The notes under the pieces are model-generated. The model did not search any database and was not told where the DNA came from. It worked only from the letters and a program-made list of their open reading frames with translations. A stretch of 64,000 nucleotides of DNA from positions 62,001 to 126,000 of the forward strand of contig JAFQOG010000028.1 in assembly GCA_017420755.1 (NCBI GenBank), in the 5' to 3' direction. A program made the position numbers and the translations under genes. The DNA comes from Clostridia bacterium (GTDB lineage: Bacteria > Bacillota > Clostridia > Oscillospirales > CAG-272). Every line of letters starts with the position of its first letter. The first letter of the stretch is position 1. This document shows, piece after piece, positions 1-64,000 of the stretch.

Positions 1-1157
1 AAGGAAGTATTCATATCAACTGTGCCAACCTCTTTAACCTCGGTTTTTCTTTTTGAGGTTTTAATTCTCTTTGATAATTCCTCATAGAATAATTCGTCAT
101 CAAACTCGGACAAAATAATTTCCTTGCCAAGCCAAGAGGAGAGGTGCATTGCGTTGGAAATGGTTAAGCCATTTATACCCTCTTCACCGCGAGCAACCAA
201 TTCGCCACCATTTAAAATAGCATCAGCAAAAGCATTTAGTACGCCTGAGTGCTGTGGATTTTCACCATCGGTTTCTACCTCTATTTCTTCAAAGGCAGGA
301 CGGGCAAAAGGGTTGTCGTTTGTGCGAGAAAACTCTGGCTCGCTCATTTCGTTTTTCCACATTGTGAGCTTGTTGTTTTCTGCAATTAATTTACCCTTTT
401 CAAATGTGATTTCAAAACGGTTTGTACCTGGGGTGTCGCCTGTTGTAGTTACAAAAACACCGGTTGCGCCGTTTGCATATTCACAGTATGCGCTAACATC
501 GTCCTCAACCTCGATATTGTGCCACTTGCCATAGTGCAATTTAGCCTCAATCTTAGTTGGCATACCGCAAATCCATTGCCAAAGGTCAAGATTGTGTGGG
601 CATTGGTTGAGAAGCACTCCACCACCCTCACCAGACCAAGTAGCACGCCAGTCGCCTGAATCATAATAAATTTGTGGGCGATACCAGTCGGTAATAATTA
701 GGTTAGTGCGCTTGATTTCTCCAAGCTCGCCACTTTTTACAATTTCACGCATTTTACGGTAAATGCAGTTTGTTCTTTGGTTCATCATAAGACCGAAAAC
801 AACATCGCATTTTTTGGCAATCTCGTTCATTTTCTTAACCTGCTTTGTGTAAACTCCGGCAGGCTTTTCAACGAGAGTATGAATGCCATTTTGCATAGCC
901 ATAATTGCAAATTTTGGGTGGTCATAGTGTGGCACACAAATTAAAATTGAGTCAATTTTGCCACTCTTTATCATTTTTTCGGCATCGGTAAATGTGGCAA
1001 TGCTTGGCACCTTTTCCTTAGCCTCTTCAAGTCTTGCTTCCTTTAAATCGCAAACAGCCACTAATTCAACCTGTGGGCATTTGCCACCTACTATATTATC
1101 TGTGTGAACCTTGCCAATGTTACCAAAGCCAAGTATACCAAGTTTAATTTTTTCCAT
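1..1157 (-). CDS. Gfo/Idh/MocA family oxidoreductase (partial, 3' end outside window)
   Basis: NAD(P)-dependent sugar dehydrogenase family. Reading back from an ATG at 1157, the frame stays open for 385 codons to the window edge, so the C-terminus is missing. The N-terminus has the Rossmann motif GILGFGNIG (residues 8-16). The family EKP signature (VEKPAGVY) follows near residue 95, and the substrate-side motif GGGVLLNQCPHNLDLW lies near residue 180 with the conserved His. It sits 1 bp after the stop of the upstream TIM-barrel isomerase, so it is the distal gene of the hexuronate operon read from 5687. Family members oxidise sugars, inositols or uronates; substrate cannot be told here. The family call is secure, the substrate is not. 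Confidence 0.9.
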   Translation of the reverse strand, partial: MEKIKLGILGFGNIGKVHTDNIVGGKCPQVELVAVCDLKEARLEEAKEKVPSIATFTDAEKMIKSGKIDSILICVPHYDHPKFAIMAMQNGIHTLVEKPAGVYTKQVKKMNEIAKKCDVVFGLMMNQRTNCIYRKMREIVKSGELGEIKRTNLIITDWYRPQIYYDSGDWRATWSGEGGGVLLNQCPHNLDLWQWICGMPTKIEAKLHYGKWHNIEVEDDVSAYCEYANGATGVFVTTTGDTPGTNRFEITFEKGKLIAENNKLTMWKNEMSEPEFSRTNDNPFARPAFEEIEVETDGENPQHSGVLNAFADAILNGGELVARGEEGINGLTISNAMHLSSWLGKEIILSEFDDELFYEELSKRIKTSKRKTEVKEVGTVDMNTS

Positions 1158-1158
1158 A

Positions 1159-1914
1159 TTATAGTCCCATCGCTTTCAAGTTTTTATAGCTTCTCTTTAA
1201 GCAGTCAAACGGACATTCGCCGTGTGTGTCATCCTGCTCAATCAAAAGGTGCTTAGTGCCTGCTGCCTCAAAAAGAGGAAGTAGCTTTTCGAAATTGATA
1301 TTACCCTCGCCAACAACAGCCATTGAGGGGGCATTGTCAACAACTGCTAAATCCTTTAAGTGTACACACTCAAGACGGCCTTTTAGTCTTGGAATCAAAT
1401 CAGAAAGCTCCATTCCTGCAAGTGCCGCCCAATATGTATCAAGAGTAATGCTTAATTCGTCAGGAGTGAACGCATTTAAAATTTTATCAAAGTAATATTC
1501 GCCATCTGGTGAGCGACTAAATTCAAACGCGTGGTTGTGATAGAAGAATTTTGCACCATTTTCCTTGATTAGCTTAGCAGGCGCTTTAAAATCACGTGCA
1601 AATGCAACATAGTTTTCCCAGCTAACCCAGCCGGGCATAACACCAATACCGATGTTATTACAGCCAAAAATCTTGTGCTTTTTAATAACCTCAATTGTGT
1701 TATCTCTTACATCCTCAGCGCCCCAGTGGGTCAAAACGCACCTAAGTCCATTTTTCTTTAATTCGTCTCTTAGCCATTCAGGGTCATATTGGCAAACACC
1801 AGAAATTTGCACCTCTTTAAAGCCAATATCAGCAACACGAGCAAGCGTTTCGCTAAAATCCTTGATATTGGTGCATTTATCTCTTAAAGTATAAAATTGT
1901 GCTCCGATTTCCAT
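1159..1914 (-). CDS. sugar phosphate isomerase/epimerase (TIM barrel, AP-endonuclease-2 fold)
   Basis: 251-residue xylose-isomerase-like TIM barrel. Visible features are IGAQFYTLRD at the N-terminus, the strand KFFYHNHAFEF with metal-site His/Glu, SITLDTYWA with a metal-site Asp, CVHLKD, and the late Glu in HLLIEQDD. An in-frame ATG exists 12 bp earlier (1926) and overlaps the upstream stop. ATG 1914 is preferred because GGAG lies six bases before it. It is second to last in the hexuronate operon. Relatives isomerise or epimerise keto-sugars or act on inositol intermediates. The pairing with a Gfo/Idh/MocA dehydrogenase and a second isomerase of the same fold suggests a side-branch sugar or inositol-type step, which is inference. 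Confidence 0.85.
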   Translation of the reverse strand: MEIGAQFYTLRDKCTNIKDFSETLARVADIGFKEVQISGVCQYDPEWLRDELKKNGLRCVLTHWGAEDVRDNTIEVIKKHKIFGCNNIGIGVMPGWVSWENYVAFARDFKAPAKLIKENGAKFFYHNHAFEFSRSPDGEYYFDKILNAFTPDELSITLDTYWAALAGMELSDLIPRLKGRLECVHLKDLAVVDNAPSMAVVGEGNINFEKLLPLFEAAGTKHLLIEQDDTHGECPFDCLKRSYKNLKAMGL

Positions 1915-1925
1915 TTTAAACTCCA

Positions 1926-2747
1926 TTAGTATTTTATATTTAATTTATCAAGCGTTGATTTAAGGGCAGAAGCGCCAGCATCAAACGCAACATTTGTGTC
2001 AGTATATATAGGAGTTAGTGATAAGCTTTCGCCGTTTTCAAGCTCCCTAAGTCCATAAAACTCCATTAGGTGTGGCTCAAGGGTTAATACCTCGCCACCC
2101 TTTTTTAGATACTCGCCTAAAAGGTATTCAAGGTTGCCGACGCCCATGCCACAAGGAACAACCTGCTTACTTTTTTCAGCATCCTTTATGTGCATATAAT
2201 CAACATAAGGGCTTAATTTTGCCCAAGCCTCTTTTGTGTCAACCTCGCATTGAACAAAGTTAGCTGGGTCAAATACTGCTTTTATTTCAGGGAGCGCCTT
2301 GTGTATTTTTTCACAATTTTGCCAGGTGTCACCAAAAATGCCTTTTTCATTCTCATGGCAGAGAATAATACCGGATGGTGTTGCTTTCAAAAATTTCTCT
2401 AAACGGTCAAGGGCTAATTTTTCATCTCTTGTAAAGAAGCTGAAAAGTCTAATTCTTGTACATCCTAAAATTTGCGCACTTTCCATTAGGTGCTCGTAGT
2501 CCTTTAATTGAGCATCAAAATTATTTTCAGGGCCGTTTTTACCCATAGGTGAGCCAAGTGACCAAACCTTGAGTCCGTTTTTGTCAAGCTCAGCCTTTAT
2601 CTTTTCAATTTTTGTGTGGGAAATATCCTTGATATTTTCACCGTCAACTCCTCTGATTTCGAGGAATTCCATCTTGTTTCTTAAAAGGGCATCAATCTGT
2701 CCGCTTAATTCATTACTTGCTTCGTCAGCAAATCCACAAAGTCTCAT
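1926..2747 (-). CDS. sugar phosphate isomerase/epimerase (TIM barrel), second copy
   Basis: 273-residue xylose-isomerase-like TIM barrel, a distant relative of the next gene. It begins MRLCGFADEAS and carries EFLEIRGVDG, the Glu-bearing strand IILCHENEKG, the Asp/Asn of AVFDPANF, the His/Asp of YMHIKDAE and a late Glu in VLTLEPHL; these are the usual metal and substrate residues of the fold. A longer frame reaches 2795 but runs through the end of the SDR gene. ATG 2747 is chosen because GGGGG lies about seven bases before it. The gene starts 1 bp after the SDR stop, so it is co-transcribed. Substrate unknown. Confidence 0.85.
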   Translation of the reverse strand: MRLCGFADEASNELSGQIDALLRNKMEFLEIRGVDGENIKDISHTKIEKIKAELDKNGLKVWSLGSPMGKNGPENNFDAQLKDYEHLMESAQILGCTRIRLFSFFTRDEKLALDRLEKFLKATPSGIILCHENEKGIFGDTWQNCEKIHKALPEIKAVFDPANFVQCEVDTKEAWAKLSPYVDYMHIKDAEKSKQVVPCGMGVGNLEYLLGEYLKKGGEVLTLEPHLMEFYGLRELENGESLSLTPIYTDTNVAFDAGASALKSTLDKLNIKY

Positions 2748-2748
2748 T

Positions 2749-3579
2749 TTATACCCCCGAATAAGCAGAAAAACCACCGTCAACAGGAATAACAATGCCT
2801 GTTACAAAGCTTGATTTTTCGTTGTCAACTAAATACATAAGTGTGCCGAGCAATTCCTCAGCCTTTCCGAAGCGACCCATAGGGGTAGCGCGTAAAATTT
2901 TATCTGTGCGAGGAGTTGGCTCGCCAGTTTCGCTAAATAATAGCTTTTCGTTTTGCTTTGTTACAAAAAATCCGGGCGCAATTGCATTAACTCTGATGTT
3001 AGCACTAGCGAAGTGAACTGCAAGCCACTGCGTTAGGTTGGAAACGCCACTCTTTGCCGCACTGTATGCAGGGATTTTTGTAAGAGGTCTAAACGCGTTC
3101 ATAGAGGAGATATTTATAATAACTCCATCGCGACCAATCATATCGGGGGAGAAGACCTGTGTTGGCAAAAGAGTGCCAACCAAATTCAGGTCAAAAACAA
3201 AGCCGAAATCGTTCTTATCAAGATTGAAAAATGTCTTAATATCGTCACGATTTTCGTCATTTTTTTCATAATATTCGTGCATAAGCGTTGCGCGTGGGCT
3301 GTTACCACCTGCACCGTTTATTAAAATGTCGCACTTGCCATATTTTTCTAAAACCTCGGTGTGCACGCCTTCAATAGAGGCTTTATCTAAAACATCGCAC
3401 TTAAAAGCATATGCAAGTCCACCGTCATTTCTTATTTCGTTAGCAACCGCCTCAGCACTATCTAAATTTATATCAAGTAAAATAACAGTTGCACCATTTT
3501 GGGCTAAACACTTGGCAAATGAGGAGCATAAAACTCCACCGGCACCACTAACAACAGCGATTTTATTCTTTAGTATCAT
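2749..3579 (-). CDS. SDR-family D-mannonate oxidoreductase (fructuronate reductase)
   Basis: 276-residue short-chain dehydrogenase. It has the nucleotide motif SGAGGVLCSSFA at the N-terminus, NGAGG after strand 4, the catalytic Ser in INISSM, YSAAK with the Tyr/Lys pair, and a C-terminal VDGGFSAYSGV. The insertion with NSPRATLMHEYYEK and the overall length fit the Bacillus-type UxuB SDR that reduces D-fructuronate to D-mannonate with NADH. The placement two genes after UxuA supports this. It overlaps the esterase gene by 17 bp and has GGAGA nine bases before the ATG. The mannonate assignment rests on family resemblance plus context; a gluconate 5-dehydrogenase-type role is the main alternative. 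Confidence 0.82.
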   Translation of the reverse strand: MILKNKIAVVSGAGGVLCSSFAKCLAQNGATVILLDINLDSAEAVANEIRNDGGLAYAFKCDVLDKASIEGVHTEVLEKYGKCDILINGAGGNSPRATLMHEYYEKNDENRDDIKTFFNLDKNDFGFVFDLNLVGTLLPTQVFSPDMIGRDGVIINISSMNAFRPLTKIPAYSAAKSGVSNLTQWLAVHFASANIRVNAIAPGFFVTKQNEKLLFSETGEPTPRTDKILRATPMGRFGKAEELLGTLMYLVDNEKSSFVTGIVIPVDGGFSAYSGV

Positions 3580-4648
3580 TATTGATAATCTCCTTGAATT
3601 TCTTCATATAAACATTCCAGTCATAGCGAGAAAGGAAATGCTCCAAAGGTCTTAAATAAAAGCCAACCCGCCCGTCAAGGAAAAAGTCATTTTCCTTAGG
3701 TAAAGTACTATTTGATATAAGTCCCTTTTTGCCATAAAGCTCCCAAGCATATGACGCAAGATGACAGGACAAAAACTGTCCGTCATTGTCAGCCCAAAAG
3801 TCTTCCTTTGCCCCACCGACAACTAAATGTCTTGGTGCAATTAGAGAAAGAAGCATATGCTGGTCAAATGGCAACTCGTTTTCCTTGTCGCGATATTTTA
3901 AGTAAGATTTTTTAAACCAAAATGGGAATGTGTCAGTTATAGCCACGATAGTTTCGTTGCCTGTTACCTTTCCACGGGAAAGAGAAGCACCACAAGAGCC
4001 ACTTTGGTTTGCACAGGTAAGGACGAATCTATGGTCGCGTGCCGAGGTTAAAATTGCAGTTTTTCCAAGGCGTGAATGTCCTATAATTGCCACGTTATTT
4101 TTATCAATCTCGTTTCGAGTTAAAAGGTAGTCCATACAAGCCGATGCCATATATGACCAAAGTGTAAGCTTGCCGTATTTTTCGCCACCGCCCTCGAAAA
4201 GGGAAGCAAGACCGTTTTCAAAGTCACCGTTATCACTTGTGACTTCCTCGTAGCAGAAATAGAAAACACCAAAGCCGCTATCTACTATTTCCTCAAGTGG
4301 TAAATACTTGTTTGGAACCTCTTTTTCAAAGCCAATATTTAAAAATACAGGAACATTTGCTTTGTCCTTTGGCAAAAGCAGGTGCGTCTTTACTGTATGG
4401 CTTTTGCCGTTATTTTCAAAGGTGAAATTAATAATTTCCCAGTTCACCTTGCCACCAAAGGAATGCTTACCACCCTCAATTTTAATTGACGGAACGATTT
4501 TTTTATCAACCACGCCATATTCCTCGTCGATAAATAGAGAAGCAAGCTCGCTTCTATATGCTTTCCATTCGTCAAGTGAAGCGATTTTTTTACCGTCAAC
4601 GGAGAAAAAATCGGGAATATCTCGTCTTTTTATTTCATTATTTATCAT
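3563..4648 (-). CDS. CE15-like glucuronoyl esterase (alpha/beta hydrolase)
   Basis: 361-residue alpha/beta hydrolase. The nucleophile elbow GHSRLGK (residues 190-196, Ser192) is the hallmark of carbohydrate esterase family 15, normally GCSRxGK. The downstream FDQHMLLSLIAPRHL (near 262-275) and a C-terminal GFYLRPLEHFLSRYDW with candidate catalytic His337 also match. CE15 enzymes cleave 4-O-methyl-glucuronate esters between lignin and xylan. No signal peptide is visible, so it would act inside the cell on imported fragments or on a uronate ester. ATG 4648 is chosen over longer frames up to 4702 because it limits overlap with uxuA to 11 bp and has AAGG upstream. Its neighbours degrade glucuronate, which fits. 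Confidence 0.75.
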   Translation of the reverse strand: MINNEIKRRDIPDFFSVDGKKIASLDEWKAYRSELASLFIDEEYGVVDKKIVPSIKIEGGKHSFGGKVNWEIINFTFENNGKSHTVKTHLLLPKDKANVPVFLNIGFEKEVPNKYLPLEEIVDSGFGVFYFCYEEVTSDNGDFENGLASLFEGGGEKYGKLTLWSYMASACMDYLLTRNEIDKNNVAIIGHSRLGKTAILTSARDHRFVLTCANQSGSCGASLSRGKVTGNETIVAITDTFPFWFKKSYLKYRDKENELPFDQHMLLSLIAPRHLVVGGAKEDFWADNDGQFLSCHLASYAWELYGKKGLISNSTLPKENDFFLDGRVGFYLRPLEHFLSRYDWNVYMKKFKEIINNDTKE

Positions 4649-5687
4649 TTTTAAGCAGCCTTTCTGTCGCTTCAAAAAGCCCTGCAATATATGTTGCGCC
4701 AAGTGCGCGGTCGTAAAGGCCGTAGCCGTAGCGACCGGTCTCGCCCCAAATCATTCTGCCGTGGTCTGGGCGCACGTATCCATCAAAGCCACCCTCAACC
4801 AAGGACATAACAATGCCAAGCATATCAATGGAGCCACAGTCAGTTGGGTGCCCAACCTCGTAAAACTCACGGTCTGATGTGATTTTTATATTGCGAAGAT
4901 GCAAGAAATGAATTCTATCTGCATATTTTTTCGCCATCTTAACAAGGTCGTTATTTTTGCTTGCACCAAGAGAGCCGGTACAGAATGTAAGACCATTTTC
5001 CTTTAAAGGAACGATACTTAAAAATCTATCTATGCTTTCTTCGTCAGTGATGATTCGTGGAAGACCAAAAATATCCCACGGCGGATCATCTGGGTGAATA
5101 GCCATATTGATGCCCACCTCGTGAGCAACAGGAATTACCTTATTTAAAAATACTGATAGATTTTTAAATAGTCCCTCCTTGCCGAGCGCCTTGTATTTTT
5201 TTATCAAGCCCTCAAGCTCGTTTTTAGTATAGCTTTCATCCCAACCAGGAAGCGATAGCTCGCTCGTGAGTGGGTCAAGAGAAAGAACAGTTTCCTCGTT
5301 ATAGGCAAGGGAGTTTGAGCCATCCTCGTTTTGATGCTCAAGCTCACTTCTTAGCCAGTCAAAAACAGGCATAAAGTTATAGCAAACGCACTTAACACCA
5401 TGCTTTGCCAAGCGTCTTAAATTCTCGCAGTAGTTTTCTATAAGCATGGGCGCATTTTCCCCGCCGTATTTAATTTCCTCGGCAACAGGAACGCTTTCAA
5501 CAACCTCAAACTCCAAGCCGTTTTTAATAGCTAAGCTCTTGATTTTTAAAATGCTTTCCTCGCTCCAAACCTGTCCGGGTGGCACATCGTAAACAGCCGA
5601 AACAATGCCACTCATCTTTGGAATTTGTCTTATTTTTTCAAGAGAAACAGGGTCGTTTTCCCCATACCAACGAAAAGTAAGCTTCAT
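4638..5687 (-). CDS. uxuA: mannonate dehydratase
   Basis: 349-residue UxuA. It dehydrates D-mannonate to 2-keto-3-deoxygluconate in the cytoplasm and needs a divalent metal. The family start MKLTFRWYGENDPVSLEKI is followed by VYDVPPGQVW. Later motifs are INMAIHPDDPPWDIFGLPR with the metal His, LTFCTGSLGA with its Cys, IHFLHLRN, DCGSIDMLG and the C-terminal GYVRPDHGRMIWGE. Length is normal for the Gram-positive form. It is the first gene of the operon, with AAGGAG before the ATG and a TTGCAT-17-TATAAT promoter. UxuC, KdgK and KdgA are not in this window. Confidence 0.96.
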   Translation of the reverse strand: MKLTFRWYGENDPVSLEKIRQIPKMSGIVSAVYDVPPGQVWSEESILKIKSLAIKNGLEFEVVESVPVAEEIKYGGENAPMLIENYCENLRRLAKHGVKCVCYNFMPVFDWLRSELEHQNEDGSNSLAYNEETVLSLDPLTSELSLPGWDESYTKNELEGLIKKYKALGKEGLFKNLSVFLNKVIPVAHEVGINMAIHPDDPPWDIFGLPRIITDEESIDRFLSIVPLKENGLTFCTGSLGASKNNDLVKMAKKYADRIHFLHLRNIKITSDREFYEVGHPTDCGSIDMLGIVMSLVEGGFDGYVRPDHGRMIWGETGRYGYGLYDRALGATYIAGLFEATERLLKNDK

Positions 5688-5722
5688 AAGAATCTCCTTA
5701 TATGTAAATTTATTACAATACT

Positions 5723-5751
5723 ATTATAATATAATTGTTTTTGCAATGCAA
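5723..5751 (-). promoter_or_regulatory. sigma-A promoter of the uxuA operon with palindromic site
   Basis: On the minus strand the -35 box TTGCAT (5746-5751) and the -10 box TATAAT (5723-5728) are 17 bp apart. A perfect inverted repeat TTGCA-A-TGCAA (5741-5751) overlaps the -35 box and is a plausible operator for the divergent AraC regulator. Confidence 0.75.
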
Positions 5752-5773
5752 TTGTATTTTTTATCAAAATATA

Positions 5774-5802
5774 TTGTATTTCTTGTCATATTGTGATAGT
5801 AT
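5774..5802 (+). promoter_or_regulatory. probable promoter of the AraC-family regulator
   Basis: TTGTAT (5774-5779) and TAGTAT (5797-5802) are separated by 17 bp and lie just before the ribosome site and ATG at 5820. The boxes are weaker than for the divergent uxuA operon, as expected for a regulator. Confidence 0.5.
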
Positions 5803-5819
5803 AAAGCCGAGGTGATAAT

Positions 5820-6641
5820 ATGGAATATATAAACGGTGAGGGATTTTCTATTTCTCACACAGTGACAAAAGCACCAAAGGACGATGATTTTGAGCTTCAT
5901 ATCCACGAAAGCTATGAGCTTTTATGCGTGGTAAGAGGATGCGTTAGCTATATAGTTGAGGGACATAAATATAAGCTTTCCGAGGGGGCTTTAATGCTAA
6001 TGCGCTCAAGCGAAACGCATAAGTTAGTTGTTGAAAAAAGCACGGAATATGAAAGATATGTTTTGAATTTTTCTCCCTCACTTGTTTCAAAAATCGGCCT
6101 TTCAAGAGAGCTTCTATCTCCATTTAAGGAAAGAGAAATCGGCGAAAAAAACCTATATTTAGCTGAGGAATTTAAATATTTACCACCAGCCGTTTATTTT
6201 GAAAGGGCGTTTAGTGATAAAAAAAGCCTGAGTGAAAACGATGTTATAATCTCGCTTTTGTCCTCGCTCCTTTGTGAAATAAAGCGTGCGTTTGACAATA
6301 AAGAGGAGTTTACAACGAGAAAGCGCTCGGTAAGTGAGAAAATAATATCTTATATAAATGATAATCTAAAAAATGATATAACAATTGAAAAAATAGCAAA
6401 TAGCCTGCACATAAGCAAAACTCAAGTATCAAGAGAGTTTAAAGGGGCAGTTGGTACATCAGTTTATGACTATGTGCTTACTAAACGCCTAATTTTATTT
6501 AACAAGCGCTTGGGCAAGGAAAAAAACATACAAAAGCTATCACAGGAATGTGGATTTCACGATTATTCATCATTTTATAGATTATATAAAAAGCGCTTCG
6601 GCATATCCCCAACATCAAGCATAAAAAACAAAAGCAACTAA
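5820..6641 (+). CDS. AraC-family transcriptional regulator
   Basis: 273 residues with an N-terminal cupin-like sensor (ELHIHESYELLCVVRG, with YKLSEGALMLM) and a C-terminal double helix-turn-helix. Motifs in the DNA-binding part are IEKIANSLHISKTQVSREFK and the second-helix signature LSQECGFHDYSSFYRLYKK, followed by FGISP. The gene diverges from the uxuA operon and has GAGGTG before its ATG. It is therefore most likely the operon's sugar- or uronate-responsive regulator. The effector is not known. Confidence 0.92.
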   Translation: MEYINGEGFSISHTVTKAPKDDDFELHIHESYELLCVVRGCVSYIVEGHKYKLSEGALMLMRSSETHKLVVEKSTEYERYVLNFSPSLVSKIGLSRELLSPFKEREIGEKNLYLAEEFKYLPPAVYFERAFSDKKSLSENDVIISLLSSLLCEIKRAFDNKEEFTTRKRSVSEKIISYINDNLKNDITIEKIANSLHISKTQVSREFKGAVGTSVYDYVLTKRLILFNKRLGKEKNIQKLSQECGFHDYSSFYRLYKKRFGISPTSSIKNKSN

Positions 6642-6661
6642 GTTTTCTTAGTTGCTTTTTT
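6631..6661 (+). terminator. intrinsic terminator after the AraC regulator
   Basis: The stem AAGCAACTAAG/CTTAGTTGCTT has a TTTT loop and a downstream T run. It overlaps the stop codon of the regulator. Confidence 0.9.
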
Positions 6662-6710
6662 AGCAAAAGGGTAAAGTGAGCATATCTTGTTATGGAAAAG
6701 AGAGGTGCTT

Positions 6711-7739
6711 ATGGAAAAACCAACAGTTGCAGTAATTTTCGGTGGGGAAAGCAATGAATATGAGGTTTCGCTTTCCTCTGCTTATTCGGTTCTTTTGGAA
6801 ATCGACAATGAGAAATATAATATTATAAAAATAGGGATAACCAAGGATGGAAAATGGTATTTATATAGTGGGGACAGCTCGAAAATTTTAAACGATACGT
6901 GGCATGAAAGCGAAGAAAAAAAGAAGCTCCTTATTGATATAAATAAGGGCGTATTTTTTACAGAGGGAGAAAGGCTGAAAATTGATAAAATACTGTCTGT
7001 TTTGCACGGCGAATATGGTGAGGACGGGCGCTATGCTTCAATTTTTGATGCCTTGAAAATTGACTATTCAGGGTGTGGCTTTTTCTCGGGTGCTTTTTCT
7101 ATGGACAAGGACGTAACAAAGCTGATTGCCAAAAGGGAGGACGTGCCGGTTGCCAAATGGATAGTGGTTTATAAGGACGACCTTAAAAATATGCAAAAAA
7201 TATATCGCCAAGCTAAAAAAATAGGCTACCCTGTGTTTTTAAAGCCTTCACGAGCTGGCTCAAGTGTCGGAGTTTCTTATGTCGAAAATGAAAGTGAATT
7301 AAAGGAGGCGCTCGAGGTGGCGCTATCAACCTGCCCAAAGGTATTAATTGAAGAAAAAATAGACGGATGCGAAAGCGAGGTGGCCTTGATTTCAAAAAAC
7401 GGAAGACTAATATTATCAACTGTTGGGCAAATAAAATATAAAAGCGAGTTTTATGATTACGATACGAAATATAATTCAAGCGAGGTTGAATATATAATTC
7501 CGGCTAAGCTAACAAAAAAGTGTGAAAACGACATCAAAAAATACGCAAAAAAGCTTTGGCGCGCGCTTGAAATTAAGGACCTTTGTCGTATGGACTTTTT
7601 TGTTAGCTCAAATGGCGAAATTATATTTAACGAGGTAAATACCTTCCCGGGCTTTACCGGAATTAGTATGTTTCCAAAGCTTTTAATGCACGATGGATAT
7701 AGCTTCAAGGACATCATAAATTATATATTAAATATATAA
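6711..7739 (+). CDS. ddl: D-alanine--D-alanine ligase
   Basis: 342-residue ATP-grasp ligase that joins two D-alanines for peptidoglycan. It has VIFGGESNEYEVSLSSA at the N-terminus, HGEYGEDG, the ATP-grasp strand PVFLKPSRAGSSVGVS, and the omega-loop YDYDTKY with the Lys-Tyr pair of true D-Ala ligases rather than the lactate/serine VanA/VanC type. The C-terminal metal motif is FNEVNTFPGFT. An upstream in-frame ATG at 6687 is less likely; 6711 has AGAGG five bases ahead and aligns with the family start. MurD follows in the same direction, so both probably serve cell-wall precursor synthesis. Confidence 0.94.
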   Translation: MEKPTVAVIFGGESNEYEVSLSSAYSVLLEIDNEKYNIIKIGITKDGKWYLYSGDSSKILNDTWHESEEKKKLLIDINKGVFFTEGERLKIDKILSVLHGEYGEDGRYASIFDALKIDYSGCGFFSGAFSMDKDVTKLIAKREDVPVAKWIVVYKDDLKNMQKIYRQAKKIGYPVFLKPSRAGSSVGVSYVENESELKEALEVALSTCPKVLIEEKIDGCESEVALISKNGRLILSTVGQIKYKSEFYDYDTKYNSSEVEYIIPAKLTKKCENDIKKYAKKLWRALEIKDLCRMDFFVSSNGEIIFNEVNTFPGFTGISMFPKLLMHDGYSFKDIINYILNI

Positions 7740-7789
7740 TAAACTATTGAAAAAGCAAAGCACTTAATATATAATTATAAGGAGAGAGT

Positions 7790-9124
7790 ATGGATAAATC
7801 TCTTGATATCTTAAAGGACAAAAGGATTACCTTAGTTGGATATGGGCTTTCAAACAAGGCACTTGGCGATTATTTTATTAAAAATAAAATAAAATTTACT
7901 GTTAGAGATTTAAAAAAGGTGGATTTGCCGAGTGGAATAAGTGGCTTTTTTGGAGAATCATATCTTGATATTTGTGAGGACGTTATATTTCGTTCGCCTT
8001 CCGTTCACCCATCTGTTTTTCCAATGGATAAAACGGTTCTATCAGAAATTTCTTTTAGCCTTGAAATGTCAAAAGGCAAAAAAATTGGCATTACAGGCTC
8101 GGACGGAAAAACCACCACATCAACTCTTGTTCATAAGATTTTAGAAAAGGAAGCTAAATCCTATTTGGCAGGGAACATTGGCGCGCCTCTTATTGATTAT
8201 TTTGACAAAATAAAAGAAGAGGATTTTGTCGTTTGTGAGCTTTCCTCATTTCAGCTTTATGACTATACGCCAAGTCTTGACTGTGCGGTCGTAACAGGAA
8301 TTAGCCAAAACCATCTTGATTGGCACACATCAATGGCAGATTATATGTTTGCCAAAAGGAATATTTTAAAAAAGGCAAAAAGAGCAGTGGTTAATTACGA
8401 TTCATCGTATCGTGAGTTCTTTACACACCAAAATATAACGTATTTTTCCCTTTCTAATCTTGAAAATTTAGTTGGCAGGGGCGAAAGCTACACATATATT
8501 AAAGACGGCTTTGTTTACTATAATAGGCAAAGGCTTTTTCCACTCGATTTTATAAAAATCAAGGGTAGATACAATATTTTAAACGTCTTGGGGGCACTCA
8601 GTGTAGCTATTGATTTCGCTTCGCTTGACTCGGTTATAGAAGCTGTCAAGGAGTTTGAGGGCGTTTGTCATCGTGCTGAGACGGTTGCAAAAGTCGGCGG
8701 TGTTGAATTTGTTGATTCATCAATTGACTCAACCCCAACGCGCACAAAAAATACACTTTCAGCGTTTAAAAGGGATAAAAGCGTGGTCATTATGGGAGGG
8801 TATGACAAAAACCTTTCCTATGACTCTTTAAAAGACACCTTGAACGGACTCAAGTGCGCTGTTTTGCTCGGTGAAAATCGAGAAAAAATATATAAGGCTA
8901 TAAATGGTAGCCCCAAAAAAATTATAATAGTAAATGATATTTTTGAAGCGACAAGGGTCGCATATAAGGAGGCATCATACGGTGACTTTGTCATTCTTTC
9001 CCCAGCCTCCGCAAGCTTTGATATGTTTAAAAGCTATAAGGAAAGAGCAGAAAAATTTAAGGAAGCAATAAGAGGTTTGGAAAATGAAAAAGATAAAGGA
9101 AATTTTAAACGCCTTATTAAGTAG
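7790..9124 (+). CDS. murD: UDP-N-acetylmuramoyl-L-alanine--D-glutamate ligase
   Basis: 444-residue Mur ligase that adds D-glutamate to UDP-MurNAc-L-Ala in the cytoplasm. Visible are the N-terminal Rossmann motif LVGYGLSN, the P-loop TGSDGKTTT (102-110), ELSSFQLYD, NHLDWH, the Clostridia-type MurD motif DSTPTRT, and the C-terminal-domain IMGGYDKN and LSPASASFDMF. All are MurD-specific rather than MurC/E/F. AAGGAGAG precedes the ATG. Its last 41 bp overlap the start of the first M42 peptidase, which implies coupled translation. Confidence 0.94.
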   Translation: MDKSLDILKDKRITLVGYGLSNKALGDYFIKNKIKFTVRDLKKVDLPSGISGFFGESYLDICEDVIFRSPSVHPSVFPMDKTVLSEISFSLEMSKGKKIGITGSDGKTTTSTLVHKILEKEAKSYLAGNIGAPLIDYFDKIKEEDFVVCELSSFQLYDYTPSLDCAVVTGISQNHLDWHTSMADYMFAKRNILKKAKRAVVNYDSSYREFFTHQNITYFSLSNLENLVGRGESYTYIKDGFVYYNRQRLFPLDFIKIKGRYNILNVLGALSVAIDFASLDSVIEAVKEFEGVCHRAETVAKVGGVEFVDSSIDSTPTRTKNTLSAFKRDKSVVIMGGYDKNLSYDSLKDTLNGLKCAVLLGENREKIYKAINGSPKKIIIVNDIFEATRVAYKEASYGDFVILSPASASFDMFKSYKERAEKFKEAIRGLENEKDKGNFKRLIK

Positions 9125-10112
9125 CAATACTCCGACAGGATTTGAGTTTTATGGCAATGATACAATCAAATCCTTGGCAGAGGGCATTTTTGACGAGATA
9201 AAAACCGATAGCGTCGGCAACTTTTTACTTGTAAAAAAATCAAGCAAGCAAAACGCAAAAAAGCTTCTTATTGATGCTCATTACGATACCGTTGGACTTA
9301 TGGTTACAGGTGTTTTCAAGGGTGGATTTTTAAGCGTAACACAGCTTGGCGGACTTGACACAAGTGTTTTGCCCTCCACCGAGGTTACTGTCCTTGGCAA
9401 GGAGAATGTTTATGGTATTATAACCTCAACCCCTCCACATCTAAAAAAGGGCGAATCAAAATCTCCAAAAATGGATGAGCTTTATGTTGATACAGGCTAT
9501 TCCAAGGAAAAGCTTTCAGAGCTTGTTTCAATAGGCGACCCAATAATATATAGAAACAAGGTTGACTATATAAATGGTGATTACGTAACAAGTGCATATC
9601 TTGATGATAAGGCTTGTCTTTGCGCCTTAATTTACGCAGCTTCCCAAATGGATAAGGACAAAATGGAATTTGACCTTTATTTAACAGCATCTGCACAAGA
9701 GGAAACAGGAAAGAGCGCGGTTGCAAGACTTACCTTTGATTTGGAGCCTGATTTAGCAGTTGTGACAGATGTTAATTTTGCAAGGACAGAAAAGGACGAT
9801 TCCTTTGACTGTATTGAGGCCGGCAAGGGTGCATCCTTTGATATTTCAGCAGTAACTGATAGAAAAATTACTAAAAATATTATGAAATATCTAACAAGCG
9901 AGGGCGTTGGATACCAATGCTCCTGCGAGCCGTCACGCACATCAACCAACGCAGACTATGTTTCCATAAGCGGAAACGGAATTCCAACCGTGCTTATAAG
10001 TGTGCCACTTAAATCGATGCACACACCAAGCGAAACAGTAAATTTGAACGATATAAAATCCCTTTCCGATGTCTTGGTTAAGATATCGTATAACGATAAG
10101 ATTTTAAATTAA
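9084..10112 (+). CDS. M42 family metallo-aminopeptidase, first of three
   Basis: 342-residue cytosolic M42 peptidase (TET/glutamyl-aminopeptidase-like, two metal ions). Ligands are recognisable: His in IDAHYDTVG, Asp in YLDDKA, the Glu pair in SAQEETG, Asp in VVTDV and the late His in SMHTPSE. The HYDTVG sequence departs from the usual HMDEIG, so this is the most divergent of the three tandem copies. It starts inside the murD end with GAGG eight bases before the ATG. M42 enzymes form dodecameric tetrahedra that trim short peptides. Peptide recycling or nutrition is likely, but specificity is not readable. Confidence 0.88.
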   Translation: MKKIKEILNALLSSNTPTGFEFYGNDTIKSLAEGIFDEIKTDSVGNFLLVKKSSKQNAKKLLIDAHYDTVGLMVTGVFKGGFLSVTQLGGLDTSVLPSTEVTVLGKENVYGIITSTPPHLKKGESKSPKMDELYVDTGYSKEKLSELVSIGDPIIYRNKVDYINGDYVTSAYLDDKACLCALIYAASQMDKDKMEFDLYLTASAQEETGKSAVARLTFDLEPDLAVVTDVNFARTEKDDSFDCIEAGKGASFDISAVTDRKITKNIMKYLTSEGVGYQCSCEPSRTSTNADYVSISGNGIPTVLISVPLKSMHTPSETVNLNDIKSLSDVLVKISYNDKILN

Positions 10113-10124
10113 GAGAGGGCGAAA

Positions 10125-11159
10125 ATGAAAGAATTACTAAACAAGCTTTCTCTTGAATTTGGACCAAGCGGATGCGAGGACAGGGTAAGAGAAGCGATAA
10201 AAGAAGAAATAAAAGACTATATAGTGGGCAAGGAAAGCTTTGTTGACCCACTTGGCAACTATATAATTCACATAGGTGGAAATGGTCCTAAGCTTATGAT
10301 AAGCGCACATATGGACGAGGTTGGCTTTATGGTGAAGGGCATAACCGACGAGGGACTTTTAAAATTCGGTACGGTCGGTGGTATTGACCCAATATGCTTA
10401 GGTGCAAAGCGTGTAATTTCCGAGAGTGGTGTAAGGGGTAATATTGTAATGAAGCCAATACACTTGCTTTCTCCAAGTGAGCGTGGACAAGCCCCTAAGA
10501 TTAAAAATCTTTCAATAGACATAGGCGCAAGCACAAAAAAAGAGGCAGAAGAATTGACCTTTGTTGGTGATTATTTCACCTTCGACTCTGATTACGTTGA
10601 GTATGGAGAGGGCTTTATTAAGGGTAAGGCGCTTGATGACCGTCTTGGATGTGCTATTATGTGCCAGCTCATAAAGGACATATATGAAGGAAAAATTGAG
10701 CCAAAATACGATACATATTTTGCCTTTACCACACGTGAGGAAATCGGATATTCCGGCGCTTATGGTGCGAGCATGAGGATAAGACCACAATACGCAATAG
10801 TAATTGAATCAAAGGCTGTTGCTGACATTTATGGGGTTGATGAGGATTCAGAGGTTGCAAGGCTGGGCGATGGTGTTATTATTTCCTTTGCCGATAGAGG
10901 TGCAATATACGACCACACATTTGTTAAGCACATAAAGGCAATAGCTGACAAAAACGAAATTAAAAATCAAACCAACAGATATATCTCCGGTGGCAATGAC
11001 TCAATGCACATTCAAAAGAACGCAGAGGGCGCAAGAGTTTCTACCTTGTCCTGTGCATCAAGATATATCCATTCTCAAAGCGACGTTATCCACGAGGATG
11101 ACCTTTTCGCTACTTATGAAACGGTGAAAGAGGTGTTAAAAAATGATAGACCTAATTAA
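10125..11159 (+). CDS. M42 family metallo-aminopeptidase, second of three
   Basis: 344 residues. The motifs are the His in SAHMDEVGFMV, the bridging Asp in ALDDRLG, the catalytic/metal Glu pair in TREEIGYSGA, a Glu at the fourth ligand position (VIESKA, where many relatives have Asp) and the last His in YIHSQSD. It has GAGAGGG before the ATG and lies 12 bp after the first copy. The third copy overlaps its end by 17 bp, so all three should be made together and could co-assemble. Confidence 0.92.
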   Translation: MKELLNKLSLEFGPSGCEDRVREAIKEEIKDYIVGKESFVDPLGNYIIHIGGNGPKLMISAHMDEVGFMVKGITDEGLLKFGTVGGIDPICLGAKRVISESGVRGNIVMKPIHLLSPSERGQAPKIKNLSIDIGASTKKEAEELTFVGDYFTFDSDYVEYGEGFIKGKALDDRLGCAIMCQLIKDIYEGKIEPKYDTYFAFTTREEIGYSGAYGASMRIRPQYAIVIESKAVADIYGVDEDSEVARLGDGVIISFADRGAIYDHTFVKHIKAIADKNEIKNQTNRYISGGNDSMHIQKNAEGARVSTLSCASRYIHSQSDVIHEDDLFATYETVKEVLKNDRPN

Positions 11160-12117
11160 GAAGCTTATGCTTACTCCCTCGGTTTCTGGCAGAGAGGAAA
11201 AGATAAGAGAGGTAATAAAGAACGAGGTTTTGCCTTACGCTGACGAGGTTTATACCGATAATATGGGCAACCTTATTGCAAGAAAAAAGGGCAACGGCAA
11301 AAAAATAATGTTCTGCGCCCATATGGACGAAATCGGCTTTTTTGTAACCGGCATTGGAAGCAACGGAAATATAAATGTTAGTCCCGTTGGCGGAATCAAT
11401 GCTTTAAGTGCCACATTTCAGGATGTAATTAGCGAAAATGGCGTTTGTGGCATTTTGGCAACTAACTCCTCAAAGGAGCTTCCAAAGTACGAAAAGCTAT
11501 ATATTGATATCGGTGCAAAGACCAAAAAGCAGGCAGAGAAGAAGGTTCAAATTGGAGATTTCTTCGTTTGCGTGCCGAAATTCAAAAAGCTACTAAACCA
11601 AAGATATGTAGGACGCCCATTTGATGATAGAATCGGATGCGCAATTCTTTGCGAAGCTATAAAGCAAGTGAATAGCGATAATGATTTATACTTTGTTTTC
11701 TCAGTTCAAGAGGAGGTTGGCTCACGTGGCTCAAAGCCAGCAACCTTTGCAATAGCGCCAGATATTGGCATTGCTCTTGACGTTACAGCAACGGCGGAGA
11801 AGGACGGCGATTCGTCAATGGATGTTAAACTTGGCGCCGGATGCACAATCAAAATCAAGGACCCAAGTGTTATTTCATCTCCTGAGCTTGTAAAGGAAAT
11901 GAGAAAAATAGCAGAAAACGAGAAAATCAAATATCAAAACGAGATTTTGCCATTCGGTGGCACAGATGCCTCGGTTATGCAAATTGCTGGCAAGGGTGCA
12001 AGAGTCAGCGTTATTTCAATCCCATCATCATTTATCCACACAAGCTGTGAAATGATTGATATGGGCGACGTTAAGGAAGCGCTTAAGCTTACAGTTGCAC
12101 TTGCAAATAAACTTTAA
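11143..12117 (+). CDS. M42 family metallo-aminopeptidase, third of three
   Basis: 324 residues with the complete canonical set: CAHMDEIGFFV, PFDDRIG, SVQEEVGSRG, Asp in IALDVT and His in FIHTSCE. The EEVGSRG form matches characterised M42 aminopeptidases best of the three. It starts within the end of the second copy, with GAGGTG before the ATG. Substrate preference cannot be read from sequence. Confidence 0.93.
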   Translation: MIDLIKKLMLTPSVSGREEKIREVIKNEVLPYADEVYTDNMGNLIARKKGNGKKIMFCAHMDEIGFFVTGIGSNGNINVSPVGGINALSATFQDVISENGVCGILATNSSKELPKYEKLYIDIGAKTKKQAEKKVQIGDFFVCVPKFKKLLNQRYVGRPFDDRIGCAILCEAIKQVNSDNDLYFVFSVQEEVGSRGSKPATFAIAPDIGIALDVTATAEKDGDSSMDVKLGAGCTIKIKDPSVISSPELVKEMRKIAENEKIKYQNEILPFGGTDASVMQIAGKGARVSVISIPSSFIHTSCEMIDMGDVKEALKLTVALANKL

Positions 12118-12130
12118 GGACGGAATAAAA

Positions 12131-12781
12131 ATGAAAAGAATAATAGCTCTTATTTTGTGTGTTATTTCATTATCACTTGTTTTAGTTGCTTGTGGCAATG
12201 GTGATAACGCACCCAAGGGAATGAAAAGGGCAAATGCCGATTCCAAGATTTATACGCTTTATGTGCCGGAGGACTGGGTTGAAATTGACAATGGAACAGA
12301 TATGGCATTCGTTCAGGCTCAAGCGTCAAGCGTGACGGGGAACTCAAATCTTCAACCGGAAAGCGTTAATGCTATGGCGTGGCCAATCAGCGAATCAATT
12401 CTTAAAAATACTGAATTAAGCCCAGAGGATAAGATTGCAAAGGCTTATGAGGCATATCTTGCTGACTATAAATCCCAGCTCGGAAGTAATTTCTCCGAGG
12501 CTTCAGAAATTGTAGAAACTGAGTCCGTTCGCGAGGATGGAAAAACCTATGTTTTCACCGCAAAGCAAATCGGAATTTACTGGAAATATTATATGAATGT
12601 TATAGTTAGCGGTGGCTACTACTATGTTGTTACCTTTAATTTCCCTCAGAAAAACCTTACAGAGGATAAGGAAAATGGTGGATTTAAGGAAACCATTGGA
12701 GTTGAAAACGCAACCTTTGCAGACGGTGAATATAAGGAATCAATGGACGAAATAATGAAAGAGTTTAAAACTCACGGCTGA
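12131..12781 (+). CDS. lipoprotein of unknown function, possibly PsbP-like
   Basis: 216 residues. The start is set by AAGGACGG before ATG 12131. A positively charged N-terminus and hydrophobic stretch end in the lipobox LVAC, so it should be lipid-anchored outside the membrane. The mature part contains YTLYVPEDWVEID, an alternation of aromatic strands (KYYMNVIVSGGYYYVVTFN) and a terminal helix, a pattern that resembles PsbP/DUF1795-type folds. That resemblance is a guess. It lies between the M42 genes and the cysteine desulfurase and gives no clear functional link. Confidence 0.8.
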   Translation: MKRIIALILCVISLSLVLVACGNGDNAPKGMKRANADSKIYTLYVPEDWVEIDNGTDMAFVQAQASSVTGNSNLQPESVNAMAWPISESILKNTELSPEDKIAKAYEAYLADYKSQLGSNFSEASEIVETESVREDGKTYVFTAKQIGIYWKYYMNVIVSGGYYYVVTFNFPQKNLTEDKENGGFKETIGVENATFADGEYKESMDEIMKEFKTHG

Positions 12782-12782
12782 T

Positions 12783-13946
12783 ATGGAAATAGTATATTTT
12801 GACAATAGCGCCACCACCAAAATGAGTGAGGGTGCAAAAAAGAAAATGTTGGATGTGGCAAGTGAGCATTTTGGAAATCCATCATCCCTGCACGCAATCG
12901 GCTTAGATGCCGAGAAGGAAATAACAAGAGCGCGTAATATAATTGCCAAAAGCTTAGGCGAAATACGTGCAACCAAAAACGAGATAGTTTTCACCTCGGG
13001 CGGTACGGAATCAAATAACATCGCTATCTTGGGCTCTGTTTTTTCTAAAAAGAGAAAGGGTAATGAAAAAATATTGACCACTGTTGGTGAGCATGCCTCG
13101 GTTGAGGAGCCTCTTGTATATTTAGAAAAAATGGGCTATAATATCGTGCGTGTTCCAACCAAAAACGGAGAAATCGACCTTGAATTTCTTAGAAAAAATG
13201 CGAGTGGCGCGATTTTGGCTACATTTATGCACGTCAACAATGAAACAGGCGCACTTTATGATGTTAAAAGAGCGTTTGAAATTGTAAAAGAGTGTTCACC
13301 GGATGCTGTTTTGCACTCTGACTGTGTGCAGTCGTATTTGAAGGTTAAATTTACAAAAAAATCACTCGGAGCTGACTTAATTTCGGTAAGCGCACATAAG
13401 GTGAACGGCCCTAAGGGCGTGGGCGCGCTTTATGTTAGCCCTGAGATAATAAAGGCAAAGAAAATTTCACCACTGTTCTTTGGTGGTGGACAAGAGTCGG
13501 GGCTTCGCTCTGGCACGGAAAACGTATATTCAATTTGCGCCTTCGCCGAGGCTGTTTCCGAGCATATGAATGCTTTTTCCGAAAACACCTCAAAAATGGC
13601 AGAATTAAAGGAATATATAATAGAAAAATTAAGAGAAATTGATGGAATTAAGCTGAATTTACCAAATGTAAGCGCTCCACATATAATCAATGTGGCAGTT
13701 TTAGGAATTAGGAGCGAAACCGTGCTTCACCACCTATCATCAAAGGGCGTTTATGTTTCAAGTGGCTCAGCTTGCTCGTCAAACTCTCAAAAAAAGACAA
13801 GCCGCGCGCTTCTTGGCTTTGGTCTTGAAGAAAACGTGATTGATTCGTCAATTAGAATTTCGTTATCCTATCAGAACACAAAAGAGGAAGCAGATATTTT
13901 AATCGACGCAATAAAAGACGCAAAATTAAAGTTAGTAAAAAGATAA
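12783..13946 (+). CDS. cysteine desulfurase (NifS/IscS family)
   Basis: 387-residue PLP enzyme that moves sulfur from cysteine to Fe-S or thio-tRNA acceptors. Motifs are YFDNSATTKMS at the start, TSGGTESNN, SAHKVNGPKGVGALY with the PLP lysine, GGGQESGLRSGTEN, and the mobile loop SGSACSSNS with the catalytic Cys. No IscU partner is adjacent. MnmA, a typical sulfur user, is encoded at 39160-40227, so a role in tRNA thiolation is possible. It starts 1 bp after the lipoprotein stop. Confidence 0.94.
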   Translation: MEIVYFDNSATTKMSEGAKKKMLDVASEHFGNPSSLHAIGLDAEKEITRARNIIAKSLGEIRATKNEIVFTSGGTESNNIAILGSVFSKKRKGNEKILTTVGEHASVEEPLVYLEKMGYNIVRVPTKNGEIDLEFLRKNASGAILATFMHVNNETGALYDVKRAFEIVKECSPDAVLHSDCVQSYLKVKFTKKSLGADLISVSAHKVNGPKGVGALYVSPEIIKAKKISPLFFGGGQESGLRSGTENVYSICAFAEAVSEHMNAFSENTSKMAELKEYIIEKLREIDGIKLNLPNVSAPHIINVAVLGIRSETVLHHLSSKGVYVSSGSACSSNSQKKTSRALLGFGLEENVIDSSIRISLSYQNTKEEADILIDAIKDAKLKLVKR

Positions 13947-13958
13947 GGAGAGAAAGAC

Positions 13959-15086
13959 GTGAATTTTGATTTAAGCGTACTCTGGGAAAACGTCGCTGAG
14001 CTTTTCGCAGATGGCGGTTGGAAAATGGTCGTTATGTGGATTATCGGCGGAGTTTTGATTTTCCTTGCCATTAAAAAGGAAATGGAGCCAACACTCCTTT
14101 TGCCAATGGGCTTTGGTGCAATTTTGGTGAACCTACCAAACTCAGGCGCATCTGAGGTTATTGACCACCTGTTTGAAATAGGAATTGATTCCCACGAGCT
14201 ATTCCCGCTAATTTTATTCATAGGTATAGGAGCGATGATTGACTTTGAACCGCTTCTTACAAATCCAAAGCTTATGCTCTTTGGTGCGGCAGCACAATTT
14301 GGTATATTCTTTACCCTTTGCGCATCATCACTTATCGGCTTTGATTTAAAGGATGCAGCGTCAATAGCGATTATAGGTGCGGCAGATGGCCCAACCTCTA
14401 TCTTCGTTGCGAATACGCTCGGCTCTACATACACTGCGGCAATTATGGTCGCGGCATACTCGTATATGGCGCTGGTGCCGGTTGTTCAGCCACCAATTAT
14501 CAAGCTCTGCACAACAAAGAAGGAAAGAAGAATCCGTATGGACTATACGGGCAGAAAGGTTTCAAAGCTTACAAAGATTCTTTTCCCAATAGTTGTTACA
14601 GTTATTGTCGGTCTTGTTGCACCTGACGCAGTTGCCCTTATCGGCTTTTTGATGTTCGGTAACTTGATTCGTGAATGTGGCGTTCTTAACTCACTTTCAG
14701 ACACCGCCCAAAAGGTTCTTGCAAACTTAATCACCATATTCCTCGGTATAACAATCGCATCGAGAATGACAGCAGAGGAATTTTTACAGCCAGCGACCTT
14801 GATTATTATCGGACTTGGTCTTGTTGCGTTTACATTTGATACCTTTGCCGGTGTTATGCTCGCTAAATTTATGAACCTATTTACTAAAAAGAAAATCAAT
14901 CCAATGATTGGTGCAGCAGGAATTTCAGCATTCCCAATGTCTGCGCGTGTTGTACATAAGCTCGGACTTGAGGAGGATAACCAAAACTTCCTTCTTATGC
15001 ACTCAATAGGCGTTAACGTGTCAGGACAGGTTGCCTCTGTTATTGCAGGCGGACTACTCCTATCATTCGTTCAAAAAATGATATAA
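13959..15086 (+). CDS. sodium-translocating decarboxylase beta subunit (OadB/GcdB/MmdB family)
   Basis: 375-residue polytopic membrane protein. The family parts are EMEPTLLLPMGFGAILVNLP, LFPLILFIGIGAMIDFEPLL with the conserved Asp, IIGAADGPTSIFV with the sodium-site Asp, YSYMALVPVVQPPIIK and GAAGISAFPMSARV. This subunit couples decarboxylation of a biotin-bound carboxylate to sodium export. It starts with GTG behind AAGGAG. The alpha (carboxyltransferase) and biotin subunits are absent from the window; the next gene may supply a gamma-like chain. Substrate (oxaloacetate, methylmalonyl-CoA, glutaconyl-CoA) cannot be told. Confidence 0.93.
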   Translation: MNFDLSVLWENVAELFADGGWKMVVMWIIGGVLIFLAIKKEMEPTLLLPMGFGAILVNLPNSGASEVIDHLFEIGIDSHELFPLILFIGIGAMIDFEPLLTNPKLMLFGAAAQFGIFFTLCASSLIGFDLKDAASIAIIGAADGPTSIFVANTLGSTYTAAIMVAAYSYMALVPVVQPPIIKLCTTKKERRIRMDYTGRKVSKLTKILFPIVVTVIVGLVAPDAVALIGFLMFGNLIRECGVLNSLSDTAQKVLANLITIFLGITIASRMTAEEFLQPATLIIIGLGLVAFTFDTFAGVMLAKFMNLFTKKKINPMIGAAGISAFPMSARVVHKLGLEEDNQNFLLMHSIGVNVSGQVASVIAGGLLLSFVQKMI

Positions 15087-15099
15087 GGGGGTTGGCGAC

Positions 15100-15618
15100 A
15101 TGAAAAAGAGAATTTTAGCAGTAATAATTTTAGCTTTAATGGTTGTATCCGTTTTCGCACTTTCCTCTTGCGGTAAAGGAAAAACAGTTCCTTGTCCTAA
15201 CTGTGAGGGCAACTTGATTGCCGATGAAAGAGAAGGCATTTATGAATGTGATTTAGGTCAAACTCATAGCTTTGATATTTGTGTAAACGAAAATTGCAGA
15301 GAGCCAATAGACAATAGCCCACCTAATAAAAAGGGTGACCCAAAATATTGCTCAGCGTGTGGTACAAGCCAAGAGTCTTGCTATGCTTGTGATGACCCAA
15401 GCGATATTGAAGGAGCTTATTGCTATGCGTGTGGCAAGCAAGTTGTTCGTGATGGAAAGATGCAGTTCAAATTTGACGTTGAAGCACTTGGCGACAGTGC
15501 AATGATTCTTTGTAAGGGTATGCTTGGTATATTTATTGTAACTGGCATAATAATTGCATTTATCCTTGCGTTAAACACAATTGTTGAAAAGATTAGACAG
15601 TCAAAAGAGAATAAATAA
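15100..15618 (+). CDS. zinc-ribbon lipoprotein with OadG-like C-terminal membrane segment
   Basis: 172 residues. A signal sequence ends in the lipobox LSSC (Cys24). Residues 32-111 contain CPNC, CVNENC, CSAC, CYAC and CYAC-type pairs, suggesting two to three zinc ribbons outside the membrane. Residues 136-162 form one hydrophobic helix, CKGMLGIFIVTGIIIAFI, followed by charged EKIRQSKENK. That helix resembles the single helix of decarboxylase gamma subunits (OadG). With OadB ending 13 bp upstream, a gamma-chain role is a reasonable inference. The combination of lipid anchor, zinc ribbons and OadG-like tail is unusual. Confidence 0.7.
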   Translation: MKKRILAVIILALMVVSVFALSSCGKGKTVPCPNCEGNLIADEREGIYECDLGQTHSFDICVNENCREPIDNSPPNKKGDPKYCSACGTSQESCYACDDPSDIEGAYCYACGKQVVRDGKMQFKFDVEALGDSAMILCKGMLGIFIVTGIIIAFILALNTIVEKIRQSKENK

Positions 15619-15621
15619 AAT

Positions 15622-15655
15622 AAAAAACAGACATCTTTATGGTGTCTGTTTTTGC
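15622..15655. terminator. bidirectional intrinsic terminator
   Basis: AACAGACATC and GGTGTCTGTT form a stem with one wobble pair and a TTTAT loop, flanked by A and T runs. It ends the plus-strand operon and also covers the stop of the minus-strand SLOG gene. Confidence 0.85.
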
Positions 15656-16077
15656 ATATTTGCAATATTTATAACTATAAGACCGTTTTTGATTGATTTT
15701 AGTAGCAATTTGTAGGAATTTGAGAATTTTTCTTTTGCATAAACAATAGCACAATGAGAGTTTTTTATAAGCCAATCGTTTCTTTTAGATATAGCAAATT
15801 TGGGCGGAAATTTTTCAAATCCCTGCGGGAAATAGGTGTGGGCTTGATCGCCACTAATGGCAAGCTCGTTTACTTTAGAAAGAATAATTTTATAATTTAC
15901 ATAAGGGTTATTTTCAGAAATTTCATATAGCAAATTTTGCACCATAAAATCAAAATTTCCGTTGTTGCCAATTAAGAAAAGATCAACGCCATCTTCTATA
16001 AATTTATATATTTCAGCCTTTAAATGTTCAAAAACTTCTGGTTGAGCATCTCTGTGCCCGAAAAAAGTACATACCAT
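15637..16077 (-). CDS. SLOG-domain protein (YpsA/DUF1273-like)
   Basis: 146 residues. ATG 16077 is chosen because AGGAG lies six bases ahead; a longer frame to 16227 would run through the operators. The protein begins MVCTFFGHRDAQ and has FIEDGVDLFLIGNNGNFDFMV, the nucleotide-pocket pattern of YpsA-type SLOG proteins (GHR, GxxGxFD). It ends with NGLIVINIANMQ. SLOG domains bind or cleave nucleotides and often act as sensors in stress or defence systems. It is divergent from a small XRE regulator with shared palindromes. Confidence 0.8.
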   Translation of the reverse strand: MVCTFFGHRDAQPEVFEHLKAEIYKFIEDGVDLFLIGNNGNFDFMVQNLLYEISENNPYVNYKIILSKVNELAISGDQAHTYFPQGFEKFPPKFAISKRNDWLIKNSHCAIVYAKEKFSNSYKLLLKSIKNGLIVINIANMQKQTP

Positions 16078-16092
16078 ATTTACTCCTTTTTG

Positions 16093-16158
16093 TGCGATAT
16101 ATGAAATATTATAACACAAAAAGACATAAATTGCGATATATCGCACACGATATATCGT
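16093..16158. promoter_or_regulatory. three CGATATAT operators between the SLOG and XRE genes
   Basis: A perfect 14-bp palindrome TGCGATATATCGCA (16132-16145), a second palindrome ACGATATATCGT (16147-16158) with centres 14 bp apart, and a one-sided copy TGCGATATATGA (16093-16104). A minus-strand -10 box TATAAT (16108-16113) for the SLOG gene lies between them, and the palindromes overlap its -35 region. This looks like the binding site array of the adjacent XRE protein. Confidence 0.75.
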
Positions 16159-16202
16159 TGATTTGGATAAAATAATGGTATAGAAAGAAAAATGGAGGGC
16201 AT

Positions 16203-16445
16203 ATGAACACAAAAGAAGCTGTTGCAAAAAGAATAATAGAGCTTTGCAGAGAAAGAAAAATTGCTACAAATGCCCTTGCTAATTTATCAGGCGTTTCGCC
16301 GTCAACTGTTTATAGTATGCTAAACGAAAAGAGTCAAAACCCTGGAGTTGTTTCTATCAAAAAGCTTTGTGATGGTCTTGATATAAGTTTGAGAGAATTC
16401 TTTGACAGTCCTATATTTGATGAAATTGAACAAGAAATAAAATAA
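16203..16445 (+). CDS. small XRE-family helix-turn-helix regulator
   Basis: 80 residues. The helix-turn-helix is NALANLSGVSPSTVYSMLNE, followed by GVVSIKKLCDGLDISLREFF, the classic Cro/CI fifth-helix ending. There is no sensor domain. GGAGG precedes ATG 16203. It most likely represses its own promoter and the divergent SLOG gene through the CGATATAT palindromes. Confidence 0.9.
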   Translation: MNTKEAVAKRIIELCRERKIATNALANLSGVSPSTVYSMLNEKSQNPGVVSIKKLCDGLDISLREFFDSPIFDEIEQEIK

Positions 16446-16478
16446 AAAGCTTGTGGCGTTGTGCCACAAGCTTTTTTT
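16446..16478. terminator. intrinsic terminator between convergent genes
   Basis: AAGCTTGTGGC/GCCACAAGCTT is a perfect 11-bp stem with loop GTTGT and a T run. It lies between the XRE gene and the minus-strand membrane-protein gene and could serve both. Confidence 0.9.
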
Positions 16479-16479
16479 A

Positions 16480-17160
16480 TTAGTTATTTAATGATAGAAT
16501 GCGGTTTCTCTCCTCAACTAAGGCAACAAAATCCTTTGTTTTAGCTAAGATTGCGTCGGTGTCATCTGATTTGACAGCGCCCTCAAGCTCATAGTATTTA
16601 ACCTGCATTTGAGCCTCAATTGGCTTTGCCTCGCCACATGAACGAGAAGGGCTTGTGTGAACCAAATCATAAAGCGCTTCGATTTCCTTTTGCGCCTTTT
16701 TGTCACTTGGCTTAGCCATTAGCATTTTAATTTGAGAGGAAACAGATTTGATGTAAGCAATTTCGGCTTCATCCCTTGCCACATTTTCAGCGGTGGTGTC
16801 GTTTGCCAAAAGGTTAGCAATAAGCACGCCACCGTAAAGACCGAGAAGAATGAGCTGAACAACCAATGATGCAACGTATGAATCGGGAACTGAAATGATG
16901 AAAATCAAGCCAACGATAAATTCGATTACAAAATAAATGGTTGAAACATAGTAAAGGGAGAAGTTAAAGATTGCTGAAACAGAGCTCTTCTTTGCAAAAA
17001 GAGGTGTGATAAGAACCATAATGTAAGCAAGATGTATAAATATGTAGGCAATCCAAACGGATAAAGGACGGTCAAAGCCACCTGATACAAAAAATACGAT
17101 GTTGAATACAATTATGAAAATCAAATCTAAAATAATAGTAAGAAAACCTTTTTTTGACAT
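16480..17160 (-). CDS. unknown membrane protein with four helices and a cytosolic helical tail
   Basis: 226 residues. A GTG nine bases further up also opens the frame, but it falls inside the ribosome site GAGGTG, so ATG 17160 is taken. Hydrophobic stretches at about residues 5-27, 33-55, 63-87 and 92-117 suggest four membrane helices. A charged alpha-helical tail follows (about 120-226). It is the last gene of a five-gene operon with an SPFH-SHOCT protein and a zinc-ribbon protein. No family recognised. Confidence 0.8.
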   Translation of the reverse strand: MSKKGFLTIILDLIFIIVFNIVFFVSGGFDRPLSVWIAYIFIHLAYIMVLITPLFAKKSSVSAIFNFSLYYVSTIYFVIEFIVGLIFIISVPDSYVASLVVQLILLGLYGGVLIANLLANDTTAENVARDEAEIAYIKSVSSQIKMLMAKPSDKKAQKEIEALYDLVHTSPSRSCGEAKPIEAQMQVKYYELEGAVKSDDTDAILAKTKDFVALVEERNRILSLNN

Positions 17161-17170
17161 TTTAATCACC

Positions 17171-18256
17171 TCATAGCTGGCTTAAAATTTCAGCTTTTTT
17201 AGCATCATATTCTTCTTTGCTGATAAGCTCTGCTTCAAAAAGCTTCTTTAATTTAGCCAATTTTTCCATTGGGTCGTCAGTAGCTGGCGCTGGCTGAGCA
17301 GGAGCCTGCTGAGTGGGTGCGAAGGCTTGCTGTGACATATTGTTAAATGCACCAGCAGCGCCGAAGCCCATTCCAATTCCTGCGGAGGCAGCAGCAACAC
17401 CGCCTGCATCATTGTTAGCCAAATCCTTCATAATATAAGCGCTTTGAACACGATTCCAGTCATTTCCAAGAATATCAAGACCAGCCTTGTCAGCTTGATA
17501 GCCCTTAGTTCTTGTGATAAGGTCAATTTGAGCCTCATCAATTGTGTCGTACTTGGATGTGTCAATATCAAGACCAGCCAAGGAGAATTTCAAGCATTTA
17601 AGACCGTATTCTGACAAAATTTCATTGATAAATGGCTCGATTTTCTCGGAAAGCTCATCCATATAAGCGTCAATTCCGATAAGCTCTTGCTCAAGCGAAT
17701 TTAGAAACTTTGAAACAGCAGATTTAATCTTGCCTTGGAATTCAACAGCAAAGTACTGGTCAAGATCCTCTTGATATTGGTTGTTGTTTGCACCAACAAG
17801 CTTTTCTAAGAATTTAGCAGGATTCTCAACTGAAACCTTGTAAGCACCACGCACCTTAGCCTCGGTTCTGATTCCCCAAACCTTGTCACGGACAGGAATT
17901 GGTGTATCTGTGCCCCAACGGAGCTCACGGCTGGATGCTTTTCTAACAAAGTAAACAACACAGTTAAATGTGCTGATTCCACCAGTAAAAGCGTTTCTTA
18001 TACGGCTGATAAATGGATAGTTCTCGGTTGAGAGCTTGTATGTACCATTTTCAAAAACCTGATGTATTGTGCCACCCTTGACAAAGATAGCTTCTTCACC
18101 TGGCATAACAATCAAGGTTGAATTAGTGTTAAAATCTTCCTCAGGCTGACGCCAAATTAAAAGGTCGCCACCGCCTGAATTTTTAATAACGTCTGCCCAA
18201 TGCTTTTTGCCACCAACATAAGCAGACTCATTTGCGTTCTTTTTAAAAAGTCCCAT
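17171..18256 (-). CDS. SPFH-domain / YdjI-like protein with C-terminal SHOCT domain
   Basis: 361 residues. The N-terminal two thirds match the virion-core/YdjI-type SPFH family: WADVIKNSGGGDLLIWRQPE, LIVMPGEEAIFVKGG, LRWGTDTPIPVRD and a KVSVENPAKFLEKLVG helix region. A low-complexity Gly/Ala/Gln/Pro linker (about 280-330) leads to a SHOCT motif, EKLAKLKKLFEAELISKEEY, at the end. In Bacillus a YdjI homologue lies with a zinc-ribbon protein and a PspA relative in a membrane-stress operon. The present operon has the zinc-ribbon gene but no PspA. A membrane-stress or scaffold role is inferred. Confidence 0.85.
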   Translation of the reverse strand: MGLFKKNANESAYVGGKKHWADVIKNSGGGDLLIWRQPEEDFNTNSTLIVMPGEEAIFVKGGTIHQVFENGTYKLSTENYPFISRIRNAFTGGISTFNCVVYFVRKASSRELRWGTDTPIPVRDKVWGIRTEAKVRGAYKVSVENPAKFLEKLVGANNNQYQEDLDQYFAVEFQGKIKSAVSKFLNSLEQELIGIDAYMDELSEKIEPFINEILSEYGLKCLKFSLAGLDIDTSKYDTIDEAQIDLITRTKGYQADKAGLDILGNDWNRVQSAYIMKDLANNDAGGVAAASAGIGMGFGAAGAFNNMSQQAFAPTQQAPAQPAPATDDPMEKLAKLKKLFEAELISKEEYDAKKAEILSQL

Positions 18257-18295
18257 TTTATTAAGTCCCTTCTTTATTTAGGATGTAATTTCAAA

Positions 18296-18781
18296 TTACG
18301 GGTAATCTATTCTATATATAGTTCCGCGACATCTTTTAAACGCGCGAAAATATGTTTTTACAAGACCAACAATAAGTCCGTATTTTTCAATAGCCAAAAT
18401 AGCGTATTCAGAGCAGGTTGGCTTGAATAGGCAACGGCGTCTGACATGCTCGGGTGCGTAGCGCTGATATAGTCTAACACAACCGATTGCCGCAGGCTTC
18501 AGTAAAAAAACACCGACAATTAGGCAAACTATTGCAACGAAAATAAAGTTGAACCAAAATTCATTTTGATGTCGGAAATTCGCAAGTGATTCGGGCAGAA
18601 ACATAAAAATGCCAAGCCAAGAAAGAAAGCGCAGTAAAACAACAGCCATCAAAACGGATGATAGCAGATAAATACATACGCATATAATCGCCTTTAATAT
18701 ACTTGTATCAGGCCTTTCAAGAGGCCTTTTTAACACGTAATTTCTGGCAATTTCTTGTTCTTCTTGGCTTGGCATTTCCAT
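18296..18781 (-). CDS. YidD-like membrane insertion factor with N-terminal membrane extension
   Basis: 161 residues, about twice the usual YidD length. Residues 97-161 are YidD: AIGCVRLYQRYAP, RCLFKPTCSEYA, then IEKYGLIVGL and KRCRGTIY. YidD assists YidC-dependent insertion at the inner membrane. The first 95 residues are extra and hold two hydrophobic segments (about 28-62 and 74-96). ATG 18781 has GGAGG seven bases ahead; an upstream in-frame ATG at 18823 has none. It is third in the operon headed by the zinc-ribbon/TPR gene. Confidence 0.82.
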   Translation of the reverse strand: MEMPSQEEQEIARNYVLKRPLERPDTSILKAIICVCIYLLSSVLMAVVLLRFLSWLGIFMFLPESLANFRHQNEFWFNFIFVAIVCLIVGVFLLKPAAIGCVRLYQRYAPEHVRRRCLFKPTCSEYAILAIEKYGLIVGLVKTYFRAFKRCRGTIYRIDYP

Positions 18782-18839
18782 AATGTTTCCTCCACGGGTT
18801 GATTGGCTAATGGATTGCCACACAAATTAGCCAATAAAA

Positions 18840-19490
18840 TTAATAATTCTTTTTCTCTCTTAATTTAGCCTTCATTCCTTGAATTGCTCTGTCAGTATAG
18901 TCGTTTTGAACCATAGAGCAGGAAAGTCTTGCGTTTGGAACTGTTAGTGAGAATGCAGTGAAATCAACAGTCTTACGTTCAATTGAAACAGCGCCCATGC
19001 AGTTTGTTTTTGGAATTGCTCTTTCCTTAGTGTTGTACTCGGAATTGAAGTTTGTGATATCCTTGTAGAAATATTCTCTTGTTGACTCTTCCTTTGCGTC
19101 ACTTTCCATGTAGAACTTGTATTGGTAAACGTAAATTTGAGTATCTGAGAAGAAAATCCAGGTAATCTCGTAAGCTGAGCTTCTCCACAAGTCATCATTT
19201 CCTTTTTTAACAAGCACAGGATGGTCAGGACCATCTTCAAAATCAAAGCCCTCAAAGTGAACTGGATCGATTTCATTAATCTGTTCTGGGTCGATTGCCA
19301 AAACCTCGATGGCTCTTTGCTTGAAGTTAATGCTTCTTAGCTTTTCTTCAACCATTTGGTCGTAATCTGAGTCTTTCATAGTCTTAGAGAAGCATCCTCC
19401 ACCACCCATAAAATAGTCGATAACCTTCTTTTGTTCAGGGGTCTTTCCGTCCTTCATATTGGCAAGAACGGCCTTGTTTTCATTACTCAT
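18840..19490 (-). CDS. unknown cytosolic protein of the zinc-ribbon/SPFH operon
   Basis: 216 residues, no signal peptide or membrane segment. ATG 19490 follows GGAGG; the frame is open to 19601 but that part overlaps the upstream gene. Features are an acidic helical N-terminus (MSNENKAVL), a short glycine run FMGGGGCF near residue 30, and a beta-rich middle (EITWIFFSDTQIYVYQYKF) that could be a PH-like barrel. It ends in a basic helix. No family recognised. Confidence 0.75.
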   Translation of the reverse strand: MSNENKAVLANMKDGKTPEQKKVIDYFMGGGGCFSKTMKDSDYDQMVEEKLRSINFKQRAIEVLAIDPEQINEIDPVHFEGFDFEDGPDHPVLVKKGNDDLWRSSAYEITWIFFSDTQIYVYQYKFYMESDAKEESTREYFYKDITNFNSEYNTKERAIPKTNCMGAVSIERKTVDFTAFSLTVPNARLSCSMVQNDYTDRAIQGMKAKLREKKNY

Positions 19491-19542
19491 AATTGTTAAA
19501 TCCTCCAAAATAAATTTTAAAAGAGCATTGTGGCTTGTGCTC

Positions 19543-20139
19543 TTAGTTAAGCTGAGTTGGTTTTTCGGTTCCCAAAAGAGCGAACAGCTGTTGAACGTCA
19601 TATTCGGAATAACCGGCTTGGTTTGCGAAGCTCAAAGCCTCTTGATATGTTGGCGAGGTTTTGAAAAACTTCCTTGAATAATAATCATATTTTATGTATG
19701 CGAGCAGGTAGTAATAAATACCACGTGGCTCAATCATAAGAGCAGCATTTATATATTCCTCAATTTTGTCAATTTCAGGACGCATAAGCAGGAATGGCTT
19801 TTTGCCCTTCATCATAGCGATAGCACCGTAGAAAAATGTTTCGGAATTATCAAAATTATCTTCAACTGCCTTTGCAAAGGCGGCAATAGCATTATCGTAC
19901 ATTTTGAGCTTCAAATAGCACATAGCAATAGAGGTGTTTAGGTCCTTGTTGTCTGGGTTTTCAGCCAAAGCCTTTCTATATGCACCAGCCATTTTGTTGA
20001 TTTCAAGTGGTGACTTTGCTGAAATAGTATTAAATGTGGAAACAATGATTGGGTTATGACACCAATCGCATGTTTTTTGCGAGGTTGAAACCCTCGCACC
20101 ACAGCCGGGGCAGTTTAGCTCAATGATAGCTTGTGACAT
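19543..20139 (-). CDS. zinc-ribbon protein with TPR-like repeats
   Basis: 198 residues. The N-terminus has a zinc ribbon CPGCGA...CDWCHNP (residues 10-28). Residues about 48-190 are helical with TPR-like pairs such as AGAYRKALAENPDNKDLNTS and MCYLKLKMYDNAIAAFAKA. It is the first gene of the operon, with GGAGG before the ATG and a consensus promoter upstream. A zinc-ribbon partner is also found beside YdjI-type SPFH proteins in Bacillus, so an adaptor role for the SPFH protein is plausible. Confidence 0.82.
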   Translation of the reverse strand: MSQAIIELNCPGCGARVSTSQKTCDWCHNPIIVSTFNTISAKSPLEINKMAGAYRKALAENPDNKDLNTSIAMCYLKLKMYDNAIAAFAKAVEDNFDNSETFFYGAIAMMKGKKPFLLMRPEIDKIEEYINAALMIEPRGIYYYLLAYIKYDYYSRKFFKTSPTYQEALSFANQAGYSEYDVQQLFALLGTEKPTQLN

Positions 20140-20183
20140 TAGAATCCTCCAAATGATTTTGAGTGATATATTATTATACTTTA

Positions 20184-20212
20184 ATTATAGTTTAATTTAT
20201 TACTGATGTCAA
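20184..20212 (-). promoter_or_regulatory. consensus promoter of the zinc-ribbon/YidD/SPFH operon
   Basis: On the minus strand TTGACA (20207-20212) and TATAAT (20184-20189) are exactly 17 bp apart, a perfect sigma-A promoter. High constitutive expression is expected unless a regulator masks it. Confidence 0.9.
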
Positions 20213-20255
20213 GTAAGCGCTCGCAATTTTGGTACTATCGCACAAAAAGAGAAAC

Positions 20256-20283
20256 AAAAAGAGGCCCGTACGAGCCTCTTTTT
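20256..20283 (-). terminator. intrinsic terminator after the GH94 gene
   Basis: AAAAAGAGGC/GCCTCTTTTT stem with an 8-base loop, flanked by A and T runs on both sides. It lies 18 bp beyond the GH94 stop on the minus strand. Confidence 0.88.
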
Positions 20284-20300
20284 TGTGACATTTTATGATA

Positions 20301-22640
20301 TTATTTTACACAAACAACAACCTTGTGTGTCTTTCCGTCCTTGAAGTCCGGAACGATAACGCCGTCAATTGTTTTTCCATCAACAGTAATATCAAGTGCG
20401 TCAGCCTTGTATTTCTTTTCTGGATTGGAAATTGAAATTTCGTAGGTAGCGCCACGGAATTCACGAGTCATAGTAGCTGACTCAAATGGTAGATGTGGGT
20501 CAACAACAAGTCCCTCGTAGGTTGGACGAAGACCAACTAAGTAGTTTTCCATTGTATTTGTGTACCAAGCAACAGAGCCTGTAATCCAGCTATATTCCAT
20601 TTGGAACGCACTGTTTCTGTGCTCAGGTCCAAAATAGCAGTTAGAGAACATATATGGTAGGCACTTGTTCTTAATTTCGGTATTGTCGCCGATGATATAG
20701 CCAGGAGCAATCTTCTTAAAGAGCTCATAAGCAAGATCTGCCTTGCCGTATTTAAGAAGTCCTAAAATCATCCAAATATTTGTATGTGAGTAGATTGTAC
20801 CGTTTTCGCAAATGCCTGGCTCCATAGAGGAGATACGACCGATGGTTGGGTCGAATTCCTTATAGGAAGGTGTTAAGAGCAAGTAGCCAACAGGAGTTGC
20901 CATATGCTCGTTCATAGCGTTGATAATTGTGTTAGCTCTTTCCTCAGATGCAACACCAGAGATAAGTGACCAGCATTGTGGCTCCATGAACATTTTAGCG
21001 TATTTGTTTTCCTTTGAACCAAGCGGAGAGCCGTTGTCTGTGTAGCAGCGTCTGTACCATTCGCCGTCCCAAGCATTATCATTGATGGCAGTCTTTATAG
21101 CCTCACGACGTGCAAGATAGTTTTTCTCTTTTTCTGGCATACCAAGGAATTTAGCAAGCTCAGCCATTTCAAGTAGAGCTTGTGCATAAGCGATAGAGAG
21201 CCATACACTCTCACCGCGACCTTCCTTGCCAACACCGGTGAGTGAGTCATTCCAGTCACCAAACTTGATAAGAAGTAGGTTGTGCTCACCCTTGTTTGAC
21301 TCAAGGAAGTCAAGAGCTCTATCCATATGACCAAGAACAGTAGCCTCTCCCTCGTCTCTGAATGGGTAAACCTCATTTAAGAACTCAACATCGCCAGTCT
21401 CGCGTAGGTAAGCAGTAAGTGTAAACTCAAGCCAAAGAGCAGAGTCGGAGTAAGCCTTAGTGTCAACTGGGTTCCAGCCACGAACAGCCATACCACTTGA
21501 ATATTGATTTTGAATAGCTTCCTTCAAGATTTGCTTTGTTCTTTCATTTTTGAATGCAACAACGCCAAAGCCGTGTTGAACAATATCACGGTAGCCGTTG
21601 TAGCCCCAACGACACCAGGTAGCGCCAAAGTGTGTTGCGTGCTTGCCCCAGAAGTTGATTAGACGGTCAAAATGCTCGTCGTTTGTTGTTATATGGTTCT
21701 TATTATAAAGTGACTTGTAATAAGCCTTAGTAGCCTCGAAATATTCGTCTTGATTTGAGAGGTATTTTTCAGCCATTTTTATGCTATCGTCCTCACACTC
21801 GCCAGCACCAAGAAGAAGCGAAATATCCTTGTTCTCGCCTGCGTCAAGCTCAATGTCGAAGCGGAGAGAGCAGATTGTTGCGTTAGCAGATCCAATTGAT
21901 CCCTTGCTTTCGCCTGTGCGTACAACCTCAGGTGATGCGATTGTACCATATTCGCCGATAAATACGTTTTGGCAACCCTCGCTACCAGTGATTTTCTCGT
22001 CTGCAACCATAAATGCAGTTAGGTAGTTGTGAGGCTTGATAAATGGGTGCTTGTTCATATAGAATGTGTTTCTGTCAGCATCAAAGCGTGTGCCACGATA
22101 CATAGTGTCGCCGTAGCTGTCAAAGCCCCATTTGAATTTGAATTGGATTTGGCTATATGTAAAGATAGAGTAGGAGCGCTTTTTGCCTCCCTCGTTCTTT
22201 ACTGAAAGCTTCCAAATTTCACAAGCATCGTTTCCGGTTGGCACGAAAAGACGTAATTTTGCCATAGTGTCACAGGTTTTGTTTTCAACTATTGTATATC
22301 CAAGACCCTGTGTACATTTATAGCTTTGATATGGGTGGCAAACAGGCTCCCAGTTGAGGGTCCAAAATTCTCCGGTTTCATTGTCGCGAATGAAAACAAG
22401 ACGGTTGTAGAGGTGGTCCTTACCAAAAACGTCGTAGTCGCAGATACGACCAACGCCTGTGTAAAGCTGAATGCCCTCAGTGCCGTTAATTTGATAGTCA
22501 AAGCAACCAATACCCGTTTGATGAACGTTTGCATAGCAAGCATCGTTGAACAAGAAATTGTCAAACGGACGAGGTGTATTTGGAGATGTGATTATAAATT
22601 CATCTCCGCTTTCGTTAAAATAACCGTATTTATATTCCAT
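20301..22640 (-). CDS. GH94 glycoside phosphorylase (cellobiose/cellobionate phosphorylase-like)
   Basis: 779-residue intracellular inverting phosphorylase. The N-terminal sandwich domain starts MEYKYGYFNESGDEFIITSP with RPFDNFLFND. The (alpha/alpha)6 barrel shows GYRDIVQ, GMAVRGWNPVD, the catalytic Asp in KFGDWNDSLTGVG, GRGESVWLS and GICENGTIYSHTN. GH94 enzymes split beta-linked disaccharides with phosphate. Cellobiose, cellobionate, laminaribiose or chitobiose specificity cannot be separated by eye. It is the last gene of a Gld-type ABC operon, an unusual neighbour; the gap to the DUF4340 gene is only 17 bp. GGAAGG lies before the ATG. Confidence 0.88.
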   Translation of the reverse strand: MEYKYGYFNESGDEFIITSPNTPRPFDNFLFNDACYANVHQTGIGCFDYQINGTEGIQLYTGVGRICDYDVFGKDHLYNRLVFIRDNETGEFWTLNWEPVCHPYQSYKCTQGLGYTIVENKTCDTMAKLRLFVPTGNDACEIWKLSVKNEGGKKRSYSIFTYSQIQFKFKWGFDSYGDTMYRGTRFDADRNTFYMNKHPFIKPHNYLTAFMVADEKITGSEGCQNVFIGEYGTIASPEVVRTGESKGSIGSANATICSLRFDIELDAGENKDISLLLGAGECEDDSIKMAEKYLSNQDEYFEATKAYYKSLYNKNHITTNDEHFDRLINFWGKHATHFGATWCRWGYNGYRDIVQHGFGVVAFKNERTKQILKEAIQNQYSSGMAVRGWNPVDTKAYSDSALWLEFTLTAYLRETGDVEFLNEVYPFRDEGEATVLGHMDRALDFLESNKGEHNLLLIKFGDWNDSLTGVGKEGRGESVWLSIAYAQALLEMAELAKFLGMPEKEKNYLARREAIKTAINDNAWDGEWYRRCYTDNGSPLGSKENKYAKMFMEPQCWSLISGVASEERANTIINAMNEHMATPVGYLLLTPSYKEFDPTIGRISSMEPGICENGTIYSHTNIWMILGLLKYGKADLAYELFKKIAPGYIIGDNTEIKNKCLPYMFSNCYFGPEHRNSAFQMEYSWITGSVAWYTNTMENYLVGLRPTYEGLVVDPHLPFESATMTREFRGATYEISISNPEKKYKADALDITVDGKTIDGVIVPDFKDGKTHKVVVCVK

Positions 22641-22657
22641 AATAAAGGTCCTTCCTT

Positions 22658-24376
22658 TTATAATAATTCGTCATCAGGTGTTACCTTCTTGCCAGAAAGC
22701 AACGTATCAATAGCTACGCAAAGCTTACGTATATGGGTCATAGAATTGATGTAGCCATATGATGGCTCGTCCCATTTAACCGTTCCGTCCTCGGAAACGA
22801 TACCTTCCTCAGCCTTTTCAAATGCGTAATTAACATCCATTCTATAATAAGTGTATTTAACCACCTTTCCGTCATTTCTATACGCAGTTATAGAGTAGGC
22901 AATGTTCTCGTCCTTTTCATAAAGAGCAATGTCCTCATCCGTCATTGTATTGAAATCGTGGATAAATGGATAATTTAAGAAATAAATGTATAGGTTTCTG
23001 AACCAGTTTCTTTCGTATGCCCCTGCGCCATTGTTGTCCAAGAATTCAAGACCGGATTTTTCAGCCTTCACAAGTAAAACATCCTCATCCTTATCATAGA
23101 AAAGGTTGAAAATTTCCTCGTTAAAGGTTTTTTGGTCCTCGTCCTTGTAGGATTTTATTATAATCTTATTAAGACCAGGTCCGTTTGATTCTTTATCGTT
23201 GCAAAGACTTTCGTAAAAGCCTGTGGCGATAGAGGTCACATCTGTCCATTTTCTTAACGAATACTCGTCATCGCCAAGAAATGAAAGGGTATCCTTATTA
23301 ACCTGTACAATCATTTTTCTTTGGTGATATTTTGATAAAACATAATAGTATCCGTCAATCTCGCGGCTTATAAAGAGCTCAGGCTCTCTTTCCTTGTGCG
23401 ATGGACTTGCAAATGATGCGTTTTCAGCAAACTTAACATCTAAAAGAAACTTTTCGTCATCTGAGCTAAGACCATATTTTTTGAGTGTCTGCTCGTCGGG
23501 GTCAAGCGCTACTACGTCATTCCCTTGAAAATTAACATAAAGAGTAGAGAAAACCGAGTTAAGATAAGAGGTTGAAGCAAGCGTTGCTCTTTTTTTGCCT
23601 AAAATGCCATCGGCATAATTAGCCTTAAAATTAACAGCGGTTCCATCTCTTTCGTCAACATTTATCTTGACTAAGGAAGAAAGAGAATTGTTTTTCTCCA
23701 AATAAATCTCAAATGCATCTATACCAAGAAGGGCATAGGTTTCGTTTGCAAAAAAATCAGTAATGGCTGGGCTTAAATAAGAGGTGATAGGACGGAAAAC
23801 ATATTCACAAGCATCCTTACCAAACTTATATATGTGGTTTCGTCCCTCAATATAAGCACAGTATGTTCCACCTGATTCGTTTGCCGGTTTACCAATTCTT
23901 ACAGTATATGATTTTTCTTGACCATTGTCGTTATAGTATATTGTGTAGCCTGTTTTACAAGAGGAATCAACACCCCATTCTTTCATGTCAGCCTCTGACA
24001 CATTTCTTATAGGGGTCTTTGTTGTCGCTGTCGAAGCGTGCATTCGAAGCATTTCAAATGCAGATAAATTAAGTGGCACATCCTTATATTCCTCCATGCG
24101 CCAAACGTATTTAGCCGAGCCCTCATCCCAGACCTCGATGAATGTGAAATTGCCACTTTCGTTTCTTATTTCAAGCTTTAAAACATCATTGTGGTCGTCA
24201 ATCATCGGGTAGGCAAGGTGCGAAGCGTTTCCAAGTGAATCCTCGCCCGGCCAAACATCAAAAGCAGGCTCGTCCTCTGGCTCCTTTATTAGCTTAATTG
24301 CAAGAATTGTTCCAACAATTGCTAAAACCAATATAACAGCTAAAATGGAAAAAATAATTATATTTTTCTTGCTCAT
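22658..24376 (-). CDS. DUF4340-domain membrane-anchored protein
   Basis: 572 residues. One N-terminal membrane helix (about 5-29, IIIFSILAVILVLAIVGTIL) anchors a large extracytoplasmic beta-rich part. The length, position after a GldG gene and internal repeats of about 150 residues fit DUF4340 proteins that accompany Gld-type ABC transporters. Its ATG overlaps the GldG stop as ATGA, so translation is coupled. Function of the family is not established. Confidence 0.82.
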   Translation of the reverse strand: MSKKNIIIFSILAVILVLAIVGTILAIKLIKEPEDEPAFDVWPGEDSLGNASHLAYPMIDDHNDVLKLEIRNESGNFTFIEVWDEGSAKYVWRMEEYKDVPLNLSAFEMLRMHASTATTKTPIRNVSEADMKEWGVDSSCKTGYTIYYNDNGQEKSYTVRIGKPANESGGTYCAYIEGRNHIYKFGKDACEYVFRPITSYLSPAITDFFANETYALLGIDAFEIYLEKNNSLSSLVKINVDERDGTAVNFKANYADGILGKKRATLASTSYLNSVFSTLYVNFQGNDVVALDPDEQTLKKYGLSSDDEKFLLDVKFAENASFASPSHKEREPELFISREIDGYYYVLSKYHQRKMIVQVNKDTLSFLGDDEYSLRKWTDVTSIATGFYESLCNDKESNGPGLNKIIIKSYKDEDQKTFNEEIFNLFYDKDEDVLLVKAEKSGLEFLDNNGAGAYERNWFRNLYIYFLNYPFIHDFNTMTDEDIALYEKDENIAYSITAYRNDGKVVKYTYYRMDVNYAFEKAEEGIVSEDGTVKWDEPSYGYINSMTHIRKLCVAIDTLLSGKKVTPDDELL

Positions 24377-26121
24377 CTATGTCTTCTCCTAATGATAATG
24401 ACAGCGCCGGTTACCAAGGCAAGAACAGGAAGCACTGCAATACAAATAGCAAAGGCAACAACCTTTTCTGTTGAGGTGATGTTTAGGTCATAGTTGTTGA
24501 AAACCTTGAATTCAACATCAGTTGGGTATGTTTGTGCTGTTGTTGTGGAGCGAATAAGTGAGCGCAGGATTTGTGTGTTAGCAGAGGAGCGCAAAATATG
24601 GCTGTCGTCTGCAAAATCTCCGCTTGCACAAATCATAAGGTAAGAGTTGAAATCAACATTACCCCAGTCGCCGCCACCTTGGTTGGTAACTGTATTTGTG
24701 GTGTTTGTTATTGATATTAGAGTTGCATTTCTTTCTGATGCAACATTAGTGGTTTTTACAAGTGATTCCGATTGAGTGAAGGAGTAGTCACCTGTTTGCG
24801 AGTTTCCCGGAAGCTTACTTTCGTTTATTGACAAGTACAAGGAGTTGTTAAAAACAGGCTTTTTGCTTGAATTTTGCAGTGCAGGGAAATACGAGTCGGT
24901 TGCAGTGTTTTCTGGAACAACAGCCTCAAATCCGCCGGTTACACCATTGAATGAGTCATTTACCTTGCTACTATTTACAGTAACACCGCCCCACATTTCG
25001 AAAAATCCGTAAAGATTTTTCATTTCGCCAACAGGAGTGTCAGCATCAAGGAATGTCATAACAGCGCCTTTTTTGGAAAGGTAGCTTTCAAGCAAACGAA
25101 TTTCGCTATCCTCATAATCCTTCTTAGGCTCATAAATAACGAGCGCACGCATATCAGATGGCATTTTTTCGCGTTTTTTCAAGTCATCAAGATAAACAGG
25201 CTTTTCTTCGCTCTTGCATCCATTATATGAACACTTAAATCTTTTCGCAAGAATCAATCTTCCATCCTCGGCTTCTTCAAGCTTTGTGTCCTCGCTGTTT
25301 ATGTCAATTTCCCAGTCCCAAAGAGGGCTATATTGCTTTCCACACTCGCAGGTGTATACTTTTTCCGCCAAATCGATAGGACGATATTTAAATCCTGCGT
25401 TTATAAAAAGAGAGGTGAGCTGTGTGATTGTTGGCACCTGAACAAGGTCGCCGTTTGAATCAACAACATTGTCAACGCACTCGTCGTGGTTAACAACAAA
25501 GTAAACAATTGGCTCATCATCAGTTGTCAAGCGAATAGACGCTTCAACGAGCATAACCTCGCCGTTGTAAGCGAAAAGTCCGTCGTTTGAATCGCTAACA
25601 TAGAAGCTACCAACATTATAAATTTCAAATTGAGTTAGCTTGCCGTCAGCTGGCTTTTCAAGGTCAGTACGCATAACAACAACCGTTTCCTCGTCAATTT
25701 TTTGGTCGCCAGTTGCAAGCTTGAATTGATTAACAAATTCGTAGTCGTCAGCAGAGTGGTATGAAACCTTGACATTGTCAAGCTTTTCTGCAAGCTGTGT
25801 TGCCGTTTGGTTAACGTATGCAAGTCCAACGCCATCTGCAACGCTCGATGAATAAGATGACTCAACAATATCCTTTGTTGAGAAGAAAACGATTTCAATC
25901 TCGGCATTCTTGTTTATGTCAGCCATAGCTGTTATAAATTCGTCAGAGGCAGTATAAATCTGCTCGTCCGTCATATCAAAGTACCAGTTGAAGCGGTTGG
26001 CAAGGAAGGAAATTAGAATATTGAAAACAATAACAATAGCAATAATAATTGCTAAAAATCCTGCCAAAACAACGCCGTATTTCATTTTACGCTTGTTTGA
26101 AAATTTCTTTAAAAAATCCAT
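24373..26121 (-). CDS. GldG-family ABC transporter auxiliary protein with a Cys4 insertion
   Basis: 582 residues. An N-terminal helix (about 15-40), a large extracytoplasmic domain of the GldG/DUF4350 type (LVIYEPKKDYEDSEIRLLESYL, GAVMTFLDADTP) and a C-terminal helix (about 555-578) give the usual two-anchor topology. Between residues 258 and 302 there are four cysteines (CEC and CSYNGC) in a zinc-ribbon-like arrangement, which is not a standard part of GldG. AAGGAGGTG lies before the ATG, 12 bp after the permease. GldG partners of the ABC exporter bind an unknown extracellular ligand or complex. Confidence 0.85.
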   Translation of the reverse strand: MDFLKKFSNKRKMKYGVVLAGFLAIIIAIVIVFNILISFLANRFNWYFDMTDEQIYTASDEFITAMADINKNAEIEIVFFSTKDIVESSYSSSVADGVGLAYVNQTATQLAEKLDNVKVSYHSADDYEFVNQFKLATGDQKIDEETVVVMRTDLEKPADGKLTQFEIYNVGSFYVSDSNDGLFAYNGEVMLVEASIRLTTDDEPIVYFVVNHDECVDNVVDSNGDLVQVPTITQLTSLFINAGFKYRPIDLAEKVYTCECGKQYSPLWDWEIDINSEDTKLEEAEDGRLILAKRFKCSYNGCKSEEKPVYLDDLKKREKMPSDMRALVIYEPKKDYEDSEIRLLESYLSKKGAVMTFLDADTPVGEMKNLYGFFEMWGGVTVNSSKVNDSFNGVTGGFEAVVPENTATDSYFPALQNSSKKPVFNNSLYLSINESKLPGNSQTGDYSFTQSESLVKTTNVASERNATLISITNTTNTVTNQGGGDWGNVDFNSYLMICASGDFADDSHILRSSANTQILRSLIRSTTTAQTYPTDVEFKVFNNYDLNITSTEKVVAFAICIAVLPVLALVTGAVIIIRRRHR

Positions 26122-26133
26122 ACCGGCACCTCC

Positions 26134-26868
26134 TTATGAGAGTCTGCGCGCTTGGAAAACGCGCTCACTCAAGAACAAAAAGATACCTGTGATAGAAAGA
26201 TAATAAACGAGAGCGCCTATGTCAAAGTAGCCATAAACGAACGCATCAAATCTTGCAAAAAGCGAGAGCCAGTTAATAACTACTCTAACAATATAAAAAG
26301 CCTCGCCTGTAAAGAGATTGCCAATGCCGTTGATTATTAAAAGCCCGAACAAAGCCCCAACAGTGATAACGGCAGAAGCAAACATATTTTCAGTTAGTGT
26401 TGAAACAAAAATACCAATGGCAATAAAGCACATGCCAAGCAAAATAAGAGCAATATAGTTACCAATAATCATTGCCATATTTGGCGGGGATGATGTTTCT
26501 GGTGTATAGATGTATAGGAAAATGAAATTAAATGATGAAAGTACAAGATAAATTATGTACATTGTGAATGCGCTAAAAAATTTGCCGAGTACAAGTGAAA
26601 AAATAGAGTTAGGAGAGGTCAAAAGAAGCTGGTCTGTCTTTGTTCTTCTTTCCTCGCTAAAGCTACGCATTGTAAGAATAGGGAGAACCACCATCATAAG
26701 GAAAAGGATGATAGAGAAGTAGCTCGAGGTATCCGAGGTTGGACTTTGATTAAAGAAGGTGGAAATGGAAAACACGAATCCGGTAACAGCCAAAGAAACA
26801 GCGAGAAAAATATATCCCGTTGCGGTTGTAAAATAGGAGCGCATTTCCTTTTTGTAAATTGCAAACAC
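26134..26868 (-). CDS. ABC-2 type permease (GldF-like)
   Basis: 244 residues with six hydrophobic segments, beginning FAIYKKEMRSYFTT, the typical start of GldF/NosY-like permeases. It has RSFSEERRTKTDQLLLTSP after helix 2 and a C-terminal LSERVFQARRLS. It starts with GTG; the ATPase stop TAG shares its G (TAGTG), and GGAGG is nine bases ahead. It forms the membrane pore of the exporter encoded here. The cargo is unknown. Confidence 0.9.
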   Translation of the reverse strand: MFAIYKKEMRSYFTTATGYIFLAVSLAVTGFVFSISTFFNQSPTSDTSSYFSIILFLMMVVLPILTMRSFSEERRTKTDQLLLTSPNSIFSLVLGKFFSAFTMYIIYLVLSSFNFIFLYIYTPETSSPPNMAMIIGNYIALILLGMCFIAIGIFVSTLTENMFASAVITVGALFGLLIINGIGNLFTGEAFYIVRVVINWLSLFARFDAFVYGYFDIGALVYYLSITGIFLFLSERVFQARRLS

Positions 26869-27812
26869 TACTTATTTCCTCCTTTCGCGTCAACTAACTT
26901 GATAAATAGGTCCTCGAGCGTAATTTCTACGCCCTCCATAGCAAGAATAGGCCAGCCCTTGGATGCAAGTGCTGTGAATATCATTTTTCTTATATCAACA
27001 GAGCCAGAATATTCAATGATGTATGTAAATGCATCGCCGTCGCGCGCGCCATCCTGCGTTACGCGTGTTACACTGTGAATACCCTTCAAAAGATTCAAAA
27101 CCTCGCGTGATGGCCCTGCAATTTTTACACGGAAGCGATTGTTTTGACCAAGGGTTTGGTTTAGATGCGATGTTTTTTCGTCAGCGATGATTTTGCCCTC
27201 GTTAATTATGATAATTCTATCGCAAATGGCTTGTACCTCTGACAAAATGTGCGTTGAAAGAATAACCGTGTGGTCCTTGCCAAGAGAACGGAGAAGATTT
27301 CTAACCTCAATGATTTGCTTAGGGTCAAGACCAACAGTTGGCTCGTCAAAAATGATTATTTCAGGGTTGCCAATGATAGCAGAGGCAATGCCAACTCTTT
27401 GCTTATATCCCTTTGAAAGATTTCTTATAAGCTTATTTTTAACATCGGCAATCTTGACAAGGTCACAAACCTCATCGAGGTGAGCCTTTTTATTAAATTC
27501 ACAGCTCTTTAAATCGAAAACAAAGGAAAGATATTCCCAAACCGTCATGTCAATATAAAGCGGTGGCTGCTCGGGCAAAAATCCAATCTTTTTCTTTGCC
27601 TTGGTTGGCTCTAAAAAGACATCAATATTATCAACCTTGACAGTGCCGGAGGTAGGGGAAAGGTAGCCTGTTATCATATTCATCGTTGTTGATTTTCCGG
27701 CGCCGTTTGGACCAAGGAAGCCGACAATTTCTCCTGTTTTTATCAAAAAGGAGATGTCATCAACAGCGTATTTGTTGCCAAATTTTCTAACTAAGTTATT
27801 AATTTCTATCAT
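26868..27812 (-). CDS. ABC transporter ATP-binding protein (GldA-like)
   Basis: 314-residue nucleotide-binding subunit. Walker A is GPNGAGKSTT, Q-loop FLPEQPPLY, signature LSKGYKQR, Walker B IIIFDEPTVGLDP and the switch His in LSTHIL. A C-terminal domain of about 90 residues (RVKIAGPSREVLNLLKGI) follows, as in GldA/CcmA-like exporters. First gene of the operon; AGGAG before the ATG. Confidence 0.93.
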   Translation of the reverse strand: MIEINNLVRKFGNKYAVDDISFLIKTGEIVGFLGPNGAGKSTTMNMITGYLSPTSGTVKVDNIDVFLEPTKAKKKIGFLPEQPPLYIDMTVWEYLSFVFDLKSCEFNKKAHLDEVCDLVKIADVKNKLIRNLSKGYKQRVGIASAIIGNPEIIIFDEPTVGLDPKQIIEVRNLLRSLGKDHTVILSTHILSEVQAICDRIIIINEGKIIADEKTSHLNQTLGQNNRFRVKIAGPSREVLNLLKGIHSVTRVTQDGARDGDAFTYIIEYSGSVDIRKMIFTALASKGWPILAMEGVEITLEDLFIKLVDAKGGNK

Positions 27813-27849
27813 GTTTACTCCTATATGCTGACATAATATTTCATTTTAG

Positions 27850-27878
27850 AGTATAACACATATAATATTAGAAATCAA
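27850..27878 (-). promoter_or_regulatory. promoter of the Gld-type ABC operon
   Basis: TTGATT (27873-27878) and TATACT (27850-27855) on the minus strand with 17-bp spacing, in the AT-rich divergent region with cysK. Confidence 0.7.
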
Positions 27879-27924
27879 TAACAATATTTTACAAAAAAAT
27901 ATTTTTTATTTATTTTTTACTTTG

Positions 27925-27953
27925 TTGACATAGCTATAAAAAGGTGGTAAAAT
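27925..27953 (+). promoter_or_regulatory. promoter of cysK
   Basis: TTGACA (27925-27930), 17 bp, TAAAAT (27948-27953). No T-box or SAM-type leader is seen before the gene. Confidence 0.85.
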
Positions 27954-27984
27954 TATAAAAGATAATCTTGAAAGGAGAGCCGAG

Positions 27985-28902
27985 ATGATATATAAATCAG
28001 TTGACAGCCTGATAGGAAACACACCACTTGTTCAGCTTTTTAATATTCAAAATGAATTTTCCTTGGAAAGTGGACTTCTTGCTAAGCTCGAGATGTGTAA
28101 TCCCGGCGGCTCAGCAAAGGATAGGGTTGCAAGGGCGATTATTAAAGACGCAGAAAAGGCAGGCTTGATTAAAAATGGTGACACCATTATCGAGGCAACC
28201 TCCGGCAACACAGGCATTGCTCTTTCTATGCTCGGTACGGCTTTAGGCTACAAGGTTGTTATTGTAATGCCAGACTCAATGTCTAAGGAAAGAATAGATG
28301 CAATGAGGGCGTATGGCGCAGAGGTCGTTTTAACTCCCGGTAAGGACGGTATGAGTGGTGCTCTTTTGGTGGCAAACGAAATCAAGAAAAAAACCAAGGG
28401 CGCTTTTATGGCATCACAATTTGAAAACATGTCAAACCCACAAGCGCATTATGATACTACAGGTCCGGAAATTTACAAAAACACTGAGGGACGTGTCGAT
28501 ATTTTGATTTCTTGCATAGGCACAGGTGGCACTATTAGTGGGACGGGAAAATACCTAAAGGAGCAAAATCCAAGCATAAAGGTTTATGGCGTTGAGCCGG
28601 AATATTCACCTCTAATATCAAAGGGGATGGCTGGAAAGCACAAGATACAAGGGATAGGCGCGAATTTTATTCCTAAAACATTTGACCAAAATATTTGCGA
28701 TAAAATTATAACTGTAACGGATGAGGATGCTTATAAATTTGCCAAGCTTTTGGCAGAGAAAGAGGGCATTTGTGCCGGCATTTCATCAGGCGCTGCGCTT
28801 TGCGCTGCTATCAAGGTCGCAAGGGAAGAAAAAAACAAAAACATTGTTCTTATTTTGCCTGATACAGGGCTTCGCTATCTTTCCGATGGACTTTTTGACT
28901 AA
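27985..28902 (+). CDS. cysK: cysteine synthase (O-acetylserine sulfhydrylase)
   Basis: 305-residue PLP enzyme that makes cysteine from O-acetylserine and sulfide. Motifs are IGNTPLVQL, NPGGSAKDRVA with the PLP lysine, TSGNTGIALS, the phosphate loop GTGGTISGTG and the C-terminal ISSGAAL. AAAGGAG precedes the ATG. CysK and cystathionine synthase-like relatives look alike, but size and motifs favour CysK. Confidence 0.94.
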   Translation: MIYKSVDSLIGNTPLVQLFNIQNEFSLESGLLAKLEMCNPGGSAKDRVARAIIKDAEKAGLIKNGDTIIEATSGNTGIALSMLGTALGYKVVIVMPDSMSKERIDAMRAYGAEVVLTPGKDGMSGALLVANEIKKKTKGAFMASQFENMSNPQAHYDTTGPEIYKNTEGRVDILISCIGTGGTISGTGKYLKEQNPSIKVYGVEPEYSPLISKGMAGKHKIQGIGANFIPKTFDQNICDKIITVTDEDAYKFAKLLAEKEGICAGISSGAALCAAIKVAREEKNKNIVLILPDTGLRYLSDGLFD

Positions 28903-28935
28903 GAATTAAAATTATTTAAGCTGGAGGGAAAAGCT

Positions 28936-29631
28936 ATGGCTTCCTATGGAGTTATTTTAGATTTAGACGGCACACTGGCATATACGCTTGATGATATTAC
29001 AACTGCTGTCAATAATATGCTTAACAAGCTTGGATATAAAACCCGTACAAAGGCAGAGGTTTTAAAATTTATAAACAATGGTGCTAAAGAGCTTGTTCGC
29101 CGCGCACTTCCGAAAGCGGTGCAGGACGTTGAGTTTATTGTCGATAGCGCGCTCGATGTTTACGGTCAGGAGTATGCGAAGTGCTACCTTGAAAAAACAC
29201 ATCTTTACGATGGGATTTACAAGGAATTGAAGGAACTGAGGGATGCAGGTATTAAGCTTGCGGTTCTATCAAACAAGCAGGATGAGTTTGTTAAAAATGT
29301 TATTTATACGCTCTTCGACAAAAAGTTCTTTAATTTTGTTCAAGGAAATAGCAGTGAGCTACCGGCAAAGCCGGATCCAACCTCGTCGCTTTATATCTGC
29401 AAGCAAATGGGTGTCAAACCTCAAAACTGCATATTTGTCGGTGACTCCGACGTCGATGTAAGGACCGCGCAAAACGCAGAAATGATCTCAATCGGTGTTC
29501 TTTGGGGATATCGAGAGGAGTCTGTTTTAAAGGAAGCCGGAGTTGATTTCACCACTGAAAATCCAACGGATTTAAAGGAAATCATTCTTGAGCTGATAGA
29601 AAAGAAAAAGCAAGAACAAAAGAAAAAATAA
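28936..29631 (+). CDS. HAD-family hydrolase (phosphoglycolate phosphatase-like)
   Basis: 231 residues. Motif I is LDLDGTLAYT, motif II LSNKQ, motif III the Lys of AKPDPTS, motif IV FVGDSDVDV. The helical cap between motifs I and II is of the Gph/PgmB (C1) type. It probably removes phosphate from a small metabolite such as 2-phosphoglycolate; HAD specificity is not readable. GGAGG precedes the ATG 33 bp after cysK, in the same transcript. Confidence 0.9.
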   Translation: MASYGVILDLDGTLAYTLDDITTAVNNMLNKLGYKTRTKAEVLKFINNGAKELVRRALPKAVQDVEFIVDSALDVYGQEYAKCYLEKTHLYDGIYKELKELRDAGIKLAVLSNKQDEFVKNVIYTLFDKKFFNFVQGNSSELPAKPDPTSSLYICKQMGVKPQNCIFVGDSDVDVRTAQNAEMISIGVLWGYREESVLKEAGVDFTTENPTDLKEIILELIEKKKQEQKKK

Positions 29632-29634
29632 ATT

Positions 29635-29662
29635 AAAAGCCGCCCAAACGGGCGGCTTTTTT
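29635..29662 (+). terminator. intrinsic terminator after the HAD gene
   Basis: GCCGCCC-AAAC-GGGCGGC stem with a following run of six T. Confidence 0.95.
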
Positions 29663-29687
29663 CCTTTCGCAGATTGCCAAAATATTC

Positions 29688-29717
29688 TTGACATCTATAT
29701 TGTTAATATGTTATAAT
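29688..29717 (+). promoter_or_regulatory. promoter of the secreted LRR protein gene
   Basis: TTGACA (29688-29693) and TATAAT (29712-29717) with 18-bp spacing, just before the ribosome site AAAGGAG. Confidence 0.85.
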
Positions 29718-29750
29718 CAACATATAACTATATCTTTAAAGGAGATAATT

Positions 29751-31778
29751 ATGAAAAGAAGGATTTTATTAGGCGTTTTAATAGCAGCAGTGGCTATGTG
29801 CCTCTTTGCTATTTCAATTTCCGCAACTGTTGTTACAATAGACGACATCCAATATGACGTTTATACTGACGAAAACGGAAACAATTTCGCTACGGTTTCA
29901 AACAAAAACAGAGGCACCTGCTCTTTGGAAACTGTAATAATTCCAAAAACCGTTGACTATGAGGGTACTACCTACACAGTTAACAAAATGGAAGATTATG
30001 CGTTTGCAGGAAACTCAAGCATTGTTACATTTGTTGTTAAGCCTGCGCTTGCAAGATTTCCAAACTCTATGATTGAATCATCGCGTAACATTAAAAAGGT
30101 TTACGTTGATTTTTCTAACGTTACCGAAATCGGTTCAAGAGCATTTACCTTTGCTGAAAGAGATGACACAAACCCGGTAGAGGGTCAAGAGTTCAAGTTT
30201 TATACAGTTGCATCTTGGGAAGCCGGCAGTGACGTTGAAATTACGGAGGTTAATTTTGACAAGATAGTGTCTATCGGTTCTGGTGCGTTCAACAATGCAA
30301 GTCTTAAAAAGGTTACAATCGGAAAAAACTGTAAATCTATCGGCATACAAACCTTTAGATTCAGTGACCTTGAGGATGTTACTGTAGAGAGTAACGTTGA
30401 TATTCCGTACTACTTTGCTGCTCATGCACAACTTAAATATATAAAATTCGGTTCGCCATCAAGTATAGGCGGCTCTGCGTTCTCTACCAACACAAAGGTG
30501 ATTTCCGTTATAGGCGATCTATCTAACTGTACGTCAATCGGTGGCGGTGCTTTCATTTTTGCAACGCAATATGATAGTGGTAATTCAACTGTTCAATGGT
30601 ACAACCTTAAAGGCGAGCAGGTAGTTGACCTTTCCAATGTTACAAAAATTGAAGGCTCAGGTTTTGCAAGCTCAAACGTTGGTTCTGCAAAAATCATTTG
30701 GCCTAAGGCTCTTACCTCTATATCTGATCAAGCATTTAGAAAAGCAAATATAAACCAACCTATTTATATCAATGCAGCGGCAGGTGCCAACGTTGAAATT
30801 ACTCGTTGGATGTTTGATAGCAACCCATCAAATCTTTACGTGTATGGTCCTGGCGTTTATAGAGCAAACGGAATTTACAGTGCAGGTACTACGGTTGTTT
30901 CTCTTGCTGACCATTTAGAAATCCGTTATGACGCTTTCCAAGGAACAGGCTGCACACTTTACTCTAAATCATATACAATAACAGAGAACAACTCAGCAGT
31001 GGAAAAAGAGCTTAAAAATGCACCAACCGTTGTTGAGATCGCAAGCGGCACAGCAACTCCTTATAAGGGATGTGGCTTGGTTGTTGACTTGGTTTTGGCT
31101 GACGAATCAACTGTAAAAATCGACCGTGTTGTTCACGAATATAAGGATTCGCTTGATATGACGGTTTGTCCTGCCGGCTCCGCTACTATTTATAAGTGCG
31201 ATGGCTGTGGCGATACCTACAAGGAAACAGATGAAACATTTATTTCAAATACTCACGAATATAGCTTTGAAAACGGAGCAATTCTTGTAAACCTTATTTA
31301 CGAAAACGACAATTATTTCCTCGGTGGCACAATGACAGTTAAGTGTGCATTCTGCGATGCAGAAACTGTTCCAGAAGAAAAATACGATTCAATCTTTGAG
31401 GCAATCGGATATTCAATGAGCGAGGAAGAAAGCTATATCTATCACGAGATAAGAGTAAACAAGGAAGCTATCAAGGTTTACGAAGAGTTCTCGGGCAAGA
31501 CCATTCAATATGGTGTGGTTGCGGCGGTCGCAAACGATGGCAAGCCATTAAGCATTGATGCAGAGGGCAACCTTATAACAGCTGAGCAGGCTGTTGCCGC
31601 GGATATGACAAATTCTATATATTCAAAAATCACAATCAAATTAAGCGGTGTTCCAGCAGGCGTAGGCGTTAACTGTAACGCATTCGTTATTGTCGATAAT
31701 ACAATTTCTTACCTTTGTGGAAATCAAATACTTGAAGCAGCAGAAACAAAAATAATTCCTGTGCCAAGTGAAGAATGA
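29751..31778 (+). CDS. secreted leucine-rich-repeat (BspA-type) surface protein
   Basis: 675 residues from ATG 29751, which has AAAGGAG ahead; the frame opens 63 bp earlier within the promoter. The signal peptide ends at about SISA (residue 25). The middle carries BspA/LRR_5-type repeats, for example ITEVNFDKIVSIGSGAFNNA and SLKKVTIGKNCKSIG. Then come two CxxC pairs (CDGCGD, CAFCDAE) and a C-terminal beta domain (about 560-670) that recurs in the secreted protein at 45111-46631. No sortase motif or membrane anchor is seen. Likely an extracellular adhesion or envelope protein. Confidence 0.87.
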   Translation: MKRRILLGVLIAAVAMCLFAISISATVVTIDDIQYDVYTDENGNNFATVSNKNRGTCSLETVIIPKTVDYEGTTYTVNKMEDYAFAGNSSIVTFVVKPALARFPNSMIESSRNIKKVYVDFSNVTEIGSRAFTFAERDDTNPVEGQEFKFYTVASWEAGSDVEITEVNFDKIVSIGSGAFNNASLKKVTIGKNCKSIGIQTFRFSDLEDVTVESNVDIPYYFAAHAQLKYIKFGSPSSIGGSAFSTNTKVISVIGDLSNCTSIGGGAFIFATQYDSGNSTVQWYNLKGEQVVDLSNVTKIEGSGFASSNVGSAKIIWPKALTSISDQAFRKANINQPIYINAAAGANVEITRWMFDSNPSNLYVYGPGVYRANGIYSAGTTVVSLADHLEIRYDAFQGTGCTLYSKSYTITENNSAVEKELKNAPTVVEIASGTATPYKGCGLVVDLVLADESTVKIDRVVHEYKDSLDMTVCPAGSATIYKCDGCGDTYKETDETFISNTHEYSFENGAILVNLIYENDNYFLGGTMTVKCAFCDAETVPEEKYDSIFEAIGYSMSEEESYIYHEIRVNKEAIKVYEEFSGKTIQYGVVAAVANDGKPLSIDAEGNLITAEQAVAADMTNSIYSKITIKLSGVPAGVGVNCNAFVIVDNTISYLCGNQILEAAETKIIPVPSEE

Positions 31779-31784
31779 AAATAA

Positions 31785-31811
31785 AAAGAAACCGAGAAAT
31801 CGGTTTCTTTT
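31785..31811 (+). terminator. intrinsic terminator after the LRR gene
   Basis: AAAGAAACCGA-GAAA-TCGGTTTCTTT stem with GNRA-type loop and T run. Confidence 0.93.
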
Positions 31812-31820
31812 TTATAAAAT

Positions 31821-31855
31821 AAAATCACCTCGCAAAAAGCGAGGTGATTTTTTTA
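31821..31855 (-). terminator. intrinsic terminator after rplL
   Basis: A 13-bp stem AAAATCACCTCGC/GCGAGGTGATTTT with an AAAAA loop. T-rich tails on both strands; it ends rplJ-rplL on the minus strand and may also block leftover plus-strand transcription. Confidence 0.92.
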
Positions 31856-31866
31856 CTAAATCCAAA

Positions 31867-32238
31867 TTATTTAACTTCTGCCTTTGCGCCAGCGTCTGTA
31901 AGTTGCTTAGCGATGTCTTCAGCTGTTTCCTTAGAAACTGCTTCCTTAATTGTCTTTGGAGCGCTCTCAACGAGTTCCTTAGCTTCCTTAAGACCAAGAC
32001 CTGTAAGCTCTCTTACAACCTTGATAACGTTAAGCTTGCTTGCACCTGCTTCAACAAGTACAACGTCAAACTCTGTCTTCTCCTCAACAGGAGCTGCAGC
32101 AACAGCTGCGCCAGCAACTGCAACAGGAGCTGCAGATACGCCGAATTCTTCCTCAACTGCCTTTACAAGATCAGCAAGCTCAAGAATTGAAAGTGTTTTG
32201 ATTTCTTCAAGAATATTAGTAACCTTTTCGTTAGCCAT
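31867..32238 (-). CDS. rplL: 50S ribosomal protein L7/L12
   Basis: 123 residues. The N-terminal dimerisation part ([20 protein letters not shown]), an Ala/Pro/Val-rich hinge ([20 protein letters not shown]) and the C-terminal factor-binding domain ([20 protein letters not shown]) are all present. It forms the ribosomal stalk bound by L10, encoded just upstream. Confidence 0.98.
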
Positions 32239-32311
32239 GATAATTTATCCTCCGTAATTTAGATAATATAATTTTTCTTTTTTCTTTACGTTTTTTAAGT
32301 ACGTTAACTTA

Positions 32312-32824
32312 TTATTCAGCAGCCTCTACGCCGTTCTTTTGGTCGATAACTGCTTGGATAGCACGAGCAAAGCCTGAGATAGGACCTTGGATGCTACCGA
32401 GGAATCTTGCAAGAAGTACTTCCTTAGAAGGAATATCAGCAAGAGCCTTAACTGTGTTTGCATCAACAACTGCGTTCTCAAGGAAACCGCCTTTGATTTC
32501 AAAGGTTTCAACCTTGTCAGCATATTCTTTTGCAATCTTTGCTGGAGCAACTGGATCATCATAACCGATAGCGATAGCGCTCATACCGTTAAGATTTTCT
32601 TTCATTGCTTCATAGCCTACTTCATCACAAGCACGACCGATAAGAGTATTTTTAATTACCATATAGTCAACGCCTGCTTTTCTAAAAGCGGCACGCATTT
32701 TGGTATCGTTTTCAACTGTGATACCTTGGTATTGAACAAGAACACCACTCTTTGCCTTCTTGATTTTTTCAACAAGGTCAGCAACAACGGCTTTCTTTTG
32801 TTCAAGAACTGAATTACTTGGCAT
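32312..32824 (-). CDS. rplJ: 50S ribosomal protein L10
   Basis: 170 residues from ATG 32824, preceded by AAGGAGG; the open frame extends to 32959 inside the leader RNA. Motifs are LEQKKAVVADLVEKIKKAKS, GVLVQYQGITVENDTKMR and YMVIKNTLIGRA, with a C-terminal helix that binds L12. L10 carries the L7/L12 dimers and represses this operon through its leader. rplK and rplA are not adjacent, so the stalk genes stand alone here. Confidence 0.97.
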   Translation of the reverse strand: MPSNSVLEQKKAVVADLVEKIKKAKSGVLVQYQGITVENDTKMRAAFRKAGVDYMVIKNTLIGRACDEVGYEAMKENLNGMSAIAIGYDDPVAPAKIAKEYADKVETFEIKGGFLENAVVDANTVKALADIPSKEVLLARFLGSIQGPISGFARAIQAVIDQKNGVEAAE

Positions 32825-32839
32825 AATAACCTCCTTGTA

Positions 32840-32988
32840 AATTTTCGCAGGGTAAAAAGAAAAATCTTTTCTCGGGAAAGCATAAATATCCACACCGAAA
32901 AAAGATTTATTAACTATAAAATTATATAAATTCTTCCTCGGCAGGGAGCATAAATGCAATTACCGTAACCTGCTGTCTTTGGATTAGC
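32840..32988 (-). ncRNA. L10-leader regulatory RNA
   Basis: The 5' untranslated region of rplJ on the minus strand has the hallmark of the L10 leader family: AAAGACAGCAGGT near the start (about 32960-32979), the partner CCCTGCCGAGGA about 40 bases later, and a long stem before the ribosome site. In this family L10-(L12)4 binds the leader and lowers rplJ-rplL expression. Confidence 0.85.
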
Positions 32989-32994
32989 CTCAAC

Positions 32995-33023
32995 ATTATA
33001 GCATAGTGAAAATGCTTTGTCAA
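32995..33023 (-). promoter_or_regulatory. consensus promoter of rplJ-rplL
   Basis: TTGACA (33018-33023), 17 bp, TATAAT (32995-33000), read on the minus strand. Perfect consensus, expected for ribosomal genes. Confidence 0.95.
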
Positions 33024-33036
33024 GTGTTTTTTGAAA

Positions 33037-33990
33037 TTATTTTTTTATTTTTCTCAGGTCATTCCCAAGAAACATTTTTATTGTGAATTCACCGAAAAGA
33101 CGGCTTGTAATTCTGTCGTGATATTTGCTTCTTATTTCCTTAGAGCTTAGGTTTGTGCTTGCAATAATAGGAAGATTCTTGTTTAATCTTGTATTGATTA
33201 TGTTATATAAGCAAGCAACTGTAAAAGAATTAACAGCCTCTGCACCAAGGTCGTCGATAATTAAAAGGTCACAGTCAAGATATTTTTGAGAGATTGGCTC
33301 CTCGTCAGAAAAGCGATCTCTAAAACGGTCAGAGTCAAAATCAAAGAAGATGTTTTGCGCTGTTTCATAAACAACGTTGTAGCCGTTTTCTATAAGTGCC
33401 TTGGCAATGGCAGTGGACATATGAGTTTTTCCAAGACCTGTGCCACCAACAAACAAAACATTGTCCTTGATTTTTGCAAAATCATCGACGTAATTTAGGG
33501 CATAGCCAAGAAGCTCCTTCATATCATCCCTTCTTTCGTACATATCAAGAGAGAATGTTTCAAAGGACTGAGTTTTAATAAGATTTGAAATTCCCGATAC
33601 CTTAAATTGCTCCTCGATGAGCCTTGACTTATAGCATTGGCACATTTTGCCACCATTCACACCCCAGTCCTGACAAAGCGGACAAGCATAGTGCAGGTCG
33701 GTGTAATCAGCGCTATACCCCTTAGATGTGAGCAAATCAGCGCGCTTTTCTTGTAAAGTAAGATTTCTTTGCTTTAGAGCTTCAATTCTTTCGCTAAGAC
33801 CATCCTTGCCTTCGATTGCGCAAGCCATAATGTTAACACCGGTCAAGGATAATTCCTTATCAATAGCTCTTATTTCTGGAATTTTGGAGTAAATTTCAAT
33901 AAGTCTTTCGTCGCGAACGGCTTCGCTTCTATCTCTTTTGGCTTCAAACTCTTCATTAACTATATTTATTATTTTTTTAGAGAAACTCAT
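33037..33990 (-). CDS. helicase loader / primosomal ATPase (DnaC/DnaI-like)
   Basis: 317-residue AAA+ protein. The N-terminal part has a Cys cluster (CPLCQDWG, KMCQC) as in DnaI zinc-binding domains. The ATPase shows Walker A GGTGLGKTH, Walker B LLIIDDLGAE, sensor IIASTNL and the arginine-finger region DRITSRLFGE. It loads the replicative helicase onto DNA. The ATG overlaps the stop of the DnaD gene as ATGA, the standard dnaD-dnaI pairing of primosome genes in Clostridia. IstB-type transposition ATPases are a related alternative but lack the Cys cluster. Confidence 0.9.
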   Translation of the reverse strand: MSFSKKIINIVNEEFEAKRDRSEAVRDERLIEIYSKIPEIRAIDKELSLTGVNIMACAIEGKDGLSERIEALKQRNLTLQEKRADLLTSKGYSADYTDLHYACPLCQDWGVNGGKMCQCYKSRLIEEQFKVSGISNLIKTQSFETFSLDMYERRDDMKELLGYALNYVDDFAKIKDNVLFVGGTGLGKTHMSTAIAKALIENGYNVVYETAQNIFFDFDSDRFRDRFSDEEPISQKYLDCDLLIIDDLGAEAVNSFTVACLYNIINTRLNKNLPIIASTNLSSKEIRSKYHDRITSRLFGEFTIKMFLGNDLRKIKK

Positions 33991-34934
33991 TTTTTACTCC
34001 TTTCCTTTATTCGCTCGCTTGAACGCTTGAGTGCAGCCTCAAAAAAGTCGTCAGTGTCAAACGAGGACATTGACATCTTATTTTTGTGGCTTTGAAGTGA
34101 TTTTTCTGCGTCCTCGACGGTTTTAACACCAGATGCGAGCCAGTTTTCAAGAATTTTATTTGTGTAATTCCAGTTGGCGCCCTTCCCGTTGTCAACCGAA
34201 ATTTCATATGCCATTTTTATAAGGTCATAGCTTAATTTTCCGTTAACCCAAGACTCAAAAATTCCTTTTTCACGTGAAGTAAATTCGCGTCCGCCAATGC
34301 CGAAAAGCTTTCTTACCTTATATTCGAGTGAGCGCTTGTTTCTACGCGCAGAGAAGTGTGACTCCAGCTTTTCGTAGGTGTCAACACCCTCGTCGTAAAG
34401 AATTTTTACAGTTTTTCTTATGTATGCCCAGTTTGAGGTGTTGTTTTCAACACAATAGGCAAGGAGCATAAGGATATATTCATCGCTGAATTTGTAAAAG
34501 CTTTTAATATGTAAAAGTGAGTTGTAGTCGGTTGGAGTGAAATCCTTGCCAAGCACATTTTGTGCACAGTCGGCAAGCATTTTAAAGCTTGGATTTGCGT
34601 TAATCAAGGAGGTGATTTGCGCACCTGTGTATGTTGGTACGGAATTGTCAATCTCGGCATAAGCAGAGGAGGCTTCGCAGGAGATTTCCACACCGTCAAG
34701 CTCTATTATGCCATTTTTTGCCCAAAAGCAAAGTGCATTTGTTACTTCAGTCGCATTAAGTCCAAGCTTCTCTGAAATAGTCGGCATAGCCTTATCAAAA
34801 TCACTAAAATAGCTTGAATATGCAGAGAGGGCAAGTATAACCTTTAGCTCATTTTCGTTGGCGCTTGCCAAAAAATCGGCAACGCCAGCAGGAAGATTTA
34901 TAATGCTTCCTGTATATTTAATAGAAATTTTCAT
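33987..34934 (-). CDS. DnaD-domain primosome protein
   Basis: 315 residues. A winged-helix-like N-terminus (TISEKLGLNATEVTNALCFW) is followed by two DnaD/DnaB_2 domains. The second bears NWNYTNKILENWLASGVKT, the YxxxIxxxW signature that remodels DNA. It works with the downstream helicase loader in replication initiation and restart. GGAGAA before the ATG. It follows tsaD by 11 bp. Confidence 0.9.
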   Translation of the reverse strand: MKISIKYTGSIINLPAGVADFLASANENELKVILALSAYSSYFSDFDKAMPTISEKLGLNATEVTNALCFWAKNGIIELDGVEISCEASSAYAEIDNSVPTYTGAQITSLINANPSFKMLADCAQNVLGKDFTPTDYNSLLHIKSFYKFSDEYILMLLAYCVENNTSNWAYIRKTVKILYDEGVDTYEKLESHFSARRNKRSLEYKVRKLFGIGGREFTSREKGIFESWVNGKLSYDLIKMAYEISVDNGKGANWNYTNKILENWLASGVKTVEDAEKSLQSHKNKMSMSSFDTDDFFEAALKRSSERIKERSKK

Positions 34935-34945
34935 TTTATTCTCCG

Positions 34946-35947
34946 TCAGCTTGGATACGCGTTCAATGCTTCGTCGGCGCGCGCTCCGTCTAAATATTCA
35001 TAATAGCCCTGTGCACCAATCATTGCGGCATTGTCACCACAAAGAGATAGCTCGGGCGCGTAAAATTCTGTGTTTGTTTCCCTTGCAAGAGTCGACAGCG
35101 CCTCTCTTATATGAGAATTGGCGCTAACACCACCCGCTAATACGATTTTTTTGTATTCGGTTTTATTTAGAGCATCACGCACCTTTTGGGTTATAGCCTC
35201 TGTGATTGAATAGGTGACTGATGCGCAAACATCGGCAGGAGAAATTTCTTCGCCCTTTTGATTTTTTGTGTTTAGATAGTTAATAACAGCGGTTTTAAGA
35301 CCACTAAAGGAAAAATCAAGCGTATCCTTATTAATGCTTGGTGAGGGGAAGGAAATTGCGTGCTTGTCCCCTTGGGAGGCGAGCTTGTCAACCATAGCCC
35401 CACCGGGATAGGGGAGCCCCATAACGCGACCGATTTTATCGAAGCATTCACCGACCGCATCATCACGTGTTGCGGCAATTTCATCGAACCCTGTGTATGA
35501 TTTTACATCAAAAAACGATGTATGGCCGCCTGAAACGACAAGGGATAAAAATGGTGGCTCAAGCTTCTTGTGAGTTAGATAGTTCGCAGCGACATGTCCC
35601 TTTATATGGTCAACTGGAACGAGTGGGATATTGTTAGCAAAAGCAAGTGATTTAGCAAAATTAACACCGACTAAAAGCGCACCAATAAGACCGGGGCCGT
35701 TTGTAACCGCAATTAAGTCAATGTCCTTTATGGTTACACCTGCGACATCTAATGCCTCGTAGGTGATTTTTGAAATCGCTTCAATGTGCGCACGACTTGC
35801 AATTTCAGGCACAACTCCGCCATAAAGCGCCTGAATATCAACGGATGAGGCAATAATATTCGATTTTACTTCGCGTGTGCCTTCACTCATTTCAAGCACA
35901 GCACAGGCGGTTTCGTCACATGAGGATTCAAAGCTTAAAACTAACAT
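34946..35947 (-). CDS. tsaD: tRNA N6-adenosine threonylcarbamoyltransferase
   Basis: 333-residue ASKHA-fold enzyme, the last step of t6A37 synthesis on ANN-decoding tRNAs. Motifs: SFESSCDETACAVLE, the metal-site SRAHIEAI, TNGPGLIGALLVG, DHIKGH, VSGGHTS, YPGGAMVDKLA and the nucleotide loop AGGVSANSHIR. Its partners TsaB and TsaE are not in the window; rimI precedes it as in the common tsaB-rimI-tsaD order. Confidence 0.97.
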   Translation of the reverse strand: MLVLSFESSCDETACAVLEMSEGTREVKSNIIASSVDIQALYGGVVPEIASRAHIEAISKITYEALDVAGVTIKDIDLIAVTNGPGLIGALLVGVNFAKSLAFANNIPLVPVDHIKGHVAANYLTHKKLEPPFLSLVVSGGHTSFFDVKSYTGFDEIAATRDDAVGECFDKIGRVMGLPYPGGAMVDKLASQGDKHAISFPSPSINKDTLDFSFSGLKTAVINYLNTKNQKGEEISPADVCASVTYSITEAITQKVRDALNKTEYKKIVLAGGVSANSHIREALSTLARETNTEFYAPELSLCGDNAAMIGAQGYYEYLDGARADEALNAYPS

Positions 35948-35963
35948 TATTGCATCCTTCCTT

Positions 35964-36410
35964 TCAAATTTCTAAGTTCATAAGCACAGCGTTTTCTGTC
36001 GGCTGTGAGTAATGGTTTTTCGATATACCAACAGGTATAAATCCGAATTTTCTATACAAGCTTATAGCTGGCAAATTTGATTCTCTTACCTCTAAAAAGA
36101 GCTTTTTGCACCCATTTTCATTAGCATAGCTAAGAAGCGCGCCAATAAGAGATTTGCCAACGCCCATTTTCCTTGCACTTGGCGTTGTTGCCACGTTTAC
36201 AATTTGACATTCATCAATGATTTGTGTGAAGCTGACATAACCGACGATGCTTTCATCAATTTTCGCCACAAAAAATCCCCAAATAGGGTTGTCTATATAT
36301 CCTAAAATATCAGCCTCCGAAAAAGGAGTGGAAAAGCACTCTTTTTCAATTTTTGCGACACTGGGTGCGTCTTTTTTTGTAATTTTCTCTATTCTTATAG
36401 AGTTTATCAT
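35964..36410 (-). CDS. rimI: GNAT acetyltransferase, RimI-like
   Basis: 148 residues from ATG 36410, directly after the deaminase stop (TGATATG). GNAT core: VNVATTPSARKMGVGKSLIG for acetyl-CoA binding, LEVRESNLPAISLYRKFGF and GISKNHYSQP with the catalytic Tyr near the end, all typical of RimI, which acetylates ribosomal protein S18 or other N-termini. The position before tsaD supports the name. Confidence 0.9.
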   Translation of the reverse strand: MINSIRIEKITKKDAPSVAKIEKECFSTPFSEADILGYIDNPIWGFFVAKIDESIVGYVSFTQIIDECQIVNVATTPSARKMGVGKSLIGALLSYANENGCKKLFLEVRESNLPAISLYRKFGFIPVGISKNHYSQPTENAVLMNLEI

Positions 36411-36411
36411 A

Positions 36412-36900
36412 TCAGTAGCCGAATTTTCCTGAAAGGCTGTCGTCGTCCTTGATCCAGTCGCCGACAATAACCTCAGTATAATCTTTCTTAGTGTTTCTGA
36501 TAATAACCTTTGAAATGCCGGCGTTTATGATTTGACGCTTGCACATCATACAGCTGTTCATGCCACCAATAATGTCACCGGTTTTTGGGTCTGTGCAGCA
36601 CATATAAAGGGTAGCACCGAGCATTTGATCACGAGATGCGGCAATAATTGCATTTGCCTCTGCATGAACGCTACGACAAAGCTCATATCTTTCTCCCTTA
36701 GGAATACCTAAGGTGTCACGGTAGCAAGAGCCAAGCTCGTTACAGTTAACGCGTCCTCTTGGCGCACCATTGTAGCCTGTTGAAACTATAACATCGTTTT
36801 TAACGATGATAGCGCCAAAGCGACGGCGAAGGCATGTGCTTCTTTCCGAAACTGTTTCTGCAATATCAAGATAGTAGTTATGTTTAGATACTCTTTCCAT
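36412..36900 (-). CDS. dCMP deaminase (ComEB-like)
   Basis: 162-residue zinc deaminase that turns dCMP into dUMP. The zinc and catalytic motif is SVHAEANAI, with the second zinc pair SCMMC. YNGAPRGRVNC is the family substrate loop. The window also encodes dUTPase, another dUMP supplier. It lies between topB and rimI in one operon. Confidence 0.94.
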   Translation of the reverse strand: MERVSKHNYYLDIAETVSERSTCLRRRFGAIIVKNDVIVSTGYNGAPRGRVNCNELGSCYRDTLGIPKGERYELCRSVHAEANAIIAASRDQMLGATLYMCCTDPKTGDIIGGMNSCMMCKRQIINAGISKVIIRNTKKDYTEVIVGDWIKDDDSLSGKFGY

Positions 36901-36911
36901 AATAAGCTCCT

Positions 36912-39017
36912 TTAGTTGAAATCGAATATGACCTTGCCCTCATTATCAAGCTTCAAAACTGCATCGAAGCTTTTTCCGTTCTTTGAGACAAAGCCTTGGA
37001 TTTTGCTTGTTTTTCCCGTTGCTAAAAGCATTTTCACGTTTGACAGGGAAATAACACGCTTACAAATTGATTTATTGATTGTGAATTTACAGCCATCCTT
37101 ATAGCCGGTACAGCCGTAACCGAATTTTGTTCTTATAACATCCTTTTCGCATAGAGGACATTTGCCGACAATTTCACCAAAAATTCCTATATTTGTGTCC
37201 TTTTCTGGCTCAGCATTCTTTGAAATTTCGAAAACCTCGCCAATTTCCTTTTTGGCAAGGTGAACACTATCATCAACTGTGATTTCGCTCCTATATACCT
37301 TTTTGAGCGCTTGACCCATTTGGCTTGTTTTATATTTGTCCATTATAATTCCAAGCTGAGAGAGAGATTCAATAAGATATTCGCCGTCTGGCAAAATGTA
37401 GTAGGAATCCTTCTTTAGCATTATGTATGCACTTTTGCACGCATTTTCTATAATTCCGGTTCTTGTCGCCTCAGTGCCAAGCTCTAAGCCTTCAAAGATT
37501 GCCTTGTAATCCTCATCGTCACTCTCGTCAGCATTTGCCTTGTCCTCCTTGAATGGATTCTTTAGGTAGTTGTTTAGAGTTTCGATTGTGTAGTGCTTAG
37601 GTGGAGTGGTTTCCTTTTCTTGAGGCTTGAAATCAATATTCACCCTGTCGCCTTTCGAAAGCTTAGGCAGAATTTTATCCTTAGGCGTATAGTCATCAAA
37701 CTTTGTCCAACCGGGTTGGGTAATAACCGTGCCTTTAAGGGTGAATTCCTCGTAGTCTCCAACCTTGATTTTGATTTCGCTACGCTCAATTTTACATTCC
37801 TCTGAGCAGAAAACAGCAACAAATCGTCTTAAAATTGTTGAATAAACCTGCTTTTCCTTCTCGGAAAGGGCTTTAGGGTCTGGGATTTTATAGGTTGGGG
37901 TAAGAGCAGAGTGGGATTCGATTTTTGAGTCGTCAAAGATGCTCTTGGAAAACCTAAATTCTACAGGATACCCCATCTTTGAAACGTTTGTAATGATTGA
38001 TTTCATTTTTCCTTGCTCGGCAGTGGCTAAATACTCGGAGTTGGTACGTGGATATGTAACATATCCCTCCTCGTAAAGCTTTTGAACAGTAGAAAGAGAA
38101 TCATCCATTGACATTTTGTATTTTTTACCAAGATAGCTCTGCAATTTTGATAGCGAAAACAATTTCGGTGGGGAGAGTGTGTCTTTTTTTGTCTTAACCG
38201 ATGTGACAATGGCGTCACTTTCGTTGTATTTTTTGCACTCGTCATTAGCTTTTGAAAGCTCTTCCTTTGTGAATTTTGTCTTCGAGGTTAAATCAACAAA
38301 CTCATCGTTTGTTTTTTCGTGAGATGAGATAACATAGTATTTTTGAGGAACAAAGTTCCTAATTTCCATATCTCTGTCGTAAATTGCCTTGACAATAGGT
38401 ACAATAACTCTGCCAACGCGGAGAAGCTTGCCGGTCTTTAGGGTCGCAAATCGAGTCAGATTAACACCATAAAGCCAGTCTATATAGGTTCTCGCAAAGC
38501 CCTCGTTTGCAAGAGAAATGTATTCCGTTTCGCTTTTCATATTGGAAAGTGCCTCAGAAATTGTCTCTGGCGTTTGGTCGGGAAGCCATAGACGAACGAA
38601 ATTTTTGTCCCCCTCAAGAGCGTGCTCGACACAAAGACGAACGATGATTTCGCCCTCGCGGTCTGCGTCTCCTGCGTTTACAATCGTGTCAATGTTTGCG
38701 CGGTTGCAGAGATATTTAATTGTGTTGAACTGCTTTTTGACACCGGGGTCGATTTCCTTATTTGCGTTTCTTTTAAGATTAAATTTAAACTTATCAGGAA
38801 AGCAAGGGAGATTGTCCATTGTCCACTTTGGCTGTGGATTTGGCACATAATCTTCAATGTCGGCAAGGGAGAACAAATGACCGAAAACCCAGGTGACAAC
38901 GTAATCGCCACCCTCGTAGTAGCCGTCGCGCTTTGTCATTTTATCATCTTGAAGGCGCGCAATTCCTGCAAGAATGTTTCTTGCAAGTGATGGCTTTTCT
39001 GCAATAATCAGCTTCAT
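36912..39017 (-). CDS. topB: DNA topoisomerase III
   Basis: 701-residue type IA topoisomerase. The Toprim domain starts LIIAEKPSLARNI and has NAGDADREGEIIVR; the active-site Tyr is in GYVTYPRTNSEYL; IENACKSAYI and the C-terminal zinc-finger CPLCEKDVIRTKFGYGC follow. It relaxes negative supercoils and decatenates DNA. First gene of the topB-deaminase-rimI-tsaD-dnaD-dnaI operon. Some mobile elements carry TopB, but the housekeeping neighbours argue for a chromosomal copy. Confidence 0.93.
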   Translation of the reverse strand: MKLIIAEKPSLARNILAGIARLQDDKMTKRDGYYEGGDYVVTWVFGHLFSLADIEDYVPNPQPKWTMDNLPCFPDKFKFNLKRNANKEIDPGVKKQFNTIKYLCNRANIDTIVNAGDADREGEIIVRLCVEHALEGDKNFVRLWLPDQTPETISEALSNMKSETEYISLANEGFARTYIDWLYGVNLTRFATLKTGKLLRVGRVIVPIVKAIYDRDMEIRNFVPQKYYVISSHEKTNDEFVDLTSKTKFTKEELSKANDECKKYNESDAIVTSVKTKKDTLSPPKLFSLSKLQSYLGKKYKMSMDDSLSTVQKLYEEGYVTYPRTNSEYLATAEQGKMKSIITNVSKMGYPVEFRFSKSIFDDSKIESHSALTPTYKIPDPKALSEKEKQVYSTILRRFVAVFCSEECKIERSEIKIKVGDYEEFTLKGTVITQPGWTKFDDYTPKDKILPKLSKGDRVNIDFKPQEKETTPPKHYTIETLNNYLKNPFKEDKANADESDDEDYKAIFEGLELGTEATRTGIIENACKSAYIMLKKDSYYILPDGEYLIESLSQLGIIMDKYKTSQMGQALKKVYRSEITVDDSVHLAKKEIGEVFEISKNAEPEKDTNIGIFGEIVGKCPLCEKDVIRTKFGYGCTGYKDGCKFTINKSICKRVISLSNVKMLLATGKTSKIQGFVSKNGKSFDAVLKLDNEGKVIFDFN

Positions 39018-39064
39018 AGTGGTCTCCTTTCCAAAAAGATTACAAAAAATGTCGATACAAAATT

Positions 39065-39093
39065 ATTGTAGCACACTTATTTATATTTTTCAA
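39065..39093 (-). promoter_or_regulatory. promoter of the topB operon
   Basis: TTGAAA (39088-39093), 17 bp, TACAAT (39065-39070) on the minus strand, upstream of GGAAAGGAG and the topB ATG. Confidence 0.8.
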
Positions 39094-39111
39094 GTATAAT
39101 ATTAAAATATA

Positions 39112-39138
39112 AAAGCGCAGGGATAAAACCTGCGCTTT
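39112..39138 (-). terminator. intrinsic terminator after mnmA
   Basis: AAAGCGCAGG/CCTGCGCTTT stem with a 7-base loop, then a U-rich tail on the minus strand. Confidence 0.9.
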
Positions 39139-39159
39139 ATTTTGATTTAAAAAACACAC

Positions 39160-40227
39160 TTAGTCTAATTCTGTTTTAGAAATGATTCCACCACCGAGAA
39201 CAACATCGCCGTCGTATAAAACAACGCTTTGACCCTTGCAAATCGCTCTTTGTGGCTCATCAAAAACAACATGCAAAACACCATTTTTTAGACACGCCTC
39301 GGCGCTTTTTTCAATTTGATTGTATCTAACCTTGGCAAAACAGCGTATTGGCTCATCAATAGAATCAAGGGCTGATAGAACAACATTGTCGGCCCATAAC
39401 TCGCGCGAGAAAAGGTCCTCGTTTTCGCCTATTATTACCTCGTTTGTATCTAAATTTTTGCCACAAACGTACATTGAATGAGGAAGCGCTAAGCCAAGCC
39501 CCTTTCTTTGACCTATGGTGTATCTTATTATACCCTTGTGCTTACCAAGGATTTTCCCATCTTTTGTTACAAAATTGCCCACAGGGTAGGACTTTTTTGT
39601 ATAATTCTCAATAAATTTGGCGTAATCGCCATCGGGAACAAAGCAAATATCTTGGCTTTCCTTTTTTGTCCCTAATTCAAGCCCAAATTGATTAACGATT
39701 TCACGCGTTTCGTTTTTGCTTTCAATTTTTCCAAGAGGAAAGATGGTCTTTTCGATTTTTTCGCGTGAAAGACGATATAAAACATAGCTTTGGTCCTTTG
39801 AGAGGTTTTTTGCCTTCTTTAAAACCTTTCGCTTATACCTTTCGTCATACTCGATTATAGCATAGTGACCGGTTGCAATAAGGTCACAGTCGATTTTTTT
39901 GGCAAACTCAAAGAGCTTGTCAAATTTTAGGTGAAAATTACATTCGATACACGGATTTGGTGTTGCACCATTTTCATATGAGCTTATGAAATTAGAAATA
40001 ACGTATTTATCAAAATCCTTTGAAAAATCAACCACGTGGTGCGGTATTTCTAATTTTTGACATGTTTTTTGCGCATCCAAAATGTCGCTTTCTCCCGAGC
40101 ATTTTGAATCCTTTGCCGTGTGTAGGCGCATAGTTGCACCAATACAGTCATATCCTTCGTTTTTTAATATACACGCACAAGCAGAGCTGTCAACTCCACC
40201 ACTCATGGCTACTAATAATTTTTCCAA
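39160..40227 (-). CDS. mnmA: tRNA-specific 2-thiouridylase
   Basis: 355-residue PP-loop enzyme making s2U34 in tRNA-Lys/Glu/Gln. The start is MSGGVDSSACACILK with the PP-loop. The first catalytic Cys is in NPCIECNFHLKF, the second in ESQDICFVPDGDY, and TIGQRKGLGLAL follows. Sulfur comes from a cysteine desulfurase, one of which is encoded at 12783-13946. It starts 1 bp after the GH78 stop and so is transcribed with a rhamnosidase gene, an odd pairing. Confidence 0.96.
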   Translation of the reverse strand: MEKLLVAMSGGVDSSACACILKNEGYDCIGATMRLHTAKDSKCSGESDILDAQKTCQKLEIPHHVVDFSKDFDKYVISNFISSYENGATPNPCIECNFHLKFDKLFEFAKKIDCDLIATGHYAIIEYDERYKRKVLKKAKNLSKDQSYVLYRLSREKIEKTIFPLGKIESKNETREIVNQFGLELGTKKESQDICFVPDGDYAKFIENYTKKSYPVGNFVTKDGKILGKHKGIIRYTIGQRKGLGLALPHSMYVCGKNLDTNEVIIGENEDLFSRELWADNVVLSALDSIDEPIRCFAKVRYNQIEKSAEACLKNGVLHVVFDEPQRAICKGQSVVLYDGDVVLGGGIISKTELD

Positions 40228-40228
40228 T

Positions 40229-42364
40229 TTAAAATACGTAGCTTCCTTTCTCTACACAAAATTCCTTGCCGTCAATAATAATTGTTGCTTTGGATGGTGT
40301 AGTAATTTCGTATCTGAATTTATCGCCCTCATTAAACCAAGCAGATGATACAGTTCCTTTTCTTGTTTCGATTTTCGCACTCAGCCATTTGAGCTTCTTG
40401 GTTGGTTTTGGTGCGATTATGACTTCTTCAAAGCCCGGCTTTTCGTCAACGGTTTTTATACCGCAAGCAACACCGTAAACCCAATCTGCCACGCTTCCGT
40501 ATGCGTAGTGGTTGAAGGAGTTCATATCCTTTGACCAAAATTCACCCTTGTCGTTAACTCCGTCCCAGTGCTCCCAGATGGTTGTTGCGCCCTGCTTAAC
40601 CGAATATAGCCATGATGGATAATTTTCTTGCAAAAGCAAATCGTATGCAAGCTCGGTATATCCGTTTTCTGACAGCGCGTGGAGCAAATAGGGAGTTCCT
40701 ACAAAGCCTGTTTTGAGCCTCTTGCCATTTTCTATAATCAGGCTTGCAAGCTTATCGGCAACTGCTTTTTTATCTTGGGCAAAATCAAAGTAAAGAGCAA
40801 TCGCACATTCGGTTTGCGTATTAAACTCGTTGAATTTTTTTCTTCCATTTTCTAAAATCTTACTATGTAGTCTTTCGTATTTTGAAACGTTTTTGCCAAG
40901 AACCTTGCCCGCCTTAATGACGAGGCTAACAGAGTAAGCATAGAAAATTGTAGCAATAATATCAGGGTTGCTTGACCCTTTGTAGCTTCCTGCGGGTGCG
41001 TCAAGTCCCAGCCAATCTCCAAAATGCCAGCAACCATACCAAAGATACTTTTCTTTGGTAATTCTACCAATCTCATCTACATAGTCGCACATAGACTTAA
41101 ATTGCCTTGCGAGGATTTTTTTGTTGGCGTAGGTTAAATAAATTTGCCAAGGGCACACGGTTGAAGCATCGCTCCATACGGCGGTAGAGCTTCCCGGTCT
41201 ATCGTGTACCTGAGGGATACAGAAAGGAATAAGCCCCTCGCGCTTTTGCTCAAGACGAAGGTCCTCAAGCCACTTGTCAAAGAATTTTTCTACATCATAG
41301 TTATAAGATGCGGTTTTTATAAACACCTGTGCATCCCCTGTCCAACCAAGTCTTTCATCTCTTTGAGGACAGTCGGTAGGAATATCAAGAAAGTTGCCCT
41401 TTTGTCCCCAAATTATATTTGAAAATAGCTTATTAAGCAGTGGGCTGGAGGAATTCAAGTAGCCCGTTCTTTTTAAATCTGAATGAAGCACAATTGCCTT
41501 TATGTTACTTTTTGTAACCTCGCAGGGAAAACAATCAACGCGAATATATCTAAAGCCCCAAAAACATAGCTTTGGCTTATATACCTGATGCCCGTCATCG
41601 CATATATAATCAAATTTTGCCTTTGCGCTGCGGTAGTTTTCTGTGTAGAAATTTCCGTCTCTGTCAAGCACCTCGGCAACTGATAAGGAAACCTTGTCGC
41701 CTCTTTTTGCATCAAGGTCGATTTCAAAATATCCCGTCATATTTTGACCAAAGTCGATAACAGTTTCGCCTTTTGGCGTTTTAAAGATGCTTCGAGGATA
41801 AACAATTTCTTGCTCCTTGACAAATACGCCCTGTTGATTAACTATTTTAAATTCGTTATAGTTCTGTATTTTTACGGGAATGAATTTTTCCTCATATGTA
41901 GCGTCATAGCTTTCACCGTCGTAAATATCGGAAAAAGTGATTTTGCTAAGAGCACATTCCCAACCCTCATCTGAATAAATATATTCCTTGGTGTTATCAC
42001 TATATATAATCTCAATTTCACAAATCAATGCAGGATAAACATCGGGAAGCTCTTTTCTGGTTCTTATGTTGATTCTGCCGTTAAACCAACCCGAGGAAAG
42101 AGTTGCTTTTATTTCATTTTCATTCTTTATCATATTGGTAATATCATACGTCTGCATTTGTGTGCGCTTGTAGTATGTCCAGCCCGGTGCCAAAATAAAA
42201 TCACCGATTCTTGAACCATTAAGCTCGGCGTAATAACAGCCGAGAGAGGTGATTTTTAAGGTCGCCTTTTTAATTTTCTTGGAAACGGCAAATTTTCTTC
42301 TAAATACGGGACAGGTGTAGTCCTCTTTGGTAGGATATGAAATCCATTTAGAGTTATTTAACAT
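40229..42364 (-). CDS. GH78 alpha-L-rhamnosidase
   Basis: 711 residues, without a signal peptide. N-terminal jelly-roll domains (YAELNGSRIGDFILAPGWT, SSGWFNGRI) precede the (alpha/alpha)6 barrel. The GH78 signature DCPQRDERLGWTGD carries the general acid and binding residues; GATTIWEHWDG and FNHYAYGSVADWVY with the catalytic Glu/His region follow. It releases rhamnose from plant glycosides or pectin fragments, presumably after import. FucO at 53679 could reduce the lactaldehyde from rhamnose breakdown. Confidence 0.93.
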   Translation of the reverse strand: MLNNSKWISYPTKEDYTCPVFRRKFAVSKKIKKATLKITSLGCYYAELNGSRIGDFILAPGWTYYKRTQMQTYDITNMIKNENEIKATLSSGWFNGRINIRTRKELPDVYPALICEIEIIYSDNTKEYIYSDEGWECALSKITFSDIYDGESYDATYEEKFIPVKIQNYNEFKIVNQQGVFVKEQEIVYPRSIFKTPKGETVIDFGQNMTGYFEIDLDAKRGDKVSLSVAEVLDRDGNFYTENYRSAKAKFDYICDDGHQVYKPKLCFWGFRYIRVDCFPCEVTKSNIKAIVLHSDLKRTGYLNSSSPLLNKLFSNIIWGQKGNFLDIPTDCPQRDERLGWTGDAQVFIKTASYNYDVEKFFDKWLEDLRLEQKREGLIPFCIPQVHDRPGSSTAVWSDASTVCPWQIYLTYANKKILARQFKSMCDYVDEIGRITKEKYLWYGCWHFGDWLGLDAPAGSYKGSSNPDIIATIFYAYSVSLVIKAGKVLGKNVSKYERLHSKILENGRKKFNEFNTQTECAIALYFDFAQDKKAVADKLASLIIENGKRLKTGFVGTPYLLHALSENGYTELAYDLLLQENYPSWLYSVKQGATTIWEHWDGVNDKGEFWSKDMNSFNHYAYGSVADWVYGVACGIKTVDEKPGFEEVIIAPKPTKKLKWLSAKIETRKGTVSSAWFNEGDKFRYEITTPSKATIIIDGKEFCVEKGSYVF

Positions 42365-42398
42365 AAATACCTCGCATAAGCATAGTAGTATATCCTAA

Positions 42399-42426
42399 TT
42401 ATACCAAGAGGGAAAATAAAAATCAA
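42399..42426 (-). promoter_or_regulatory. promoter of the GH78-mnmA operon
   Basis: TTGATT (42421-42426), 16 bp, TATAAT (42399-42404) on the minus strand. Confidence 0.65.
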
Positions 42427-42466
42427 CAAATTACTTATAAATAAGTAAAAAATAGTAAAAAAACTA

Positions 42467-42496
42467 TTGACAAAAGCACTTTTGATGTATTATAAT
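42467..42496 (+). promoter_or_regulatory. promoter of the ArsR/P-type ATPase operon
   Basis: TTGACA (42467-42472), 18 bp, TATAAT (42491-42496). Confidence 0.88.
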
Positions 42497-42501
42497 GAAC
42501 G

Positions 42502-42519
42502 TATGAACAATTGCTCATA
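42502..42519 (+). promoter_or_regulatory. ArsR/SmtB-family operator
   Basis: TATGAACAATTGCTCATA is an 18-bp palindrome with one mismatched pair, matching the TGAACA...TGTTCA-like boxes of SmtB/CzrA repressors. It lies 5 bp downstream of the -10 box, over the start of transcription, where a bound repressor would block RNA polymerase. Confidence 0.85.
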
Positions 42520-42533
42520 TATAGGAGGGTAAC

Positions 42534-42860
42534 ATGGAAAAAGAGAGCGTAGTATCAAAAATTCAAGGGGCAATAACCCGTAATAGCGAGCTTTTTGAGG
42601 AGCTTGCAAACCTTTATAAAATCTTCGGGGATGCATCCCGCGTTAAGATTCTTTGTGCACTTACACAAAGTGAAATGTGCGTTAGCGAAATTTCTGAGTT
42701 TTTATCAATCACTCAGTCAGCGGTTTCTCATCAGCTTCGCATTTTAAAAACAAGCAATTTGGTTAAAACAAGAAGAAACGGAAAGTCAATCATTTATTCC
42801 TTGACTGACGACCATGTTCGTACAATTATCGACTGTGGCATGGAGCACATTGCAGAATAA
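42534..42860 (+). CDS. ArsR/SmtB-family metal-sensing repressor
   Basis: 108 residues. The winged helix contains DASRVKILCALTQSEMCVSEI and the recognition helix ITQSAVSHQLRILK. The last helix, DDHVRTIIDCGMEHIAE, has the Asp-x-His and His-x-x-Glu pattern of the alpha-5 zinc site in SmtB/CzrA. MCVSE keeps one Cys of the CadC/ArsR alpha-3 ELCVCD box. Zinc, with cadmium or lead possible, is the likely inducer. It precedes the cognate exporter by 1 bp and GGAGG precedes its ATG. Confidence 0.93.
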   Translation: MEKESVVSKIQGAITRNSELFEELANLYKIFGDASRVKILCALTQSEMCVSEISEFLSITQSAVSHQLRILKTSNLVKTRRNGKSIIYSLTDDHVRTIIDCGMEHIAE

Positions 42861-42861
42861 A

Positions 42862-44706
42862 ATGAAAAAAATAATGCGTGAAAACAGGGCAGTGATAATA
42901 AGAATTTTATTTTCTGTTTTATTTATCATTGCAGGCTTAGTTGTAAATGGATTTAATGAATACGTTGCAATAGGGCTTTACCTTTTTGCTTACATATTAA
43001 ATGCCTACAAGGTTGTTTTTGACGCTATAAAAATCCTTTTTAAGCATAGGGAAGTTAGCGAAAAGATGCTAATGACCATTGCATCAATCGGTGCGATTGT
43101 GACCGGCGCGTATTTTGAGGCGGCGGTTGTTATAGTGCTTTTTGTCTTTGGTGAGCTTATCGAGGACGGCGCATCCGACCGTGCAAGAGAATCGGTTAAG
43201 GAGCTTGCGTCAATTCGCTCGACAAAGGCACGCTTAAAGGACCAAAAGGATTTAGTTGACGTTGAACAAGTCAAGGTTGGCGACATTATTGAAGTTTACG
43301 CCGGAGAGAGAATTCCTCTTGACGGAACAGTAATTGACGGATATGCAGATGTTGACACCTCTGCCGTTACCGGAGAGAGTGTGCCTGTGCCTATGCGAGT
43401 TGGCACAGAGCTATATGCCGGATATTTAAACATAAACGGTGTTTTAGTTGTCGAGGTTACACGCGAAAGCAGCTGTAGTATGGTTCAAAAAATACTCGAT
43501 GTTTCACTTGATGCCTCAGCAAAAAAATCAAAAAGCGAGAAGTTTATTAAGAAATTCGCAAAGATTTATACTCCTTGCGTTATTGTGATGGCGCTTTTAG
43601 TTGCAATAATCCCTATGATTATGGGGCAAGATGCCTATACATGGCTCTATAAGGCGTTTTCACTTCTTGCAATTTCTTGTCCTTGTGCTATTGTTATTTC
43701 AGTTCCGCTTGCTTATTTCTCTGCAATTGGTCTTGCATCAAGAAAGGGAATTTTAATAAAGGGCTCGGGAGTGCTTGAAAAAATCAGCACACTTAACACA
43801 ATGGCATTTGATAAAACAGGAACTCTTACAAAGGCGGAGCTTAGAGTTACAAAGATTGAATCCTTTGGTGATTACACCAAAATGGAGCTTCTTGAAATTC
43901 TTGGTGCTGTTGAATTAAAATCAAATCATCCAGTTGCCATAGCTGTACAAAAGGAGCTTGAGCGCTTCAAAATCACAGTGGAGAAGGGCAAAAACTATGA
44001 GGAGCATTTAGGTCAAGGCATTGAGTGTGACACAGAACGTGGACACATAAGGGCAGGAACCTATACCTTTGTTGGTGCGCACGAGCAATATTCGGGCGCT
44101 ACGATTTATGTTTCTCTAAATGAAAAGGTTATTGGTTACGTTGGTGTTGGTGACAGCATCAAGGAAAACGGCAAAATTTCCTTTGATAAATTAAGAAAGA
44201 ATAAAATCAAGAAAATATACGTCATCAGTGGCGATAAGCAATCAAAGGTTGACTCAGTTGCCAGCACGCTTTATGCAGATGGCGCATATTCACAGCTTTT
44301 GCCGGAAAACAAGGTTGATGCACTTGAAGATATAATAGAAAATGGCAAGAAGGTCAAGATTGGCTACTGTGGTGACGGAGTTAATGATATTCCTTGCATT
44401 GCACGTGCGGATGTCGGCTTTGCAATGGGTGGACTCGGTTCGGATGTTGCAACGGAAAAATGCGATGTTATAATAACAGATGATAATCTTGAAAAGATAG
44501 CAAAAACCGTAAAAATTGCAAGAAAAACAAAGAAAATTGTTATTACAAATATTGTTTTTGCAATTTTAGTCAAGGTTGTTGTTGCGGCTTTGAATATAGC
44601 AGTTCCAAGCTTCCCAATGTTCTTTGCTGTTCTTGCTGATGTCGGTGTTACACTGATAGCTGTATTAAATGCTTTGCGCGCTGGCAGAAACTCAAAAAAC
44701 ATCTAA
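42862..44706 (+). CDS. heavy-metal P1B-type ATPase (Zn/Cd/Pb exporter)
   Basis: 614 residues from ATG 42862. Motifs: TGES actuator loop (near 171), CPC in the sixth helix (273-275, SCPCAIVIS), DKTGTLTKAE phosphorylation site (317), NHPVAIAV nucleotide-binding HP, GDGVNDIP hinge, and the last helices with the Lys of ILVK and Asp of LADVGVTL used for zinc in ZntA. The usual N-terminal metal-binding domain is absent. It pumps Zn2+, Cd2+ or Pb2+ out of the cell. The frame continues upstream into arsR, but the protein family starts here. Confidence 0.93.
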   Translation: MKKIMRENRAVIIRILFSVLFIIAGLVVNGFNEYVAIGLYLFAYILNAYKVVFDAIKILFKHREVSEKMLMTIASIGAIVTGAYFEAAVVIVLFVFGELIEDGASDRARESVKELASIRSTKARLKDQKDLVDVEQVKVGDIIEVYAGERIPLDGTVIDGYADVDTSAVTGESVPVPMRVGTELYAGYLNINGVLVVEVTRESSCSMVQKILDVSLDASAKKSKSEKFIKKFAKIYTPCVIVMALLVAIIPMIMGQDAYTWLYKAFSLLAISCPCAIVISVPLAYFSAIGLASRKGILIKGSGVLEKISTLNTMAFDKTGTLTKAELRVTKIESFGDYTKMELLEILGAVELKSNHPVAIAVQKELERFKITVEKGKNYEEHLGQGIECDTERGHIRAGTYTFVGAHEQYSGATIYVSLNEKVIGYVGVGDSIKENGKISFDKLRKNKIKKIYVISGDKQSKVDSVASTLYADGAYSQLLPENKVDALEDIIENGKKVKIGYCGDGVNDIPCIARADVGFAMGGLGSDVATEKCDVIITDDNLEKIAKTVKIARKTKKIVITNIVFAILVKVVVAALNIAVPSFPMFFAVLADVGVTLIAVLNALRAGRNSKNI

Positions 44707-44735
44707 AAAACCAACCCAGTGTCTAAAATCAAGTG

Positions 44736-44766
44736 AAAAAGGACTGTAAAAATGCAGTCCTTTTTT
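44736..44766 (+). terminator. intrinsic terminator after the P-type ATPase gene
   Basis: AAAAAGGACTG/CAGTCCTTTTT stem with T run. Confidence 0.92.
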
Positions 44767-44769
44767 AAA

Positions 44770-44804
44770 ATCCCTCCGTCCGCCTCTTAGGCAAACGGAG
44801 GGAT
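44770..44804. repeat. isolated two-tier hairpin element
   Basis: Outer stem ATCCCTCCGT/ACGGAGGGAT (10 bp) and inner stem GCCT/AGGC with a CTT loop. It is more GC-rich than its surroundings, lacks a T run and follows the terminator, so it may be a REP-like palindromic unit. The rest of the 404-bp gap (44707-45110) holds a 15-T run (45018-45032) and a promoter; no gene is seen. Confidence 0.6.
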
Positions 44805-45039
44805 CAATTTGTTAAATTCACAAAAAGTTAACATTTCAACTGGCTTTGTGAAAAATAACCAAAAAATACCACGTGAATCCTTATAGCAATAATTTGAAAT
44901 AAATTGGCTTTTATTGCGATAAACATTGGATTTTACTACGAAAAAATAAAAATCTTGAAAACCACAAAAAAGTTAGTAATAGCCACATTTTTGTATACTT
45001 TTCACAAAAAGCATGCATTTTTTTTTTTTTTTGTTCAAC

Positions 45040-45068
45040 TTGACAGTTTTCCACATGTGTGTTAATAT
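45040..45068 (+). promoter_or_regulatory. promoter of the second secreted protein gene
   Basis: TTGACA (45040-45045), 17 bp, TAATAT (45063-45068). A run of 15 T (45018-45032) lies just upstream, like an UP-type element or a slippage-prone tract. Confidence 0.8.
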
Positions 45069-45110
45069 TATAGCACGAATATTTTTACAAGCAAAACAAA
45101 GGAGATTTTT

Positions 45111-46631
45111 ATGAAAAAGAAATTATTAATTACTTTGCTGTTTGTAGTTATGACAATGTGTCTTTTTGCAGTGGCTGTATCTGCCGAAACTGCTTATGTC
45201 AACGCAAATGGCGAGCAGGTTGAGGCTGGTAACGCAGATATTGCTTACGAGATTAATGTAAAAAATCCATTTGAAACAGGTGGTAACTGTAATATTACAG
45301 AAATCTATCTTTATGATAGCTCCATTAAAAAAATCATCATTCCTGCACTTAAGTTTACCCATTCAAATGGAACAGAGTATGACCTTTCAACTTATTCCTA
45401 TTGTAGATTAGCTGGTAGCTGGAACAAAACCTTGGCAGTGTATCCAATTTCAGAGAAGGATTCTGATACCAAAACAAGCCTGCACACACAAATTACAGAA
45501 ATTGAATTTCAGGTTCCTGTTTTAGCAGATGGAGCTGGTTCGCAAGGTAATTTAGCTGGATATAGCGCACTACAAAAGCTCAGCTTCTTTGCTAAAGCAT
45601 ATGAGCCACAAAACAAGGGTGGCTTCCTAAGTGACTGTACCAGCCTTACAGAGATCCATTTCTATGGTCAAAACAACCAATTGTCAGGAAACTTTTTCTG
45701 TAACTCTTTAACTAAGGTTGTTTTCCACAAGGGATCAACTTCCAGCATAGCCTCTACCGCAATGCAAGCTGTGAACGGAAAAGAGTGCACCGTTTATTTA
45801 AATGGCGACATAACTCCATGGGATGAAACCGACCCACGTCTTACTTGGAATAAAAATGGCGACAAGCTAAAATTCGTTATTTTGGTTGACGATACAACTG
45901 GTTATACACCTGAGGAAATTGCTTCTTATCAAACCGAGTGGCAAGCAGGAAATAACAAAAACGCTAACAACTATAAATATAAAATGAGCATTCAAACCTA
46001 TTGCGATTTTTATAAAGAGCATATCTCACAAGAAGCTATAAATGATTGTGTTTGCTACTGTTCAACCTGTAAAAATTACGGGGCGCTTGCTAACCCAACA
46101 CACGCACTTGATTTTGTTATTGACTATGCAAACGGTTATAACAGTGAGGGCTTAAAAACCACCATGTGCACAAACGAGGGTTGCGGGCACATCGAATCTA
46201 CACAAGAGCTTAAGAAGCTTTTTGAAACCAGAGGCTATTCAACTGATACAACCTCTCTTGCGATTGTTCTTGATTTCACAGCTAATTTAGCAGAAATTCA
46301 AGAATATGAAAGCTTCTTGAAAAAAACCAACCCAGAAGCATCTATTGATTTTGGTGTTGCTGTTGGTGCGGCTGACAAGGACGATGACACAACAAACGAT
46401 AAGCTGTTTGACGAAAATGGCGAAAGATTAGATAGCACGTTGGTTGTTGACCTTCCTAAGAACACCTACACAAACGTTGAGGTTAAGATCATGGGAATTA
46501 AGAATAATGATGTGAATTTACATCTTTCTGGCTATATTAACGTAAGTGGTGAAATCACTTATATCAATGGTGCAGAAACAAATGATTATTCCGCAAAGGT
46601 TAACTACGGCATGTTCATCACAGAAGAATAA
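45111..46631 (+). CDS. secreted protein related to the LRR surface protein
   Basis: 506 residues. The signal peptide closely resembles that of the protein at 29751 (shared MCLFA core) and ends at about VSAE. The middle has LRR_5-like strands (KLSFFAKAYEP, SLTEIHFYGQN, LTKVVFHKGS). Cys motifs CYCSTC and CTNEGCGH follow. The C-terminal 130 residues (LFETRGYSTD ... LSGYINVSGEITYING) match the C-terminal domain of 29751-31778. Possible adhesion or envelope protein; no anchor motif. AAAGGAG before the ATG. Confidence 0.85.
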   Translation: MKKKLLITLLFVVMTMCLFAVAVSAETAYVNANGEQVEAGNADIAYEINVKNPFETGGNCNITEIYLYDSSIKKIIIPALKFTHSNGTEYDLSTYSYCRLAGSWNKTLAVYPISEKDSDTKTSLHTQITEIEFQVPVLADGAGSQGNLAGYSALQKLSFFAKAYEPQNKGGFLSDCTSLTEIHFYGQNNQLSGNFFCNSLTKVVFHKGSTSSIASTAMQAVNGKECTVYLNGDITPWDETDPRLTWNKNGDKLKFVILVDDTTGYTPEEIASYQTEWQAGNNKNANNYKYKMSIQTYCDFYKEHISQEAINDCVCYCSTCKNYGALANPTHALDFVIDYANGYNSEGLKTTMCTNEGCGHIESTQELKKLFETRGYSTDTTSLAIVLDFTANLAEIQEYESFLKKTNPEASIDFGVAVGAADKDDDTTNDKLFDENGERLDSTLVVDLPKNTYTNVEVKIMGIKNNDVNLHLSGYINVSGEITYINGAETNDYSAKVNYGMFITEE

Positions 46632-46636
46632 AAGAA

Positions 46637-46666
46637 AAGAGCAGACATTTTGTCTGCTCTTATTTT
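46637..46666. terminator. bidirectional intrinsic terminator
   Basis: AAGAGCAGACA-TTT-TGTCTGCTCTT stem with T-rich tail, between convergent genes. Confidence 0.9.
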
Positions 46667-47411
46667 AATTACCAAGTAGCTTTTTTTCATCCTTTGAAAA
46701 CTTATATTCAATTGATTTTCTGTCCTTTTGGTGAATAACGTCGGAATCGACTAAGGTAACAGCACCCTCGCTTTCCTTCATATATGTTTCACCCTTTTCG
46801 TTTATCTTTTCAACACCGTGCAACTTCATTTCAATTTCAAGCGATTGGCAATTTAAATTAACTCCAGCGCACTCAAATTTAAAGAAACGATATTGATATT
46901 TGTCACCTTGGTCAAGAATACATTCGTCAACGGATAATGGATATCTTGCAATTTCCTTTATGGTGCTGTTGCCCTCATCATCAAGGACGTAATCATATGC
47001 AACCAAATCATAAGAAACATCGTCGTAGGAAATGCCCTTTACATCTTCACCTCTGATGCTTTGGTTAACCTCATCAATGTGCTTTTTGTTGTAGCGCACA
47101 CCAAACTGAATATAGCCAAGCCCTGTTTCCTTTCCGTCCGCGTCAAGCTCCTTAATGTAAACAAGCTCAGTGACCTTTATAATTCCTTCCTCGCCAAGAC
47201 CCTCAGTGCCAACAGAGTGGGTTCGTATGTCGGAATTGTTTTTGTGTGCTACCTTTAGATTATCGGTTATATAAACCTCGTCAAACATATCGTAAATGGT
47301 GGAGCGGTATAGCTGGATTCCCAAAAAAATCAAAAATGTTGAAAGAGAAACAGCGAAAAGAATGGCAATAATTCTGCCGACCCAGCTGTGCTTTTTTTCG
47401 TTTTCGTCCAT
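46665..47411 (-). CDS. unknown single-pass membrane protein
   Basis: 248 residues. A charged start (MDENEKKHSWVGR) leads into one membrane helix (about 14-35, IAILFAVSLSTFLIFLGIQL), then a beta-rich extracytoplasmic part with no cysteine pairs. AAAGGAG precedes the ATG. It is a single-gene transcript divergent from yceD. No family recognised. Confidence 0.8.
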   Translation of the reverse strand: MDENEKKHSWVGRIIAILFAVSLSTFLIFLGIQLYRSTIYDMFDEVYITDNLKVAHKNNSDIRTHSVGTEGLGEEGIIKVTELVYIKELDADGKETGLGYIQFGVRYNKKHIDEVNQSIRGEDVKGISYDDVSYDLVAYDYVLDDEGNSTIKEIARYPLSVDECILDQGDKYQYRFFKFECAGVNLNCQSLEIEMKLHGVEKINEKGETYMKESEGAVTLVDSDVIHQKDRKSIEYKFSKDEKKLLGN

Positions 47412-47450
47412 AATAGCTCCTTTCTTGGCCGTTTTCTTAGATTCTTAATA

Positions 47451-47479
47451 ATTGTATCACATATTTTATGCGTGTGCAA
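47451..47479 (-). promoter_or_regulatory. promoter of the single-pass membrane protein gene
   Basis: TTGCAC (47474-47479), 17 bp, TACAAT (47451-47456) on the minus strand. Confidence 0.75.
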
Positions 47480-47497
47480 GTTTTTTGAAAAAAATAC

Positions 47498-47526
47498 TTG
47501 ACAAAAGATACAAATTTATTTATAAT
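47498..47526 (+). promoter_or_regulatory. consensus promoter of yceD-rpmF
   Basis: TTGACA (47498-47503), 17 bp, TATAAT (47521-47526). Confidence 0.93.
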
Positions 47527-47557
47527 ATGTAGGCAAGATGGAAAAAGGAGAGTATTT

Positions 47558-48088
47558 ATGGTTTTAGATATCACCTCTTTAATCAACGGTAAGGCGCCAA
47601 AAATCGACTTCGAATATGAGATCGATGCACAAGGCGAGGATACCGACATTCTCCCTCCCAGCGACGTTTCTTTTACAGCACCGGTAAGGGTTAAGGGCAT
47701 TGTTACCGACAATGCAGGCTATATGGCACTTTCCCTAACTGCAGAGATTGATTATATCTCACGCTGTGCAAGATGTCTTGAGGATATTTCTGGCACATTT
47801 ACCCTCAAATTCAATCGCAAGGTGGCAACTAAAGGTACATTACAAGACGAAGATAACGATGAATACGTTATTGTGAAAAACGGTTTCTTGGACATCGACC
47901 GTGAGCTTGTTGACGATTTACTCCTTGAGTTTCCCGCAAAGCTCCTTTGTAAAGAGGAATGCAAGGGTCTTTGTTCAAAATGTGGTAAAAACCTCAATTT
48001 TGGCGAATGCGATTGCCCGAAGAAAAAAGAAATCGACCCCAGACTTGCAATTTTACAAAAACTACTTGAAAATGACGAAACAATGTAG
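47558..48088 (+). CDS. YceD-family (DUF177) protein
   Basis: 176 residues from ATG 47558, with AAAGGAG ahead. The family core CARCLEDISGTFTLKF and the C-terminal Cys-rich CKEECKGLCSKCG...CDC are present. YceD homologues are linked to ribosomal RNA accumulation and almost always precede rpmF, as here. Cytosolic. Confidence 0.93.
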   Translation: MVLDITSLINGKAPKIDFEYEIDAQGEDTDILPPSDVSFTAPVRVKGIVTDNAGYMALSLTAEIDYISRCARCLEDISGTFTLKFNRKVATKGTLQDEDNDEYVIVKNGFLDIDRELVDDLLLEFPAKLLCKEECKGLCSKCGKNLNFGECDCPKKKEIDPRLAILQKLLENDETM

Positions 48089-48146
48089 TATAATGGTGTA
48101 GTATTAAAAAAAGTTAACTATATAAAGGCTAAAGGAGGTTCTCAAA

Positions 48147-48332
48147 ATGGCAGTTCCAAAGAGAAAGCAATCTCATGCTCGCACAAACAAAAGAAGATCA
48201 AACAACTCAAAGCTTACAGCTCCTACAATGGTTAAATGCACCAAGTGTGGCGAGTACAATCTTGCTCACCGCGTATGCTCCGCTTGTGGTTACTACGCTG
48301 GCAAGCAAATCGTAGAAAAAGAAAATGCATAA
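48147..48332 (+). CDS. rpmF: 50S ribosomal protein L32
   Basis: 61 residues, starting MAVPKRKQSHARTNKRRSN with the zinc ribbon CTKC...CSAC, the C+ zinc-binding form. AAAGGAGGT lies before the ATG. Co-transcribed with yceD. Confidence 0.98.
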   Translation: MAVPKRKQSHARTNKRRSNNSKLTAPTMVKCTKCGEYNLAHRVCSACGYYAGKQIVEKENA

Positions 48333-48366
48333 TTTAAAGGCACCTGTAAACCCAGGTGCCTAAATT
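48333..48366 (+). promoter_or_regulatory. hairpin between rpmF and the next gene
   Basis: GGCACCTG/CAGGTGCC stem extended by TTTA/TAAA, loop TAAACC, with no T run after it. It looks more like an mRNA-stabilising or processing hairpin than a terminator, so the downstream gene may share the transcript. Confidence 0.5.
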
Positions 48367-48378
48367 ATAGGAGAAAAT

Positions 48379-48936
48379 ATGAATTTCACACCAAAGCGCA
48401 AGAACGGAAATATGCGAGCGTTATATTTGGGGCTTTTAGGGCTTGGGCTTATTTTGATGGTTATAAATCCTCAAAACAACACAAGACGAACAGCTTTTGT
48501 TTGCATTAGCTTAATTGCATTGACAGCAGGCATTTATTTGATGATTCGATATGAATTAACCACTTATACTTATATTTTGAATGCCAAGGAAAGTGACTTT
48601 GACTTCTTTGTCGATAAGTCAACAGGCAAGCGTGGAAATTACGTTTGCTATTATAAAATTTCTGACGTTGCATCATTTTTGCCATATGAAAAGGAAACAA
48701 AGGACGAGCTTGTAAAGAAATATACAAATATTTCCTTTTATACCTATACAAATAATGCCTCGTGCAAAACGAACGTTTTGGTTTTTGGCAATCATGGTCA
48801 TTACGATGCTGTTATAATCGAGCGCGACGAAGCATATGATGAGTATCTTAAAAACGCAATCGCACTTGTAAAAGAGAAGAAAGCACAGCTCAAGGACGAA
48901 GACGATGACGAAGAAATCATAGACACAAGCATATAA
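48379..48936 (+). CDS. unknown protein with two membrane helices and acidic tail
   Basis: 185 residues. Basic start (MNFTPKRKNGNMR), helices at about 14-31 and 38-56, then a cytosolic part with a strand-rich core (TYTYILNAKESDFDFFVDKS, CYYKISDVASFLPYE) that may be PH-like, and a highly acidic end (DEDDDEE). GGAG before the ATG. It follows rpmF by 46 bp. No family recognised. Confidence 0.78.
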   Translation: MNFTPKRKNGNMRALYLGLLGLGLILMVINPQNNTRRTAFVCISLIALTAGIYLMIRYELTTYTYILNAKESDFDFFVDKSTGKRGNYVCYYKISDVASFLPYEKETKDELVKKYTNISFYTYTNNASCKTNVLVFGNHGHYDAVIIERDEAYDEYLKNAIALVKEKKAQLKDEDDDEEIIDTSI

Positions 48937-48962
48937 AAAGCACCTCAACGAGGTGCTTTTTT
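48936..48962 (+). terminator. intrinsic terminator
   Basis: AAAAGCACCTC-AAC-GAGGTGCTTTT stem and six T. Confidence 0.93.
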
Positions 48963-48980
48963 GTTATCGTTACTACCAAA

Positions 48981-49027
48981 AAGAGGCACTGACAAAAATC
49001 AAAGAAGAGGCACTGACAAAAATCAAA
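48981..49027. repeat. two tandem 23-bp direct repeats
   Basis: AAGAGGCACTGACAAAAATC (first 20 bases of the unit) starts at 48981 and again at 49005, identical over 23 bp with one base between. It lies between the terminator and the end of the convergent Nudix gene. Confidence 0.85.
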
Positions 49028-49071
49028 TACCTCTCACTTTTTGTTTTTGGTTGTGCCTTTGTGTCGCAGCA

Positions 49072-49524
49072 CTACTTTTTAAACAGGTTGTTTTCGGTAG
49101 CCTCCCCAAAGCGACCCTTTATAAACTTGAGCGCCTCGGCAAAAATAAGCTTATCATTGTCAAATGTATGGTCATAAGGAAATTCATCCTCGAAAAACCA
49201 GCGGAATGAGGAGATTTCTTCAGCCTGAGGTACAACGTATGCACGTGTGGTCAAGGCTGTGAAATAAACAACCTTTTTTTCGGTGTTCTTCTTTTTACCT
49301 ATTAAATAAATAGATTCCATTCTGAAGCCGTTTTCTATTTTAACATCGATGCCCGTTTCTTCCTTGGTTTCGCGAATAGCAGTTTGATATTCGTTTTCTC
49401 CAGGCTCAACGTGACCCTTTGGAAATGACCAAAAATCAGTATATTTATTTTTGATTAGCAAAACGGCGTACTTGCCACGCGCCTTGCGAAAAACGATAGT
49501 CCCACAGGATTTTTCGTACCTCAA
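49072..49524 (-). CDS. Nudix hydrolase (diadenosine tetraphosphatase-like)
   Basis: 150 residues. TTG 49524 is taken as start because GGGAG lies eight bases ahead and the family usually begins about ten residues before CGTIVF; another TTG at 49545 opens the frame earlier. The Nudix box is GHVEPGENEYQTA...RETKEETGI. Domain architecture (SCGTIVF, WSFPKGHVEPGE) resembles Ap4A hydrolases. It removes or limits dinucleoside polyphosphates or damaged nucleotides. Confidence 0.9.
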   Translation of the reverse strand: MRYEKSCGTIVFRKARGKYAVLLIKNKYTDFWSFPKGHVEPGENEYQTAIRETKEETGIDVKIENGFRMESIYLIGKKKNTEKKVVYFTALTTRAYVVPQAEEISSFRWFFEDEFPYDHTFDNDKLIFAEALKFIKGRFGEATENNLFKK

Positions 49525-49564
49525 ATGATCATCTCCCTTCGACAAAATCTCTGCAATATATAGT

Positions 49565-49593
49565 ATTTTAGACCTAAAAATCTAATATGTCAA
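49565..49593 (-). promoter_or_regulatory. promoter of the Nudix gene at 49072
   Basis: TTGACA (49588-49593), 17 bp, TAAAAT (49565-49570) on the minus strand, so this Nudix gene need not depend on the upstream operon. Confidence 0.75.
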
Positions 49594-49598
49594 TAGAA

Positions 49599-50609
49599 TT
49601 AGTTAAAATAGTCTATTGTAAAGCTGGAAATTTCCTTCTTTTTTGTTTTGGTTAAAAGTAGCACGCAAGTAGCAAGAACGATAATAAGAGTCAAGGCCAG
49701 ACCACCGAAAAATCCAAATAATTCACCGCCACTTACATAATCAGCGCGCAAGAAAACAGTAGTTAAAATTGACGGGGTTGTGCCGGCAATGGGCAAGAAT
49801 GAGCCAAAGATTGCGGTTGTCACATATGTCCAAACAAAATTGATAAATGTAGCACCCCAAATGCTTCCACGCTTAAACACATAAACACCCATAAAGAATG
49901 AGAAAAGGAACGAATTTAAGATTAAAATTGGATTGAAGCTAATATGAAATACCGTATAAACAATTGACATAATCAAGATGGATCTTATAGGGGAAGAATC
50001 TCTTGAAAGAGAGGTCATAAGATATCCGCGCCACAAAAGCTCCTCAGCCAAAGCGCTGATAAAGCAAGCTGGAATGAGCAGATAAAAAACAGTAGTAAAT
50101 GAGCTATTAAACTTAAAGGAAATTGAGGTTGTCGCAAAAGCAAAGCCAACAACCAAGGCAGTTATTACAATTCCTATTCCAAGGCCGAGAAAGGCTTCTC
50201 CAATTGCGCCCTTGCCACCACGAAGACCGAGTGATTTAAGTGGACGCTTTTCAAATTTCTTGCAGTAGAAAATTGCAGTCACTCCTGCCAAGGCAAGTGA
50301 AGCAAGCTCGATAGCAACAAGCCAGGATGGAGTTTTAATTGACTCAAAGATTTGTGCCAAAATCGCATCAGCAGCTTCGGCGTTTCCAGCCTTTGCAGCA
50401 GCTGTATAGGCATCAAGCAAGCCTATTTTTGATGCTTGCGTTAAAATGTAGGCAGAGTCCACTATCAACGGAATGACAGAGGAGAGAAGACTTGCGATTA
50501 TATAGACCAAAAGGAAGGTCAAAACTGTTTTTCCGGCTGTTACAGGCTTATGCCTGAATGCCGCATCGTCAGTCATTTTAGTTCTTTTTATATCAAAAAA
50601 TTTTCTCAT
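49599..50609 (-). CDS. CPBP/CAAX-family intramembrane metalloprotease
   Basis: 336 residues with about eight hydrophobic segments. The motifs are EELLWRGYL (motif 1, EExxxR), VYTVFHISFN (motif 2, FxxxH) and FINFVWTY (motif 3, HxxxN-like with the first residue altered). CPBP proteins process prenylated or bacteriocin peptides or give self-immunity. The start codon overlaps the preceding stop (TAATG). Confidence 0.88.
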   Translation of the reverse strand: MRKFFDIKRTKMTDDAAFRHKPVTAGKTVLTFLLVYIIASLLSSVIPLIVDSAYILTQASKIGLLDAYTAAAKAGNAEAADAILAQIFESIKTPSWLVAIELASLALAGVTAIFYCKKFEKRPLKSLGLRGGKGAIGEAFLGLGIGIVITALVVGFAFATTSISFKFNSSFTTVFYLLIPACFISALAEELLWRGYLMTSLSRDSSPIRSILIMSIVYTVFHISFNPILILNSFLFSFFMGVYVFKRGSIWGATFINFVWTYVTTAIFGSFLPIAGTTPSILTTVFLRADYVSGGELFGFFGGLALTLIIVLATCVLLLTKTKKKEISSFTIDYFN

Positions 50610-51151
50610 TATTTTTCACCATAAAAATATTTTTCTGCTTTTAAAAGAGCAATTTGAGTTTTGGAGTCCTTAATTTCCCCATTCATAACCATTTTGACAA
50701 GCTCCTTTAGTGGTAGTCTTGTCACCTCTAAAAATTCATCCTCGTCAGGGTGTGCATTTATAAATTTCAAATCCGTTGCCATATAGAGCTGAATTTTTTC
50801 ATCAAAAATGGCAACGGTTGTGTAAATTTCACCAAGATGCTCAATTTTGCCAGCGATAGCACCGCTCTCCTCCTCAAGCTCACGCTTAACAGCATAAAGA
50901 GGGTCCTCACCAGGCTCTAATTTGCCGGCAGGGATTTCTAAAAGCACCTCGGAAAAAGGATACCTAAACTGCTTAACCATTATCACATCACCGTTTTCAG
51001 TTATCGGAACAACACAAACAGCACCGGGGTGACGCACAATCTCTCGCGTTGCAGTTTCTCCGTTTGGAAGCTCAACTGTGTCAACGAAAAGCTTAACAAT
51101 TTTTCCGTCGAATATTTGTTTTGAATCTAATTTCTTTTCAAAAAGCTCCAT
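50609..51151 (-). CDS. Nudix hydrolase, ADP-ribose pyrophosphatase-like
   Basis: 180 residues. It has ELPNGETATREIVRHPGAVC, VKQFRYPFSEVLLEIPAGKL and the Nudix box beginning GKLEPGED with ELEEESG, the ADPRase (NudF) pattern. It splits ADP-ribose into AMP and ribose 5-phosphate. Its stop overlaps the CPBP start; it begins 1 bp after the lipoprotein gene. Confidence 0.94.
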   Translation of the reverse strand: MELFEKKLDSKQIFDGKIVKLFVDTVELPNGETATREIVRHPGAVCVVPITENGDVIMVKQFRYPFSEVLLEIPAGKLEPGEDPLYAVKRELEEESGAIAGKIEHLGEIYTTVAIFDEKIQLYMATDLKFINAHPDEDEFLEVTRLPLKELVKMVMNGEIKDSKTQIALLKAEKYFYGEK

Positions 51152-51152
51152 G

Positions 51153-51845
51153 TTATTTCACCCTTTCAAAGGTTAAAATCATTTCGCCACCGTCTGCGTT
51201 TTTTCCAGTTAAGGTGAGAGTGTCACCGTTTACCTTGTATGAAACTGCTTCAACAGGGGCTTTGATATTTTCATCAATTTCATAAGAAATAAAAAGGTTG
51301 TCTTCCTTTAAGGAATATAAAAACGAGTCCTCGCCCATAGAGCTACTTGCTTTTCCTGTATAGTCCTTGTTAAAGGTGAAAATTTCGTTTTTGTTCTCGG
51401 TGCTTCTCCAGCTACCAACAATATCGTTGTTTGCTTTGTTATAGTCAAGCTCGTATGGTATAAGCTCCATTTCAAGAGTCTTTGAATCGAGCACCTGACA
51501 GATAACCAAAACATTTTTTCTTGTTATTGAGAAGTCATTTTTATCGGTGTAGCCGTTGTTCCATTTGACAACCATTGTGTTGTCGCCTTCAATTTTGTAG
51601 GTCGCTTCCTCGCTTTGCATCAAAATACCGAAGGAGTAAACGGAGCGAACAACTGTTCCGTCGCTAAAAAACTCGTAGGTTTGATATTCCTGCTCGTTTG
51701 GCTCCTTTTCCTGCCAAACACCAACTAAGGATTCACCATCGTAAACATAATTTTCATCATATTTTGATATATATTTGCCACATCCACACGCTGATACACA
51801 CAAAATGGTTATAAGTAAAAGCGTGCAAAGAATAAATTTCTTCAT
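51153..51845 (-). CDS. lipoprotein with two lipocalin-like repeats
   Basis: 230 residues. Signal peptide and lipobox VSAC; AGGAG before the ATG. Two similar halves begin LVGVWQEKEP and IVGSWRSTEN, each followed by a strand with FF or TF and a DGT/DYTG turn, the GxW pattern of lipocalin-like domains. Surface-exposed, ligand unknown. Confidence 0.82.
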   Translation of the reverse strand: MKKFILCTLLLITILCVSACGCGKYISKYDENYVYDGESLVGVWQEKEPNEQEYQTYEFFSDGTVVRSVYSFGILMQSEEATYKIEGDNTMVVKWNNGYTDKNDFSITRKNVLVICQVLDSKTLEMELIPYELDYNKANNDIVGSWRSTENKNEIFTFNKDYTGKASSSMGEDSFLYSLKEDNLFISYEIDENIKAPVEAVSYKVNGDTLTLTGKNADGGEMILTFERVK

Positions 51846-51853
51846 TTTTTCTC

Positions 51854-52477
51854 CTAATTTAAAAATTTATCTAAATCAGAGGGAGCAATATTGTATCCCT
51901 CCATTAAAATTTCGTTCCCGTCATATGAATAGAGTAGCATATGGCAGTTAGACATAACTGTGTCAAAGTTGTCAACCGTGGGCGCGATTTTTTGATGCTC
52001 GGCATAAATTCTTGTCACCGAGCCGTGGGAAACCACAATAATTTTCTCACCCATTTTTAAATTGTCCTTTATAAATCCATCAACACGTGAAACGACATCG
52101 TCAACCATTTCAAGCCCCTTAACCGTTTCAACATCGTGCAAAATTGCAGGAGAGCCAAACGTATATGGCTTACCCGAAAGCTCACCAAAATCACGCTCTG
52201 TTAGTCTTTGGTCAACTGAAAATGGACAACCAAGCGCCGAGCTGATTTTTTCGCCCGTAATCTTAGCGCGTGATAGAGGACTTGCAAAAACCTTATCAAT
52301 TTTCAAGCCCAAGCGCTCACAAGATGCCTTGATTGAAAGAGAAGCGGTGTCGGCTTGAGAAAGTCCTGTTTCGTTTAGTGGGATTTCGTCGCGTCCCTGC
52401 AAAAGCTTCTTTAAATTCCAGTCGGTTTGACCGTGACGCACAAAAAATACATAGCCCTTTTTATTGTCAAGCTTCAT
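51854..52477 (-). CDS. histidine phosphatase (phosphoglycerate mutase-like)
   Basis: 207 residues. VRHGQTDWNLKKLLQGR has the catalytic His; FASPLSRAKITGEKIS, DFGELSGKPY and the second His in VVSHGSVTR complete the family. The substrate may be a phosphosugar or nucleotide, or an alpha-ribazole-type phosphate; it cannot be told. It overlaps the dut stop by 1 bp. Confidence 0.91.
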   Translation of the reverse strand: MKLDNKKGYVFFVRHGQTDWNLKKLLQGRDEIPLNETGLSQADTASLSIKASCERLGLKIDKVFASPLSRAKITGEKISSALGCPFSVDQRLTERDFGELSGKPYTFGSPAILHDVETVKGLEMVDDVVSRVDGFIKDNLKMGEKIIVVSHGSVTRIYAEHQKIAPTVDNFDTVMSNCHMLLYSYDGNEILMEGYNIAPSDLDKFLN

Positions 52478-52914
52478 TATTTTGTTCCTGTTGAGCCAAA
52501 GCCACCCGCACCACGTGCAGTATCGCTAAGCTCGTCAACCACGTCAAATTCTGCCTTTAAAAATGGAGCAATTACCATTTGCGCAATTCTTTCGCCAGCA
52601 CCAATGGTCTGTTCTTCATTTGAATGATTGTGAAGTGCAACCATAACCTCACCGCGGTAGTCAGCGTCAACCACGCCAACCTTGTTTGCTGGAGCAAGAC
52701 CACGCTTAGATGCTAAGCCACTTCTTGCATAAATAAATGCACCATAGCCAACCGGCACCTCAATTGCAAGACCAGTCTTTATAAGCTTTGTCTCGCCTGG
52801 CAAAATTGTAATATCGCTATCAATACAAGCATAGAGGTCAGCACCTGCTGAATATTCTGAGCCGTAGGTTGGGATAACGGCATTTTCGTTTAATTTTTTA
52901 ATATTAACCTTCAT
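52477..52914 (-). CDS. dut: dUTP diphosphatase
   Basis: 145-residue trimeric dUTPase. All five motifs are visible: SAGADLYACI, ARSGLASKRGL, VGVVDADYRGEV, RIAQMVIAP and the flexible C-terminal GAGGFGSTG. It makes dUMP and keeps uracil out of DNA. GAGGAG before the ATG. It follows a DNA-alkylation repair gene. Confidence 0.97.
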   Translation of the reverse strand: MKVNIKKLNENAVIPTYGSEYSAGADLYACIDSDITILPGETKLIKTGLAIEVPVGYGAFIYARSGLASKRGLAPANKVGVVDADYRGEVMVALHNHSNEEQTIGAGERIAQMVIAPFLKAEFDVVDELSDTARGAGGFGSTGTK

Positions 52915-52915
52915 A

Positions 52916-53599
52916 TTATCTCCTCAGAGTTTTTAGATAAGACCTTTGTTCATCTGAAATTCTAAAGCTTTCGCACGTCTTTTGAATCGCCTTGTTGTGA
53001 ACCCACGCATCAAGCACTTCATCCTTCAAAATAGAAAGCGATTCTTCATATTTCTTTATAAGCATAAAGGAAACAAGCCAAGCAAGAGCCATATTTACAT
53101 AATATTCCTCGCTTTTAATTTTCGAACAAATTTTCAAAAGCTCGTCAATATAATCGTCAGTAATATAGTAATTAAGCAAGCAGACAAGCCCAAAGCGAAC
53201 CGTGTATGTTTCCTTTGAATCAAGGCAGAAAAGAACCAAAGGGTAAGCCTCTTTTTTATTCTTGAACAAGCTCTTTAAATGGCAAACAAGCCCGTCACAA
53301 ACTGCCCAGTTGTCAACATAAGGCAAAAATTCGAGCAAATATTTTTGTATCTCCTCATGGGAAGCCTTGATTTTACCAAGCATAAATGCGTGAACGATAT
53401 TCTCGTCATAGTATTTGTGGGGCAGAGAAGATAGAAAATTTTCACCCTCTTTTGTATTTGCATATTTTTTTGCAATAGCCTGAGCCTTTGGTGCACGTAA
53501 GCCGAGAATCGTTTTTTCGTCGATTGTTGGAAGCAGCTTTCCTTGAAAGTCTTTATATTTTGAATCAGAGTTCTTTAAAATTTCATCTAATATTTCCAT
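52916..53599 (-). CDS. DNA alkylation repair protein, AlkD-like
   Basis: 227-residue HEAT-repeat DNA glycosylase. The N-terminal KYKDFQGKLLPTIDEKTILG, the NWAVCD motif (Trp and catalytic Asp) and VRFG with the conserved Arg match AlkD, which removes bulky or charged N3/N7-alkyl purines without base flipping. No Shine-Dalgarno sequence is present; the promoter is so close that the mRNA should be leaderless. First gene of the operon with dut. Confidence 0.9.
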   Translation of the reverse strand: MEILDEILKNSDSKYKDFQGKLLPTIDEKTILGLRAPKAQAIAKKYANTKEGENFLSSLPHKYYDENIVHAFMLGKIKASHEEIQKYLLEFLPYVDNWAVCDGLVCHLKSLFKNKKEAYPLVLFCLDSKETYTVRFGLVCLLNYYITDDYIDELLKICSKIKSEEYYVNMALAWLVSFMLIKKYEESLSILKDEVLDAWVHNKAIQKTCESFRISDEQRSYLKTLRR

Positions 53600-53606
53600 A
53601 CATTAT

Positions 53607-53635
53607 ATTATAACAAATTTTTGTATTGTTTTCAA
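53607..53635 (-). promoter_or_regulatory. promoter of the alkD-dut operon giving a leaderless mRNA
   Basis: TTGAAA (53630-53635), 17 bp, TATAAT (53607-53612) on the minus strand. The -10 box ends only seven bases before the ATG at 53599, so transcription should begin at or within a base or two of the start codon. Confidence 0.75.
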
Positions 53636-53646
53636 TATAAAGCAAG

Positions 53647-53677
53647 AAAAAAGCCAAGCTTTTGCTTGGCTTTTTTT
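53647..53677 (-). terminator. bidirectional intrinsic terminator after fucO
   Basis: AAAGCCAAGC-TTTT-GCTTGGCTTT stem, A run on one side and T run on the other. Confidence 0.93.
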
Positions 53678-53678
53678 A

Positions 53679-54827
53679 TTAGAATACCTTCTTGTAAAGT
53701 GCTAAGATATCTTCCTCTGTGATTGGTTGTGGGTTGCCACCTGTGCAAACATCGTTGAATGCGTCATTTGCAAGCTGTGGAAGAGCCTCCTCAGGAATAC
53801 CAATCTCGCGAAGTGTTTGAGGAATGCCAAGGTCGAGTGAAAGCTTTTTAACAGCATCAACTGCTGCTTTTGCAGCTTCTTCTGGTGTCATACCTGTTGT
53901 GTCAACGCCCATAGCCTTTGCAATTCTACCATATTTAACGATAGAGGAAGGCATATTGAATTCCATAACAGTTGGGAGAAGGAGTGCGTTTGCCACACCG
54001 TGAGCGATATCAAATCTTGCGCCAAGTGGGTGAGCCATTGAGTGAACACATCCAAGGCCTACGTTGGAGAACGCCATGCCTGCAACATATTGACCAAGAG
54101 CCATTTGCTCTCTTGCTTCCATATTTGAACCATCAAATGTAGCTGCTCTTAGGTTGTCAGCGATAATTTTAATAGCATTGATTTCGAGAATGTTTGAAAG
54201 ATGCCAAGCGCCCTTTGTAATGTAGCCCTCTATTGCGTGTGTGAGTGCATCCATACCAGTAGCAGCGGTTAGTCCCTTAGGCATTGTAGCCATAAGCTCA
54301 GCATCAACAATTGCAAGAACAGGGATGTCGTTAGGGTCAACGCATACCATCTTTCTGCCAGATTCCTCATCTGTGATAACATAGTTGATTGTAACCTCAG
54401 CGGCAGTACCGGCTGTTGTTGGGAGTGCGATAATGTCAACGCACTTTTTCTTTGTGTCAGCAACGCCCTCAAGTGAAACAACGTCACTAAACTCTGGGTT
54501 GTTTATAATGATTGCGATAGCCTTTGCAGTATCGATTGCGCTTCCACCACCGATAGCGATAACGAAGTCGGCACCTGAAGCCTTATATGCCTCAACACCG
54601 CCTTTAACATTGTTTACGGTTGGGTTAGCCTTGAACTCTGAGAAGATTTCGTATGGGAAATCACCGAGAACGTCTGTAACGAGCTTAACTGTACCAAATT
54701 TGATAAGATCCTTGTCCGCTACGATAAAAGCCTTATTGTAGCCTCTTTTTAGAACCTCAGCTGCGAGTGCTTCTCTTGAGCCGGCACCAAAATAAGATGT
54801 TTCGTTGAGAATGAATCTGTTTGTCAT
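53679..54827 (-). CDS. fucO: lactaldehyde reductase (iron-containing alcohol dehydrogenase)
   Basis: 382 residues. The start MTNRFILNETSYFGAGS and VSLEGVADTKKK, TTAGTAAEVTINYVITDEE, ATGMDALTHAIEGYIT and QYVAGMAFSNVGLG match E. coli FucO almost block by block. Metal ligands are the Asp and His of MDALTHA, the His of VHSMAHP and the His of IAHGVA. It reduces L-lactaldehyde to 1,2-propanediol with NADH during rhamnose or fucose fermentation. This fits the GH78 rhamnosidase in the same window. Confidence 0.95.
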   Translation of the reverse strand: MTNRFILNETSYFGAGSREALAAEVLKRGYNKAFIVADKDLIKFGTVKLVTDVLGDFPYEIFSEFKANPTVNNVKGGVEAYKASGADFVIAIGGGSAIDTAKAIAIIINNPEFSDVVSLEGVADTKKKCVDIIALPTTAGTAAEVTINYVITDEESGRKMVCVDPNDIPVLAIVDAELMATMPKGLTAATGMDALTHAIEGYITKGAWHLSNILEINAIKIIADNLRAATFDGSNMEAREQMALGQYVAGMAFSNVGLGCVHSMAHPLGARFDIAHGVANALLLPTVMEFNMPSSIVKYGRIAKAMGVDTTGMTPEEAAKAAVDAVKKLSLDLGIPQTLREIGIPEEALPQLANDAFNDVCTGGNPQPITEEDILALYKKVF

Positions 54828-54862
54828 TTTGGAATACTCCTTTAATATAATTTATTACTTAC

Positions 54863-54892
54863 AGTATACCATCAATGTAAATTGAATTTCAA
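54863..54892 (-). promoter_or_regulatory. promoter of fucO
   Basis: TTGAAA (54887-54892), 18 bp, TATACT (54863-54868) on the minus strand. Confidence 0.7.
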
Positions 54893-54949
54893 CACCTAAA
54901 AAGAAAAATCTAAAAAATTTTAGTTAAAACAAGTGTTTTAAATAAAAAC

Positions 54950-54978
54950 TTGACAAATTTGTAAAAAAGTAGTATAAT
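54950..54978 (+). promoter_or_regulatory. consensus promoter of the marR/acyl-CoA synthetase operon
   Basis: TTGACA (54950-54955), 17 bp, TATAAT (54973-54978). Confidence 0.92.
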
Positions 54979-54983
54979 TAAAA

Positions 54984-54999
54984 TGTTGAGCAGTCAACA
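54984..54999 (+). promoter_or_regulatory. palindromic operator for the MarR-family regulator
   Basis: TGTTGA-GCAG-TCAACA, perfect half-sites with a 4-base spacer, five bases after the -10 box and over the transcription start. It lies 21 bp before the marR ATG and is most simply an autoregulatory site. Confidence 0.7.
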
Positions 55000-55020
55000 A
55001 CAACCTGTGTAGGAGGGAAA

Positions 55021-55464
55021 ATGGAAGGCGAAAGATTTACCCCGTTCGTTTTGTTAATTGAAAGAATTTCAAAGAATATCAAGCGAATCGCGGACAAGGA
55101 AATGGAGCCATATGGGCTTCGTTCATCGCATGTTATGTGCATGCTTCAGCTCGCAAAAACCAAGGATGGTTTATCTTCTTCAGCTCTTGCTGATGCCTGT
55201 GGCGTTGACAAGGCTTTCATTTCTCGTATTACAAACGAGCTTTTAGAGAAGGGCTGTATCGAGAAGGAAGACAATTCGCAAAAGAAGTATAAAACCAATT
55301 TCATCTTGACCGACAAAGGCAAAGAAATCAATAAAAAAATGACAGAAATTGTATCAAACTATGTTCGTTTAGTAAATCAGAATGTTTCTAAAAAGGCAAT
55401 TGAAAATTTTTATGAGGTGCTAAATGAATTTGACTCTGAAATTTCAGATATAATAAGCGACTAA
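55021..55464 (+). CDS. MarR-family transcriptional regulator
   Basis: 147 residues. The winged helix has LSSSALADACGVDKAFISRI and the wing LEKGCIEKEDNSQKKYKTNF, with flanking dimer helices. The next gene is an acyl-CoA synthetase, so fatty acids or their CoA esters are the likely effector, in analogy with FabT/FadR-like MarR members. AGGAGG before the ATG. Confidence 0.92.
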   Translation: MEGERFTPFVLLIERISKNIKRIADKEMEPYGLRSSHVMCMLQLAKTKDGLSSSALADACGVDKAFISRITNELLEKGCIEKEDNSQKKYKTNFILTDKGKEINKKMTEIVSNYVRLVNQNVSKKAIENFYEVLNEFDSEISDIISD

Positions 55465-55501
55465 ATATAGGACATTCAATAGCTAATAAAAGGAGAGAAA
55501 G

Positions 55502-57238
55502 ATGTCACAAGAAAAATTTGAGCTTAAAAATTTATACGAGCTTGTTGATGGTGCAAACAATAAGTTTGCTAATAAGACGGTATATAAATTCAATAGAACC
55601 AAGGATGAAGAGGTTTCAATTACATATGGTGAATATTACCATTATGTAAGAAAGCTCACCCTTGCAATGAACGAGATAGGCATTAAGGACCAAAAGGTTG
55701 TTGTTATGGGTGAAACCAGCGTTCAATGGATGGCAACCTATATGGCAACTGTTTTTGCCGGTGGTGTTATCGTTCCACTTGACCCAGGTCTTTTACACGA
55801 GGAAATTATAAACTTTATCAATTTATCCGAGGCTAAGGTTGTTGTTTATTCAAACACCTTTGAATCGCTTTTCAAGGAGCAGGAGGCAGCCCTTCCTACC
55901 GTTGAAAAATTCGTTATGACAAACAAGGCTCTCTTTACTCTTGAGCCTGACGAGGAATATGTTGATGAGAAATATATTTCATATAGAAGCTTGCTTACAA
56001 TGGGCGAAAAGCTTTATAAGGAATATAATGAGTCGAACGATGATAACAAATTTGACTTCTTTGACCAGGATACCGAAAAGATGCAAATTTTGCTCTTTAC
56101 CTCTGGTACAACAGGCACAAGTAAGGGCGTTATGCTAAACCAAAGAAACATTTGTGCAGTTGAAAATGATATTTTCCCTGTATTTAGCATTTTAGGTCCG
56201 GATGACGTTGTTTTATCAGTATTGCCACCTCATCATACATATGAGCTTGCAACTGCTATGCTTGCACCATTTATGCTTGGCGCAACAATTTCAATCAGTG
56301 ACGGACTTAAATATGTTGTAAAGAATATCAAGCAATTCCAGCCAACAATTATGACCTTGGTTCCTTTGTTTGCTTCAACCTTCTATAAAACAATCCAAAA
56401 AAATGTTGAAAAGCAAGGCAAGACAAAGAAATTAAAGAAGGGTATGAAAATCAGCAAATTCCTTCGTTTCTTTGGAATTGACGTAAGAAGAAAGCTCTTT
56501 AAGGACATTCATGAGGTGTTTGGTGGCAGACTCAAATACTTGGTTGTTGGTGGCGCTGCCTTGAATCCTGAAATCATTGAATTTTTTGACGCAATCGGCA
56601 TTCAAATGTCGCAGGGCTATGGAATTACCGAGTGCGCACCACTTATTTCCGTTGTTCCACTCGACAAGTTTAACACCCACTCCTGCGGCAAGCCGATGGA
56701 AGGTGTTAAGGTTAGAATCGAGAAGGAAAGAGAAGAGGATAACTACGGTGAAATCGTTGTTACCGGTAAAAACGTAATGCTCGGCTATTATAATCGCCCA
56801 GACCTAACTGCTGAGGTTATGACAGATGACGGCTGGTTCAGAACAGGTGACTACGGCTACGTTGACAAAAAAGGCTATATCTACATCACAGGTAGAAAAA
56901 AGAACATAATTATAGCATCTAATGGTAAAAACGTATTCCCAGAGGAAATTGAGGAATATATTGAAACAATACCATACGTTTCAGAGGTTGTCGTTGTAGG
57001 ACGTGAAAACGAAAAAACAGGCGATACTGTTATTGCTGCTGTTGTTGTCCCAAACTACGATGAATGTGACGCTCACGGATTACACGAGGACGAAACAATT
57101 TATGAGGCGATTAACCATGCAGTTCACGACCTAAATCAAAAGCTTGAATCATTTAAGCACGTTAGCGTTGTTGAGCTTCGCAAGGAGCCATTTGAAAAAA
57201 CAGCCTCACGTAAAATCAAGAGATTCTTAGTTAAGTAA
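55502..57238 (+). CDS. long-chain acyl-CoA synthetase (AMP-forming)
   Basis: 578-residue ANL-superfamily enzyme. Motifs: LLFTSGTTGTSKGVML (AMP loop), VVGGAALNPE, QGYGITECAP, WFRTGDYGYV, YITGRKKNIII with the hinge, and the catalytic Lys near the end (KTASRKIKR). It activates fatty acids for phospholipid use or turnover. It follows marR by 37 bp with AAAGGAG. Confidence 0.93.
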   Translation: MSQEKFELKNLYELVDGANNKFANKTVYKFNRTKDEEVSITYGEYYHYVRKLTLAMNEIGIKDQKVVVMGETSVQWMATYMATVFAGGVIVPLDPGLLHEEIINFINLSEAKVVVYSNTFESLFKEQEAALPTVEKFVMTNKALFTLEPDEEYVDEKYISYRSLLTMGEKLYKEYNESNDDNKFDFFDQDTEKMQILLFTSGTTGTSKGVMLNQRNICAVENDIFPVFSILGPDDVVLSVLPPHHTYELATAMLAPFMLGATISISDGLKYVVKNIKQFQPTIMTLVPLFASTFYKTIQKNVEKQGKTKKLKKGMKISKFLRFFGIDVRRKLFKDIHEVFGGRLKYLVVGGAALNPEIIEFFDAIGIQMSQGYGITECAPLISVVPLDKFNTHSCGKPMEGVKVRIEKEREEDNYGEIVVTGKNVMLGYYNRPDLTAEVMTDDGWFRTGDYGYVDKKGYIYITGRKKNIIIASNGKNVFPEEIEEYIETIPYVSEVVVVGRENEKTGDTVIAAVVVPNYDECDAHGLHEDETIYEAINHAVHDLNQKLESFKHVSVVELRKEPFEKTASRKIKRFLVK

Positions 57239-57244
57239 AATCAT

Positions 57245-57269
57245 AGAGAGGGGCTTGCCTCTCTCTTTT
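57245..57269 (+). terminator. hairpin terminator after the acyl-CoA synthetase gene
   Basis: AGAGAGG-GGCTTG-CCTCTCT stem followed by CTTTTA; the T run is short, so it may be weak. Confidence 0.7.
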
Positions 57270-57351
57270 ACTTTGTTTATGTTGAACAAAAAGATAAGTT
57301 AAGATAAGAATATTTTTTTCGATAAAAAATAACATTTTTTATAAAAAACTA

Positions 57352-57380
57352 TTGAAAAATTGCATCGTTGCATTTATAAT
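57352..57380 (+). promoter_or_regulatory. promoter of purC
   Basis: TTGAAA (57352-57357), 17 bp, TATAAT (57375-57380). The spacer contains the repeat TTGCATcGTTGCAT. No purine riboswitch is seen between promoter and gene. Confidence 0.8.
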
Positions 57381-57419
57381 ATTTTTGTAAGAAATGCTAT
57401 GCATTAAAGGAGATAAAAT

Positions 57420-58118
57420 ATGAAAAAGCTTTATACAGGTAAAACAAAAGACGTTTACGCACTTGAGAATGGCAACGTTCTTTTAAAGTTCAAGGATGAC
57501 TGCACAGGCAAAGACGGCGTTTTTGATCCAGGTGAAAACTCAGTCGGACTTACAATTGACGGTATAGGCAAGGCAAATCTTGAAACATCCGTTTACTATT
57601 TTGAAATGCTAAAGAAGGCAGGAATAAAAACTCACTATATTTCTGCTGATATCGAAAATGCTACAATGGAGGTTCTTCCTGCTGAATGCTTCGGTAAGGA
57701 GCTTGGCGGTGGCGGACTTGAGGTTATCTGCCGTTTAGTTGCAACAGGTAGCTTCATTCGTAGATATGGCGAGTACATTAAGGACGGAACCCCTCTCGAG
57801 GGCGGATATGTTGAATGTACCTTTAAGAATGACGAAAAGGGCGATCCACTTGTAACTGGCGAGGGTCTTGTTGCTCTTAAGGTTATGACAAAGGAAATGT
57901 TTGAGAGCTTGAAGGAGCAAACACTTAAAATCACAAAGATTGTTGCTGATGACCTAAAGACAATCGGTCTTGACCTTTGGGATATTAAGTTTGAGTTTGG
58001 CTACAACAACGGTCAGGTTGTTCTTATTGACGAGATTGCATCAGGCAATATGCGTGTTTATAAGGACGGCGTTATTGTAAATCCTGTTGAGCTTACAAAG
58101 CTTATCAACAATAGATAA
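57420..58118 (+). CDS. purC: phosphoribosylaminoimidazole-succinocarboxamide synthase
   Basis: 232-residue SAICAR synthetase. The P-loop-like start [28 protein letters not shown], the [11 protein letters not shown] segment and [16 protein letters not shown] are the family marks. It joins CAIR and aspartate with ATP in purine synthesis. It stands alone, without other pur genes in the window. AAAGGAG before the ATG. Confidence 0.96.
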
Positions 58119-58175
58119 TTAGAGGCTGCAAGATACGTGCAAAACCGAAATCACACTATAAGCAAAACTAATATG

Positions 58176-58203
58176 TAGGGGAGGGGCTTGCTCCTCCCGT
58201 ATC
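58176..58203 (+). terminator. hairpin after purC
   Basis: GGGAGG/CCTCCC with inner GC pairs, then GTATCTTTT. It is the probable purC terminator, or a palindromic unit like the one at 57245. Confidence 0.6.
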
Positions 58204-58232
58204 TTTTATGTAGAATAAATAAAAAGGACTCA

Positions 58233-58264
58233 GAAGGGAACCTGCGATAGAGCAGGTTCCCTTC
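58233..58264. repeat. perfect 13-bp inverted repeat at the left side of the island
   Basis: GAAGGGAACCTGC/GCAGGTTCCCTTC with a GATAGA loop. No T run follows on the plus strand; on the minus strand a T run lies some eight bases away. It sits between purC and the TnpV gene, where the gene content changes. Confidence 0.7.
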
Positions 58265-58337
58265 AAACTTTGTTGATTGGTTTGGATGCGAGGATGAATT
58301 GTAGTAAAATCAAAATTTAATTTTGGAGGATACTACA

Positions 58338-58721
58338 ATGAAAAAGAACTTTGAATCCCTTTATGAAAACCTCGGAGGAACCTACCGCGAGGAAAACGGA
58401 TACCTTATACCCGATATTGCACTTCCCGAACAGACCGACTATCAAATCGGTAAGTATGGACGGATGCACCTTGACTACATAAAGCAGCACCGTCGCGGAA
58501 GGTACACAATTCTGCTGACCGAAGGCAAGTTAAACAATCGGTTGCACGAAATCGACCTTGAAGCAAATGAGCTGATTGAAAGCATCATCCCCCGTCTTGC
58601 CGCCGAAAGAGGTGTTGACGAGGACTTGAAAGCCCGCGATATGCTCCGTTGGGTTGCCGAGATGAATAACATCAAGGTAAGCGCGGAAGAAATCGTTTTG
58701 CGGGAGGTGATCTGCGGATGA
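58338..58721 (+). CDS. TnpV-family transposon-encoded protein
   Basis: 127 residues from ATG 58338, preceded by GGAGG. The family pattern is DIALPEQTDYQIGKYGRMH, DYIKQHRRGRYTILLTEGKL and EANELIESIIPRLAAERGV. TnpV is a passenger of Tn4451-like and related clostridial elements; its job is unknown. Codons ending in C or G are commoner here than in the neighbours, which suggests transfer. No TnpX-type recombinase is nearby. Confidence 0.9.
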   Translation: MKKNFESLYENLGGTYREENGYLIPDIALPEQTDYQIGKYGRMHLDYIKQHRRGRYTILLTEGKLNNRLHEIDLEANELIESIIPRLAAERGVDEDLKARDMLRWVAEMNNIKVSAEEIVLREVICG

Positions 58722-58984
58722 TGTCAATCCTGCAAGAACTGTGGCGTGGAAACATCTGCCCTCAAACCGATAGTCGCAACCACTCTCCCGAAATGAAGGA
58801 GCTTATGGAATATATGGCGCGGCATCACGACGACCTACTCAAAACAATGACCGACGATCAAAAGGAAATCTTTGAAAAGTTAGACGATTGTTGGAGCGAG
58901 TATGCGAGCTATGCCGAAGAAGCCATCTTTACATACGCTTTCAAACTCGGTATGCAAATAGCCATTAAAACACTAACCGAATAA
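58718..58984 (+). CDS. DUF6809-like small protein downstream of TnpV
   Basis: 88 residues: a helical protein with SILQELWRGNICP at the start and a C-terminal YASYAEEAIFTYAFKLGMQI. This small family is usually found directly after TnpV, as here, where the start overlaps the TnpV stop by four bases. GGGAGGTG lies ahead. Function unknown. Confidence 0.82.
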   Translation: MMSILQELWRGNICPQTDSRNHSPEMKELMEYMARHHDDLLKTMTDDQKEIFEKLDDCWSEYASYAEEAIFTYAFKLGMQIAIKTLTE

Positions 58985-58988
58985 CCTA

Positions 58989-59017
58989 CTGCGGCGGGAG
59001 AAATCTCGCCGCTTTTT
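58989..59017 (+). terminator. intrinsic terminator after the TnpV pair
   Basis: GCGGCGGGAG/CTCGCCGC stem with one bulge, AAAT loop and five T. Confidence 0.85.
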
Positions 59018-59041
59018 GATTATACATCCTCTCGCTACTTA

Positions 59042-59070
59042 TTGAAAAAACTCCCATAATGTGATATAAT
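59042..59070 (+). promoter_or_regulatory. promoter of the AbiH/SIR2-like module
   Basis: TTGAAA (59042-59047), 17 bp, TATAAT (59065-59070), so the module is transcribed on its own. Confidence 0.85.
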
Positions 59071-59105
59071 ATGTGTGGAAATAATATTTCATTTGGAGGA
59101 AAAAT

Positions 59106-60239
59106 ATGAGGAATTTGTTGGTTGGAAACGGTGTTAATATTCAATTTGATAAAATCAGCTATTCGACAAAAGAAATTGTTTTGAGAATACTTAAAAACTG
59201 TGATAGAGAAGATTTTCCATCGCACATTATTGTGAACGAAGCGTATCTCATAAAGAATTATATCGGGCGACTATTTTTAGAAGCAAGAATGGCTTTACAA
59301 GGATATTACGACGAATTTACTAATTGTAGTGCAGAAGTGTCCTCGTTGGCGGCATTCAAGGAGCAGTATTCCGAGCGCCTATCTACTCTTAAAATTACCG
59401 ACATTGGATTTGAAGATTATTATCTGATCCACGATCTTGTGTGTCATAAATTCAATATAAAAAATCCTGAGCAATATCATTGTAGAGAAGGAATGAGAAC
59501 CGCATACTTGTTGTCCATATATAATGACGGAAAGGTTGATGATTTATATCATCAATATTCAAAAAAATTTGTTGATTACTTAAAAGGGTTTGATTCGATT
59601 TTTACAACGAACTATGATTCAAATATTGATTGTGCGGTTGGAAAGGAAATATATCATATTCACGGTTGGTTCAAACAACGTGCGGCAGTATATGATTATG
59701 AATCTTTCAGAAATCAACTTCCAGATGCTCCTGTCAAAGGTGTGTCTGTTGATGAAAATTATTACTACTTGTATTCTAATGCTTTAACAACACATTGTGG
59801 AGCATATAAAGAATTTCAACTTAAACAATATTCGTATGCTAATGAAGCCATTACAAAATTAGCGGCTGCCTATACAAGCAATATCACGGTAAGAAATGAT
59901 GTTGATTCTTGGATAAAAGAAGATAATAAGATTACCGCCAATATGGGATATGCGGTTAAACTAAAGGTTGAAAATCCTTCTCTTGAATTTAGGGATGATT
60001 ATCACTTTGATAGGCTCACTAATATTGAAGGTGAAATAGATATTTTAGGTCTTTCACCGTGGAATGACTTCCACATTTTTGAAGCTATAGATAAAGCTGA
60101 CTTAAGAAAATGTACTTACTATTATTTTTCTCAAGAACAGTGCGATAAAATAAGTGAATTGCTTCCCACGTTAGCTTCAAAAAAGTTAATTGAATTTGTG
60201 CCTGTGGTAGATTTTTGGAGGGAAATGGATGAAAAGTAA
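59106..60239 (+). CDS. AbiH/SIR2-like protein, putative phage-defence effector
   Basis: 377 residues, cytosolic. It opens MRNLLVGNGVNIQFD, the G-N-G nucleotide-loop start of AbiH and SIR2-like proteins. Near the middle, SIFTTNYDSNID (167-171 TTNYD) and IYHIHGWF (HIHG, 184-187) match the two conserved blocks of those families. Residues 310-325, EIDILGLSPWNDFHIF, resemble the AbiH ending. AbiH aborts phage infection in lactococci and SIR2-like relatives degrade NAD+ on infection. The actual activity here is inference. GGAGG precedes the ATG, and a small gene overlaps its end by 11 bp. Confidence 0.72.
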   Translation: MRNLLVGNGVNIQFDKISYSTKEIVLRILKNCDREDFPSHIIVNEAYLIKNYIGRLFLEARMALQGYYDEFTNCSAEVSSLAAFKEQYSERLSTLKITDIGFEDYYLIHDLVCHKFNIKNPEQYHCREGMRTAYLLSIYNDGKVDDLYHQYSKKFVDYLKGFDSIFTTNYDSNIDCAVGKEIYHIHGWFKQRAAVYDYESFRNQLPDAPVKGVSVDENYYYLYSNALTTHCGAYKEFQLKQYSYANEAITKLAAAYTSNITVRNDVDSWIKEDNKITANMGYAVKLKVENPSLEFRDDYHFDRLTNIEGEIDILGLSPWNDFHIFEAIDKADLRKCTYYYFSQEQCDKISELLPTLASKKLIEFVPVVDFWREMDEK

Positions 60240-60561
60240 AATTGCTATCAAAACAAGAAAAGCTTTTAATGATTGGTTGGATGTAGGCAACCTATTCGCA
60301 AAAAGCTTGTGTGAGCGTGGCGAAATTCTACGCCAATTCAATGCACTAAGTGGTGCAGATCGAATCAAGATAAAAAAGAGGTTTGATGATTGCGATGCAA
60401 TCAGGAGAACCAAAATCCCGAATACCGAGCAAGAAGAATGGATAATTGGAATGATGGTCGATGCACATATTATAGCTACCGAGTATAATATTGACCCGTT
60501 AACTGCGATATTATGTCTAAAACCAATTTGCAAACCTAACGAAAGAATTTTTGTTAAATAA
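60229..60561 (+). CDS. small helical partner of the AbiH/SIR2-like protein
   Basis: 110 residues. Basic helical start (MKSKIAIKTRKAFNDWLDVG), SGADRIKIKKRFDDC, then EEWIIGMMVDAHIIATEY. No known domain recognised. It overlaps the effector gene by 11 bp and has GGAGGG six bases before its ATG, so the two are made together. It could be an immunity/antitoxin, sensor or adaptor. Confidence 0.8.
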   Translation: MKSKIAIKTRKAFNDWLDVGNLFAKSLCERGEILRQFNALSGADRIKIKKRFDDCDAIRRTKIPNTEQEEWIIGMMVDAHIIATEYNIDPLTAILCLKPICKPNERIFVK

Positions 60562-60593
60562 TAGCTATTACAGATGATTGTATTACAAAAGTA

Positions 60594-60622
60594 TTGATTT
60601 ATTCATAAAAATGTGGTATAAT
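60594..60622 (+). promoter_or_regulatory. promoter of the structured RNA
   Basis: TTGATT (60594-60599), 17 bp, TATAAT (60617-60622). The predicted start, about 60628-60630, coincides with the first base of the closing stem of the RNA. Confidence 0.8.
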
Positions 60623-60627
60623 AATAA

Positions 60628-60823
60628 CGCTAAACCAACTTAATAAGTAAAAAAGACACCTATTTTTTACGGGGATACTATACCCTTTTTGTCTTTTACA
60701 TAGTGAATTTGATAAAAATGCAAATTCCGCTTGTAAAAGACAGGGTGATCTTGTTATTTCAAGTTGGTTTAGCGACTTGGAGTTTGCGTTTTTTGTGCGT
60801 TGGCTCCGGTCAACGCACTTTTT
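60628..60823 (+). ncRNA. structured RNA (riboswitch-like or independent ncRNA) with own promoter and terminator
   Basis: P1 is a perfect 14-bp closing stem, 60628-60641 with 60761-60774. Inside are a hairpin GTAAAAAA/TTTTTTAC (60647-60654 with 60663-60670), a small GGG/CCC hairpin (60671-60685) and a stem GTCTTTTAC/GTAAAAGAC (60691-60699 with 60733-60741) capped by GAATTTG/CAAATTC. The first hairpin loop holds CACCT (60657-60661), which can pair with GGGTG (60743-60747) in the junction as a pseudoknot. An intrinsic terminator ends it. No known riboswitch family was recognised. A lipoprotein gene follows 19 bases later. Confidence 0.65.
60795..60823 (+). terminator. intrinsic terminator of the structured RNA
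   Basis: GTGCGTTG/CAACGCAC stem, loop GCTCCGGT, five T. TTGGAG (60777-60782) can pair with CTCCGG (60804-60809), a possible competing fold. Confidence 0.88.
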
Positions 60824-60841
60824 AATTTTGGAGGCAATATT

Positions 60842-62146
60842 ATGAAAAAGATCATTGCACTTATATTCGTCGCAATAATGATTGTTTCACTTGTAGCGTG
60901 TGATAATGACACATCTAATGACAATAACAAAAACAACAATCAAGATCATACGCATCATTTTGAAGAATGGCAAACAACCCAAAAAGCAACTTGCACCGAA
61001 GATGGCACTAAAGTTAGATATTGCTCTTGCGGTGAAATGCAAACTCAAACCATCTCAGCTTTAGGTCATACTGAGGTTATTGATGCTTTGGTTGACGCTA
61101 CCTGCTCAGCAACAGGACTTACTGAGGGTAAACACTGTTCGGTTTGCAACGCCATTCTTGTAGAGCAAAAAATTATTGAGAAAAGTACAGATGACGATGC
61201 TCATAATTGGGTATATGCAACATATGAATGGGCAACCCATTGTTTGTGGTGTGGATTAGAAATCGGCGAACCTATTCCAAAGCCCGAGCTTACCTCTACT
61301 GCGTATGATTTACAACTTGAAAGTTCTTCACACACCTGTTACATCACGGTTGAAAATTTGGATGAAGTTACGCTTGTTTACGAAATTGATGATGAAAGCA
61401 TTATTAGTTGTAGGTGGGGTGATTGGGATGACATGACTACATCTATTACAATTTACCCAATATCTTCAGGCAGTACATTTGTAACGATTTATGTGGAAGA
61501 GGATCCCGACATTAAGATAACCATAGATGTATCAATTTCTGAACATTCTCACTCTTATACTAAAACTGTAGTCGAGCCTCAGTGTTTAGTTGGAGGATAT
61601 ACTACATATTCTTGCGCTTGCGGATATTCCTATAACGCTGATCAAACACCAGCTAAAGGACATACCGAAGTTATTGATCCTGCCGTTCCTGCGACTCCAA
61701 CATCTACTGGTTTAACCGAAGGCAAACATTGTTCTGATTGTGGAAAAGTTATAATTGTGCAATCGACAACCCCTAAAGATTATTCTTCGATAGCTGAATC
61801 GGTAACATTTTCGCTAACCAATAATTTATCACAGGAATACTCCTACATTTCAAGTATGACCTTATACACGAAATGTAAGATAGAAAGTGTCGATTATAGT
61901 GTGACTGCATCGTCTGCGGAACGAATAACATTGAAAATTAACTTTATGCTCAAAAAGACGCATCAAGGCAATACATCAATGTCAAATATTAAATTCCGCT
62001 ACACGTTATACCGAGATGGTGTTGCAGTTAAAACGGGAGAGATTTTGGTAACGGGTGCGCATTTAGATACTCTCTATGAGAAGACTCTTACATATACTGG
62101 TGAGCCGGGAACTTATACTATGACCTGCGAATCCGTTTGGTATTAA
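60842..62146 (+). CDS. lipoprotein with repeated Cys-pair surface motifs
   Basis: 434 residues from ATG 60842 (GGAGG ahead; the frame opens at 60800 within the terminator). The lipobox is LVAC, then an Asn/Asp-rich linker. Two similar repeats of about 35 residues contain GHTEVIDALVDATCSATGL and GHTEVIDPAVPATPTSTGL, each going on to TEGKHCSxC, a motif common in surface proteins of gut Clostridia. A bacterial Ig-like stretch (TSTAYDLQLESSSHTCYI) separates them and a beta-sandwich ends the protein. Probably cell-surface exposed; ligand unknown. Confidence 0.85.
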   Translation: MKKIIALIFVAIMIVSLVACDNDTSNDNNKNNNQDHTHHFEEWQTTQKATCTEDGTKVRYCSCGEMQTQTISALGHTEVIDALVDATCSATGLTEGKHCSVCNAILVEQKIIEKSTDDDAHNWVYATYEWATHCLWCGLEIGEPIPKPELTSTAYDLQLESSSHTCYITVENLDEVTLVYEIDDESIISCRWGDWDDMTTSITIYPISSGSTFVTIYVEEDPDIKITIDVSISEHSHSYTKTVVEPQCLVGGYTTYSCACGYSYNADQTPAKGHTEVIDPAVPATPTSTGLTEGKHCSDCGKVIIVQSTTPKDYSSIAESVTFSLTNNLSQEYSYISSMTLYTKCKIESVDYSVTASSAERITLKINFMLKKTHQGNTSMSNIKFRYTLYRDGVAVKTGEILVTGAHLDTLYEKTLTYTGEPGTYTMTCESVWY

Positions 62147-62152
62147 ATGATG

Positions 62153-62198
62153 AAGCCGCTATCAAAGCGTGATTATCACGCCGCGATAGCGGCTTTTT
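62153..62198 (+). terminator. intrinsic terminator with branched stem
   Basis: AAGCCGCTATC/GATAGCGGCTT outer stem enclosing GCGTGA-TTA-TCACGC, then TTTTTCTTTT. Confidence 0.93.
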
Positions 62199-62234
62199 CT
62201 TTTCAAGTAATTAAATTAACTTACTGATTTGCTA

Positions 62235-62263
62235 TTGACAAAACAAATAGATTGTGATAGAAT
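62235..62263 (+). promoter_or_regulatory. promoter of the AlbA_2/ATPase-fold gene
   Basis: TTGACA (62235-62240), 17 bp, TAGAAT (62258-62263). ATTGTGAT (62251-62258) and ATCGCAAT (62282-62289) form an imperfect inverted repeat across the start region, a possible operator. Confidence 0.75.
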
Positions 62264-62304
62264 ATAATAGAAAGAAATAGCATCGCAATAGAAAGGATAA
62301 TGAT

Positions 62305-63588
62305 ATGGCATATATTGAGTCTGAAAAGTTAGAATTAAAGGTACAATATACAACCGAAATCAAAAAAGAAATCGTTGCTTTTTTGAACAGTGACGGTGGC
62401 ACTTTGATTATTGGCGTTGACGATGACGGTAAGGTTATTGGTGTAGATAATGCAAAAGATATTATAGAACGAATTTCCCTTATGATACACGAAGCAATCA
62501 AGCCTGACGCTTCTCTAATTTGCAGTGCGGGAGAATATGAAGAAGAAGGAAAAACCATTGTCAAAGTTGCTATTGGCAGAGGTGTAAAGAAGCCGTACTA
62601 TATTTATGAAAAGGGGTTGAAGCCGAGTGGCGTATATCTCCGTATCAATAATACATCGCAGCAAGCATCCGAGTACGCTATCAAGCAAATGATTATCGCA
62701 AGCGAGGATAAGTCGTTCGAATCTTTGCCAAGCGTTGATCAAGATCTAACTTTTGATTATCTTGAAAGCGTTTTCAAACGTGCAAAAATCGAGCTGAAGC
62801 AAAAAACTCTTGGACTCTTAGACGCAAACGGAAGTTATACCAATCTTGCCTTACTTTTGTCAGATCAATGTCCTTTCTCTATCAAAGCTGCGGTATTTGA
62901 TAGTGACGATAAGAGCAGATTTTTAGACCGAAAAGAGTTTGAAGGCTCGCTTATCCGTCAAGCCGACGAGGTTTATGAGTACCTTAATTTGAATAATAAA
63001 ACTCGCGGCGAATATAACGGATTGCTCCGTGAGGACAAGACGGAATACAATCAGCTTGTTTTGCGTGAAGGACTTCTGAACGCTATCATTCACAGAGATT
63101 ACTCGCTTAACGGCAGCATCCTCATTAGTATTTACAAAAACCGTATCGAATACGTGTCCATCGGTGGCTTGGTATCGGGAATGACCTATGAGGATATGAT
63201 GCTCGGAGTTTCACGTTCAAGAAATGAAAAGCTTGCTAACGTGTTCTTCAAGCTCAAATACGTTGAAGCATACGGCACCGGCATTGAAAAAATACAAGGC
63301 GATTACGAGCATACGGGGCTTGAACCTCGCTTTGAGGTATCGGACAACGGATTCCTTTTGGTTTTGCCTAACAAGACGTATATGGAAGAATCCAAGAAAA
63401 TCCGTACCGACAAAGAGCTTGTCTATGATTTTATTGCCAAATGCGGCAGAGCCACTCGCGCAGAAGTGCAAGAAGAATTGGGCTTTAAGCTGACGAAAAC
63501 ACGAAATATTCTATTACAACTGGAACAGGAAGGCAAGATTGAACGCCACGGAAATGGAAAAGCGATATTTTATATCGTTAGCAAATAA
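62305..63588 (+). CDS. AlbA_2-domain ATP-binding protein, putative transcription regulator
   Basis: 427 residues. The N-terminal Schlafen-AlbA_2 fold has KKEIVAFLNSDGGTLIIGVD and the middle a GHKL-like ATPase with LREGLLNAIIHRDYS and IEYVSIGGL. The C-terminus (about 360-427) is a winged helix, TRAEVQEELGFKLTKTRNIL. Such proteins are annotated as DNA-binding regulators and are frequent in mobile or defence regions. GAAAGGA before the ATG. Function in this strain unknown. Confidence 0.9.
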   Translation: MAYIESEKLELKVQYTTEIKKEIVAFLNSDGGTLIIGVDDDGKVIGVDNAKDIIERISLMIHEAIKPDASLICSAGEYEEEGKTIVKVAIGRGVKKPYYIYEKGLKPSGVYLRINNTSQQASEYAIKQMIIASEDKSFESLPSVDQDLTFDYLESVFKRAKIELKQKTLGLLDANGSYTNLALLLSDQCPFSIKAAVFDSDDKSRFLDRKEFEGSLIRQADEVYEYLNLNNKTRGEYNGLLREDKTEYNQLVLREGLLNAIIHRDYSLNGSILISIYKNRIEYVSIGGLVSGMTYEDMMLGVSRSRNEKLANVFFKLKYVEAYGTGIEKIQGDYEHTGLEPRFEVSDNGFLLVLPNKTYMEESKKIRTDKELVYDFIAKCGRATRAEVQEELGFKLTKTRNILLQLEQEGKIERHGNGKAIFYIVSK

Positions 63589-63628
63589 TATTATTAAAAC
63601 TAAAAAACAAATAAATAGGAGAATGAAA

Positions 63629-63886
63629 ATGTTTGAAATTTTATCTGAAGGCGAAAAATTGGTGCTTAACTTAATTAAGGAATCATACGATAGAGAGCAA
63701 TCCGAGACCATAGGATTTATTGAACCTAAGTTTGATATAAAAGTAAAAGAAAATGCTATGGAATCACTTCAAGAAAAAGGCTATTGGGAAGTAAACAGAA
63801 CAGATATGGGTAACCGTATGGAGATAATCTCAGTAACTCTTAAAGATAAATTCTTTGCGTATTTTAATATTCCTGTAGGTAAATAA
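63629..63886 (+). CDS. small protein of unknown function
   Basis: 85 residues from ATG 63629, which is seven bases after AGGAG (an ATG at 63623 is too close to the site). MFEILSEGEKLVLNLIKESY suggests a helical N-terminus and EIISVTLKDKFFAYFNIP a strand. It is 40 bp after the AlbA_2 gene, probably the same transcript. No family recognised. Confidence 0.65.
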   Translation: MFEILSEGEKLVLNLIKESYDREQSETIGFIEPKFDIKVKENAMESLQEKGYWEVNRTDMGNRMEIISVTLKDKFFAYFNIPVGK

Positions 63887-63916
63887 CGCAAAAACATAAG
63901 GAACAAATATAATGTT

Positions 63917-63948
63917 ATAGGCATTGCTTTCACGGCAACGCCTATTTT
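63917..63948 (+). terminator. hairpin after the last gene
   Basis: ATAGGC/GCCTAT with inner TTGC/GCAA, then TTTTC. It is the likely end of the AlbA_2 transcript. The remaining bases to 64000 show no gene. Confidence 0.7.
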
Positions 63949-64000
63949 CACAAATGAATATTTTGCAAATTTTGCTTGTATCTACAAATTTTCCCTTGAC

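Follow-up and report, generated by a model that had tools for sequence, protein, structure and literature searches.

A putative class of pseudoknotted attenuation leader RNAs upstream of accessory genes in gut Clostridia, with a body that seems to be exchanged between loci

In Clostridia, the c-di-GMP-I riboswitch (GEMM, RF01051) is present in many dispersed copies before surface-protein genes. The 6S RNA is a long rod, provided with a promoter and a terminator and similar in size to the RNA reported here; the raiA motif, or ModT RNA, is also of similar size. The latter is a structured and conserved RNA of Bacillota, according to PMC11706538, and candidates for mobile or repeat sequences, with multiple copies per genome, are treated in PMC11109978. 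In the open-licence PMC literature that was covered, including passages of PMC8040213, PMC11109978 and PMC8632094, the present RNA is not named, and it may be an unnamed entry in the supplementary motif lists of PMC8040213.

The RNA lies in a stretch of 64,000 nucleotides of the genome of a Clostridia bacterium, the whole of which is called the window in what follows. It is like attenuating riboswitch leaders in its position between promoter and ribosome binding site, in a rod closed by a stem (P1) at the start site, in its terminator (T2), its pseudoknot and its many targets, but it matches no Rfam family, T2 stands apart from P1 and from the pseudoknot, the targets are very mixed and the body appears to be exchanged between loci. 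Dispersed copies before surface-protein genes are shared with c-di-GMP-I, whereas the RNA in the window has no RF01051 match; a search with this model found none in the own genome, but none in any control genome either. From the raiA motif it differs by the lack of an Rfam match and by multiple copies before unrelated genes, and from 6S RNA again by the lack of a match, by its copy number, by a start codon close behind and by a conserved tail pseudoknot. It has multiple copies in common with the mobile or repeat candidates of PMC11109978, but here the orientation before genes is consistent, the promoter spacing is fixed and the unit contains no transposase gene.

An undescribed structured RNA with a terminator before a lipoprotein gene had been proposed from the letters of the window, and it has held up: no Rfam 15 family reaches its gathering score at 60594-60841 (the top sub-threshold score, 16.3 bits, compares with a gathering score of 94, and E-values are 0.73-5.1), relatives exist and their stems covary. 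A search of 20 relative loci at E 0.05 returned only tRNAs. Judged by folding against shuffled sequences, the structured RNA is real, with a minimum free energy of -79.9 kcal/mol (z = -7.53) that none of 200 shuffles equalled. The fold recovers the perfect 14-bp closing stem of the sequence-only reading (Table 1). P2 is nested in P1 and encloses a weak GGGG/CCCT hairpin and a long P3-H arm, and the bases 60642-60644 are unpaired, while the last two of AATAA (60642-60646) open P2. The overall shape, as predicted, is that of a rod bearing a single weak side hairpin and not the four-way-junction-like fold with three hairpins seen at first. The pairing of CACCT (60657-60661) with GGGTG (60743-60747), which had been taken for a pseudoknot, exists but is nested within P2. 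A pseudoknot was rightly expected, yet it is another one, formed by the apical loop strand B and the 3' tail D, outside P1, which in the window copy can form 16 contiguous pairs (-18.9 kcal/mol).

Table 1. Features of the RNA and its surroundings in the window.
Feature	Positions	Strand	Basis or remark
Sigma-70 type promoter: -35 TTGATT, 17-nt spacer, -10 TATAAT, TG before -10	60594..60622	+	
P1, 5' strand	60628..60641	+	pairs with 60761-60774; perfect 14-bp stem
AATAA, conserved, 3' of P1 5' strand	60642..60646	+	alignment A1 and predicted fold
P2, 5' strand, three segments, includes CACCT	60645..60661	+	pairs with 60743-60759; predicted fold
GGGGATACTATACCCTTTTT box of the long class: weak hairpin and U tract	60671..60690	+	alignment and predicted fold
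P3, 5' strand	60690..60700	+	pairs with 60732-60742; predicted fold
Apical hairpin H, GAATTTGATAAAAATGCAAATTCCG	60705..60729	+	alignment and predicted fold
Pseudoknot strand B	60714..60729	+	pairs with tail D; predicted duplex and family evidence
P3, 3' strand	60732..60742	+	predicted fold
P2, 3' strand, includes GGGTG	60743..60759	+	predicted fold
P1, 3' strand	60761..60774	+	predicted fold
Tail D, TGGAGTTTGCGTTTTT, U tract at its end	60778..60793	+	pseudoknot partner of B; predicted duplex and family evidence
Terminator T2, 10-bp stem GTGCGTTGGC/GTCAACGCAC, then TTTTT	60795..60823	+	predicted
Ribosome binding site GGAGG	60830..60834	+	sequence
Lipoprotein-like ORF, 434 aa	60842..62146	+	signal-peptide-like start, cysteine after VSLVA

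The promoter, terminator, ribosome binding site and lipoprotein-like ORF that had been read from the sequence could all be located. The promoter agrees with the consensus at 10 of 12 positions; since shuffles would be expected to contain 1.7 such sites and the stretch has one, this is weak evidence by itself. Its -10 element ends at 60622, and the transcription start should be at or beside the first base of P1, as had been proposed. The reading frame that starts from ATG 60842 is also listed with an upstream TTG start; lipoprotein-signal matches in a profile search were weak and below the cut-off, and for the C-terminal region the 28 other genomes of the genus yielded a single weak match.

A second copy, 70% identical, turned up in the own genome by DNA search, and more in the genus and the order. 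Two covariance models were made, R1 on 20 copies and R2 for a shorter class of the RNA. With the own genome included, R1 found the RNA in 21 of 29 genomes sampled within the genus and, within the order, in 80 of 295; with R2 the count for the order is 99 of 295. What looks like a new class of pseudoknotted leaders would thus be carried by about one in three of the order's sampled genomes. R2 counts five copies in the own genome, and there are up to ten matches in others. A phylum sample of 398 genomes was searched with R2 alone under strict filters (E 1e-4), and none of the 397 besides the own genome matched; at least five of these 397 are members of the order. A 24-base pattern combining the end of P1 and the tail occurs in at least 119 stretches of named records, whose titles, among the matches listed, are those of Clostridia or other Bacillota, mostly MAGs, and many of the names refer to gut samples; among them are Pumilibacter intestinalis and Candidatus Protoclostridium gallicola. 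Transcript mapping looks feasible, since a named strain record, P. intestinalis CLA-AA-M10, carries the RNA (locus L214). A few titles (Roseburia, Ruminococcus, Lachnospiraceae), taken at face value, point to more than one order. R1 scores 118 of the 119 stretches (80/80 and 38/39), L202 being the exception. Viral contigs contain no match to the pattern, and a phage origin was dismissed on this count, with the long class alone sought. From a first hit set 83 of 119 were kept, after removal of mirror-strand hits, which the palindromic fold produces, and of L049, which is the same place as L026; from a second, 78 of 93 were kept, the losses being 11 mirror hits and four cut by contig ends. The 161 kept copies lean to the long class, because they were mainly found with R1 or with its tail pattern.

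Counted from P1 through the tail, the length is about 156-195 nt in long copies (259 in one) and 118-155 nt in short ones. The features common to them are P1, usually followed by AATA, the rod, an apical loop made of an A-run and about ten bases (B) and, 3' of P1, a short linker and the tail D, made of about ten bases and a U-run; long copies usually carry an extra GGGGATAYTATACCCTTTTT-like box in the 5' strand. A TATAAT-like -10 element, with at most one mismatch, is found within 16 nt 5' of P1 in 142 of the 161 copies, at a distance of 6 nt in 128; with one mismatch allowed, it is present in 140 of 158 copies versus 35 of 158 in a control stretch farther upstream. Of the 159 copies scored for T2, 155 have a stem of 6 bp or more lying no farther than 3 nt from the U run. 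In an alignment of 23 short copies, 121 cells were changed on both sides of a pair versus 41 in shuffles, and none of 500 shuffles reached 121, with a structure folded from the same sequences and four tails shifted by MAFFT; the whole structure outperforms all 500 shuffles and all slid versions by every measure. Double changes affect 12 of 14 pairs of P1, 13 of 14 of P2/P3 and 4 of 15 of the pseudoknot, and are also found in P1 in the 20-copy alignment of R1. A conserved structured domain with covariation, as expected of a riboswitch, is present.

The pairing of B with D is conserved in the family, and it covaries in the short class. The long duplex between D and the loop is found in 35 copies (23 short, 12 long), also where the letters differ, and it looks alike, by eye, in divergent copies before Cys-rich genes. 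In the 23 short copies, the duplex of each tail with its own loop has -16.8 kcal/mol versus -14.1 with swapped partners, a difference reached in none of 5000 permutations; the same test on 60 long copies, whose sequences hardly vary, was not significant (357/5000). In the long class, the lengths of the A-run and the U-run correlate (r 0.35; 1/5000 permutations). This coupling is clear for GAT loops, with 5 A and 6 U in 37 of 63 and 4 A and 5 U in 16 of 63, and is not seen for GGT loops, where a U-run of 5 goes with 4 A (15/33) or 5 A (18/33). The release of B costs a median of 5-8 kcal/mol and the B/D duplex yields 17-19, and the balance is below -3 kcal/mol in 153 of 161 copies, comprising all 24 short ones and 129 of the 137 long ones, while the other 8 long ones miss this value; all these figures are free of any pseudoknot penalty or geometry. 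In the short class B is free to change partners, because the 5' arm of the loop hairpin has two possible partners, B and the 3' arm of the rod. A leader peptide from an AUG in H was discarded as an explanation, several copies having ACGC or GCGC there by eye.

An ORF follows in 143 of the 161 copies, in 136 with a ribosome site and at a median of 24.5 nt from the terminator; the other 18 have no nearby ORF, and some of these stand at contig ends or before another copy. A ribosome site and a start within 45 nt are found behind 101 of 154 copies versus 4 of 153 on the divergent side, taken as control, which by sequence places the RNA as a 5' leader, the position of a riboswitch. As ribosome site and start usually come about 10-45 nt after T2, there is little room for a further promoter. 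Distinct downstream ORFs of 60 aa or more number 133, of which 117 were scanned with Pfam and gave BspA-type repeats (LRR_5) in 17, zinc ribbons in 9, AMP-binding enzymes in 4, MazE-like domains in 3 and, once each, a methylase, a glycosyltransferase and an ABC transporter; no pathway common to these 117 was seen. Lipobox-like starts were counted in 37 of 136 ORFs and, in a rough control with chance frames among its members, in 63 of 868 ORF-like background segments. In gut Clostridia these leaders appear to control surface and accessory genes that are poorly understood. A family of small Cys-rich proteins (MSKN family) gave 28 matches, which fall on 27 places; three of these places are contig ends, and at all 24 assessable ones the RNA is upstream, in 17 by the model (E <= 0.015; one, L244, with an ORF between) and in 7 by eye (one, L254, shortened). 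One member tested has no Pfam or NCBIfam match. The Cys-rich family (CLGNGEQGFECCCDECDYYLLCFPEF; loci L236-L263) includes 13 matches in a single genome, G027. Linkage to AMP-ligase genes was considered and given up, the RNA being present at only 2 of the best 30 loci of AMP-ligase homologues.

In 23 overlapping pairs of copies the RNAs are 88-98% identical, while promoter, upstream DNA and gene are mostly unrelated. These pairs are not independent: a single group of four short copies accounts for six of them, and several long copies occur more than once. Similarity above the 99th percentile of random pairs was reached by 1 of 22 in the upstream stretch -140..-81, by 4 of 23 in the promoter (-40..-1), by 15 of 23 in the first 25 bases of P1, by 6 of 23 at +33..+60 behind the terminator and by 4 of 22 in the gene (+121..+200). 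In some pairs, such as L191/L127 (94%) and L032/L138 (97%), the latter with a different T2 as well, similarity begins at the first P1 base or no more than 3 nt from it; in others, such as L147/L148 and L010/L001, it already begins in the -10 or -35 region. L010 is also the closest copy to the window, with 94% RNA identity and a different ORF start, seen for about 20 nt before the contig ends. Since near-identical copies stand before unrelated genes, the RNA seems to spread on its own; what moves or recombines as a unit seems, to judge by these alignments, to be the transcribed body, and recombination between dispersed copies accounts most simply for shared bodies with unrelated flanks. A body nearly unchanged between unrelated promoters and genes would be a concrete case for the spread of regulatory RNAs. 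Two to four RNAs, each having its own promoter and terminator, stand in tandem at L239 (four in a row), L275, L282, L285, L126, L138, L013 and L114, and by eye some of the copies (L239, L285) are parted only by a truncated gene start.

At a few loci foreign sequence starts inside the T2 loop, after CTTC: at position 1614 of L022 and 1663 of L026 it is, by eye, a TnpV-like element, and on the minus strand of L103 its ORF resembles, again by eye, a large serine recombinase. Four copies at contig ends of one genome (L266, L267, L268 and L272 of G177) have one repeated sequence behind the T2 loop. We infer that such foreign DNA is an insertion; the right half of T2 is absent from the stretches examined.

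Taken together, these observations make it rather probable that the RNA belongs to an undescribed class of cis-acting transcription-attenuation leaders of accessory genes (lipoproteins, BspA-type repeats, zinc ribbons) in gut Clostridia, with a body exchanged between loci, and the leader probably decides whether transcription goes on into the downstream gene. Transcription would start at the first base of P1, P1-P2-P3 form the rod and T2, a strong terminator, follows D at once; most transcripts would end at T2, or already at the U tract of D once B has captured D, and the usual product would be a stable RNA of about 190 nt. The downstream gene would be made only when the polymerase reads through, and the choice of B between hairpin H and tail D, set by a ligand, a protein or a folding-rate signal, would tune this read-through, while exchange of the RNA body, by recombination between copies or by copying, would bring many accessory genes under the same control. 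No classical antiterminator is visible, because neither P1 nor the pseudoknot reaches into T2, and the family shows no conserved alternative pairing by which T2 would be opened; as for an expression platform, B can pair in H or with D, T2 lies outside both, and a hairpin between the 3' strand of P1 (P1') and the linker is weak and class-dependent. This mini-hairpin has -3.2 kcal/mol when matched versus -2.6 mismatched and -3.0 with a shuffled linker, and the matched form beats the permutations in the long class (0/5000) but not in the short class (3574/5000). Among the copies listed it is strong only in L010 (-9.9 kcal/mol) and in the window, where P1', the linker and GGAG of the tail (60756-60783) can form an alternative hairpin of -11.2 kcal/mol. 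A conserved antiterminator of P1' and linker was rejected, the hairpin being weak and class-dependent.

The same architecture would suit a metabolite riboswitch for a signalling molecule that controls surface proteins, as those of the c-di-GMP class do; the compact, pseudoknotted fold, the common surface or secreted genes downstream, with LRR_5 in 17 of the 117 scanned ORFs, and the excess of lipobox-like starts over the rough control with its chance frames speak for it, but zinc-ribbon, AMP-ligase, MazE/AbrB-like and methylase genes follow the RNA too, the phylum sample has no match outside the order and no ligand pocket is identifiable, and we regard this assignment as possible though doubtful. 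The sequence-only reading had left the choice between a riboswitch-like cis architecture and a free-standing ncRNA, and the spacing to the start codon favours the former, while tandem copies without an intact gene between them and the want of a conserved pairing that opens the terminator do not. A free-standing RNA, acting in trans or binding a protein, with the adjacent gene carried along or expressed by leakage, would explain that the transcription unit is complete, with its 5' end paired and a strong terminator behind, as well as the tandem copies with no intact gene between them (L239, L275, L282, L285) and the 18 copies that have no nearby ORF, some at contig ends or before another copy; we hold it to be unlikely, as the close ribosome site and start are so much commoner behind the RNA than on its divergent side, and the own-partner pairing of B and D in the short class argues for action within one molecule. 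For general control of read-through by the NusG paralogue LoaP, which suppresses terminators downstream of RNA hairpins, this role is the one point in favour; the LoaP model exceeded its cut-off in just 2 of 295 genomes of the order (G309, G095), neither among the RNA-positive ones, and this factor was rejected as barely credible.

The exchange of bodies could also mean that the RNA is a small mobile repeat, MITE-like or of the ssDNA-hairpin kind, whose fold serves the mobility of DNA and whose regulatory look is incidental. The 23 pairs are near-identical copies in unrelated DNA, such as transposable repeats leave, and matches of up to ten per genome, tandem arrays and mobile DNA that ends in the T2 loop fit with it; against it stand the fixed promoter spacing and the leader position in most copies, the own-partner RNA pairing in the short class, and the fact that neither outer inverted repeats nor a constant target at the 5' junction were apparent by eye, without a statistic, which together make it very improbable. 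A further reading is a self-spreading leader, the body of which, from start site to tail, would be mobile through copying of the transcript or targeted exchange and would capture accessory genes under one pseudoknot-controlled attenuator, a bold proposal that we consider quite unlikely.

Further elements were noted in the window. A protein with Schlafen AlbA_2 and RecG-C-terminal-like regions is encoded at 62305-63588, downstream of the lipoprotein-like gene. TnpV and DUF6809 ORFs lie at 58338-58984, 1.6 kb upstream of the RNA, and are by eye the same pair as in the T2 elements of L022 and L026. On the minus strand, at 32850-33000, an ordinary ribosomal protein L10 leader (RF00557) was detected with 54.5 bits.
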